A stretch of DNA of 36,337 bases from Thermoplasmata archaeon (GTDB lineage: Archaea > Thermoplasmatota > Thermoplasmata > Thermoplasmatales > Thermoplasmataceae). The position numbers and the translations under genes were made by a program. Where the stretch lies: the NCBI GenBank assembly GCA_021802055.1, contig JAKAAY010000016.1, positions 1 through 36,337 on the forward strand. Reading direction: 5' to 3'. This document shows, piece by piece, positions 1 through 36,337 of this stretch; position 1 is the stretch's first letter; each line of letters opens with the position of its first letter. Below the pieces are notes generated by a model that was given only the letters and a program-made list of their open reading frames with translations, did not search any database and had not been told where the DNA came from.

Positions 1-520
1 CCGATGTACATGACAGGCATTCCGCTTTCGAAACACTGGCATCCAAGACGCACAATGATCAGCAGTACTGCTGGTCCCACATCATATGCGATGCAAAGGA
101 GCTTGAGGATTTCTACGGCGATGAGGGTGGAAGGATAAAGAGATCCCTCCAGGCAGTATTCAAGGAGGCGAAGGGATATCATGGCCATGGCACGAAGGAA
201 GATATTGAAAAATTATACCACAAGCTCGTGTTCTTGCTGGATTCCGATTACGATCATTCGAGATGCAGCAAGTTTGTGAAGAATCTTCTTAAGCGCAGGA
301 AGGAATGGCTGTTCCAGTTCGTCATCAACCCCGATGTCGAACCGACAAACAACAGGGCTGAGAGGGCTCTCAGACCCTCTGTGATATATGGGAAGACATC
401 CGGCGGATCCAGATCAGAGAGAGGTGCTGAAATCTATACGAAACTCTATTCAATATACTATACCTCAAAGCTGAGGAAGAAGAACTTCATAAACGACGTT
501 CCCAAATTGATCAGGAAAGC
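1..520 (+). mobile_element. right-hand part of an IS66-family insertion sequence
   Basis: Only the transposase 3' end is visible. The right boundary is inferred from where transposase similarity stops (about 515-530). No terminal inverted repeat or target duplication can be identified because the left end lies outside the window. Confidence 0.5.
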
Positions 521-629
521 TAAACCAGGCCGACTCCACCTGCCACACAATACTGACCAGTTACGAAAACCGTCAACTGTTATATATGAATCTAATATGC
601 CCTCCATTAGTTGCAAAGTGATCCGATGA
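3..629 (+). CDS. IS66-type transposase, C-terminal part (5' end outside window)
   Basis: The frame is open from the left edge, so the gene is truncated by the window. The translation carries the IS66 DDE transposase C-terminal signature: CWSHIICDAKEL early on, then NNRAERALRPSVIYGKTSGG and RSERGAEIYTKLYS. The glutamate in NNRAERALRP is the likely third catalytic acidic residue. Similarity seems to end near position 515 (SKLRKKNFINDV). The last 35 or so residues look like read-through into host DNA, because they cross the rpsB TATA element at 579-588 and stop at a TGA overlapping the rpsB ATG. Whether the element is complete and active cannot be judged without its 5' half and terminal repeats. 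Confidence 0.85.
   Translation, partial: DVHDRHSAFETLASKTHNDQQYCWSHIICDAKELEDFYGDEGGRIKRSLQAVFKEAKGYHGHGTKEDIEKLYHKLVFLLDSDYDHSRCSKFVKNLLKRRKEWLFQFVINPDVEPTNNRAERALRPSVIYGKTSGGSRSERGAEIYTKLYSIYYTSKLRKKNFINDVPKLIRKAKPGRLHLPHNTDQLRKPSTVIYESNMPSISCKVIR
579..588 (+). promoter_or_regulatory. TATA box for rpsB
   Basis: TTATATATGA lies within the apparent 3' tail of the transposase frame. A start about 25 bases downstream gives a leader of roughly 15-20 nt that contains the GTGAT Shine-Dalgarno-like element at 618-622. Confidence 0.5.
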
Positions 630-1228
630 GCGCAGAAGTTCAGTTGATGTCAGAGGAAGAATACCAGAAATCAGGAATTCACATTGGTACCCAGGTCAAA
701 TCCAAGGATATGGAGAAGTACATCTTCAAGATAAGGAACGACGGGCTTTATATTCTTGATCTCAAGAAGACCAACCAGACTCTGATCACCGCGGGCAAGA
801 TGCTGTCCAGGTTTGAGCCGGGACGCATACTTGTGGTTGCTCAGAGACAGTACGCCTTCAGGCCTGTCAGCAAATTTTCGGAGGTTGTTGAGGCCAGGGG
901 CATCGCAGGAAGGTTCGTGCCCGGGACACTCACAAATCCTCAGCTCAGCACCCATATCGAGGCTGACGTGATAGTTATAACGGACCCGCTTGCAGACACG
1001 CAGGCAATGAATGAGGCCATCAAGATCGGCCTGCCCATAATAGCACTCTGCGATGCGAATAACAAGACAGCGTTCGTGGATGTCGTTGTTCCCACCAACA
1101 ACAAGGGAAGGAGGTCACTTGCGGTGATTTACTGGCTCCTTGCCAGGGAAGTCCTCATTAACCGCGGAACAATAAAGGACCATAGTGAATTCAAGTACTC
1201 CATAGAGGACTTTGAGGCCCAAGTCTGA
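626..1228 (+). CDS. rpsB: 30S ribosomal protein S2
   Basis: This is the archaeal/eukaryotic-type S2 (SA/P40 family), a component of the small ribosomal subunit. Recognisable blocks are GIHIGTQVKSKDMEKYIF near the N-terminus, RFVPGTLTNPQ around residue 95, VIVITDPLADTQAMNEA and the terminal NNKGRRSLAVIYWLLAREVL. Length is 200 residues, normal for archaeal S2. The ATG at 626 is preferred over an in-frame TTG at 611 because AAGTGAT, matching the 16S 3' end, sits four bases before it. The gene directly follows the IS66 transposase frame (ATGA overlap) and is followed after 8 bases by a hydrolase gene, probably cotranscribed. Confidence 0.95.
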   Translation: MSAEVQLMSEEEYQKSGIHIGTQVKSKDMEKYIFKIRNDGLYILDLKKTNQTLITAGKMLSRFEPGRILVVAQRQYAFRPVSKFSEVVEARGIAGRFVPGTLTNPQLSTHIEADVIVITDPLADTQAMNEAIKIGLPIIALCDANNKTAFVDVVVPTNNKGRRSLAVIYWLLAREVLINRGTIKDHSEFKYSIEDFEAQV

Positions 1229-1236
1229 CCACTGAG

Positions 1237-1851
1237 ATGGTGCACGAAGACAGTTTTATTGGACTCGGCGGGACAAAGATCCATTACATTTCCAGCGGGG
1301 AGCCTGTACATGGGACCATACTGCTTCTCCATGGAATGAGTTTTTCCTCGTCAAACTGGGTTGACATAGGAGCCATGGAGAAATTTTCATCGTACGGATA
1401 TCGCGTCGTGGCAGTCGACTATCCGGGATACGGCAGGACAGAGCCATCTATGTCTTATGATCCTGGCAAGGCCCCTGATGCCTACAGCAGCTTTGTCAGC
1501 AACCTCATAGAGGAAATGCAACTTGACAGGGTAATAATCACTGGCCCTTCCATGGGAGGAGGCATCGCCCTGGCTGCAATGACGGCGAACGTGAAGGGCA
1601 TTGTGGCAGGGATCCTCATAGCTCCGGCGTACGGGAATGTGGAGAACCTGCTGAGCCGCGTTGAGGTACCGGTGCTCATCATCTGGGGCAAGGCCGATCC
1701 CGTGATTCCGCTCTCCAGAGGCTGGAAACTCCATGACCTCATCGCAGGCTCAAAACTCGTCACTGTGGAAAACGCTGGCCATGCGGTCTATCTCGACAAA
1801 CCCGAGAGATTTTTCACCATTGTGAGGGATTTCCTTGAAAGCATCAGGTAA
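1237..1851 (+). CDS. alpha/beta-hydrolase fold protein
   Basis: A cytosolic alpha/beta hydrolase of 204 residues. The oxyanion-hole LLHG is at residues 30-33, the nucleophile elbow GPSMGG places Ser105, the acid is Asp154 in WGKADPVIP, and His182 in AGHAVY completes the triad. There is essentially no cap domain, so the protein is short for the family, similar to small serine esterases of the CIB-like kind. Substrate cannot be deduced. It starts 8 bases after rpsB stops and overlaps the next gene by 17 bases, so rpsB, hydrolase and thioesterase probably form one transcript. Confidence 0.85.
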   Translation: MVHEDSFIGLGGTKIHYISSGEPVHGTILLLHGMSFSSSNWVDIGAMEKFSSYGYRVVAVDYPGYGRTEPSMSYDPGKAPDAYSSFVSNLIEEMQLDRVIITGPSMGGGIALAAMTANVKGIVAGILIAPAYGNVENLLSRVEVPVLIIWGKADPVIPLSRGWKLHDLIAGSKLVTVENAGHAVYLDKPERFFTIVRDFLESIR

Positions 1852-2242
1852 TGTTTCCAGAATCAGCCTCCAGGTGAGATACCGGGACCTTGACAGCCTG
1901 GGGCATGTTAACAATGCAGTATATCTCTCGTATTTTGAAATGGGCAGGATAAATTTCTTCATGGACATGGAGCTGGACTTCAACCCGGAATCCGTGAATT
2001 TCGTGCTTGCCCACGTATCCATAGATTTCAGGAAATCAATAACGCTTTTCGACAGTATCATGCAGGAAACCTGGATCCAGAAGACAGGCAGGACAAGCGT
2101 GACATTCAGGCACAGGATAGTATCGTCAGCAGACGGCAGCGAGTTCTGCACTGGAGAGACCATAGCAGTCTGGCTTGGACCTGATGGAAAGAAAGCGGAA
2201 TTGCCGGAGGTATTCCGGAAACTTTCTCACGAGGTTTCCTGA
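1835..2242 (+). CDS. 4-hydroxybenzoyl-CoA thioesterase-like hotdog protein
   Basis: A single hotdog-fold acyl-CoA thioesterase, 135 residues. The signature VRYRDLDSLGHVNNAVYL at residues 14-31 contains the catalytic-site Asp and the HVNNA turn typical of the 4HBT/YbgC group, followed by YFEMGRINFF. It presumably hydrolyses an acyl-CoA; the acyl chain is unknown. Start is the TTG at 1835, overlapping the hydrolase end. The nearby ATG at 1851 is in another frame, and a later start would cut into the first strand. Its 3' end overlaps the convergent endA gene by 16 bases. Confidence 0.85.
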   Translation: MKASGNVSRISLQVRYRDLDSLGHVNNAVYLSYFEMGRINFFMDMELDFNPESVNFVLAHVSIDFRKSITLFDSIMQETWIQKTGRTSVTFRHRIVSSADGSEFCTGETIAVWLGPDGKKAELPEVFRKLSHEVS

Positions 2243-3186
2243 GATACTTTTCCGGAAAAGTCCCTGACCCTTTCAACCTGTATGTAACGCAGGGCATTTT
2301 CCACAATGCCTGCAAATACCATCTTTTTCCTCACTGCATGGGCAACCCTGACCGCCCTGCTTATCTTGAACCATTCATCGGTGTCGAACACGGAAAGGAG
2401 CATCTCCGCGTGGTCTTCTATGCTCCTGGAATAGACGCGGAAGTTGGAACCGTACTTGAATCCGGTCTTAACAATGCACCCCCTGGAAACCATGTCAGCG
2501 AAAACCCTGTCCAAAAGCTCTTCCTTTGCCATACTGCCTGCACCCATGCCCCGGCTGCCCGGAACCAGCGCAGCCAGTGCCCTCATCTCTGTGGCATTGA
2601 GCACCCTGGCGTCGCCCATCTCTTCTCCGAACCAGTCAGGCAGTGAGGTTGAGGGCACAACATAACGGTCTCCCGCCTTCCTGCATTCCAATGATTCGGG
2701 CCAGCTGTCCTTTCTCTGCCCTGAAGGTTCTGTCCTCGTAACCTCGTATATGGTCATGTCATCCTGCTCATCCACCACGGCATAGATGCATGGTGCCCTG
2801 CGGTATATCTCCACAAAACTGTCGGCCATCGACTCCATGCGCACCATAAGGGGTCCTCTGCTGGTATTCTCCCCTCTTCGCCTGAAGTACATGGCGTCCG
2901 GTTCCACGTTGACCTGGAAACCTGAAGCCTTGAGATGCTCGAATACCCTGTACCTGTAAAGAAATTCATCCTCCCCAAGAAGCACCGGGAGCAGGGCATA
3001 CATCCCGTCAAGATCTCTGTTCTCCGGGCCTATTTTCTGCCTGCTGAAGAGGTAAAGTGCCTCAAGCGGCTTCAGGATGAGCTTATCACCGGAGACTTTT
3101 CCCACCGAATACTTTCCATGGAGATGGGTGGGCGATTTGCCGCCCTTAATGTTGAATGCAATCCCGCCGCAGACTGCCTTATGCAT
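2227..3186 (-). CDS. endA: tRNA-splicing endonuclease (tandem-repeat, homodimer type)
   Basis: Cleaves pre-tRNA introns at the bulge-helix-bulge. At about 319 residues it is the duplicated, homodimeric kind known from Thermoplasma and Archaeoglobus. The N-terminal repeat is degenerate (YRYRVFEHLKASGF). The C-terminal repeat is catalytic: Tyr252 in FRVY, His259 in IEDHAEM and a lysine at 287/288 in AVRKKMVFA, all in the classical order and followed by FAGI. The ATG at 3186 is chosen over one at 3216 because an AAGGA-like site precedes it and it reduces the overlap with the upstream GTPase gene to 8 bases. The two genes are therefore translationally coupled. Confidence 0.92.
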   Translation of the reverse strand: MHKAVCGGIAFNIKGGKSPTHLHGKYSVGKVSGDKLILKPLEALYLFSRQKIGPENRDLDGMYALLPVLLGEDEFLYRYRVFEHLKASGFQVNVEPDAMYFRRRGENTSRGPLMVRMESMADSFVEIYRRAPCIYAVVDEQDDMTIYEVTRTEPSGQRKDSWPESLECRKAGDRYVVPSTSLPDWFGEEMGDARVLNATEMRALAALVPGSRGMGAGSMAKEELLDRVFADMVSRGCIVKTGFKYGSNFRVYSRSIEDHAEMLLSVFDTDEWFKISRAVRVAHAVRKKMVFAGIVENALRYIQVERVRDFSGKVSQETS

Positions 3187-3709
3187 TTTTTTCCTTCTTG
3201 CCGAGGAATCTTTCAATGAGGTTGGATGTAAGTGAATTGATCAGATCACCGACGCCTTCTCCGGTTCTTGAACTCGCGAGAAAATATTTTATGCCATCTC
3301 TCCCGCTGATGCGATCCAGTTCATCGGTCCAGTATGCTGCTTCGTATTTTCTGTCCAGTTTGGTGGCGACCAGATAGGTGAGAGATTTGGAGTTGAATTT
3401 TCTCAGGTTCTTGAAGGTGGATTCAGCTGACGTGAGGCTTGCAAAATCCGTGAGGTCACACACCACGATGATCGCGTTTGAGCCCATGATGAGCTTTTCA
3501 TTGTTCTTGCCTTCATCGAGCTCAAGAAAGAGGAGGTCCGCTATCACCTTCTTGCCGTCTCTCAGGAAGCTGAGGGTCTTTTTCTGGATGCTGCGGGGCT
3601 GGGCCGCACTTCCATCGGAGTCATAAATCATCCTGGATATGATTGAGCTTTTTCCCGCTCCCAGTGCACCTAGAACGCTTATCTTCCAGGTGACCCTTGT
3701 AACTTCCAT
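3179..3709 (-). CDS. small Ras/Rab-like GTPase
   Basis: A 176-residue P-loop GTPase. The G1 loop is GALGAGKSS at 14-22, a G3-like ELDEG follows strand 3, G4 is TKLD in VATKLDRKY, and a G5-like LASSRTGEG occurs near residue 146. G4 has Thr in place of the usual Asn, as in several archaeal and Rab/Arf-like GTPases. No membrane anchor is visible. It probably heads a two-gene operon with endA, which begins inside its last codons. A TATA-like TTTTATAATT lies upstream around 3728-3737. Its physiological partner is unknown; family membership is clear, role is not. Confidence 0.8.
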   Translation of the reverse strand: MEVTRVTWKISVLGALGAGKSSIISRMIYDSDGSAAQPRSIQKKTLSFLRDGKKVIADLLFLELDEGKNNEKLIMGSNAIIVVCDLTDFASLTSAESTFKNLRKFNSKSLTYLVATKLDRKYEAAYWTDELDRISGRDGIKYFLASSRTGEGVGDLINSLTSNLIERFLGKKEKNA

Positions 3710-3846
3710 CGTAGTCGCATCTTACGAATTATAAAATAGTTTCTCATTGGAATGCCGGGCCAAGATGTGGAATCCGGGCTACATTGCAGCCACATCACTG
3801 ATCTTTTCTGGGGCAGGTTTATAATGCCTCTAAGCCTCTCTTGTCC

Positions 3847-5064
3847 ATGGAATTCAAGTTCTCACACATCATGGATAACGTCAGGCCATCCGAAATAAGG
3901 GAACTCCTCAAATATGCTTCACAGCCTGGAATGATCTCCCTTGGAGGAGGCATGCCCAACCCCAGCAGCTTTGCTGTTGATGAGATACGGGAAATCTCGG
4001 ATTATGTCCTGGAGAATTATGGTCCACTCGCTCTCCAGTATGGAAACACAGGTGGATACGATGAGTTGAGGAAGCAGCTCGCCATATTCCTTGGCGAGAT
4101 GGAGGGCATCAGGACCCAGGCGGGTAACATCATCGTTACCACCGGCTCCCAGCAGGCACTTTACTCTGTGGGAAAGATACTGGTAAACCAGGATGAGTTT
4201 GTCATAACTGAGTCTCCCACCTACATAGGCGCGATCTCTGCCTTCCGGGCATGCGGCATCAGGATGGAGGGGATAGCCATGGACGAGCAGGGCATGAGGA
4301 CAGACCTGCTTCAGGTCTCACTGGAGAAACACAGAACCGAGGGTAAAATGCCCAGGTTCATCTACGTGATACCAAACTTCCAGAATCCTTCAGGTTACAC
4401 GCTGAGCATGGAGCGGAGGAAACACCTCATTGATCTGTCCGCTGACTTCAATGTGCCCATAGTGGAGGATAACCCTTACGGGCATGTCAGGTTCTCCGGC
4501 AATCACCTGCCCAATCTCAAGAGCATGACGAATGACAACCGCGTGATTTACCTCGGTACTTTTTCCAAGATCATGTCGCCCGGGCTGAGGATAGGATTCG
4601 TGAGTGCAGACGAGAGTGTTGTGGGCAAAATCAACCTGCTCAAGCAGGGACTGGAGCTTTCCGGGAGCACCCTTACGGAATTCATAGCTGCCGAGTACCT
4701 GAAGCGCGGGATCATGAAGAGGAAGATTCCCGAGGTTGCCAGGATGTACGGGAGAAAGCGTGACATCATGCTTAAGGCCCTTGAAGACAGCTTCCCAGAG
4801 TGGGCTTCCTGGTCTAAGCCTGAGGGGGGGATGTTTGTTTGGGCAACACTCGGTGGCAGGATAAACACATCGAAGATGATAGCCAGAGCCATCGAGAACA
4901 AGGTCACCTATATCAGTGGAGCTTCCTTCTATCCGGAAGAAATAAAGTACGACGGTATGAGGCTCAATTTCACGTTCCCGTCCGATGATGACATTCCGGT
5001 GGCCATCAAGAGGCTGGCCTCAGTAATCGATATGGAGGTAAAAGCCATTGAGGTAAGCAGGTAA
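3847..5064 (+). CDS. PLP-dependent aminotransferase (class I/II, LysN/2-aminoadipate-like)
   Basis: Fold-type I aminotransferase, 405 residues. MISLGGGMPNPSSF and LQYGNTGGYDELR are typical of the LysN/kynurenine/aromatic aminotransferase subgroup. The PLP lysine is Lys241 in GTFSKIMSPGLRIGF, NFQNPSGYT provides the phosphate/PLP ring contacts, and the C-terminal GMRLNFTF Arg should bind the substrate carboxylate. Amino-donor specificity (2-aminoadipate, aromatic or branched) cannot be read from sequence. TTTATAAT at 3818-3825 is 25 bases before the ATG at 3847, so a leaderless mRNA is likely. An upstream in-frame TTG at 3841 is rejected. Confidence 0.9.
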   Translation: MEFKFSHIMDNVRPSEIRELLKYASQPGMISLGGGMPNPSSFAVDEIREISDYVLENYGPLALQYGNTGGYDELRKQLAIFLGEMEGIRTQAGNIIVTTGSQQALYSVGKILVNQDEFVITESPTYIGAISAFRACGIRMEGIAMDEQGMRTDLLQVSLEKHRTEGKMPRFIYVIPNFQNPSGYTLSMERRKHLIDLSADFNVPIVEDNPYGHVRFSGNHLPNLKSMTNDNRVIYLGTFSKIMSPGLRIGFVSADESVVGKINLLKQGLELSGSTLTEFIAAEYLKRGIMKRKIPEVARMYGRKRDIMLKALEDSFPEWASWSKPEGGMFVWATLGGRINTSKMIARAIENKVTYISGASFYPEEIKYDGMRLNFTFPSDDDIPVAIKRLASVIDMEVKAIEVSR

Positions 5065-5099
5065 CCCGCACCAGGAACACTGCATAAGTAAGGATTCAG

Positions 5100-6065
5100 A
5101 TGTCGACAGTAGTTGGAGGCACATTCGCCATTCTTCATGACGGTCACAGGAAACTACTTGAGGCGGCCGTCGGAACAGGGGATCATGTCATAGTAGGTCT
5201 GACCACCGATCAATATCTGGAGAAATACAAGATCTATGACAGGATTCGGTATGAGAAGCGGCTCTCTGCACTCAGGGAATTCATGTCATCCATCACAGAC
5301 AACTACGAAGTTAAGCCTCTCGACAGCACTTTTGGAAGTTCGGCTGTCTCAGCCGAATACAGGACCATTGTGGTTTCTCCCGAAACCTATCCCACAGCAT
5401 TGAAGATCAACGAGGAAAGGGGAGAAAGGGGACTCAATGAGCTCAGGATAATCAGGGTTCCGTATGTGATCGCAGAGGATCTTTTCCCTGTGAGTTCGAC
5501 GAGGATAATCGACGGGCAGATAGACGCCCATGGGCACAGGCTCAGGGAGATCGCGGTCTATGTCTGCACCGATAACAGGCTTAAGGTTTCTGCCGTGGAG
5601 GAGTTTCTATCCGGCATATTCAGCAACGTTAAGATTCAGTCCGACGGTTGTGACGGGCTGCCGGGAGATCAACCCTTCGGTTTTGAGACGTTTGAGTGGG
5701 CCTCCATGAGATCCAGGCGCCACGGAGGCGATTTTGACTACTCCATCGGCATCGAATCCGGACTGTTCATGGACCCTGCCAGCGACCGTTACCTGGATTT
5801 CCATGTGTGCTCTGTGCGTGACCGATTCGGCAAGATTACCGTTGGAGCAAGCAGCGGATTCCAGGTACCCGACAGCATTGTTGAAACCGTGAAAAATGGG
5901 ATGAACATGTCGGAGGCTTTCGGGAGGTTGTATGGAGAATCCGGCATCGGTGGAAAGGAGGGCATAGTGGGGAAGATCACCAAAAACAGGCTTACGAGGA
6001 GAGACCTCATATCTGAATCTGTAAGGAATGCGTTCATGCCGAGGCTGAATCCGGAATACTACTGA
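5100..6065 (+). CDS. coaD: fusion: phosphopantetheine adenylyltransferase + DUF84/YjjX-type inosine/xanthosine triphosphatase
   Basis: Two enzymes in one 321-residue chain. Residues 1-150 form an archaeal/eukaryotic-type CoaD nucleotidyltransferase: GGTFAILHDGH at 6-16 and SSTRIIDG at 132-139 (the ISSTRI-like ATP site). It should convert 4'-phosphopantetheine and ATP to dephospho-CoA. Residues 151-321 match the DUF84 non-canonical NTP phosphatase: CTDNRLKVSAVEEF, QPFGFETFEWASMRSR, YSIGIESGLF, and a C-terminal GKEGIVGKITKNRLTRRDL. That domain is expected to remove ITP/XTP. No linker stop or frameshift separates the halves. The gene follows the aminotransferase by 35 bases. Confidence 0.85.
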   Translation: MSTVVGGTFAILHDGHRKLLEAAVGTGDHVIVGLTTDQYLEKYKIYDRIRYEKRLSALREFMSSITDNYEVKPLDSTFGSSAVSAEYRTIVVSPETYPTALKINEERGERGLNELRIIRVPYVIAEDLFPVSSTRIIDGQIDAHGHRLREIAVYVCTDNRLKVSAVEEFLSGIFSNVKIQSDGCDGLPGDQPFGFETFEWASMRSRRHGGDFDYSIGIESGLFMDPASDRYLDFHVCSVRDRFGKITVGASSGFQVPDSIVETVKNGMNMSEAFGRLYGESGIGGKEGIVGKITKNRLTRRDLISESVRNAFMPRLNPEYY

Positions 6066-6106
6066 ATCTTCATTCCGGATTCACCAGAATCTGCCGAAGA
6101 CATTTA

Positions 6107-7645
6107 TCACGGTTGCCCGGTTGAACTGTTGTCTTCCCGCCTCCTCATGATTAGGAACGGGATCACCAGGACTATCGTGACCCACACAGATACCAGCAGT
6201 GAAATGGTTTCAAGGCCTATCCCGTAAGCTGAAGGCTGAAAAGTGTAAGGATAGCCAAAGAAGAGATTCCCCGTCAGAGACATTCCATAGAGCCATTCCA
6301 TTGAGAGCGGGTAAAACAGATCTGAGGTCACCACCAACCCTGCCACTCTGGATCCGCTATTGAACCACAGGAAACCGTTGCTGTTCACTAAAGCGAAATA
6401 ATAACAGAGAGCGTAGACAGGAGCAAATATCCCCCAGTAACTGCCCCTGCCTGTAACTTTTTTCCCCTTGAATAGGCGGGAATTGCGGATTCCGGACGTA
6501 TTGAGAAGCGATACAATTGCAGCCGCAAGGAAGCAGATGGCACTCATTGACAGGAAGTATCCAAGAAATGCGGCGAACGAAGGTGCCGTGGCATAGGCCT
6601 CCATCGAATACCCATAAGACACTGCCTGTGAGATGACAACGAGCGGCAATGAGGCTGCAAATGCCACTCCTGTAACCATGAGAAATTTCCATGAATTGCG
6701 ACCCCCTGACGGAAATTTGATTCCATTGAGAAGTCTCCGCTGGAACCTGTGTTCCTCTCCAGGGAGGCCGGACGCAAGTATCAATGCCAGAACCATGGGC
6801 CAGAATATAATCAGCGTTGAGCTGACCCCTTCGATGAAATTGACTGAAAACGCCGATTCCACAGCATGAGTATATAAGGGGCCGAAAATAGATCCACCGT
6901 ACCTATGACCATTGCTGCTGACATTTACGGCGTAGAAACAGGGTTTGGCATAAATCTGAAGTGGCGTGGGGACATTGGCCTCGTTGGCAAAGGTGATGTT
7001 TGCCAGGAATTTGCTTCCGGCGTGGTATCCCTGGTCCACGGCATCAAAGGCACCATAGGAGGTTGGTGAAACAGCGTAACTGACAGTAAGATTACGGGAG
7101 CCTGATCCCGGGATCTCCCAGAGGTGAAGCGAATAAAGTGAGTGGTCGGCGCCGTCAACCACCGGCGTCACAGTGACAATATCACTGATGGGAGGAAAAT
7201 AAATGTTCCCTGATGCATTGGGAAGCATCTGGAATATGACTGATGTGGTGCTATATGATCTTCCATCAAGAGAGGCTCTCTCTTGAAGCGAGAATATCTG
7301 CCCCTGGAAAAGTCCGGGAACATCATAATGCAGGTATCCGGATGCGTTTGTGACCCCTGCATTGCCTGTGCTCAGCAGGTCCCAGGACTGGCCGCTGAAA
7401 TATGAGAGGGAATATGAGACGGGTGCATCAGCAGCTCCGACTCCGGTCTGATTGATTATCTGGGTATAAGCTGAGACTTCTGTTCCATTGACTCCAGTGA
7501 GAAGAATAACGGAATAATTCGGTACACTCCCATAGGTGACTTGTGGCTCACCCAGCGGTGAGGCTACCGCCATCAAGGATGCAACAACGAGCCATATCAT
7601 GACAACCACGGCGAACAGCCTGGATTTCAACACCGAGGTCAGCAT
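6107..7645 (-). CDS. membrane protein with large exported N-terminal domain
   Basis: About 512 residues when started at the ATG at 7645. This start puts the positive segment LKSR directly before the hydrophobic stretch FAVVVMIWLVVASLMAVA, a signal anchor. An ATG at 7747 would add 34 residues without improving topology. The extracytoplasmic region to about residue 275 is rich in Ser, Tyr and Asn and resembles Ig-like or carboxypeptidase-regulatory-like segments (NASGYLHYDVPGLFQGQ). About five transmembrane helices follow, for example STLIIFWPMVLALILASGL and LLVSVWVTIVLVIPFLIM, with a short charged C-terminus. No enzymatic motif is recognised. Convergent with coaD and divergent from the DUF59 gene. 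Confidence 0.65.
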   Translation of the reverse strand: MLTSVLKSRLFAVVVMIWLVVASLMAVASPLGEPQVTYGSVPNYSVILLTGVNGTEVSAYTQIINQTGVGAADAPVSYSLSYFSGQSWDLLSTGNAGVTNASGYLHYDVPGLFQGQIFSLQERASLDGRSYSTTSVIFQMLPNASGNIYFPPISDIVTVTPVVDGADHSLYSLHLWEIPGSGSRNLTVSYAVSPTSYGAFDAVDQGYHAGSKFLANITFANEANVPTPLQIYAKPCFYAVNVSSNGHRYGGSIFGPLYTHAVESAFSVNFIEGVSSTLIIFWPMVLALILASGLPGEEHRFQRRLLNGIKFPSGGRNSWKFLMVTGVAFAASLPLVVISQAVSYGYSMEAYATAPSFAAFLGYFLSMSAICFLAAAIVSLLNTSGIRNSRLFKGKKVTGRGSYWGIFAPVYALCYYFALVNSNGFLWFNSGSRVAGLVVTSDLFYPLSMEWLYGMSLTGNLFFGYPYTFQPSAYGIGLETISLLVSVWVTIVLVIPFLIMRRREDNSSTGQP

Positions 7646-7766
7646 CGACAATTTTTTCCTGCTGGTTGTATCGGGTACTTTGTCATAATGATTTCTTTTA
7701 TGCGTATTAGAGCCGATAAAACAGACACTGCCAATGATTAAATACACCTGTTACTTCATAAATTCA

Positions 7767-8066
7767 ATGGTAACTAAAGAAGAGGTTCTTGAGGCCATGA
7801 AGGAGGTATCGGATCCGGAAATCGGGATGGACGTGGTAAACCTTGGCCTCATCTATGAAGTTCAGATCAGTGGTGACAGGGTCTACATCAAGATGACTAT
7901 GACTGCCCCCACCTGCCCTGTTACTCCCTGGATTCTCTCTGAGGCCCAGAGAGTTGTGGAAAACCTGAGCGGAGTGGAGGCCGCAGACGTGGAACTGGTG
8001 TGGGATCCCCCATGGAACCCGTCGCTTATGACAGATGAGGCCAAGGAAGCCCTGAATATGTTTTGA
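7767..8066 (+). CDS. DUF59/MIP18-family Fe-S assembly factor (SufT/PaaD-like)
   Basis: A 99-residue single-domain MIP18/DUF59 protein. SDPEIGMDVVNLGLIYEV near the N-terminus and MTAPTCPVTPWI around residue 50 are the family hallmarks; the Cys in the latter is the conserved reactive residue. The C-terminus WDPPWNPSLMTDEAKEALN is also typical. Such proteins help mature Fe-S proteins and fit the complete suf operon at 18509-23768, although it is not part of it. TTAAATA at 7738-7744 lies 26 bases before the ATG at 7767, supporting a leaderless start and arguing against the in-frame ATG at 7734. Confidence 0.9.
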   Translation: MVTKEEVLEAMKEVSDPEIGMDVVNLGLIYEVQISGDRVYIKMTMTAPTCPVTPWILSEAQRVVENLSGVEAADVELVWDPPWNPSLMTDEAKEALNMF

Positions 8067-8327
8067 GACACACCTGGCTTCTTCCGCCACCTGATCTTTA
8101 AGCCACTCCTGAAATGCACCTATCCGTTGTACAGTTTTTCGTACCAGAGCAAGTCGTGACAGGCCGTGCAACAATGCGTGCATGCTATGCGGCCGCTTGC
8201 AGGAGAATCTGTAACCACTTAGTTCCGACAGGTATATTGCACATCTGGAACTGAACATCCACTCCCTGAGCGGTGAGTGGGTACATGACAGAATGGCGCC
8301 ACCAGCAAAAGTACTGCGCAGGATCAG
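8067..8327. other. convergent intergenic region, nothing recognised
   Basis: 261 bases between two convergent genes. No tRNA-like structure, no small frame with a promoter and no repeat was found. Minus-strand frames crossing this region run into the DUF59 gene and look like shadows. Confidence 0.4.
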
Positions 8328-10220
8328 TCAACGTTTCCCTGCGTTTACCACCTTCTTACGCTTTCTTCTCACAGTAGAATAGATCAGTGCGATTAACAGG
8401 ATGACAACCAGTGCCTCAAGAAATATCTGAGAGGTTACAAATCCCTCTAATCCGACTATGGGGTTTGTTGAACTGAAAATTATGGGCTCAGTAACGTTAC
8501 CACCTGAGACCGTGATATTCCCTGAGGATGGTGACATCGCGTAACCAGATACACTGGGCACAACGAAGCTATCTGTGCCATTCACTTTTTCAAAATAAAT
8601 GAACGTTCCAGTGGTTTTCACGTGCATTCCCCCAAAGGTTACTGACCACACGGTTCCGGATGGGAGTCCCACTTCCTCAAAGGTGACGGTGTAAGTGAAA
8701 CCGGAGAAGTAGGCAATCTCGTTGAGAGGTGAAGACATGGTAACGTTGGCAGTAGCATTATTTCCTGTGTAGCTCCCTTTCCCGGTTCCAAACCAGTATG
8801 AAAACCTGTATCCTGGATTGGAAATGGCGCGAATGGCTACCACGGTGGTAGAGTTAACCCATGAAGCTGACGACGGCGTAAACTTCCCGGAGCCAGAAGG
8901 AGTGGAATTGATTGCAAGCAAGTATTGCGTCGTGTAGGGCACAGGTAAAGTAATCATCGTTTTGCCCACTGTAACTGACCCGGGAGATGAGGTGGTGTAC
9001 CTGACTCCTGCAGCACCGTAAATCGGGGTGGTGACATTGTAGGTAAACGATCCGTAATTCTCCCCGAATCTCATGCTCGCGTTGCCGGTTGACTGGGAAC
9101 TACCGTTGAATACGACAGTCCAGGGAGTACCGGCGGGTAATCCGGTCTCCTGAAACGATACCAGCGTAGGAGTGCTGAAGATGGTCACATTACCTGAAGA
9201 CCTGTCTGCAATGTACATATAGCCGGAATAGGGGCTAAAAACTGCGCCGTCGGGACTTGAACTCTTGATTGCAAATGAGCCCACTAAGGAAGAGTTATCA
9301 ATTATGCTGACACTATTGGAGTAGTAGTTATCAGTCCATATCAAGCCGTCAGCCTGGTCAAATGCGGTAAAAGCGAAAGAAGATCCAATGCTGATGTTAC
9401 GCAAAAGTCTCGTCCCGGATATGACCGATAGGTTTGTGTCTCCAGTAGATACATACATATACCCGTTCAATGGATTATAATCCACTCCATACGGGGACAC
9501 TGTGCTTCCCAGAGTCACGTTACCGATCACGTTAATGCCTCTGATCAAGGTGATGTTTCCGCTCGTAAAATCAGCGACGTAGATTGTGTTACTCGAAGGA
9601 TCATATCCCGAAGAACAAGGGTCTCCCTTTGATACAATACTCGTGACAATACTCGTTCCGTTTATGACAGTAACATTGTTGTCTGAACTATCATCTACGT
9701 ACACATAGCCGTTTGCAGGATCATAAGTGTCAAAAACGGGGGCAGGAATTTTCCCTATTGTATGAACCACGGTGGTCCCGTTGATCAATGACACATTATT
9801 GCTAGCCGAATTTGCCACGTACAGGTAGCCGTTCGAGGCATCGAAACTTATTGATTCCGGTTTTGTACCTACGTTTACGGAAGCTACCGTTTTGGTGCCG
9901 TTCATGACTGTGACGTTTGAACCGAAATAATTGGCAACGTAAATGTAGTTATTGAGAGGATCGTACGCCATCCCCATCGGACCCTTTCCCACGGTAAAGT
10001 TTCCGACAAATTTTATTCCATAGCTGAATGTATAAGCGGGAGGAGAAGTGAACGGCAAATTGATCTCCTGTAACCCGTTGGCAGGATTATGAAGTGCCTG
10101 GCCTGATCCACCGGAATTGTTCAGGGCAACCAGACAGGAAGGCGCCAGCAGAAGCGTTGTGACTATGATTCCGCAAACAAATATTTTTGGGCTCAGGAGC
10201 ATCCCCCACATTTCGTTCAT
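8328..10220 (-). CDS. exported YVTN seven-bladed beta-propeller surface protein with C-terminal membrane anchor
   Basis: A 630-residue secreted, membrane-anchored protein. A signal peptide occupies residues 10-33 (FVCGIIVTTLLLAPSCLVAL). Residues 50-350 contain seven YVTN-type blades, e.g. NNYIYVANYFGSNVTVMNG, GYLYVANSASNNVSLINGT and GYMYIADRSSGNVTIF. Two copies of an archaeal surface module follow (FQETGLPAGTPWTVVF and FEEVGLPSGTVWSVTF), flanking a divergent InlB-B-like segment (NPGYRFSYWFGTGKG). A terminal helix, FLEALVVILLIALIYS, is followed by RRKRKK, giving an outside ectodomain. About two dozen N-X-S/T sequons suggest heavy N-glycosylation. Function is probably S-layer-like or adhesive; no catalytic motif is seen. 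Start at 10220, with other ATGs four and seven codons in. Confidence 0.85.
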   Translation of the reverse strand: MNEMWGMLLSPKIFVCGIIVTTLLLAPSCLVALNNSGGSGQALHNPANGLQEINLPFTSPPAYTFSYGIKFVGNFTVGKGPMGMAYDPLNNYIYVANYFGSNVTVMNGTKTVASVNVGTKPESISFDASNGYLYVANSASNNVSLINGTTVVHTIGKIPAPVFDTYDPANGYVYVDDSSDNNVTVINGTSIVTSIVSKGDPCSSGYDPSSNTIYVADFTSGNITLIRGINVIGNVTLGSTVSPYGVDYNPLNGYMYVSTGDTNLSVISGTRLLRNISIGSSFAFTAFDQADGLIWTDNYYSNSVSIIDNSSLVGSFAIKSSSPDGAVFSPYSGYMYIADRSSGNVTIFSTPTLVSFQETGLPAGTPWTVVFNGSSQSTGNASMRFGENYGSFTYNVTTPIYGAAGVRYTTSSPGSVTVGKTMITLPVPYTTQYLLAINSTPSGSGKFTPSSASWVNSTTVVAIRAISNPGYRFSYWFGTGKGSYTGNNATANVTMSSPLNEIAYFSGFTYTVTFEEVGLPSGTVWSVTFGGMHVKTTGTFIYFEKVNGTDSFVVPSVSGYAMSPSSGNITVSGGNVTEPIIFSSTNPIVGLEGFVTSQIFLEALVVILLIALIYSTVRRKRKKVVNAGKR

Positions 10221-10829
10221 CCTCTTTCGAGAGAGTGATGAATACTATGCGTTCGACAGTATATAACTGTTCGTTCTTAAAGTGCTATTGATCCTGCCTT
10301 CCCCTTTCCTAACCCTACAGAAGTTAACCGTTTTAACGAGGACTCAATAAAATAAGGCATAAATGTAGGCATCAGTCAACCAGATTAAAGGATTTGCGCA
10401 ATGATAATGACGTCGCAAACTGTTTCTTGTGCATTGATTACACAATAGGAGAGATACGAGATGCAGAAATAAGTGTAGTGATAAAATGTGGCGAAAGCGG
10501 GTTGATTTGTGGGAAAATTTCTTTGATCAACGAAAACGGGGCGGACATAAAGCCACAAGCATTTGGGGTGTCTTGAGATCATGGTTAACCCGTATTCATC
10601 GTCCAACATGTAACCCGCCATTAACCTTACAGGGCGGGCTAGGAGATGACCGGTGACCATAGGGTGCATATCAGGTGCGATGCGGCAGGGATGGGGATCA
10701 CACCGCTGACAGCACACACCATCATTGCATGTGCTGTGAAAAATTCAGAGTGAACATACCTGCCGAGAAGGGAGAAATAGCAGGAAAAGAGTCGTACTGT
10801 CCTGGTTTAGCAGTGCAAATGAGCGGGCT
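10221..10829. other. long intergenic region with inverted repeats; possible structured RNA or decayed DNA
   Basis: 609 bases without a convincing gene. The left part is AT-rich and holds the promoter of the propeller gene (TTATATA-like near 10257). A 60-codon TTG frame at 10394-10576 reads cleanly but has no recognisable family and no well-placed TATA. From 10597 to 10740 the DNA is GC-rich with two stem-loops: CCCGCC/GGCGGG at 10614-10638 and ACAGCACA/TGTGCTGT at 10709-10737. No RNase P or SRP RNA signature was found. Confidence 0.35.
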
Positions 10830-11000
10830 CTATTTCATTGCCAGTTTCGAAAGACACTTCCTGCACACGCAGTCGCTCGCATGAGTTGACAGGATCATTC
10901 TATTCTCCGGAGGCACGGATACAAATGCACACCAGCATAGGCCGGGAGCTCCACACGTAAAGTCGGAATGACAGAGTTCGCAGGTCACTTTCCTTGACAC
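10830..11000 (-). CDS. cysteine-rich CWC family small protein
   Basis: A 56-residue protein below common ORF length limits. Its pattern matches the Cys_rich_CWC family: CELCHSDFTCGAPGLCWC at residues 7-24, then SDCVCRKCLSKLA near the C-terminus, giving eight cysteines (CxxC, C, CxC, then CxCxxC). Two small metal-binding knuckles are likely; the family's function is unknown. The start is a GTG at 11000. A TATA-like AAATAAAA (plus-strand sequence 11021-11028) is 25 bases before it, exactly the leaderless spacing seen elsewhere here, and an in-frame stop lies a few codons upstream. It is transcribed divergently from tbp. Confidence 0.75.
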   Translation of the reverse strand: MSRKVTCELCHSDFTCGAPGLCWCAFVSVPPENRMILSTHASDCVCRKCLSKLAMK

Positions 11001-11111
11001 TTGATTGTATACACTTCAGAAAATAAAATGTTTTCTGGGTTCGATTATTCATGCCCGCCGGATTCAGTATTAGAGCCACCCCAGAGCGATCGCATTCCGG
11101 ATCCGGTGGAT

Positions 11112-11160
11112 TGCTTTATAAGCAGTATTTAAATACTTTATATAGATGCGTGAGGAGGTG
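11112..11160 (+). promoter_or_regulatory. tbp control region: overlapping palindromic TATA elements and strong Shine-Dalgarno
   Basis: TGCTT-TAT-AAGCA (11112-11124) overlaps by one base a perfect 14-bp palindrome AGTATTTAAATACT (11124-11137), which is followed by TTTATATAG (11138-11146). Three TATA-like elements thus lie in 35 bases. GGAGGTG at 11154-11160 is a near-perfect anti-16S match five bases before the ATG, unlike the leaderless neighbours. The first TATA would give a start near 11145 and a leader of about 20 nt. The other elements could be TBP-binding sites for autoregulation (inference). Confidence 0.6.
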
Positions 11161-11165
11161 TATAT

Positions 11166-11720
11166 ATGAGTGAAAGAGAGAAAATCGCTATTGAAAATAT
11201 TGTGGCTTCCACCTCACTTGCAGAGCATCTTGATCTGAGCAAGATCGCACTTGCGCTTGACGGATCCGAGTACGAACCGGAGCAATTTCCAGGCCTAATC
11301 TACAGGCTTCACGAACCAAAGACCGCAGTGCTTATCTTCAGGAGCGGAAAGGTAAACTGCACCGGCGCCAAGAACCTTACCAATGTAAAGCTCACAATAG
11401 ATACTATCATCAAGAAACTGAAGAAGGCCGGAATTGAGGTTTACGACAATCCGGATATAATTGTACAGAACATAGTAGCGGTATATGACCTTGAGGCGGA
11501 TCTCAACCTCACCGAGATTGCGATGTCCCTTGGCCTGGAGAACGTGGAATATGAGCCGGAACAGTTTCCCGGCCTTGTGTACAGGGTCGAGGAACCAAAG
11601 GTTGTCCTCCTTCTTTTCGGTTCCGGAAAGGTCGTGTGCACGGGGGCCAAACAGGAAAGCGAAATTGAGCAGGCAGTCATAAAAGTCAAGAAAGACCTTC
11701 AAAAGGTCGGGCTGATATAG
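11166..11720 (+). CDS. tbp: TATA-box-binding protein
   Basis: General transcription factor TBP, 184 residues, the standard archaeal length. It consists of two direct repeats of the saddle fold. The repeat signature EYEPEQFPGLIYRL and then FRSGKVNCTGAK occurs in the first half, and EYEPEQFPGLVYRV with FGSGKVVCTGAK in the second. IENIVASTSL and VQNIVAVYDL start the two halves. The paired phenylalanines that kink TATA DNA are present. No acidic C-terminal tail of the halophile kind occurs. Translation should be strong because of the GGAGGTG site. Divergent from the CWC gene and convergent with truD. Confidence 0.97.
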   Translation: MSEREKIAIENIVASTSLAEHLDLSKIALALDGSEYEPEQFPGLIYRLHEPKTAVLIFRSGKVNCTGAKNLTNVKLTIDTIIKKLKKAGIEVYDNPDIIVQNIVAVYDLEADLNLTEIAMSLGLENVEYEPEQFPGLVYRVEEPKVVLLLFGSGKVVCTGAKQESEIEQAVIKVKKDLQKVGLI

Positions 11721-11766
11721 GCCCGGCCTCCCGTACATATCGTTTTGGGCAGATTCTGGAGGGGCT

Positions 11767-13014
11767 TCAGAATACGGAACCGTCCTTCATGATTTCCCTT
11801 AACAGAGATGTGGCGTAAATACCCTTTCCGAGAGTGAACGCCAGTGTATTTTCCTTCACTGTAAAATCGTTGAACCCTGACTGAATGATCCTGCGCTCCC
11901 CCTTTGAAGAAAGCTCTCTGGCAGCGGGCACCGAAAAGTCATTGAGGTCAATCTCCTCCTTCTGGAGTATCTTCCTTTCCAAATCACCCTCGTAACCATC
12001 AGAGACCCTTGACTCGTATCCAAAAATAGGCATAGTGATCCTTACCCTGTTCTCCCTGATCAAATGCTCTACCTTCGAAGCGTTGAACCTTGTTACCTTG
12101 ATCTCTTCCGACTTGGATGCGTTGAAATGAGTGTCCACGGGATATGCCACGTCTCCATCTTCTGGTGTGCTTAGAAGCTTGCCGGAATTGAGCCTCTCGG
12201 AAAGCATCATGTTGAAGAGATAGCTCTGGTAGGCATGCACAAACATCATTGACAGATTCCTTGGCAACTTCTCCACGAAGATGTCACGGCAAGATACTCC
12301 GTTTCTGATGTGGTTAAGGATTATTCTCTCGTAGATCAGGTGTCTGGGAAATTTTTCCAGTGCCCTTTGAGCGTCCCCATTCTCCAGGAAGTCCAGCCTG
12401 AATTCGTCATGATCTATCTCCGGATCCGCTATGTATTCCATTGCTGCAGCCCTGAAGTCCCCCCTTATGATGAGTTTGCCCACTCTGTGCGTTATAGGCC
12501 GTATTGACCCAAATCGCTGAGATCCAAAGAAATTCGGAAAGCCGCCTTTGGCAATCAACTCTGAGGCCGTCTCGTTGATTTCCATGTCTCTGTTCGCATC
12601 GGTGGAAATCCTTATGGTGAACCTGTTGCCCAGGAGATCTCCAAGCCTCAGCATGCTGTCTGTTCTGAACGTACCCATGATCTCCACGTCTGGGATGGAC
12701 AAAGCGGCCGGGTTTACGTTCCTGGAGTTTATGCAAAAGTACTGGGTCTTCACCGCAGTCTTGTCCTTTGTGCCTGCATATGTTATGAGCTTTTTGCTGA
12801 TGCCAAGGCGCTTTGCCATCTCCATGGCAAGGGCGTTTGTTTCCCAGTTCCTGATTCTTGCCATGAAAATGATGTACTTCCCGTCTTCTGCGGCTGCGGG
12901 GAGCTGAGGTATTTCGTCAACCACAAAGTCTTCTGGGTATTCCTTGATCCTTCCACTGAATCCATGGGAAGCCGTCAGGTACCCGATGATCCCGATCCTC
13001 TCTTCCCCGTTCAT
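11767..13014 (-). CDS. truD: tRNA pseudouridine(13) synthase TruD
   Basis: Modifies U13 of tRNA-Glu and other tRNAs. The protein has 415 residues, usual for archaeal TruD. Diagnostic motifs are FVVDEIPQLP at the N-terminus, ITYAGTKDKTAVKTQ around residue 80 with the catalytic Asp in GTKDKT, and NFFGSQRFGSIRPITHRVG near residue 160. The TruD insertion domain lies in the middle and ENTLAFTLGKGIYATSLLREIMK ends the fold. The ATG at 13014 overlaps the stop of the upstream mqnC gene (ATGA), so the two are translationally coupled even though their pathways differ. Confidence 0.95.
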   Translation of the reverse strand: MNGEERIGIIGYLTASHGFSGRIKEYPEDFVVDEIPQLPAAAEDGKYIIFMARIRNWETNALAMEMAKRLGISKKLITYAGTKDKTAVKTQYFCINSRNVNPAALSIPDVEIMGTFRTDSMLRLGDLLGNRFTIRISTDANRDMEINETASELIAKGGFPNFFGSQRFGSIRPITHRVGKLIIRGDFRAAAMEYIADPEIDHDEFRLDFLENGDAQRALEKFPRHLIYERIILNHIRNGVSCRDIFVEKLPRNLSMMFVHAYQSYLFNMMLSERLNSGKLLSTPEDGDVAYPVDTHFNASKSEEIKVTRFNASKVEHLIRENRVRITMPIFGYESRVSDGYEGDLERKILQKEEIDLNDFSVPAARELSSKGERRIIQSGFNDFTVKENTLAFTLGKGIYATSLLREIMKDGSVF

Positions 13015-14114
13015 TGGAAAATTTCTACTGTCCTGTACAGATTGTCCCGTTCAACAGGGACCATCCCGATGTTCCGGAGCGAAGTGATTATGGTCTCCTT
13101 CCGGAGGTTCCCCACGTCTCTGCCTGTAGCCGGAATGACCTTCTCATCGTAGATAGTGCCGCCCCAGTCATTGGCCCCGAACATCACTGCAAGCTGGCCC
13201 ATTTCAATTCCATTGGTGAGCCATGAGCTCTGAATAACTGGCAGTTCCTTTCCAAACACGATCCTCGCAATGGCAATATTCCTCAACACGTCCTCGCCCC
13301 CTGCCCTGAACTTTACCTTTCCGGCGCGTTCCAGTTCTGTGTTGCCGGGCTCAAAGTTCCACGGGGTGAAGGAGAGAAACCCATGATACTTCTTCTGGAG
13401 GGCCAGTATGGACAGGAGATGTCTCGCCTTGTGGACGCTTTCCTCCACGTGTCCATACATCATTGTTGAGGATGTTTTTATGCCCATCCTGTGGGCCGTC
13501 TCCATTATGGAGAGCCATTCTTTTCCGCTGTCTCTGGGTCTTCCAAGCTGCACCCTTATCTCAGAGTCGAATATCTCGCCTCCTGCTCCTGGTATGGTTT
13601 CAAGCCCGGATTCTCTGAGTTTTTCCAGAAACGCCTCAACCGAAAGTTTTGCTTTCCTTGAAAAAAAGCTGATTTCTGATGTGGAAAGCCCATGAATTCC
13701 AAGGCTCGGGAATTCCTTCCTGATTCTTCTGAAGATTGCGTAGAAATAGTCTGCATCAAGGGCGGGGTTGACGCCCCCCTGGATGAGCAGCTGCCTGATG
13801 CCAAATTTTCCATAGTATTTGCCTATCTCCTCAACGACCTGGTCCTCTGTCCAGGAATAGGAGTCCTCTTCCTTCCCGGTCCGATAGAAAGCACAGAACT
13901 TGCAGCGGACGTTGCATATGTTGGTGTAGTTGAGAATCAGGTTGGAGACGAAGGACACCCTGTTGCCGGAAATTGAGTCTGCTACCTTCCTGGCCTCCCG
14001 GCCCAGTTCCTTCAGATCAGCATAATCGTACAGGTATGCAACATCCTCTTCATCCAGCTCGTCGCCTCTCTTTGCTCTGCCTATGATCCTTTCTGTTTCT
14101 CCGGAGACAAGCAT
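13011..14114 (-). CDS. mqnC: radical-SAM menaquinone biosynthesis enzyme (dehypoxanthine futalosine cyclase-like)
   Basis: A radical-SAM barrel of the MqnC/MqnE/CofH group, 367 residues. The 4Fe-4S ligands are C67, C71 and C74 (CNVRCKFCAFYR). LLIQGGVNPALD, GLSTSEISFF, SGLETIPGAGGEI and FLSFTPWNFEPGNT fit MqnC better than CofH. It would cyclise dehypoxanthine futalosine in the futalosine route to menaquinone; Thermoplasmatales make menaquinone-type quinones. No other mqn gene is in the window. The start at 14114 is preferred over 14129 because TTATAA (plus 14137-14142) is 25 bases upstream. Its stop overlaps the truD ATG. CofH or MqnE remain alternatives. Confidence 0.8.
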   Translation of the reverse strand: MLVSGETERIIGRAKRGDELDEEDVAYLYDYADLKELGREARKVADSISGNRVSFVSNLILNYTNICNVRCKFCAFYRTGKEEDSYSWTEDQVVEEIGKYYGKFGIRQLLIQGGVNPALDADYFYAIFRRIRKEFPSLGIHGLSTSEISFFSRKAKLSVEAFLEKLRESGLETIPGAGGEIFDSEIRVQLGRPRDSGKEWLSIMETAHRMGIKTSSTMMYGHVEESVHKARHLLSILALQKKYHGFLSFTPWNFEPGNTELERAGKVKFRAGGEDVLRNIAIARIVFGKELPVIQSSWLTNGIEMGQLAVMFGANDWGGTIYDEKVIPATGRDVGNLRKETIITSLRNIGMVPVERDNLYRTVEIFQ

Positions 14115-14231
14115 CGGGGTTAATCCCATCTAACGATTATAACATTTGCAGATGCTGCATTTCAGGTTACTTCAACACCGTGCTTCTTTCCTCCGCACAC
14201 CTTCTTTAATAATAGACTGCAATGCAGGATT

Positions 14232-14762
14232 GTGCCCGTAAGACTGAGTGGCAAGATCGTGGAACTGACCGACGATCTGAGTGCTTCCTACGCCGCTGAC
14301 ATTTCTGCATTGGCAAACGACAGGCAGGTAAGAGACATGCTTGCGTCTGATACATTTCCGCACCCATTCACCATGGAGGATGCCCTTGCGTTCTTCGACA
14401 GGAATCGTGTTATTGACGGCGAAATGTTCGCTCAGGACTTCATAATCCTCTGTGACGGGGCGCCTGCAGGCATTATCGGCATAAGCAATGTATCATGGAA
14501 GCATAGATCTGCACATGTGGGTTACTGGGTGGGGAGAAAATACTGGAACCGTGGCGTCGCATCTGACGCCCTAGGCCTCTTAGTACAGCACTGCTCGGCG
14601 ATAGGCCTGCACAGGCTTTACACCAAAGTACTGGATCATAATCCCGCTTCCGCAAAGGTGCTCACCAAAAACGGATTCCATCTGGAGGGGATACAGAAGG
14701 ATTCCTACAATAGTGGAGACAGATACCATTCAATGCTTCTTTTTGGCAAAATTCTGCAGTAG
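14232..14762 (+). CDS. GNAT N-acetyltransferase (RimJ/RimL-like)
   Basis: A 176-residue acetyltransferase. The RimJ/RimL layout is clear: SDTFPHPFTMEDALAFF early, a central GIIGISNVSWKHRSAHVGYW strand pair, the acetyl-CoA pyrophosphate loop region GRKYWNRGVASDAL (R-x-x-G-x-A variant), then HNPASAKVLTKNGFHLEG and a terminal RYHSMLLFGKIL. It could acetylate a protein N-terminus or a small amine; specificity is not readable. The start is GTG at 14232; TTTAATAATA at 14205-14214 is about 23 bases upstream, so the transcript is probably leaderless. It runs convergently toward the peroxiredoxin gene. Confidence 0.85.
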   Translation: MPVRLSGKIVELTDDLSASYAADISALANDRQVRDMLASDTFPHPFTMEDALAFFDRNRVIDGEMFAQDFIILCDGAPAGIIGISNVSWKHRSAHVGYWVGRKYWNRGVASDALGLLVQHCSAIGLHRLYTKVLDHNPASAKVLTKNGFHLEGIQKDSYNSGDRYHSMLLFGKILQ

Positions 14763-14799
14763 GTTCAGATTACGCCTGTGAATAGACTCCGTGGAAAAT

Positions 14800-14821
14800 A
14801 TGGTCACCTAGGGGTGACCAT
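14800..14821. repeat. perfect inverted repeat between convergent genes
   Basis: ATGGTCACC-TAGG-GGTGACCAT: a 9-bp perfect stem with a 4-base loop, 38 bases after the GNAT stop and 19 bases after the peroxiredoxin stop. It may form a hairpin at both mRNA 3' ends or be a protein site. No T-run adjoins it, so classical termination is not supported. Confidence 0.55.
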
Positions 14822-14839
14822 GCTAAATCACCTGGCCGG

Positions 14840-15454
14840 TTATGCCTTTACCCTCTTCAGGTACCACCTTTCGGCGCCCTCTTCCTTCTCCCTCTTCAGG
14901 GCGTCCGCGAATGACGTTGGAGCTCCCTGGATGCCGGCCTCTCCTTCCTTCCAGTTTGCTGGGGTTGCCAGCTTGTTCTTCCAGTTGAACTGGAATGCCT
15001 TGATCACCCGAATGATCTCGTCCATGCTCCTTCCAACTTCTGCCGGGTAATATACCATCCATCTGACCACCTGGTCCGGATCGATTATGAATACGCCCCT
15101 GACCGTGCCTCCAACCTTCTCGTCCAGGACGTTATACAGCCTGGCTACCTCCTTGTCGATGTCTGCTATGACCGGGAAGGGGATCTCTATTCCGTAGTGT
15201 TCCTTTATGTCCTTCAGCCATGCTATATGGCTGTAAATGCTGTCCACGCTGAGTCCAATGAGCTCCACCCCCAACTTCCTGAAATCCTCATATCTGTTGG
15301 AGAAGGCCATGAACTCCGTTGTGCATACCGGTGTGAAGTCAGCCGGATGCGAGAACAGAAGGACCCATTTGCCCTTCAGGCTGGAGAAAACCAGCGGTCC
15401 CTTTGTAGTATTAGCCGTGAAATCCGGTGCCTTTTGTCCTATGAACACTGCCAT
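14840..15454 (-). CDS. peroxiredoxin (Prx6/AhpC-TSA type, one-Cys)
   Basis: Reduces H2O2 and alkyl hydroperoxides in the cytosol. The protein has 204 residues with the Prx6-class C-terminal extension. The peroxidatic site P37-A-D-F-T41-P-V-C44 and the conserved Arg119 (TVRGVFIIDP) are intact. Cys44 is the only cysteine, so the resolving cysteines found in many archaeal Prx6 homologues are missing and an external thiol or partner must reduce it. ATG at 15454 is preceded by AGGTGA (minus strand, about 15469-15464), a good Shine-Dalgarno. A small winged-helix gene lies just upstream on the same strand. Confidence 0.93.
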   Translation of the reverse strand: MAVFIGQKAPDFTANTTKGPLVFSSLKGKWVLLFSHPADFTPVCTTEFMAFSNRYEDFRKLGVELIGLSVDSIYSHIAWLKDIKEHYGIEIPFPVIADIDKEVARLYNVLDEKVGGTVRGVFIIDPDQVVRWMVYYPAEVGRSMDEIIRVIKAFQFNWKNKLATPANWKEGEAGIQGAPTSFADALKREKEEGAERWYLKRVKA

Positions 15455-15474
15455 ATGTATGTCACCTAGGGCAG

Positions 15475-15507
15475 TTAGTCCAGACCGGAATTATAACATT
15501 TAGTCCA
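15475..15507 (-). promoter_or_regulatory. peroxiredoxin promoter flanked by direct repeats
   Basis: The TATA element (minus strand GTTATAATT, about 15497-15489) is bracketed by two identical octamers, TTAGTCCA on the plus strand at 15475-15482 and 15500-15507, 25 bp apart. The arrangement suggests an operator over the TATA box and transcription start; the neighbouring winged-helix protein is the obvious candidate to bind there (inference). Confidence 0.45.
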
Positions 15508-15535
15508 ATGCACGTTTTGCATCTATGGATGGGGC

Positions 15536-15769
15536 TTATATACCATTTACGGAGATGCAGTAATATCTTTTCCTCGAATCATTGAGGCAGAACTGAGTCC
15601 TCACCATGCCTGCTTTTCTCAGCTGGCTTATGGCGTACATAAGAGTCCTCTTGGGCAGCCTAGTCTCTTCCTCTAACGTCTTCATATCGGTGATCTTCAC
15701 CTCGTACAGAACCCTGAGTACAAGTCTGGATGATGGGGAAAGAGGTACTGTTTCCTGAGAGGTGATCAT
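15536..15769 (-). CDS. small winged-helix DNA-binding protein
   Basis: A 77-residue single winged-helix domain of the MarR/TrmB-like kind: SSRLVLRVLYEV (helix 1), TDMKTLEEETRLPKRTLMYA (helix-turn-helix with the recognition helix RTLMYAISQLRKAG) and a wing, MVRTQFCLNDSRKRYYCI. It lacks any ligand domain; the two cysteines (in TQFCLN and YYCIS) could be redox-sensitive, which would suit its position just upstream of a peroxiredoxin. ATG at 15769 follows TATAAA (plus 15791-15796) by 24 bases, so the message is probably leaderless. Target genes are unknown. Confidence 0.75.
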   Translation of the reverse strand: MITSQETVPLSPSSRLVLRVLYEVKITDMKTLEEETRLPKRTLMYAISQLRKAGMVRTQFCLNDSRKRYYCISVNGI

Positions 15770-16230
15770 CAACTTTTAATGTATGAATCGTATAAAATAA
15801 ATTCGTCACTCCCCGAGAGAAGTTCTCAGCCTCAAGACCATGCTCCGAGCCAGACATCCCGTTTAACTCATTTCCACCCGATCCTGGATACAGGTGGTGA
15901 ATTTGCGCACTTTGCTTCAGAATCGTCATATATTGTTCCACGCATGGCAAAAGTCACGCGCCCTGTGAGTGCCCTTTCTTGCTTTCCTGGATCGCATTTT
16001 GAAAATAACCTTCAATCCGAAGAATGGCAGGCGAAACGGACAGAGAGACAGCATTTATCGTTCGTTGAAAATGCGGCCCAGCCTTCATCTACGTAGGGCT
16101 GACCCAGATGACTTGTGCATCCCCTGCCTTTCGCGTTCCTACGCGCTGGCTTACAATCATTGTGGAAGACTGGGTTTTTATGCCAGCTATTTCGACAATA
16201 TTCTTATATCCGGCGCTAATCTGTTGGGCT
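15770..16230. other. intergenic region before the CBS gene
   Basis: About 460 bases. It contains the TATA of the winged-helix gene near its left end and TTATAT at 16204-16209 for the CBS gene at its right end. Plus-strand frames here have poor composition. A minus-strand 55-codon frame at 16089-16256 reads smoothly but overlaps the CBS start, has no promoter and uses disfavoured Arg codons. No RNA gene was recognised. Confidence 0.35.
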
Positions 16231-17073
16231 ATGGCAGTCCCGGTTTCAGACATCATGACCAAGAAGCCATCATCCTATCATGCTCCAAGTACGGTGGATG
16301 AACTGGTTGGTATATTCATCAAGAAGAAGGTTACCGGATTTCCCATTACTGACAGCAGCGGCAAGTACATAGGCATGGTCAGCAGACGGGATATCTTTGA
16401 CAACACCGGCGAAACCCAGACCGCAATGCTCATGAGGAAGGCCAGGGCAGTGAAGGAGAGTGACCCGGTTGATGTTGCTGCTGCTGAGATTGTTACCCAG
16501 CGGAGGAGACACCTTGCCGTGGTTGACAATCAGGGTTACCTTAAGGGAATCCTCACCCCGCAGAACTTCATGGACATGCTGATACAGAACCACAAGTCTG
16601 TGCCGGTATCCAGGTTCCTTGCAACCCGGATAGTACCGGTATACGACCGGATGCCTGTCTCGTTGATCCCAGAAATTTCACGCATAACGGGCATATACAC
16701 CTATCCCGTGCTTAAGGCTGGCGGGATATTTGCCGGGCTGATCACGGACCGTGATATATTTGAGAAGGCAGAAGTGAGCACTGAAACCATAGTTTCCGAA
16801 TTCAATATCTCTTCCGACGAGGACCCGTGGACGTGGGATGGTGTGCGCAACCTGATGCCATACATAATGTTCAGGAGCAATGTGAAGCTGCCCGAGACCG
16901 AGATATCAGAAATCATGATCAAGAACCCGTACACTGTTCTGATCACGGATACCGTCGAAAAGGTGGCCACGATTATGAAGAAGGGAAACTTCAACCAGGT
17001 GCCCGTGATGGAAACCCGGGAAAAGCTGGCAGGGATCATATACGACATTGATCTCATGGGTGCGTTTGTTTGA
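16231..17073 (+). CDS. four-CBS-domain protein
   Basis: A 280-residue stand-alone protein made of two Bateman modules. Starts of CBS units are visible at VPVSDIMTKKPSSYHAPSTV (residue 3), LMRKARAVKESDPVDVAAAE (about 68), ATRIVPVYDRMPVSLIPE (about 130) and ISEIMIKNPYTVLITDTVEK (about 226). Typical VSRRDIF, ITDRDIF and IYDIDLM ends follow. Such proteins bind adenosyl nucleotides and act as energy sensors. ATG at 16231 is 25 bases after TTATAT, so the longer frame from 16108 is rejected. Its stop overlaps the glyS start (TTGA), so glycyl-tRNA synthetase is made from the same mRNA. Confidence 0.85.
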   Translation: MAVPVSDIMTKKPSSYHAPSTVDELVGIFIKKKVTGFPITDSSGKYIGMVSRRDIFDNTGETQTAMLMRKARAVKESDPVDVAAAEIVTQRRRHLAVVDNQGYLKGILTPQNFMDMLIQNHKSVPVSRFLATRIVPVYDRMPVSLIPEISRITGIYTYPVLKAGGIFAGLITDRDIFEKAEVSTETIVSEFNISSDEDPWTWDGVRNLMPYIMFRSNVKLPETEISEIMIKNPYTVLITDTVEKVATIMKKGNFNQVPVMETREKLAGIIYDIDLMGAFV

Positions 17074-18518
17074 GCAAGGTGGAAGAGGTAATAGAACTTG
17101 CAAAGAGACGCGGGTTCTTCTGGCAGGCATTTTCCATTTACGGCGGACAGTCCGGTTTCCTGAATTACGCTCCACTGGGCGTGCTGCTTAAGGACAGCGT
17201 CATAGAAGCGTGGAAAAGAAACCTTCTCAGGCATGGTGCAATATTCCTTGACTCACCCAATGTTACGCCTGAAGATGTATTCAGGGCGTCCGGTCACCTT
17301 GAAAGATTTTCCGATATAGCTGCACGGTGCAGGAAATGCGGGACAAAGTTCAAGGCGGAGAGTCTTCTGACGGAAACCGGGTCGATCCCCAAAACCTCAG
17401 ACGAAGCCAAAGAACTCCTGTTGGCCAACAGGGTAAAGTGTCCTGTATGCGGCTCTGTGCAGTGGGAATCCTACGACTTCAATGTCATGTTCAGGATTCA
17501 GACCTCTGATGGTCCGAACCTTTATCTCAGACCGGAAACAGCGCAGGGAATTTTCACGGATTTCAGGCTTCTTCTTAACTTCAACAGGGGGAAGCTTCCC
17601 ATGATCACGGCCCAGCTTGGAAAGGGCTTCAGGAATGAAATCTCCCCCAGGCAGGGTCTAATCAGGATGAGAGAGTTCAACATGGGAGAGGTGGAAGCTT
17701 TCCTGGACCGTGAGGCCTTAAACTTTCCTAACCTTCCATCTGACAGCGTTGTCAAACTGGTTCCCAACACCCTTGCCGAAACCCGCCTGAAACTCAGCGA
17801 GGCTGTGGCCAATTCCATGATCACACAGGATCATGCCTTCTTCTTGGATCTGGCGGTAGACGTCCTCAAGGACGTGGGGCTCTCGGGAGATTCCATAAGG
17901 CTGAGACAGCACAGGAAGGAGGAGCTTTCACACTATGCCAGGGACTGCTGGGATGCCGAGGCTGACATAGACGGCGAATGGGTCGAGGTGATAGGCATTG
18001 CAGACAGGGGAAACTATGATCTTTCCAGGCATCAGCAGTTTTCAGGTGAGAATCTTGAGGTCACCGAAGGGGAGAGGAGTTTCGTCCCGTCCGTGATTGA
18101 ACCGGCCTTCGGTATAGACAGGATTTGTTTTGCCTTGCTGGTCAATGCCATCAGGAAGCGGGAAAATGGCTATAAGTACCTCTCTCTGCATCCTGACATC
18201 GCACCTTACCACTGCGCATTCCTTCCTCTTCAGAACAGGGACGGGCTTGATAAACTTGCGGAGGACGTTTTTTTCCAGATAAGAAAGCGCGATCCCAGAG
18301 TCACCTTCGACCAGTCCGGTTCCATAGGAAAGCGTTATGCCCGCCAGGATGAGATAGGTACGCCCTATTGCATAACATTCGACTACCAGTCACTTGAGGA
18401 CAGGACTGTGACCATCAGGGAGCGGGACACTACCAGCCAGAAGAGGATAAACATTGACAGAATCCTGGATCTCCCTGCGGAAGAGGGTAGAAACCCCTTC
18501 ACCAGGCTCTATTCCTGA
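17070..18518 (+). CDS. glyS: glycyl-tRNA synthetase (archaeal/eukaryotic alpha2 type)
   Basis: Class II synthetase charging tRNA-Gly, 482 residues. The N-terminal GFFWQAFSIYGGQSGFLNYA is diagnostic. A zinc ribbon is formed by C87/C90 (CRKC) and C124/C127 (CPVC). Motif 2 is GKGFRNEISPRQGLIRMREF, motif 3 is EPAFGIDRICFALL, and the anticodon-binding domain begins with IAPYHCAFLPL. The TTG start at 17070 overlaps the stop of the CBS gene; no other in-frame start precedes the conserved N-terminus. Its 3' end overlaps the convergent ferredoxin gene by 10 bases. Confidence 0.97.
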   Translation: MSKVEEVIELAKRRGFFWQAFSIYGGQSGFLNYAPLGVLLKDSVIEAWKRNLLRHGAIFLDSPNVTPEDVFRASGHLERFSDIAARCRKCGTKFKAESLLTETGSIPKTSDEAKELLLANRVKCPVCGSVQWESYDFNVMFRIQTSDGPNLYLRPETAQGIFTDFRLLLNFNRGKLPMITAQLGKGFRNEISPRQGLIRMREFNMGEVEAFLDREALNFPNLPSDSVVKLVPNTLAETRLKLSEAVANSMITQDHAFFLDLAVDVLKDVGLSGDSIRLRQHRKEELSHYARDCWDAEADIDGEWVEVIGIADRGNYDLSRHQQFSGENLEVTEGERSFVPSVIEPAFGIDRICFALLVNAIRKRENGYKYLSLHPDIAPYHCAFLPLQNRDGLDKLAEDVFFQIRKRDPRVTFDQSGSIGKRYARQDEIGTPYCITFDYQSLEDRTVTIRERDTTSQKRINIDRILDLPAEEGRNPFTRLYS

Positions 18519-18712
18519 GCCTGCAGCGCAATGGCATAATACGGGCACAGTCTCGATGCTTCACGGTGCTTCGCATACTCCTCTTCCCCGATTGTGTTCC
18601 TGTTCACTTCCGCCTTTCCAGATGCGGACATGACAAAGTTATCTGGCACAATGGCTGTACAGATGGATTCACCCCTGCACCGGTCCTGGTCGATGCGTAT
18701 TGTATACCTCAT
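18509..18712 (-). CDS. ferredoxin of the [3Fe-4S] pattern, last gene of the suf operon
   Basis: A 67-residue single-cluster ferredoxin. The cluster ligands are C12, C18 and C56 (CRGESIC and LCPYYAI). The position of the second ligand in a CxxCxxC motif is Glu15, so a [3Fe-4S] cluster or a Glu/water-liganded 4Fe cluster is expected. VPDNF after the first motif is typical. The ATG at 18712 overlaps the sufU stop (ATGA), coupling it to Fe-S assembly; it may donate electrons or act as an acceptor of the assembled cluster (inference). A longer frame starting at 18763 is rejected because it would lie within sufU. Confidence 0.9.
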   Translation of the reverse strand: MRYTIRIDQDRCRGESICTAIVPDNFVMSASGKAEVNRNTIGEEEYAKHREASRLCPYYAIALQAQE

Positions 18713-19083
18713 GTGGCTCCCTTCACCGCCTTCTTTGCTGCGGTTAGCGATAGAAGTGCACATTTTTCCCGCGCTGGGCCTACCTTTATGCCGAGAATCC
18801 CAAGGAATTCAGGTTCTGTCATTGATTCAAGAAATTCAACCTTCTTCCCCTTGAGCAGATCCGTAAGCATCGATGCAGAAGCCTGGGAGACCGAGCATCC
18901 CCGGCCAACAAACCTGGCATCCTGGATGGTTCCATCGGCAATACTCAGTTGGATATGAACGGTGTCGCCGCATATGGGGTTGAACTCTGTGAAGGAAGCG
19001 TTGGAGCTCTCGAGCTTGCCATAGTTGTGGGGGTTTCTGTAGTGATCAAGAATCGCTTCCACGCTGATTTCCTCGTCATTCAT
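18709..19083 (-). CDS. sufU: Fe-S scaffold/sulfur acceptor SufU
   Basis: An IscU-fold protein of 124 residues. Ligands C38 (NPICGD, with Asp40), C63 (GRGCSVSQASASM) and C108 (REKCALLSL) are all present. The 18-20-residue insertion between the second and third cysteines (KGKKVEFLESMTEPEF) favours SufU over IscU. It receives persulfide from SufS, probably with zinc, and passes sulfur to SufBCD. Start and stop overlap its neighbours sufS and ferredoxin as ATGA, so expression should be tightly coupled. Confidence 0.95.
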   Translation of the reverse strand: MNDEEISVEAILDHYRNPHNYGKLESSNASFTEFNPICGDTVHIQLSIADGTIQDARFVGRGCSVSQASASMLTDLLKGKKVEFLESMTEPEFLGILGIKVGPAREKCALLSLTAAKKAVKGAT

Positions 19084-20351
19084 CTGGCAAACGCCTTTTT
19101 TGCATTTTCAAGGGCTATAAATAACTTGTCTGCGTCCTTCCTGCTGTTGTAGATGTAGAAGGATGCCCTTGATGTTGCCTGTACGCCGAGCCTTGTCATG
19201 AGCGGCATGGCGCAGTGGTGTCCTGCCCTTACCGCTATGCCTGACTGGTCCAGGAACGAGGAGATATCGTGCGGGTGCAACTCATGCGATGATTCTGGCC
19301 TCCGGACTCCTTTGAGTTCACTCTCGAGATCAAATGCAGGGATATCGCCCAGGTTGAATGAAAAGACGCCTCCGTGTATCTCCGGGTCCCTGGGGCCGTA
19401 ATATATAAGGTCCTGTATTTCCTCTGCCCGTTTCATCACATAACTCATCAGGTCCTTCTCATGGTACCTGACGTCCTCCATTCCAAGATTACGGAGGTAG
19501 TCCACGGCGGCGGAGAGCCCGATGGCACCCTCGATGTTTGGGGTGCCGGCCTCGAACCTGTATGGTAAAGTGTTCCATGTTGCCCCGTCCAGCCTTACCT
19601 CCCTGATCATGTCTCCCCCTCCCATAAACGGCGGCAGGTCACTGAGCAGGTCCTGTTTCCCGTATAGAACGCCTATCCCTGCCGGACCAAGCATCTTGTG
19701 TCCGGAAAATGCCATGAAATCACAGTCAATGCTCCTGACATCAACGGGCATATGCGGCACGCTCTGGGCAGCGTCCAGAATGAAAAGTGCCGACGCCTCG
19801 TGGGCTGTCCTGGATATCTCTGACACAGGATTTATGGTTCCCAGGACGTTTGAGGCATGCGTCAGTGAAACGATCCTTGTCTTCCGGCTTATCTTGGACT
19901 TCAGATCCTCAAGGTCCAGCTTTCCATCACTGTCTATATCCGCATACCGGATCACCACTCCCCTCTCCCGTAGCAGCTGCCATGGCACCATGTTGCTGTG
20001 ATGCTCCATCACGGACAGCAGGATCTCGTCGCCGGGTGCAAGCTTCCTGCCGAGCGTATATGAAAGAAGGTTGATGGCCTCGGTAGTGTTCCTAACAAAC
20101 ACGGTTCCCGTAGGATCTGTTGAACCGATGAAATGTGAAATGTTCTCCCTGGACTTCTCGTAAAGCTCGGTGGCCTCCTCGCTAATCCTGTAGATTCCCC
20201 TGTGAACGTTGCTGTTGCAGCAGGAATAGTAATCCTCCACGGCCCTTATGACACTGGAAGGCTTCTGGGACGTTGCCGCACTATCGAGATATGTGAGGTC
20301 TCCCCTGCTAAAAATCGGAAAATCTCTTGCCACCCTTACAGGATCAAACAT
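19080..20351 (-). CDS. sufS: cysteine desulfurase SufS
   Basis: Group II cysteine desulfurase, 423 residues, releasing sulfur from cysteine as persulfide with alanine as by-product. DFPIFSRGDLTYLDSAATSQ begins the fold, PLP-binding Lys219 is in FSGHKMLGP, VMEHHSNMVPW is the cofactor loop, and the active-site Cys380 is in VRAGHHCAMPLM. The region before it (VRRPESSHELHPHDISSF) is slightly extended compared with bacterial SufS. The start overlaps sufD by 8 bases and the stop overlaps sufU. Confidence 0.97.
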   Translation of the reverse strand: MFDPVRVARDFPIFSRGDLTYLDSAATSQKPSSVIRAVEDYYSCCNSNVHRGIYRISEEATELYEKSRENISHFIGSTDPTGTVFVRNTTEAINLLSYTLGRKLAPGDEILLSVMEHHSNMVPWQLLRERGVVIRYADIDSDGKLDLEDLKSKISRKTRIVSLTHASNVLGTINPVSEISRTAHEASALFILDAAQSVPHMPVDVRSIDCDFMAFSGHKMLGPAGIGVLYGKQDLLSDLPPFMGGGDMIREVRLDGATWNTLPYRFEAGTPNIEGAIGLSAAVDYLRNLGMEDVRYHEKDLMSYVMKRAEEIQDLIYYGPRDPEIHGGVFSFNLGDIPAFDLESELKGVRRPESSHELHPHDISSFLDQSGIAVRAGHHCAMPLMTRLGVQATSRASFYIYNSRKDADKLFIALENAKKAFAR

Positions 20352-21579
20352 TTTGAAGCAGTTCCCTGGAGTATTCCTGGACCTTCCGGATCAGTTCCTT
20401 GTCGGAGGATTTCTCCACCGGGCTTCCCAGGAACCCCTCCATCACAATTGCCCGGGCCATATTTGAGTCTATGCCCCTAGTCCTTAGGTAGAATATCTGC
20501 TCCTCGTCAACGTCGCTGATGGCCGACCCGTGTTTGGATTTGGTATCGCTGTTCTTGATCAGAAGGCCGGGTTTGGAGTTGGCATGGCCCTCCCTGGAAA
20601 GCAGCAGTATCCTGCTGTCATAGAATCCCGTGGACTTCACGCTGTCTGCTTCAATGTCCACGTTCCCCCTGTGTATGGTGGAGCTCTGCCCCGAAACTGC
20701 CCCCCTGACCTGGATGTCCGCGTTGCATGCAGTGCCGACCTGAAACGAACTGTCCCTTATGTCCATCCTCTGGCTCCCGTTGCTGAAACTTACTCCGTAT
20801 GTCCTGAAGTCTGAGCCCCTGCCGTTGAGTTCTGACTCGTTCTGGAAAAGGACCCTGGAACCTCCCCTGCTTACGTGGTAGATACTGAATTCCGCGTAAT
20901 CCTCCAGAAACGATCTGACAAACGCCATGTCCGTCACTTCATGGCTCTTTTCCTGCACATACTCATAATCCAGTCTGGAGCCTTCCTCAACATATATGTA
21001 AATGTTCCTTCCCTGTACGGCAGTTCCCTGGCCTGTGGACCCGTAATAGTCCCTGATCCTGCATCTTGATTCCCTTCCGCATACGAAGACAGCCTTCATT
21101 GAGTGAGAATAAGAGGCATCGGATTCCTGCCTCAGGGTGATATCTGCACTTGCATTCTCCGGGATCATGACGAAGATGCCGTCAACCCATGAGGCATTGA
21201 TCAGCTTCTCAATCCTGTCCCTGCCCGAGTTCCGGAAAATGTACTTACGTGCCAGTTCAGGGTTCTCCTGGATAAGGGAGGATATACTGTTGACCATGAC
21301 GCCATCCTTCTCAAGGGCCGGGTTCACATAAGAGATGCCCGCATTGATCACCCTGATATCGCAGTCCCCTGTCTTTCCAGAGTTTCCTGTTTCAGATGGC
21401 TGTTCAGGAGATATGAGCTTCTCAAGGTCCTGCGTGGTGATGTCCACATATTCTCTTGTAGTGGGGCTTTCCTTGTAATCCCTTACAGGGGCGCTCAGGA
21501 ACTCCTTGAATGCGTTTACCCGGTAATCGTAAGCGCCGTCGTCAAACAGCGATTTGACTGATTCTGTGGTAAGTCCCAT
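20344..21579 (-). CDS. sufD: Fe-S assembly protein SufD
   Basis: Beta-helix partner of SufB in the SufBC2D scaffold, 411 residues. The N-terminal part is helical and variable (EFLSAPVRDYKESPTTREYV). The core repeats start around residue 150, and KPGLLIKNSDTKSKHGSAIS with its conserved histidine matches the SufB/SufD cluster-site region. DEEQIFYLRTRGIDSNMAR is the shared C-terminal helix. It lies 4 bases after sufB and overlaps sufS, and should be cotranslated with both. Confidence 0.93.
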   Translation of the reverse strand: MGLTTESVKSLFDDGAYDYRVNAFKEFLSAPVRDYKESPTTREYVDITTQDLEKLISPEQPSETGNSGKTGDCDIRVINAGISYVNPALEKDGVMVNSISSLIQENPELARKYIFRNSGRDRIEKLINASWVDGIFVMIPENASADITLRQESDASYSHSMKAVFVCGRESRCRIRDYYGSTGQGTAVQGRNIYIYVEEGSRLDYEYVQEKSHEVTDMAFVRSFLEDYAEFSIYHVSRGGSRVLFQNESELNGRGSDFRTYGVSFSNGSQRMDIRDSSFQVGTACNADIQVRGAVSGQSSTIHRGNVDIEADSVKSTGFYDSRILLLSREGHANSKPGLLIKNSDTKSKHGSAISDVDEEQIFYLRTRGIDSNMARAIVMEGFLGSPVEKSSDKELIRKVQEYSRELLQNV

Positions 21580-21583
21580 GCAC

Positions 21584-23029
21584 TCATCCTACTGCGCCAA
21601 GTTTGCTCATTTCAAGCTTGATAAGGCGGTTCATCTCAACTGCGAACTCCATGGGGATCTCCCTCATGACGTCGTCGAGGAATCCCAGAACTATCATGGA
21701 GCTTGCCTCGTCCTCGGTGAGTCCTCTTGACCTCAGGTACGTGAGTTCCTCGGTACCGATCCTTCCGACGGAAGCCTCATGGCCGAATGTTGCCGTTGGC
21801 TCGTAGACCTCGTCATGCGGGAATGTGTACGACGAAGACTTGTCGTTGATGAGCAGCGCGTCGCACTGTACCCTGCTCTTTGAGTATTCGGCCCCCTTGT
21901 TGACCCTCAACAGACCACGATAGATTGCCTTGCCGTCCTCTATGCTGATGCTCTTTGCCACTATCTTGGAAGTGGTGTGGGGAGCAAGGTGAATGGCCTT
22001 GGCACCTGTGTCCTTTACGGTACCTGCACCGGCAAGTGATATGTTCAGGTTTGATGCAGATGCGTACGGCCCCCGGAGATAGGATGACGGGTAGAGCATA
22101 GTGACCTTGGAGCCCAGGGACCCGCCAACCCATTCCATGTTCGCATTGGCATCCACCCATGCCCTCTTTGTTGGCATGTTGTATACGCTCTTTGACCAGT
22201 TCTGCACGCTGGTGTATCTGGCCCTTGCATTCCTGTGGACGTATATCTCCACTATGGCGCTGTGGAGTGAGTTGCGATCGTATCTGGGGGCAGTGCATCC
22301 CTCTATGTAGTGTACCTTCGATCCTTCGTCGGCCACCACGATGGTGTGCTCAAACTGTCCCGTACCCTCACCGTTCATCCTGAAATAAGTCTGCAGTGGC
22401 ATATCTATCTGCACGCCCTTGGGAACGTACAGGAAAGAGCCTCCACTCCATGCTGCGCCGTTGAGTGCAGCAAACTTGTTGTCCGAGACGGGTACGGCAC
22501 GGCAGTAGTAGTCCTTGACAAGGTCAGGATACTTCTGGACTGCCGAGTCCAGGTCCATGAATACAACACCCTTGTCCTCCCATACCTTCCTCAGGTTATG
22601 GTATACCCCCTCGCTGTCATACTGGGCCACGGAACCCGCAAGATACTTCTGCTCCATCTCAGGAATGCCCAGTTTCTGGAATGTTTCCTTGATCTGATCC
22701 GGGACATCCTCCCAGTCATTGACCCTTCTCTCGTCGGGCCTGTTGTAATATGACGTATTATCCCAGTCGATCCCCGAGAGATCCGGACCCCATGTGGGAA
22801 CAGGTTTGGATTCAAAGACTTCCAGCGCCTTCAGCCTGAGCCTTCTCATCCAGTCCGGTTCCTTCTTGACCTCCGATATCTCTTCAACGACCTTCCTGTT
22901 CAGTCCCTTGCCCGTCGAGTATACGGGCTTGAGACTGTCATGGAACTCGTAATCCGGGTTCTTTATGCTCTTAAGATCGTTCAGGAGTTTCTCTATTTCT
23001 CCTTCCCTTTTCAGGTCTATTTCCACCAT
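21584..23029 (-). CDS. sufB: Fe-S assembly scaffold SufB
   Basis: Core scaffold of the SUF machinery, 481 residues, typical for SufB. Landmarks: VVFMDLDSAVQKYPDLVKDY, NGAAWSGGSFLYVPKGV, FEHTIVVADEGSKVHYIEGC, RVQCDALLINDKS with a cysteine at the expected cluster/persulfide region, PHDEVYEPTATFGHEASVG and the C-terminal SRGLTEDEASSMIVLGFLD. The start is one base after the sufC stop, so the order sufC-B-D-S-U is continuous. Confidence 0.97.
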   Translation of the reverse strand: MVEIDLKREGEIEKLLNDLKSIKNPDYEFHDSLKPVYSTGKGLNRKVVEEISEVKKEPDWMRRLRLKALEVFESKPVPTWGPDLSGIDWDNTSYYNRPDERRVNDWEDVPDQIKETFQKLGIPEMEQKYLAGSVAQYDSEGVYHNLRKVWEDKGVVFMDLDSAVQKYPDLVKDYYCRAVPVSDNKFAALNGAAWSGGSFLYVPKGVQIDMPLQTYFRMNGEGTGQFEHTIVVADEGSKVHYIEGCTAPRYDRNSLHSAIVEIYVHRNARARYTSVQNWSKSVYNMPTKRAWVDANANMEWVGGSLGSKVTMLYPSSYLRGPYASASNLNISLAGAGTVKDTGAKAIHLAPHTTSKIVAKSISIEDGKAIYRGLLRVNKGAEYSKSRVQCDALLINDKSSSYTFPHDEVYEPTATFGHEASVGRIGTEELTYLRSRGLTEDEASSMIVLGFLDDVMREIPMEFAVEMNRLIKLEMSKLGAVG

Positions 23030-23030
23030 T

Positions 23031-23768
23031 TCATGCCACCCTTATCCAGTCGTAGCCTTCTTCCTCTATCCTGAGGGAAAGCTCCTTGTTTCCGTTCCTG
23101 ACCACCCTGCCGTCCATGAGGACATGCACGAATCCAGGTTCTATGTTCTTCAGTATTCTCTGATAGTGCGTTATTATGAGGAATCCCACATTCTCGTTGA
23201 AGTATTCCCTGATCTCCTCGGCAACCATCTTCAGTGCGTCCACGTCAAGACCAGAGTCGATTTCGTCAAGAATGACGAACTTTGGTTTGAGCATCACCAT
23301 CTGAAGTATCTCAAACCTCTTTCTCTCGCCGCCGGAAAACCCGTCATTTACCGATCTGCTGAGGAAAGACTCGTCCAACCCCACTTTCCCGAGGTGTTCC
23401 TTCGTCCTGTTGTAGAACTCCGTTATGCTGATCTTCTCATCGGGATGAAGCTGGTTGTATGCAGTCCTGAGAAATGTGGAGAGTTTAACACCCTGCACTG
23501 CAACGGGAGTCTGGAATCCCAGGAACATGCCAGCCCTGGCCCTCTCCTCCGGAGTCTTGTCTATGAGTTCCTGGCCATCCAGCATTATGGAGCCCCTGAC
23601 TCTGTAGTTGGGGTGCCCTATGAGTGCATAACCCAGCGTGCTCTTTCCAGCCCCATTGGGTCCCATTAACGCATGGATCTCCCCGCCCCTGACGGTGAGG
23701 GAAACGTCCTTCAGAATCTCCTTGCCATCGATTGATGCTGCAAGCCCGGATATAACCAGTTCACTCAT
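23031..23768 (-). CDS. sufC: SUF ATPase SufC
   Basis: ABC-type ATPase that drives conformational changes of SufB/SufD, 245 residues. Walker A is GPNGAGKST, the signature is FSGGERKRFE, Walker B is KFVILDEIDSGLD and the H-loop is IITHYQRIL; SufC proteins characteristically have FSGGE and DEIDSGLD. The ATG at 23768 is preferred over a GTG at 23789 because GGAAGG lies 6 bases upstream of it. First gene of the suf operon; the promoter is in the divergent spacer facing the SufR-like gene. Confidence 0.96.
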   Translation of the reverse strand: MSELVISGLAASIDGKEILKDVSLTVRGGEIHALMGPNGAGKSTLGYALIGHPNYRVRGSIMLDGQELIDKTPEERARAGMFLGFQTPVAVQGVKLSTFLRTAYNQLHPDEKISITEFYNRTKEHLGKVGLDESFLSRSVNDGFSGGERKRFEILQMVMLKPKFVILDEIDSGLDVDALKMVAEEIREYFNENVGFLIITHYQRILKNIEPGFVHVLMDGRVVRNGNKELSLRIEEEGYDWIRVA

Positions 23769-23793
23769 TGTATCCTTCCCACTTTCCACATGA

Positions 23794-23845
23794 TTAAAGT
23801 ATATTTAAACACTTTTGTATGTTTAAACTGACTAAAGTATAAATA
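23794..23845. promoter_or_regulatory. divergent suf / regulator promoter with inverted and direct repeats
   Basis: TTTAAACA (23804-23811) and TGTTTAAA (23820-23827) form a perfect 8-bp inverted repeat with an 8-base spacer. TAAAGTATA occurs twice in the same direction, at 23795-23803 and 23833-23841. The suf TATA (minus strand, about 23810-23799) overlaps the left arm; the regulator's TATA (TATAAATA, 23838-23845) overlaps the right direct repeat and is about 23-25 bases before its ATG. One dimer bound at the inverted repeat could control both directions (inference). Confidence 0.65.
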
Positions 23846-23863
23846 TCCTCAAGAGTTCAGTGT

Positions 23864-24553
23864 ATGATGGCCGAAGGCGGAGAGGAAAACAACCAGATAA
23901 TTGGACCGGAACTGGAGTCCATGATAGGGCACGTCAAGTCTACTGTCCTGTCGCTGCTTTCGGAGGAAGACAGGAGCATGGATGCTCTCTCCAGGGAACT
24001 TGGGATCAACAAGAACGCAGTGAAGGAGCACATGGAGAACCTCGAGAACAGGGGGTTTGTAAGGCCGTTTTTCAAGAACGAGGGAAACGGGAGGCCCAGG
24101 AAATACTACCAGCTCACTGAAAAGGCCATGGAACTCTTTCCCAAGAGATACACCCTTCTATCGTCCATACTTGTGGACGAGATCGAGAAGGAATTTGGCA
24201 CGGATAAGCTAAATGAGCTTCTGGGCAGGGTTGCTGACCGGATCATCGACAGTGCCGGGATGTCGGCTGCAGGATCCGGACCTTCCACAAGGGAGGAAAA
24301 GATCGCGAGACTCAGGGAATTCGTGGCTGCGCTGAACCACCTGGGTTATTACGCAAAACTGGAAACAGACGGAGACCGGGCCAGAATAATCAGAAGGAAC
24401 TGCATCTTCTTCGAGCTGGCGAAAAACAACACAAGGATAATTTGCGGCAGTCTTGGGAGCCAGCTTGTATCAAAATCTGTTGAGGATGACTTCAAGATCG
24501 TGGAGAAATTTTCCAGCGGTGACAAGCGTTGCGTTGTAGAGCTTAAGATTTAG
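23864..24553 (+). CDS. SufR-like winged-helix regulator with three C-terminal cysteines
   Basis: A 229-residue transcriptional regulator. The N-terminal winged helix comprises TVLSLLSEEDRSMDALSREL, the recognition helix NKNAVKEHMENLENRG and a wing GNGRPRKYYQLT. The C-terminal half has C180 (RRNCIFFELAKNN), C194 (RIICGSL) and C223 (GDKRCVVEL), matching the layout in SufR-type repressors, where the cysteines hold an Fe-S cluster. Placed head-to-head with the suf operon across about 95 bases, it most likely senses Fe-S status and represses suf and itself. Start at 23864 or the adjacent ATG at 23867; the TATA spacing favours a leaderless message. Confidence 0.85.
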   Translation: MMAEGGEENNQIIGPELESMIGHVKSTVLSLLSEEDRSMDALSRELGINKNAVKEHMENLENRGFVRPFFKNEGNGRPRKYYQLTEKAMELFPKRYTLLSSILVDEIEKEFGTDKLNELLGRVADRIIDSAGMSAAGSGPSTREEKIARLREFVAALNHLGYYAKLETDGDRARIIRRNCIFFELAKNNTRIICGSLGSQLVSKSVEDDFKIVEKFSSGDKRCVVELKI

Positions 24554-24588
24554 GCCGTTTTGCATCACTGTTTTTCCTGCGGCACAGC

Positions 24589-25338
24589 TCAAATGTTTTT
24601 CTGTCTCCAGTCAGACACACGCGTCGCAAAGAAAATCATGCCGAGTGTTTCCAGGGCATAGATGGCCATGGGAATGACAACTGATACAAGGCTCCCTGCA
24701 ACTGCTCCCTTGATAATGAGTGCTGCAAATGTTGTTGGGACCAGGTAGGCGATATACCTCACCGGGACGGGAATAGAGTAAATGGAGTAGTATATGGGCG
24801 GAAGCACTGCAAACACGATCCCGAATATCACGGATATGGGCCATATCTCCCTCATCTCCCGGACTCTCCTGGATATGAGGTAAGAAAGGAGTGAGAAGAA
24901 TAACCATGTGAGAAAGGCTGAGGCCAGTATCAGAAGGACGGCAATGATCCCCGCTGAGGCAAGGTAGATAATCGCTGCAAGGAAGAAAACGGCACCGGGA
25001 AGAATGAATATGATATCGCCCGACGCCATTCCCAGCACATAGGTAAGCGGGCTGATTCCGGTTGTGGAAACCATCTGCTGGAACTTCAGGTCGATCTTTC
25101 CAAAGAGAAGATCGCTCTGCAGCATGGTTGCAGCGTTGATCATGGTGAATATGAGTCCCCCGATGGATCCTGCAAGCAGCTGCGTCCCATTGCTGAATAT
25201 ATCAACAAAGAACAGGAAGGAGAACGGGGTAGACAGTATGGCAACCAGGGCCAGCGGCCTGCGGTATATTGGAATCATGCCATTGAGCTTCATCAGGCTT
25301 TCCAGCGCCCTTAGATTCTTCAGGCTGTTACTCTTCAT
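24589..25338 (-). CDS. ABC-2 type transporter permease
   Basis: A 249-residue integral membrane protein with about six transmembrane helices, e.g. LALVAILSTPFSFLFFVDIF, FILPGAVFFLAAIIYLA, IIAVLLILASAFLTWLFFSL and PISVIFGIVFAVLPPIYYSI. The arrangement is that of ABC-2 exporters of the drug/polysaccharide or Nod-J-like group. The ATG at 25338 overlaps the end of the ATPase gene by 11 bases; a longer frame to 25383 would lie further inside that gene. Substrate is unknown; together with the ATPase it forms an exporter. Confidence 0.85.
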   Translation of the reverse strand: MKSNSLKNLRALESLMKLNGMIPIYRRPLALVAILSTPFSFLFFVDIFSNGTQLLAGSIGGLIFTMINAATMLQSDLLFGKIDLKFQQMVSTTGISPLTYVLGMASGDIIFILPGAVFFLAAIIYLASAGIIAVLLILASAFLTWLFFSLLSYLISRRVREMREIWPISVIFGIVFAVLPPIYYSIYSIPVPVRYIAYLVPTTFAALIIKGAVAGSLVSVVIPMAIYALETLGMIFFATRVSDWRQKNI

Positions 25339-26266
25339 CGATGCTCTCACCCACAAGCGAAATGAATACGTCCTCAAGACCAACGGGGGATATTTCCACG
25401 TGGGTCTTCAGCAGCCCCGCCGAGAGGATAATCTCCTCAACCATAGAGTCGTCTGTGTAAAGGATTTCAAATTCGTTGTCCTGGAACAGTTTTCCGTGTA
25501 TTTTCTGTGACTCGCCCAGAAACCCTTTCGCGGTCCTGATTCTTGTGTTGTACTCCACCATCCTGCGCAACTCCTCCATTTTGCCCTGTGCAATCAGCTT
25601 TCCTCTGTTCACAACGGCGATCTCATCGCTGAGCGCGGCCGCCTCGTCCAGGTAATGGGTTGTGAGGATGATGGTCCTGTTCTTTCTCTTGTATTCGTTT
25701 ATGGCGTTCCAGACATTTTTTCTTGTGATTATGTCGAGTCCTATCGTTGGCTCATCCAGGAAGTAAATTTGGGCCTCTGCAGAAAGTGCCATGCCCACTA
25801 TGATAAGCTGCCTCTGGCCTCCGGAGAGATTGACTGCCTCGGTATCCAAGGTTGGTTCCAGATGGAGCATTTCAGAGATGTACTGGGTCCTATCCCTTGC
25901 GCCTTCCCTGGTGTTGCCCAGGATCCTCTGGTAATGATAGATGTGCTCCCTTGGAGTCAGGTGTCCCCATGGCCTGCACTCCTGCGGGACCAGCGAGATC
26001 ATGTTCCTGACCTCACCCGGGGATTCGATCACATTATGCCCAAATATCTCAAGCTTTCCCGAGTCAGAGAGAAGCTGACCTGTGGCGATCTTGACAAACG
26101 TGGTCTTTCCCGAGCCGTTTCTCCCAAGCAGCGAGAGGATCATCGGATGGCTGCAGTTCAGGTTCAGTCCGTCAAGCGCAATGGTCTCTTTGCCTTTTAC
26201 GCTGTACACCTTTCTGAGCTCTTCCACAAGGAGCGGAAACGTCACGGAGGATGCATTGGGATCCAA
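25328..26266 (-). CDS. ABC transporter ATP-binding protein (ABC-2 exporter)
   Basis: A 312-residue ATPase. Walker A is GRNGSGKT (48-55), the Q-loop is LVPQE, the signature is LSGGQ (147-151), Walker B is IYFLDEP (167-173) and the switch histidine is in LTTHYLDEAA. The C-terminal 90 residues form the extra domain of DrrA/CcmA-like exporters. The usual aromatic A-loop region is YSVKGKETIAL. It is first in a two-gene operon with the overlapping permease. Confidence 0.92.
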   Translation of the reverse strand: MDPNASSVTFPLLVEELRKVYSVKGKETIALDGLNLNCSHPMILSLLGRNGSGKTTFVKIATGQLLSDSGKLEIFGHNVIESPGEVRNMISLVPQECRPWGHLTPREHIYHYQRILGNTREGARDRTQYISEMLHLEPTLDTEAVNLSGGQRQLIIVGMALSAEAQIYFLDEPTIGLDIITRKNVWNAINEYKRKNRTIILTTHYLDEAAALSDEIAVVNRGKLIAQGKMEELRRMVEYNTRIRTAKGFLGESQKIHGKLFQDNEFEILYTDDSMVEEIILSAGLLKTHVEISPVGLEDVFISLVGESIDEE

Positions 26267-26336
26267 TAGATAAGATCGATTGAACGGTTTCAGTACCCTT
26301 CAAGGCCAGCAAAAAATTTCATGAAAATCATGAATT

Positions 26337-27815
26337 TCAGCCATATATCCTGTCCCGGTTGTTGTAGGCATAGAAGTACTCCTCCGCCTTCTGGGAAATG
26401 GTGTTTTCCGAAGATACGGCTGCGCTCAGATTTCCATACGTTTTCTTAATTTTCTCCTCGACTGGAAGGTATATTTTGAGAGCCTCCTTGATGTGGCTCG
26501 TTTCTACGAGCTTGCTGCTATCGAAAACTGCTATGTCTCCGGCAGCCCTTATCAGACCGCCCATCTCCCTGAGTCGCAGTGTAAGTTCCTTCTCCTTGTG
26601 GTCTATCACGAAGGCCCTCCTCCTGCCCTCCTCTATGACCATGTTGGCAGCGTCTATGCTCATGTGTGGGACCTTCCCGTCGACGTTGATCTCCTGTGCT
26701 ATAAACTGAAGATATTTTTCACGGTTTTCTGGGGTATCTTTGATGGAGACGTTCATGAGGGCCTCGTATCCGTTTCCCACTATCCTGGATCTCAGGGGGC
26801 TGAGAATATATTGCAGATCCTGAATGTTGCATGCCGCAACCAGTACAAAATCGCATGGGACCCTGTCGACTCTCACGCTTGCGCCGGCACTTTGCGGGTT
26901 CCTTCCCATGATGGGGAAGGTTTTCTCCTGCATGGCCGTGAGTATTGATCGCTGAAGATTACCAAGGTGTGTAATCTCGTCGATGAACAGCACACCTTCA
27001 TGAGCCTCATGAACTGCACCCGCGACCACTCTCTCATAGGGGAGGGTGCCAAGCTGGGGATGCCCTCCATAGGGGTCATGCCTGACGTCTCCGAGGAGTT
27101 CTGTTTCACTGGCCCCCGTCGCAAGCACAAATCCACTTCTCTCGATAGGTACAATGACCTTGCTGGGGCTTTTCTTTTCGGCTTTTCTTCTCTTCTCAAG
27201 TGATCTCTGGTCCAGGACCCTGATCTGGTCACCGGCCCTTTCATAGATCATTATCTCTTCTCTCTCCCCGATCTTTACTGTGGATGTGACCCGGTCCTGA
27301 TTGTTCTGTACCCCAAAGGCTGCGCCTATAACGTTGAACACGTCTCCGAATGGGCCGGGAGCCACGGTTTGTACCTTGGGAGAACCGCAGTGAGGACAGG
27401 CCATCTCCGTGAATTCAGAATAGAAACCACATTTCTGGCACTTGTATCCCAGACGTTCAGCAACGCTTGGCGGGACCGTCCGCGGATCCACAAGCTGCCC
27501 CTCGTAAAGATAATCTTCACTCTTCTCCGCAGCAATCTCCTCCGAACTCTTAACCTCAAAGAACGGACGCTCAGGGTACTGGGGATTGTGAACGACACGT
27601 ATATCCTGTTTTGGCCTGGGAATATAGAATGACATGGCCTGGGCAATCATGGATTTCCCAACACCCGGAGGTCCAACAAGGAGCAGGTGCCTGCGCTGGG
27701 ATGCGGCTATTCTTGCCAGTTTTACTGCATCATCCTGTCCGATAACCCTCTCCAGAGGCGTTGGGGGTATTTCCACCTGACTTGTATCTTCTATTTCCTT
27801 AACAGTGTCTTTCAC
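26337..27815 (-). CDS. LonB-like AAA+ ATPase with zinc ribbon and no protease domain
   Basis: 492 residues. The ATPase closely follows archaeal LonB: Walker A GPPGVGKS (48-55), LLGDVRHDPYGG, GVLFIDEITHLGNLQRSIL (Walker B 275-280), LTAMQEKTFPIMG, sensor-1 Asn330, LSPLRSRI arginine finger, LTLRLREMGGLIRAAGDIAV sensor-2. Two LonB features are absent: the transmembrane pair inserted between Walker A and B, replaced by a soluble insert with a zinc ribbon (C126, C129, C140, C143), and the C-terminal Ser-Lys S16 peptidase, replaced by a short helical tail. It therefore looks like a soluble remodelling ATPase, not a protease. The GTG start overlaps the dnaG stop (GTGA), implying co-translation with DnaG. 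Confidence 0.85.
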   Translation of the reverse strand: MKDTVKEIEDTSQVEIPPTPLERVIGQDDAVKLARIAASQRRHLLLVGPPGVGKSMIAQAMSFYIPRPKQDIRVVHNPQYPERPFFEVKSSEEIAAEKSEDYLYEGQLVDPRTVPPSVAERLGYKCQKCGFYSEFTEMACPHCGSPKVQTVAPGPFGDVFNVIGAAFGVQNNQDRVTSTVKIGEREEIMIYERAGDQIRVLDQRSLEKRRKAEKKSPSKVIVPIERSGFVLATGASETELLGDVRHDPYGGHPQLGTLPYERVVAGAVHEAHEGVLFIDEITHLGNLQRSILTAMQEKTFPIMGRNPQSAGASVRVDRVPCDFVLVAACNIQDLQYILSPLRSRIVGNGYEALMNVSIKDTPENREKYLQFIAQEINVDGKVPHMSIDAANMVIEEGRRRAFVIDHKEKELTLRLREMGGLIRAAGDIAVFDSSKLVETSHIKEALKIYLPVEEKIKKTYGNLSAAVSSENTISQKAEEYFYAYNNRDRIYG

Positions 27816-29149
27816 TGGTGATGATCCCAGGTTACCACCTTTAGCTCTGCCGGCTTCTTGGTGATGTTTCCCCTTCTTACACCATAAATGTTCTTTATGC
27901 CGGCGTTGTAGGCTATGTCTATGAGCCTCTGAGAAACAACTCCACCGGAAATCAGCGTGAATCCTGAAGAGACTGTGCTGAGCTTTTCCACGAGTTCAGC
28001 CACTGGAAATGTCGCAAGTACTTCGCCGGTGGACGAGTAAATCTCGCTGGACTTCTCCTTCTGCAGTTTAACGGCCCTCTGCTCGACAAATTTGGGATTG
28101 TTTATGTCCTGCCCGGAGGTCTCCTTTGTTTCTGGTGGTTTCTCCACCAGCTTGACTTCCTGCTTTGACTCCTGGGGCATGGGTTTTGTCGGGGCGGATA
28201 ACTCAACCTCCCTGATTGTTTCCTCGGTAAACTCGGAAACGTCTTTGACCTGTTTCTTTACAAATCCAGCACTCTTTTCAGCAAGATTTCTTTCGTTGAG
28301 TTCCTTGAGTTCCTCTGCCATGCCTTTCATGGAGAGATACTGGCTTATGGGGGTTTTGTAGCGCAGAGCCTTGACGATCTGCTTATAGGTGAGTTCCTCG
28401 ACCTCTGTCCCGGGGGGAGCCCTTGCAACAAAGTCTATCTCAGCGACCTGAAGCATCTCCTTTAGAATCAGGTCACCTCCGCGGTCCCCGTCAAGGAAAA
28501 CCGTGACTGTTCTCTCCCTTGAGAGATTCTGAACCGTCTTTGGAATGTCTGTGCCCTGTACTGCTATGGTGTTCTTTATGCCGTACTTGAGAAGGTTGAG
28601 CACATCGCTCCTGCCCTCCACCACTATGATTGAGTCTGAATCCTTGATTGCAGGGCCGGCAGGTAGCTTTTCCTCTCCGTATGAGACTATCTCCCCCTTC
28701 TCCACCTGTTCTCTGACTGACTGGACGATGCTCTCGGAGACGTTTTTGCCCCCTTCCATCATCCTCTTGTAAATCTGTTCAGCCCGTTCCGTAATCTTGC
28801 TTCTCTTCTGGACCCGCACATCCTCAACGGATTCAATCTCGATTTTGGCCTTGCACGGTCCAATCCTATCAATGGTCTCGAGAGATGCAGCCAGAATTGA
28901 AGTTTCCACCTGGTCAAGCCCTGAGGGTATCAGGACTTTTCCGTCAGTACGCCCCTTCTTGCTGTCTATCTCTACCTCTATTCTGCCTATTTTTCCGCCT
29001 TTCTGAAGATCCCTCAGATCCAGCTCTTCGCCCAGAAGCCCTTCCGTCTGCCCAAAAATGGCACCGACTACGTCGGGTTTCTCAACCACACCGTCTGTGA
29101 AGATCTTTGCTTTTATCAAGTACTTTGTTAAATTTGGATCTACATTCAT
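27812..29149 (-). CDS. dnaG: archaeal DnaG primase-like protein
   Basis: Archaeal DnaG, 445 residues: a toprim protein with RNA-primer activity in some archaea that also associates with the exosome. The N-terminal archaeal DnaG region is clear (YLIKAKIFTDGVVEKPDVVGAIFGQTEGLLG). The toprim domain spans about 172-250 with the catalytic Glu in IVVEGRSDVL and the acidic pair in FLDGDRGGDL. A Glu/Lys/Pro-rich linker at about 310-370 precedes the C-terminal domain. TATTAT (plus 29172-29177) is 25 bases before the ATG, so the message is probably leaderless. The LonB-like gene begins within its stop codon. Confidence 0.95.
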   Translation of the reverse strand: MNVDPNLTKYLIKAKIFTDGVVEKPDVVGAIFGQTEGLLGEELDLRDLQKGGKIGRIEVEIDSKKGRTDGKVLIPSGLDQVETSILAASLETIDRIGPCKAKIEIESVEDVRVQKRSKITERAEQIYKRMMEGGKNVSESIVQSVREQVEKGEIVSYGEEKLPAGPAIKDSDSIIVVEGRSDVLNLLKYGIKNTIAVQGTDIPKTVQNLSRERTVTVFLDGDRGGDLILKEMLQVAEIDFVARAPPGTEVEELTYKQIVKALRYKTPISQYLSMKGMAEELKELNERNLAEKSAGFVKKQVKDVSEFTEETIREVELSAPTKPMPQESKQEVKLVEKPPETKETSGQDINNPKFVEQRAVKLQKEKSSEIYSSTGEVLATFPVAELVEKLSTVSSGFTLISGGVVSQRLIDIAYNAGIKNIYGVRRGNITKKPAELKVVTWDHHQ

Positions 29150-29438
29150 GATCTATATCGCCCCTATGAGGTATTATGGAGAAACTGGTAATATCGATGA
29201 TTGTACCACTTATCACCATTCAACAAGATATCTGTAAACGATATTTAATGTATTCTATCCCGTAGTCCCCGTGTAACGCCAGCCATCCGGCTCCGAACTG
29301 GGACCGATTGCACCATTATCATCTGGGCCAATAATTTTTCACTGTAGTGTTTTATTCTCCATGGAGTTTCCATCCCCATTACTCCAATCGGCCTAAACCC
29401 AGCGAACCTATTTATTGAACCGGAACCTGTTTATGAAC

Positions 29439-30065
29439 ATGGAAGGGTTCGAAGTGATTGAAAGGATAAAGGAGAGAAACCAGAACCAGGGAGAGTTTGT
29501 AACCATGGCAATCCGATTTCTTGAGCCAACGTGCGTGAAATTTACTGGAACCGTTGACCTCAAGAAAGGGAGCATGGTCAGTGTAGACGGCAGTGACGTT
29601 ATTTTCAATGGCAAGCCTGCTGGAAAAGTCCTGAAGATATTGAGCGGTGACGACGTCAGGGTCGATACAAGCTATGACATCAAGTATACCGGGGGTTATT
29701 CCCTTGATGGAAAAACCATGTACCTTGACGAGCACTTTCCCCCACTGATGGAGGTTGAGGGAAATCAAGTTGACTCAAGGAAAAGCATAGGCCTGCACCA
29801 TGAACTTCCGGAGAAGTGGCTGGCAGATGAAAAATATGAGTATCCCTATGCCCACGAAGTGGCGACGGGAATTGAAAAGAAATACGTTGAGTCACTTGGA
29901 GTAACATGGCAGGGCTATTGCAGAGTTGTTGACAGCAATCTGAGGCGGGTTTACAGTCGAACACTGGAGAAATCCCCTCCGTCGCTGGACCTGGCTCCGT
30001 ACCTTTACTGCAGAGACAGGGAAGCCCTAAACGAGATCAGAAACAGTGAGGATACATCAAACTGA
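29439..30065 (+). CDS. unrecognised protein with zincin-like HHE ... AHE pattern
   Basis: I do not recognise a named family. The protein has 208 residues, is acidic, and has no signal or membrane segment. The N-terminal half is strand-rich with small repeated turns (VDLKKGSMVSVDGSDVIF). The C-terminal half has MYLDEHFPPLME, then LHHELPEKWL (H120, H121, E122) and, 17 residues on, YPYAHEVATGIEKKYVE (H139, E140, E146), ending in WQGY. A helix with HE, a second helix with AHE and a downstream Glu could form a metal site, as in zincin-like hydrolases (inference). TATTTATT at 29409-29416 is 26 bases before the ATG at 29439; ATG 29433 and TTG 29415 are alternatives. It is divergent from dnaG. Confidence 0.7.
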   Translation: MEGFEVIERIKERNQNQGEFVTMAIRFLEPTCVKFTGTVDLKKGSMVSVDGSDVIFNGKPAGKVLKILSGDDVRVDTSYDIKYTGGYSLDGKTMYLDEHFPPLMEVEGNQVDSRKSIGLHHELPEKWLADEKYEYPYAHEVATGIEKKYVESLGVTWQGYCRVVDSNLRRVYSRTLEKSPPSLDLAPYLYCRDREALNEIRNSEDTSN

Positions 30066-30107
30066 GCCTGATGAGACTATAAAAAATGGAGAAAGTGGGG
30101 ACCTAGT

Positions 30108-31016
30108 TCACGGAATAGTAAGCCAGTGAGAGTAATTCTTATCCCTGCCCCGGACAAGGTTGAAATATCTTGCCCTCAGGTCCATTGAAACACTGCCTTC
30201 CTCGGATGACTTCATCTCATAGCCGCTGATCTCATTTATGGGCGTGATTTCTGCTGCAGTCCCTGCAAAGAAAGCCTCATCGGAAGTAAGCAGTTCACTG
30301 ATGCCTATTCTCTTCTCGATCACAGGGTTCTCCTTCTCCAGCAATTTAATTATGGTGTCCCTTGTGAGGCCAGCGAGAATGGGGCTCTCAAGGGAAGGTG
30401 TGTAGACCTTTCCATCCTTGACCATGAATATATTTTCTCCCGGACCCTCGGCTACAAACCCGTTCTTGTCCAGCAGTATGGCTTCGTCATAGCCGTCCAT
30501 CCTGGCATCATGCGAGGACAGGTAAGAACTCAGGTACTGCCCCGTACCCTTCGCCATGGAGGGGAGGGCAGCGTTGTCGATCTTCGACCATGGAGAAAGC
30601 TTGGCCCTTATGCCAACCTTGCCGGTACCGAGATAAAGCTTGAGTTCCGTCAGCATGATTGCTACCCCGATCTTTACCTCCCTGGGGTGGATACCAAGCT
30701 GAACATTGGCGAAGTAAGCCAGGGGCCTGATGTAGCATTCCCTGATCTGGTTCCTTCTTATGGTCTCCTTTATGGCGTCCTTGAGTTCCTCCTCGGTGTA
30801 GCCCAGGTTCATCCGGTAGATCTTTGCCGACTGGAAAAATCTTCTAATATGATCGTCCAGCCGGAATATGGCAGGGCCCTGTTCCGTATCATAGCACCTT
30901 ATGCCCTCGAAGATGCCGGTCCCATAGTGTATAGCATGCGTCATTATGTTGACGTTTGCTTCTTCCGATTTGACTATCTTGCCGTTAAACCATATCAAAG
31001 AAGGCTGAGGTGACAT
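30108..31016 (-). CDS. ilvE: branched-chain amino acid aminotransferase
   Basis: Fold-type IV PLP transaminase of 302 residues for Leu, Ile and Val. The N-terminal IWFNGKIVKSEEANVNIMTH and HYGTGIFEGIRCY are typical. PLP-binding Lys156 is in SMAKGTGQYLSSYLS, followed by EAILLDKNGFVAEGPGENIF and a phosphate-binding AGLTRDTIIKLL. The 2-oxo acid site loop GTAAEITPI is intact. The ATG at 31016 is preferred to GTG 31034 or ATG 31031 because a TATA element (plus 31036-31049) is about 27 bases upstream. It is convergent with the HHE/AHE gene, 42 bases away. Confidence 0.95.
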   Translation of the reverse strand: MSPQPSLIWFNGKIVKSEEANVNIMTHAIHYGTGIFEGIRCYDTEQGPAIFRLDDHIRRFFQSAKIYRMNLGYTEEELKDAIKETIRRNQIRECYIRPLAYFANVQLGIHPREVKIGVAIMLTELKLYLGTGKVGIRAKLSPWSKIDNAALPSMAKGTGQYLSSYLSSHDARMDGYDEAILLDKNGFVAEGPGENIFMVKDGKVYTPSLESPILAGLTRDTIIKLLEKENPVIEKRIGISELLTSDEAFFAGTAAEITPINEISGYEMKSSEEGSVSMDLRARYFNLVRGRDKNYSHWLTIP

Positions 31017-31244
31017 TCCACAGGATTTCATCACTCTATAAATAAAAGCCGCCTGTTGGCCTGAGGAAGCATTCAGGCCAAAGAAGCACGCTTGACTTGG
31101 ATTTCCACGTTCCCATTACACTGTGAACCTTATGGACTAAGGCTAAGCCCACTTAGGGGATTCTGCTGGAGCTCTGCCTCTGGCAGGATGCTGAAAATCA
31201 AGTCCGCTTAGGTTAAATAATGTCAAGGGATCATCCTTTGGGTT

Positions 31245-32264
31245 ATGATTCGTTTTGGAATAGCTGGTATTCCTCTCACCAGCAAGGGAAGGACTTTTAT
31301 AGAGTCTGTCGAGGATGCTAACATGCTGGGTCTTAATGCGCTTGAGGTCCAGCTGCTCAGGGTAAATGTGGAGGAGAGGACTGCAATAGAGTATTCTGGT
31401 CTCACGCCAAGGGATAATGAGCAATCCATAATCGTGAATGTTCTGAGACAGGACAGCGACGGGAATTACCAGAGCGTTGGCATTGATACCGTTATCGAGG
31501 AGGATGATATTGTTCAGGAACTGTTCTGGAACATGGCCAGAAACTACGATGAGCTTGAAACTGGCGGCAAGCTTGCAAGAGAACTTGATGTCCAGCTTTC
31601 CCTTCACGCCCCATATTACATGGATCTGCTTGATGATGGCGAGGTAGGTGACAAATCCAGGAACCATCTCCACTGGTCTATGATCATCGGGAAGGCAATG
31701 ATGGCAAAGAGAGTGATTACCCATACTGGTTTCTACAAGAAGACCAAAAAGGAGAGTCTGGCGAAAGCCGTAGATGTTTTCGGGGACCTGGCCAAAGAAC
31801 TCCCTGCGGACAGGAAGTACCCTGTGATTGGTGCTGAAACCTCTGGGAAGCCTGATATTTTCGGTACTGTTCAGGAAACCATAGCACTTGCCAAAAAGGT
31901 AAAGGATATTGAGCCCATACTGAATTTCGCTCATGTTCATTCCCTTGGGGGAGGTTCGCTGATTGAAGTGAAGGACTTCAGTGAGGTCATTTCTGAGTTC
32001 AGAAAGTATGCGAAGGGTGATCTTTATACGGAATTCGCCGGAGTGGATTATGAAGATAACACGGAACTGAAGCTCACTGCAATAAAGCACGGGGATCTCA
32101 AGTTTGAGACACTTACTGAAGCACTCCTTGACTATGATGGAGACCTGACGTTGATTTCCATGTCTCCGCTTCTTGAGCATGATGCCCAGTACATGGATCT
32201 TATTTATCTCAGAACCCTGAGCAGGAAGTTCCAGAGAAAGCCCCAAGTCAAGAAGGCCGCATAG
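31245..32264 (+). CDS. endonuclease IV-like TIM-barrel protein with altered metal site
   Basis: A 339-residue TIM barrel of the AP endonuclease 2/endonuclease IV superfamily. Preserved ligand positions include His in SLHAPYYMDL, His in THTGFYK and Glu in GAETSGK. Others appear changed: NFAHVHS has Asn where Nfo has Asp, TEFAGV lacks the HxxxS histidine, and ISMSPLLEHDA has Met where archaeal homologues have Glu (ISESPLLE-like). Activity as a three-zinc AP endonuclease is therefore uncertain. TTAAATAA at 31214-31221 is 27 bases before the ATG. It is followed after 8 bases by the DUF5611-like gene and then mevalonate 3-kinase; probably one operon. Confidence 0.8.
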   Translation: MIRFGIAGIPLTSKGRTFIESVEDANMLGLNALEVQLLRVNVEERTAIEYSGLTPRDNEQSIIVNVLRQDSDGNYQSVGIDTVIEEDDIVQELFWNMARNYDELETGGKLARELDVQLSLHAPYYMDLLDDGEVGDKSRNHLHWSMIIGKAMMAKRVITHTGFYKKTKKESLAKAVDVFGDLAKELPADRKYPVIGAETSGKPDIFGTVQETIALAKKVKDIEPILNFAHVHSLGGGSLIEVKDFSEVISEFRKYAKGDLYTEFAGVDYEDNTELKLTAIKHGDLKFETLTEALLDYDGDLTLISMSPLLEHDAQYMDLIYLRTLSRKFQRKPQVKKAA

Positions 32265-32272
32265 GTGCAAAT

Positions 32273-32566
32273 ATGGCAAGATCGTATCCAATAAAGAAAG
32301 GCATAAAACTTTCTACCGGGAAGATCGAAGAAATATTGAAGCAGTACACGAAGGATGTCTCATCAGATGGTAAACAGGTGGTGGCTACCCTGCCTGGCAT
32401 GAGTAAATTTGTGGCCACGCTGGATGGAAGTGGAGTAACGGTAGAGACCGTCTCTGACCTGAATTTCAAGGAACCTCAACTTTCAGTGAGGATTTTCAAT
32501 GAGGTCCTGGAAAAACTGACGGGATATTCAGCAAAGGAAAGGAAGAAACTTTTCTCCAAGTTGTGA
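32273..32566 (+). CDS. DUF5611-like small protein
   Basis: A 97-residue soluble basic protein, likely the Thermoplasmata DUF5611 family judging from PIKKGIKLSTGKIEEILK and the alternating strand-helix layout; assignment is from memory. The C-terminus ELxKLTGYSAKERKKLF-type helix (EKLTGYSAKERKKLFSKL) is Lys-rich. An AGGTG element 5-9 bases before the ATG is a good Shine-Dalgarno, consistent with an internal position in the operon between the endonuclease-IV-like gene and mevalonate 3-kinase. Function unknown. Confidence 0.75.
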   Translation: MARSYPIKKGIKLSTGKIEEILKQYTKDVSSDGKQVVATLPGMSKFVATLDGSGVTVETVSDLNFKEPQLSVRIFNEVLEKLTGYSAKERKKLFSKL

Positions 32567-32575
32567 AGTGTCAGG

Positions 32576-33544
32576 ATGGGGTCAGATGCAGACACCGTGA
32601 GAAGGTCGGTGGCCTTTCCCACCATAGGCATAATACTGCTGGGAGGGATCTCTGATAAGAAGTTCAGGACTCCAAGGCATAACTCTGCCGGCATCGCATA
32701 CACAGGGCTTGATACCAGCATTCATGTGGCGACATCAGTCTATTTCTCCAGAGAGGAAAAGGGCACCATAAACGGGGAGCCCGTAGATACAGCGGCTGAC
32801 CGGTCTCCATTTATCCTGCTGAGGAATTACAGGAAGAGCATTGGCACCCCGGAGGGAATGCAAATCGCGTTCGATTCCAGCAATACTGGCGTGCTGAGCG
32901 GCAGTTCAGATGCTGCTGCCGCGTCCTTTGGGAAGTGCATCATGGATTTTTCCGGCGGAAAGGTCCTCCCTCATGAAATTGAGCCCGATCTCAGGCTGAT
33001 CTCGGAGAGTGCAGGAAGAAGCCTGCATGGAGGACTTACGCTGACAGAGGTAAACAATGGATCTGCAGTGACCAGGTCTCTCCTTCCTGAGAGTGCTTTT
33101 GAAGGATATACCATAGTGGGCTGCAGGTTCCATTCAACCAGGAATCCTTCAGACACCATACATGAGAACGTGGTGAAGAATCCTGCCTACCCTGCTCGAA
33201 TAGAAAGCACCAGGAGGAAGTCCGCTGTGCTTAAATCCCTTTGCGATTCCCGGGATATCGAGGGGATCTTCGACCTGGCTCAGGAGGATACTGATGAATA
33301 CCACAGGCTTCTGGTGGCTTCCGGTGTTACGGTGATTACTCCTGCCATGGCCAGGTTCGTGGAATTTCTTAGGAAGGAAAAGAAGGAAAGCTGGCTTTCA
33401 TACATCATCACGGGCGGCAGCAACGTATTCGTGGCAACCAGAAGGGCTGACACTGCCAGAATTTCGGAAGTAGCTGAGAAGTATGCCTTCTCCCCAAGCA
33501 TGCTGAAGGTTGCAGGTCCTCCGGAGAGTGTTCACCAGGTCTGA
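32576..33544 (+). CDS. mevalonate 3-kinase (Thermoplasma-type mevalonate pathway)
   Basis: A GHMP-fold kinase of 322 residues related to diphosphomevalonate decarboxylase. It matches the T. acidophilum mevalonate 3-kinase throughout: AFPTIGIILLGGISD, RTPRHNSAGIAYT, TGVLSGSSDAAAASFGK (phosphate loop), SESAGRSLHGGLTLTE, NPSDTIHENVVKN, GIFDLAQEDTDEYH and IITGGSNVFVAT. In decarboxylases the last motif has a catalytic Asp in DAGPN; here Gly-Gly-Ser-Asn replaces it, in line with kinase-only chemistry. Product: mevalonate 3-phosphate, later phosphorylated at C5 and decarboxylated on the way to archaeal lipids. The stop is 2 bases from that of the convergent signal peptidase gene. Confidence 0.92.
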   Translation: MGSDADTVRRSVAFPTIGIILLGGISDKKFRTPRHNSAGIAYTGLDTSIHVATSVYFSREEKGTINGEPVDTAADRSPFILLRNYRKSIGTPEGMQIAFDSSNTGVLSGSSDAAAASFGKCIMDFSGGKVLPHEIEPDLRLISESAGRSLHGGLTLTEVNNGSAVTRSLLPESAFEGYTIVGCRFHSTRNPSDTIHENVVKNPAYPARIESTRRKSAVLKSLCDSRDIEGIFDLAQEDTDEYHRLLVASGVTVITPAMARFVEFLRKEKKESWLSYIITGGSNVFVATRRADTARISEVAEKYAFSPSMLKVAGPPESVHQV

Positions 33545-33546
33545 TA

Positions 33547-34347
33547 TCATCTCTTCCTGCGCAACCTGTGATAGGGGAAAAACGTAAGTACCACAACGGC
33601 CGCCAGAACCGCTCCCAGATACTCATATGACCCTGAGGGCACCGGATTCTGCTGTTTTTCGATACCCAGACTCCATGAAACCTGAAGTTTGAGAAGACCC
33701 AGCCATGGTATGTATCCATAGGCTACGCCAACAACCTGCGAATAGTTGACAGGAGGATCATAGAACCCCAGCAGATACCCTCCAGAATCCTGGTCGGCTG
33801 CTGCGTATGCATTGAGGGAAGGGACGTAGAGACTTTGGCCCGCGTTGCCCAGGTTGTAGTCCCCTGCGGTTATGTAGCCGTCTATCCCCCTGAACTGTGA
33901 GACGTAGACTACAAGACTTCTGTGGGAATACCCTATATTCTTTAGAAGAACATATGAGGTCGTTATGACGATCCAGGGCTGCCCGTGATACCCCTGGACC
34001 TCTGGGTGACCATTGTGCCAGTAAAGGTAGAACAGGGGCCTGTGTATGATCTGCTCTCCATTGGGCGCTGTGTAAATCATCACGTTTCCATATTCTCCAT
34101 ATGAACTGAAATTAGAATTTGAGCCGGTTACATAAGTCTGTACCGCTGAAGCGGGATTTGAAACATGCCTTATGAATACCATATCTCCGGTGTTTATGAT
34201 CCCTGGCTCCCAGCTTGTGGAATGCTGCATGCTCTGGGAGGCAACCACCGATATTGGAGGAATGGTGTCCGAGTAAATGGTTATTCCAACCATTATGGAG
34301 AGGATGATCACCAGAGCGGCAATCTCCACCATTCTTGATCTATGCAT
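33547..34347 (-). CDS. archaeal type I signal peptidase (S26B-like)
   Basis: Membrane-bound signal peptidase of 266 residues. The N-terminal helix MVEIAALVIILSIMVGITIY is followed by SVVASQSMQHS with nucleophile Ser39. His102 in EQIIHRPLF replaces the bacterial lysine, as in archaeal/ER Sec11 enzymes, and Asp163 in TAGDYNLGN is the third residue. A second helix, YLGAVLAAVVVLTFFPYHRL, ends with RRKR. The domain between is longer than in Sec11, with Tyr/Gly-rich insertions. TTAAATA (plus 34371-34377) is 27 bases before the ATG. It lies close to secG; both act at the Sec translocon. Confidence 0.88.
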   Translation of the reverse strand: MHRSRMVEIAALVIILSIMVGITIYSDTIPPISVVASQSMQHSTSWEPGIINTGDMVFIRHVSNPASAVQTYVTGSNSNFSSYGEYGNVMIYTAPNGEQIIHRPLFYLYWHNGHPEVQGYHGQPWIVITTSYVLLKNIGYSHRSLVVYVSQFRGIDGYITAGDYNLGNAGQSLYVPSLNAYAAADQDSGGYLLGFYDPPVNYSQVVGVAYGYIPWLGLLKLQVSWSLGIEKQQNPVPSGSYEYLGAVLAAVVVLTFFPYHRLRRKR

Positions 34348-34521
34348 GCGAAGGGGTTAGGAAATCATTGTTAAATAGGTTTCAATCCGCCATGCGAAGT
34401 GTTCAACCCTGCTTGTTGAAAAGGAGCACTTGGTGCACCTACGGTTCCTTCAAATGACCATGACCACATTTTCTGCCATACAATGAAAAGGATTAAATTG
34501 AAAATTTCACTTGCTGTTTAA

Positions 34522-34695
34522 ATGGCCGATAAGAAGAACGAAGGTTTCCAGTCTGGTGCTGGACTTATCAGATATTTCGAGGAAGAAGAAATCAGGGGAC
34601 CGGCCCTTGATCCAAAACTGGTTATCTATATTGCGATTCTCATTGCGGTCATTGTAGAGCTGCTCAAAATATTCTTCCCCATATCGTCCCTGTAA
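34522..34695 (+). CDS. secG: Sec61 beta (SecG) subunit of the protein translocase
   Basis: A 57-residue tail-anchored protein: a hydrophilic N-terminus with QSGAGLIRYFEEEE, GPALDPKLVIYIAILIAVIV as the start of the single transmembrane helix, and a short end, LLKIFFPISSL. The G-L-x-R-Y and D-P-x-x-V-I features are characteristic of archaeal Sec61 beta. It binds SecY/SecE in the translocon. TTAAAT at 34493-34498 is 26 bases before the ATG, so the mRNA is probably leaderless. tRNA-Glu follows 39 bases downstream. Confidence 0.93.
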   Translation: MADKKNEGFQSGAGLIRYFEEEEIRGPALDPKLVIYIAILIAVIVELLKIFFPISSL

Positions 34696-34734
34696 CATAA
34701 AGAATAAATGACAAATGATTATCACCTTCGAACA

Positions 34735-34809
34735 GCTCCGTTGGTGTAGTCAGGCCAAGCATAAGGGACTCTCAATCCCTCGACTCGGGTCCAAATCCCG
34801 AACGGAGCA
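34735..34809 (+). tRNA. tRNA-Glu (anticodon CTC)
   Basis: The 7-bp acceptor stem GCTCCGT/ACGGAGC is perfect. The anticodon arm AGGGA-CTCTCAA-TCCCT gives CTC. The T stem TCGGG/CCCGA encloses the loop TCCAAAT. No intron and no encoded CCA; the discriminator is A34809. T-loop position 55 is C instead of the near-universal T. A TATA-like AATAAAT lies about 25-30 bases upstream. Confidence 0.95.
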
Positions 34810-35119
34810 TATCAAACCCCGTTGCCAGCGTCCTCTCATATCTGCTTATCTCGAAAGACCACGGTTTGAGGTCCCCCAAACCTTTCTTACTCGATTATCT
34901 GTGCGGTAAACATCAGGCAAGCCCTTGGGTCGCTCCCCTCGTTCAAGGTTCTATACATGATCCGATATTCCGGTTGATACCGAAAATGCTCTTGCAAAAT
35001 GCCCGAAGTCCAGACATAACACCTGCATCAGAACATAACCATGAATTGAAACTTTAAGGCGCTGGTGAATCTTGATCCAGTAAGTTAAGCTTATAATACC
35101 CCGCTGACTGACTTGAAAG
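34810..35119. other. intergenic region between tRNA-Glu and methyltransferase
   Basis: 310 bases. TTATAATA at 35091-35098 is the promoter of the methyltransferase gene. The remainder shows no frame with a promoter, no RNA fold and no repeat that I can support. Confidence 0.4.
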
Positions 35120-35731
35120 TTGAGTTCAAACTTACAGCCCGCATATCTTCCAGGAGAGGAGGAATTTGGTTTCTTCTCATCCCACATGTACACGCTTGCG
35201 AGACTTGTCCCGTCAATCAGAAGGTTTCATTCTTTTGTCGTTGAGGATGTTCTATCTTTCAACTTCGGATCGGTAATTGACATTGGCTCTGGCCCGGGTT
35301 TCGTACTGGAACGCGTAGTGCAGCAGAAAATGGGATCCTGGGGACTTGGCATCGATCCTTCACCGCACATGGTAAAGATAGCAAAACGCAGGGCAAGTAA
35401 ACAGGGTATTTCAAACAGGGTTTCATACGCACTTGGTAGCAGTCACGCCCTGCCATCTGACAGGCAGTTTGACTTGGCGTATTCCTCTCTTTCGTTCCAC
35501 CACTGGAAAGAACGGGAGGAATCACTGCGAAACGTAATAAAATCGCTTAAACCTGGCGGCTCATTTAACATTTACGAGGTCGCTTCCGTCGGAGGTTTTG
35601 GAAATAGGGCAGCGGCTTCCCATCTCATGGGGAAGGAAGATTTGTTGAAGGTATCAGGTAGTTCAGGAATCCCCATATCTTCAATCCTGGAAAAGGATGG
35701 ATTTATCCGTGCCTCTTTTACAAAGGCATAG
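35120..35731 (+). CDS. class I SAM-dependent methyltransferase
   Basis: A 203-residue Rossmann methyltransferase. Motif I is VIDIGSGPGFVLE near residue 52, motif II is GLGIDPSPHMVKIAKRRA, motif IV is FDLAYSSLSFHHWKER and motif VI is SLKPGGSFNIYEV; this is the UbiE/Methyltransf_11 type. Substrate unknown. The only sensible start is TTG at 35120: TTATAATA at 35091-35098 is 26 bases upstream, suggesting a leaderless TTG start. It stands alone, convergent with the NifX-like gene 18 bases away. Confidence 0.85.
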   Translation: MSSNLQPAYLPGEEEFGFFSSHMYTLARLVPSIRRFHSFVVEDVLSFNFGSVIDIGSGPGFVLERVVQQKMGSWGLGIDPSPHMVKIAKRRASKQGISNRVSYALGSSHALPSDRQFDLAYSSLSFHHWKEREESLRNVIKSLKPGGSFNIYEVASVGGFGNRAAASHLMGKEDLLKVSGSSGIPISSILEKDGFIRASFTKA

Positions 35732-35749
35732 ACAGGTTGGCACTATATT

Positions 35750-36100
35750 TCAGTGATGAAGATGCTGGTGGTGTGTTGAACCTGTTATTTTTGTCAGACT
35801 GCCGCTGATGAATTTTCTCACTGCATCTTCTGCACTCAAACCTCTACCGTTATAGAGATCGATGCGGCCGCTTGCATAGTCAAATGCGTGCGGCCCTATT
35901 TCTGACACTATCGTTGCTTTTGAGTGCCTGTCAACTGCAGACCTGAGCATCCATATTCCCGGAGATGATATGGCACTGATGGCGGGGTTTACAAAGCGGT
36001 CTACGATGATAGGAGAAGGATCGCTTTCATAAATAACCACTTCCCTTGCCTCGCCTGGTCCTTCAACCATACCGTCTGTAACTGGTATTGCAATTCGCAT
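35750..36100 (-). CDS. dinitrogenase iron-molybdenum cofactor (NifX/NafY-like, MTH1175 type) protein
   Basis: A 116-residue single-domain protein of the NifB-C/NifX family: MRIAIPVTDGMVEGPGEARE starts the fold, VSEIGPHAFDYASGRIDLYN carries the IGPHAF-type turn, and GLSAEDAVRKFISGSL is the last helix. A histidine-rich tail (HHQHLHH) could bind metal. No nitrogenase gene is in the window; stand-alone members in archaea have unknown, probably metal- or Fe-S-related roles. Confidence 0.8.
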   Translation of the reverse strand: MRIAIPVTDGMVEGPGEAREVVIYESDPSPIIVDRFVNPAISAISSPGIWMLRSAVDRHSKATIVSEIGPHAFDYASGRIDLYNGRGLSAEDAVRKFISGSLTKITGSTHHQHLHH

Positions 36101-36238
36101 AAGATGCCCATGACACGCAGGATTTTAATAGACCGCCTAAACAATACGGCTCTAAAGATACACAATAATAGGCATTGGTTTATGTTGAGGGCTGTGTGCG
36201 CAATTGTTAAAATATTTCCTATAAATCCCAAGGGACAC

Positions 36239-36311
36239 GGGCTTGTGGTCTAGCGGTTATGACATCGCTCTCACACAGCGAAGGCCGCCGGTTCAAATCC
36301 GGCCAAGCCCA
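36239..36311 (+). tRNA. tRNA-Val (anticodon CAC)
   Basis: The acceptor stem GGGCTTG/CAAGCCC is perfect. The anticodon arm TCGCT-CTCACAC-AGCGA gives CAC. The T arm GCCGG-TTCAAAT-CCGGC is canonical. Discriminator A36311, no encoded CCA, no intron. CTATAAAT at about 36213-36222 is a TATA element some 20-25 bases upstream. Confidence 0.96.
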
Positions 36312-36337
36312 TTTAAAAATGTAAGCAAATCCTATTT

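Follow-up and report, generated by a model that had tools for sequence, protein, structure and literature searches.

A LonB-derived, protease-less AAA+ ATPase with a predicted zinc ribbon, linked to dnaG in three archaeal phyla

The window analysed here, i.e. the whole stretch of 36,337 nucleotides of a contig from a Thermoplasmata archaeon, carries two overlapping genes on its minus strand. The upstream one (27812..29149) encodes an archaeal DnaG of 445 residues, assigned by the NCBIfam model of archaeal DnaG at 519.7 bits, i.e. above the curated cut-off of 300 bits, with the TOPRIM domain present at residues 173-234 (28448..28633; Pfam Toprim_4, 43.3 bits). The downstream one (26337..27815) encodes, from a GTG start, an AAA+ ATPase of 492 residues that derives from the archaeal protease LonB—judged from LonB profile and structure matches and from the alignment—and has no S16 peptidase domain; the family of such LonB-derived, protease-less AAA+ proteins is designated throughout this article by the working name ribbon-AAA. 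The junction reads ...CATCACCAGTGAAAGAC on the minus strand, the GTG start lying within the dnaG stop, and the 4-nt GTGA overlap (27812..27815), which had already been described in an earlier note on this DNA, can be read directly from the window sequence. About 70 bp past the ribbon-AAA gene, on the same strand, there are genes for an ABC transporter ATPase and permease (24589-26266), an adjacency not kept in relatives; far from dnaG, an apparent tRNA-splicing endonuclease gene was recognized by eye at 2227-3216 (minus strand).

Concerning the ATPase core, all the motifs of LonB are kept in the ribbon-AAA of the window and throughout the family. These are, all on the minus strand, the Walker A motif GPPGVGKS (residues 48-55; 27651..27674), conserved in both the ribbon-AAA family and LonB, the Walker B motif LFIDE (residues 276-280; 26976..26990) with invariant D279 and E280, and, each at least 98% conserved, sensor 1 (N330; 26826..26828), the LRSR motif with the arginine finger (R342-R344; 26784..26792) and sensor 2 (R416; 26568..26570). 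Since they are intact across the family, the ribbon-AAA should hydrolyse ATP. The LonB model TIGR00764 matches the protein at 340.1 bits, far over noise but under the cut-off of 516.6 bits for true LonB, and it does so in two blocks with the middle unmatched. The closest solved structures, those of LonB from Thermococcus onnurineus (3k1j and 4zpx), are likewise aligned over residues 7-85 and 226-460. The motifs, the profile match and this alignment together bear out the earlier reading of a LonB-like ATPase from Walker A to sensor 2. In a model of the full protein the AAA+ core is of high confidence and a fold search returns LonB first; it should be noted, however, that the alignment rows were those of LonB only, so that the model leans towards LonB and its insert is unreliable.

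The likeness to archaeal LonB thus extends over the AAA+ module from the N-terminus to sensor 2, with ~50% identity over residues 225-457, and includes an insert at the same place, whereas signature changes, such as S236, E239, Y249-G250 and N306-P307, set the ribbon-AAA apart, as do the replacement of the membrane helices, the lost protease, the linkage to dnaG and the separate clade, all described below. Pfam Mg_chelatase and AAA_5 also match the P-loop region and recall YifB/ComM and the Mg-chelatase ChlI, but that match is much weaker than the one to LonB, and the searches returned no such C4 insert among those proteins. LonC (MtaLonC) and other Lon-like proteins share the Lon-type AAA+ fold with one of its two functions altered; the alteration is, however, the opposite one, LonC retaining the protease without ATP-powered unfolding, according to the published account (PMC3391209), while the ribbon-AAA keeps the ATPase motifs and has lost the protease.

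The insert, covering residues ~86-225 (27141..27560, minus strand), is about 140 residues long and aligns at the very site of the transmembrane insert of LonB. In LonB, the membrane helices follow Walker A and precede the second half of the ATPase domain. Comparison of hydropathy between the two families revealed no hydrophobic transmembrane segment in the ribbon-AAA insert: the median of the maximum over 19 residues is 0.63, versus 2.46 in LonB, the ranges being non-overlapping. Instead of the helices, it carries the C4 motif CxxC-x10-CxxC, formed by C126, C129, C140 and C143 (27387..27440, minus strand), and both the positions of these cysteines and their location where the membrane insert of LonB sits are as the earlier note had given them. 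In Thermoplasmatota the four cysteines do not vary in any of 71/71 rows, and across 95 rows drawn from three phyla their conservation is at least 98%. When the segment of 51 residues was modelled from its sequence alone, the mean pLDDT was 75; most of the structural matches to this model, although weak—no E-value being below 0.05—are to zinc ribbons (LapB, Trf, DUF35, Nop10 and ribosomal proteins). From cysteine conservation and this weak likeness, a zinc ribbon is predicted here, and it likely binds zinc.

As for the protease, a six-frame search of the window and of 135 orthologous loci yielded no S16 fragment, the same query having found S16 in five control LonB loci; a frameshifted or nearby separate S16 is thereby ruled out, and the domain is indeed missing, as first noticed. 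A full-length LonB is encoded on another contig of the same genome (G000:C29), scoring 880 bits with 659 residues in an open frame, covering positions 2-605 of the 608 of the model and possessing the serine motif EGDSAS with the catalytic GDSA. In place of the S16 domain, the ribbon-AAA has a tail (residues 458-492; 26340..26444, minus strand), modelled as disordered, in which an aromatic residue is conserved at the last position but one: 112 of the 116 complete orthologues, spanning three phyla, have it. In the window the C-terminus is I-Y-G (26340-26348, minus strand), i.e. a canonical HbYX motif as defined in the literature (PMC11475706). Just ahead of the aromatic residue, however, 75/116 orthologues have Gly or Ser, so that most ribbon-AAAs do not end in a canonical HbYX; the tail may be read as a candidate docking peptide.

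The family is present in nearly all of 300 sampled genomes of the class Thermoplasmata, with matches of the families f3, f4 and f10 being at LonB-level scores only. Elsewhere in the Thermoplasmatota sample, about a dozen families (among them f37, f38, f41, f42, f48, f52, f54, f56 and f61) contain full-length orthologues, and many large families have LonB only. Orthologues were further found in 19/150 genomes of Methanobacteriota (the phylum of Methanobacteriaceae archaeon 41_258) and in 44/148 of Asgard (the phylum of an Asgard MAG), but, at E ≤ 1e-68, in none of the 197 genomes of Halobacteriota (the phylum of Methanolobus vulcani). It should be pointed out that phyla other than Thermoplasmatota were reached via LonB loci as stepping stones and take their names from record titles, the sampling outside Thermoplasmatota covering the three just given. 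No relative was found on the viral contigs searched.

The linkage to dnaG, whose absence in relatives would have refuted the reading of the earlier note, is kept well beyond Thermoplasmata. In a set of 119 loci, which takes in the window itself and counts a few genomes twice, 107 have dnaG as the immediate upstream gene on the same strand, namely 72/74 from Thermoplasmatota, 19/19 from Methanobacteriota and 16/26 from Asgard; the ribbon-AAA gene is away from dnaG in the remaining 12 (10/26 Asgard and two Thermoplasmatota), and ~1 kb separates the two genes at one locus of Thermoplasmatota (L058). This adjacency in three phyla, together with the 71/71 invariance of the four cysteines, argues that the ribbon-AAA is not a chance feature. 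Most of the tested genomes with a ribbon-AAA also have dnaG, two carriers in which no dnaG match was found (G713 and G735) being genomes of undefined completeness, whereas many genomes with dnaG have no ribbon-AAA. DnaG would be the constant partner of the ribbon-AAA, and the latter appears to be an accessory that has DnaG as its target, because DnaG often occurs without the ATPase while most tested carriers of the ATPase have DnaG. In three Asgard genomes without the ribbon-AAA (G692, G702 and G710), the dnaG matches contain one or two in-frame stop codons.

Among the gene neighbourhoods of the ribbon-AAA loci, no neighbour other than dnaG is conserved across phyla. In one Asgard group, the gene for pelota is directly downstream of the ribbon-AAA at 15 loci (e.g. 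L232:5681-6766, L213 and L226-L228). In a second one (L220 and L222-L224), that for the tRNA-splicing endonuclease EndA is directly upstream, dnaG being elsewhere, and at L224 the genes for the CCA-adding enzyme (cca) and an RNA 2',3'-cyclic phosphodiesterase are also nearby. The order in Methanobacteriota is a PRK04017 toprim gene, dnaG, ribbon-AAA and xerA, and the relatives without the ATPase have dnaG directly followed by a XerA-like tyrosine recombinase, identified by eye (L231; L252, L256, L261).

The evolutionary tree based on the ATPase core shows the ribbon-AAAs as one clade (support 0.984, stem 0.55), positioned apart from all LonBs, and the LonB encoded by the genome of the window is placed within the LonBs; a recent duplication of LonB inside Thermoplasmata is thus rejected. 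The DnaG tree groups by phylum, with carriers and non-carriers of the ribbon-AAA mixed together, and lends no support to horizontal transfer of the whole operon. Because the DnaG tree follows the phyla, the linkage was probably inherited and does not represent a recently moved operon. The simplest reading of the distribution appears to be that the gene pair is old and that the ATPase was lost repeatedly, and since the Methanobacteria lacking the ATPase have xerA directly after dnaG, a clean loss from dnaG-AAA-xerA is suggested there. Lateral spread of the ribbon-AAA alone, landing each time next to dnaG, is less likely.

Whether archaeal DnaG serves in the exosome cap, as a primase or in both capacities is a matter of continuing debate. 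The protein has been described as an RNA-binding subunit of the exosome cap, the N-terminal domain being the RNA-binding one (PMC4227792). With regard to the exosome core, Rrp41 was found in 79/80 genomes at a loose cut-off and therefore cannot separate carriers from non-carriers. In G317, G325 and G336 its sole match is PNPase-like (~87-90 bits) and lies in a long frame of 756-808 residues. Rrp4 was not detected in seven genomes of Thermoplasmatota, several of them from the family f41 (G317, G325, G331, G358, G361, G336 and G364), and despite its absence dnaG and the ribbon-AAA gene are adjacent in G317, G331, G358, G361, G325 and G364. The state of G317, G325 and G336, without Rrp4 or a true Rrp41, resembles exosome loss within Thermoplasmatota. 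Since relatives without detectable Rrp4 or Rrp41 retain the pair, the exosome core as an obligatory partner was rejected. Of the earlier proposal, the soluble, putatively zinc-bearing ATPase tied to DnaG is well supported at the level of sequence, all three of the refuting conditions named there having failed: no peptidase is encoded by a frameshifted segment, relatives keep the linkage and the genome has a full-length LonB. As to the exosome, one of the targets suggested there, its core is not obligatory.

Based on the above results, it appears about evenly balanced (a probability of roughly 0.5) that the ribbon-AAA is a soluble ATP-driven remodeller of DnaG-containing RNA-protein complexes, with DnaG, encoded by the other gene of the translationally coupled pair, as the partner. 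The ancient protease-less paralogue of LonB would form a soluble ATPase ring, presumably a hexamer, in which putative zinc ribbons take the position of the membrane helices of LonB and short tails with their conserved aromatic residue take that of its protease. Such a ring would spend ATP on remodelling these complexes by pulling on DnaG, possibly through direct contact, or on a DnaG-bound protein; recognition of the substrate, or of its RNA, might fall to the ribbons and docking of a partner to the tails. A role with RNA is favoured over priming, because the Asgard neighbours pelota and EndA are RNA-processing genes; this setting rests mainly on these neighbours and on the published work on DnaG, the xerA of Methanobacteriota counting against it. 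Against the remodeller as a whole there are the many lineages where DnaG functions without the ribbon-AAA, the 12/119 unlinked loci and the two carriers in which no dnaG match was found. A further step may be proposed tentatively, namely that the ribbon-AAA is a dedicated ATP-driven DnaG machine that predates the split of Asgard and euryarchaea and loads DnaG onto RNA, unloads it or clears it away, be it at the exosome cap, on stalled ribosomes or on tRNA precursors.

Several other explanations have to be weighed against the remodeller. The ribbon-AAA could in principle be, like MCM, RuvB or ComM, a nucleic-acid motor or loader serving DnaG in replication or repair. These three ATPases act on DNA and are found among the secondary structural matches, and xerA, located downstream in Methanobacteriota, is a DNA recombinase. 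Moreover, DnaG of Sulfolobus solfataricus has been reported to possess primase activity and to bind MCM (PMC4227792), and dnaG lies close to replication genes in other archaea, as stated by Berthon et al. (PMC2643942). The far best matches in both sequence and structure are, however, to the protein unfoldase LonB, the MCM-type matches are low with TM-scores of ~0.2, and the Asgard neighbours are genes of RNA and translation, all of which makes a DNA motor unlikely. Still less probable is an unfoldase that would dock on the 20S proteasome by its C-terminal tails in place of its own protease, as PAN and Cdc48 do via HbYX. PAN and Cdc48/VAT are soluble AAA+ rings too, many ribbon-AAA tails end in Tyr-X, and the tails, aromatic at the penultimate position and in the window canonical, are located where the protease was. 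These proteasomal ATPases belong, however, to a different AAA+ family, and the hydrophobic residue of HbYX is not conserved in the ribbon-AAA; neither PAN nor the ribbon-AAA substitutes for the other, genomes with both, with either one alone and with neither all being seen, so that complementarity was rejected in favour of independent distributions, and the linkage to dnaG would be left unexplained.

That very linkage might reflect just co-regulation, the gene order being kept for expression with no joint biochemical task. The persistence of the ribbon-AAA gene at the 12 loci where linkage is lost fits such a view, but the linkage has been held over three phyla while other neighbours changed, and the two genes overlap translationally in the window, which leaves this explanation improbable. 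Finally, lacking the S16 domain of its relatives, the ribbon-AAA might be taken for a LonB that is broken or frameshifted, or for an artefact of assembly; this may be set aside with near certainty, given that well over 100 genomes share the architecture, with neither internal stop codons nor an S16 remnant, and that an intact LonB is encoded separately.

The conserved subfamily of LonB-type ATPases and the old two-gene module that it forms with dnaG are real and apparently undescribed. The claim of an undescribed system holds within the curated family models, none of which covers the ribbon-AAA, and within the open-access literature searched, where no description of it or of its link to DnaG was found; the passages on dnaG neighbours in Berthon et al. 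(PMC2643942) do not mention it. Because curated models score the ribbon-AAA only as a sub-threshold LonB, its annotation as a protease is an easy error. Early in archaeal history, a membrane protease seems to have been turned into a soluble machine, with the anchor exchanged for a predicted zinc ribbon and the protease dropped, and the Asgard representatives adjoin pelota, a protein conserved into eukaryotes. A conserved ATPase partner offers a concrete handle on the debated role of archaeal DnaG, and if the dedicated DnaG machine proves true, archaeal DnaG would have an undescribed energy-driven cycle.
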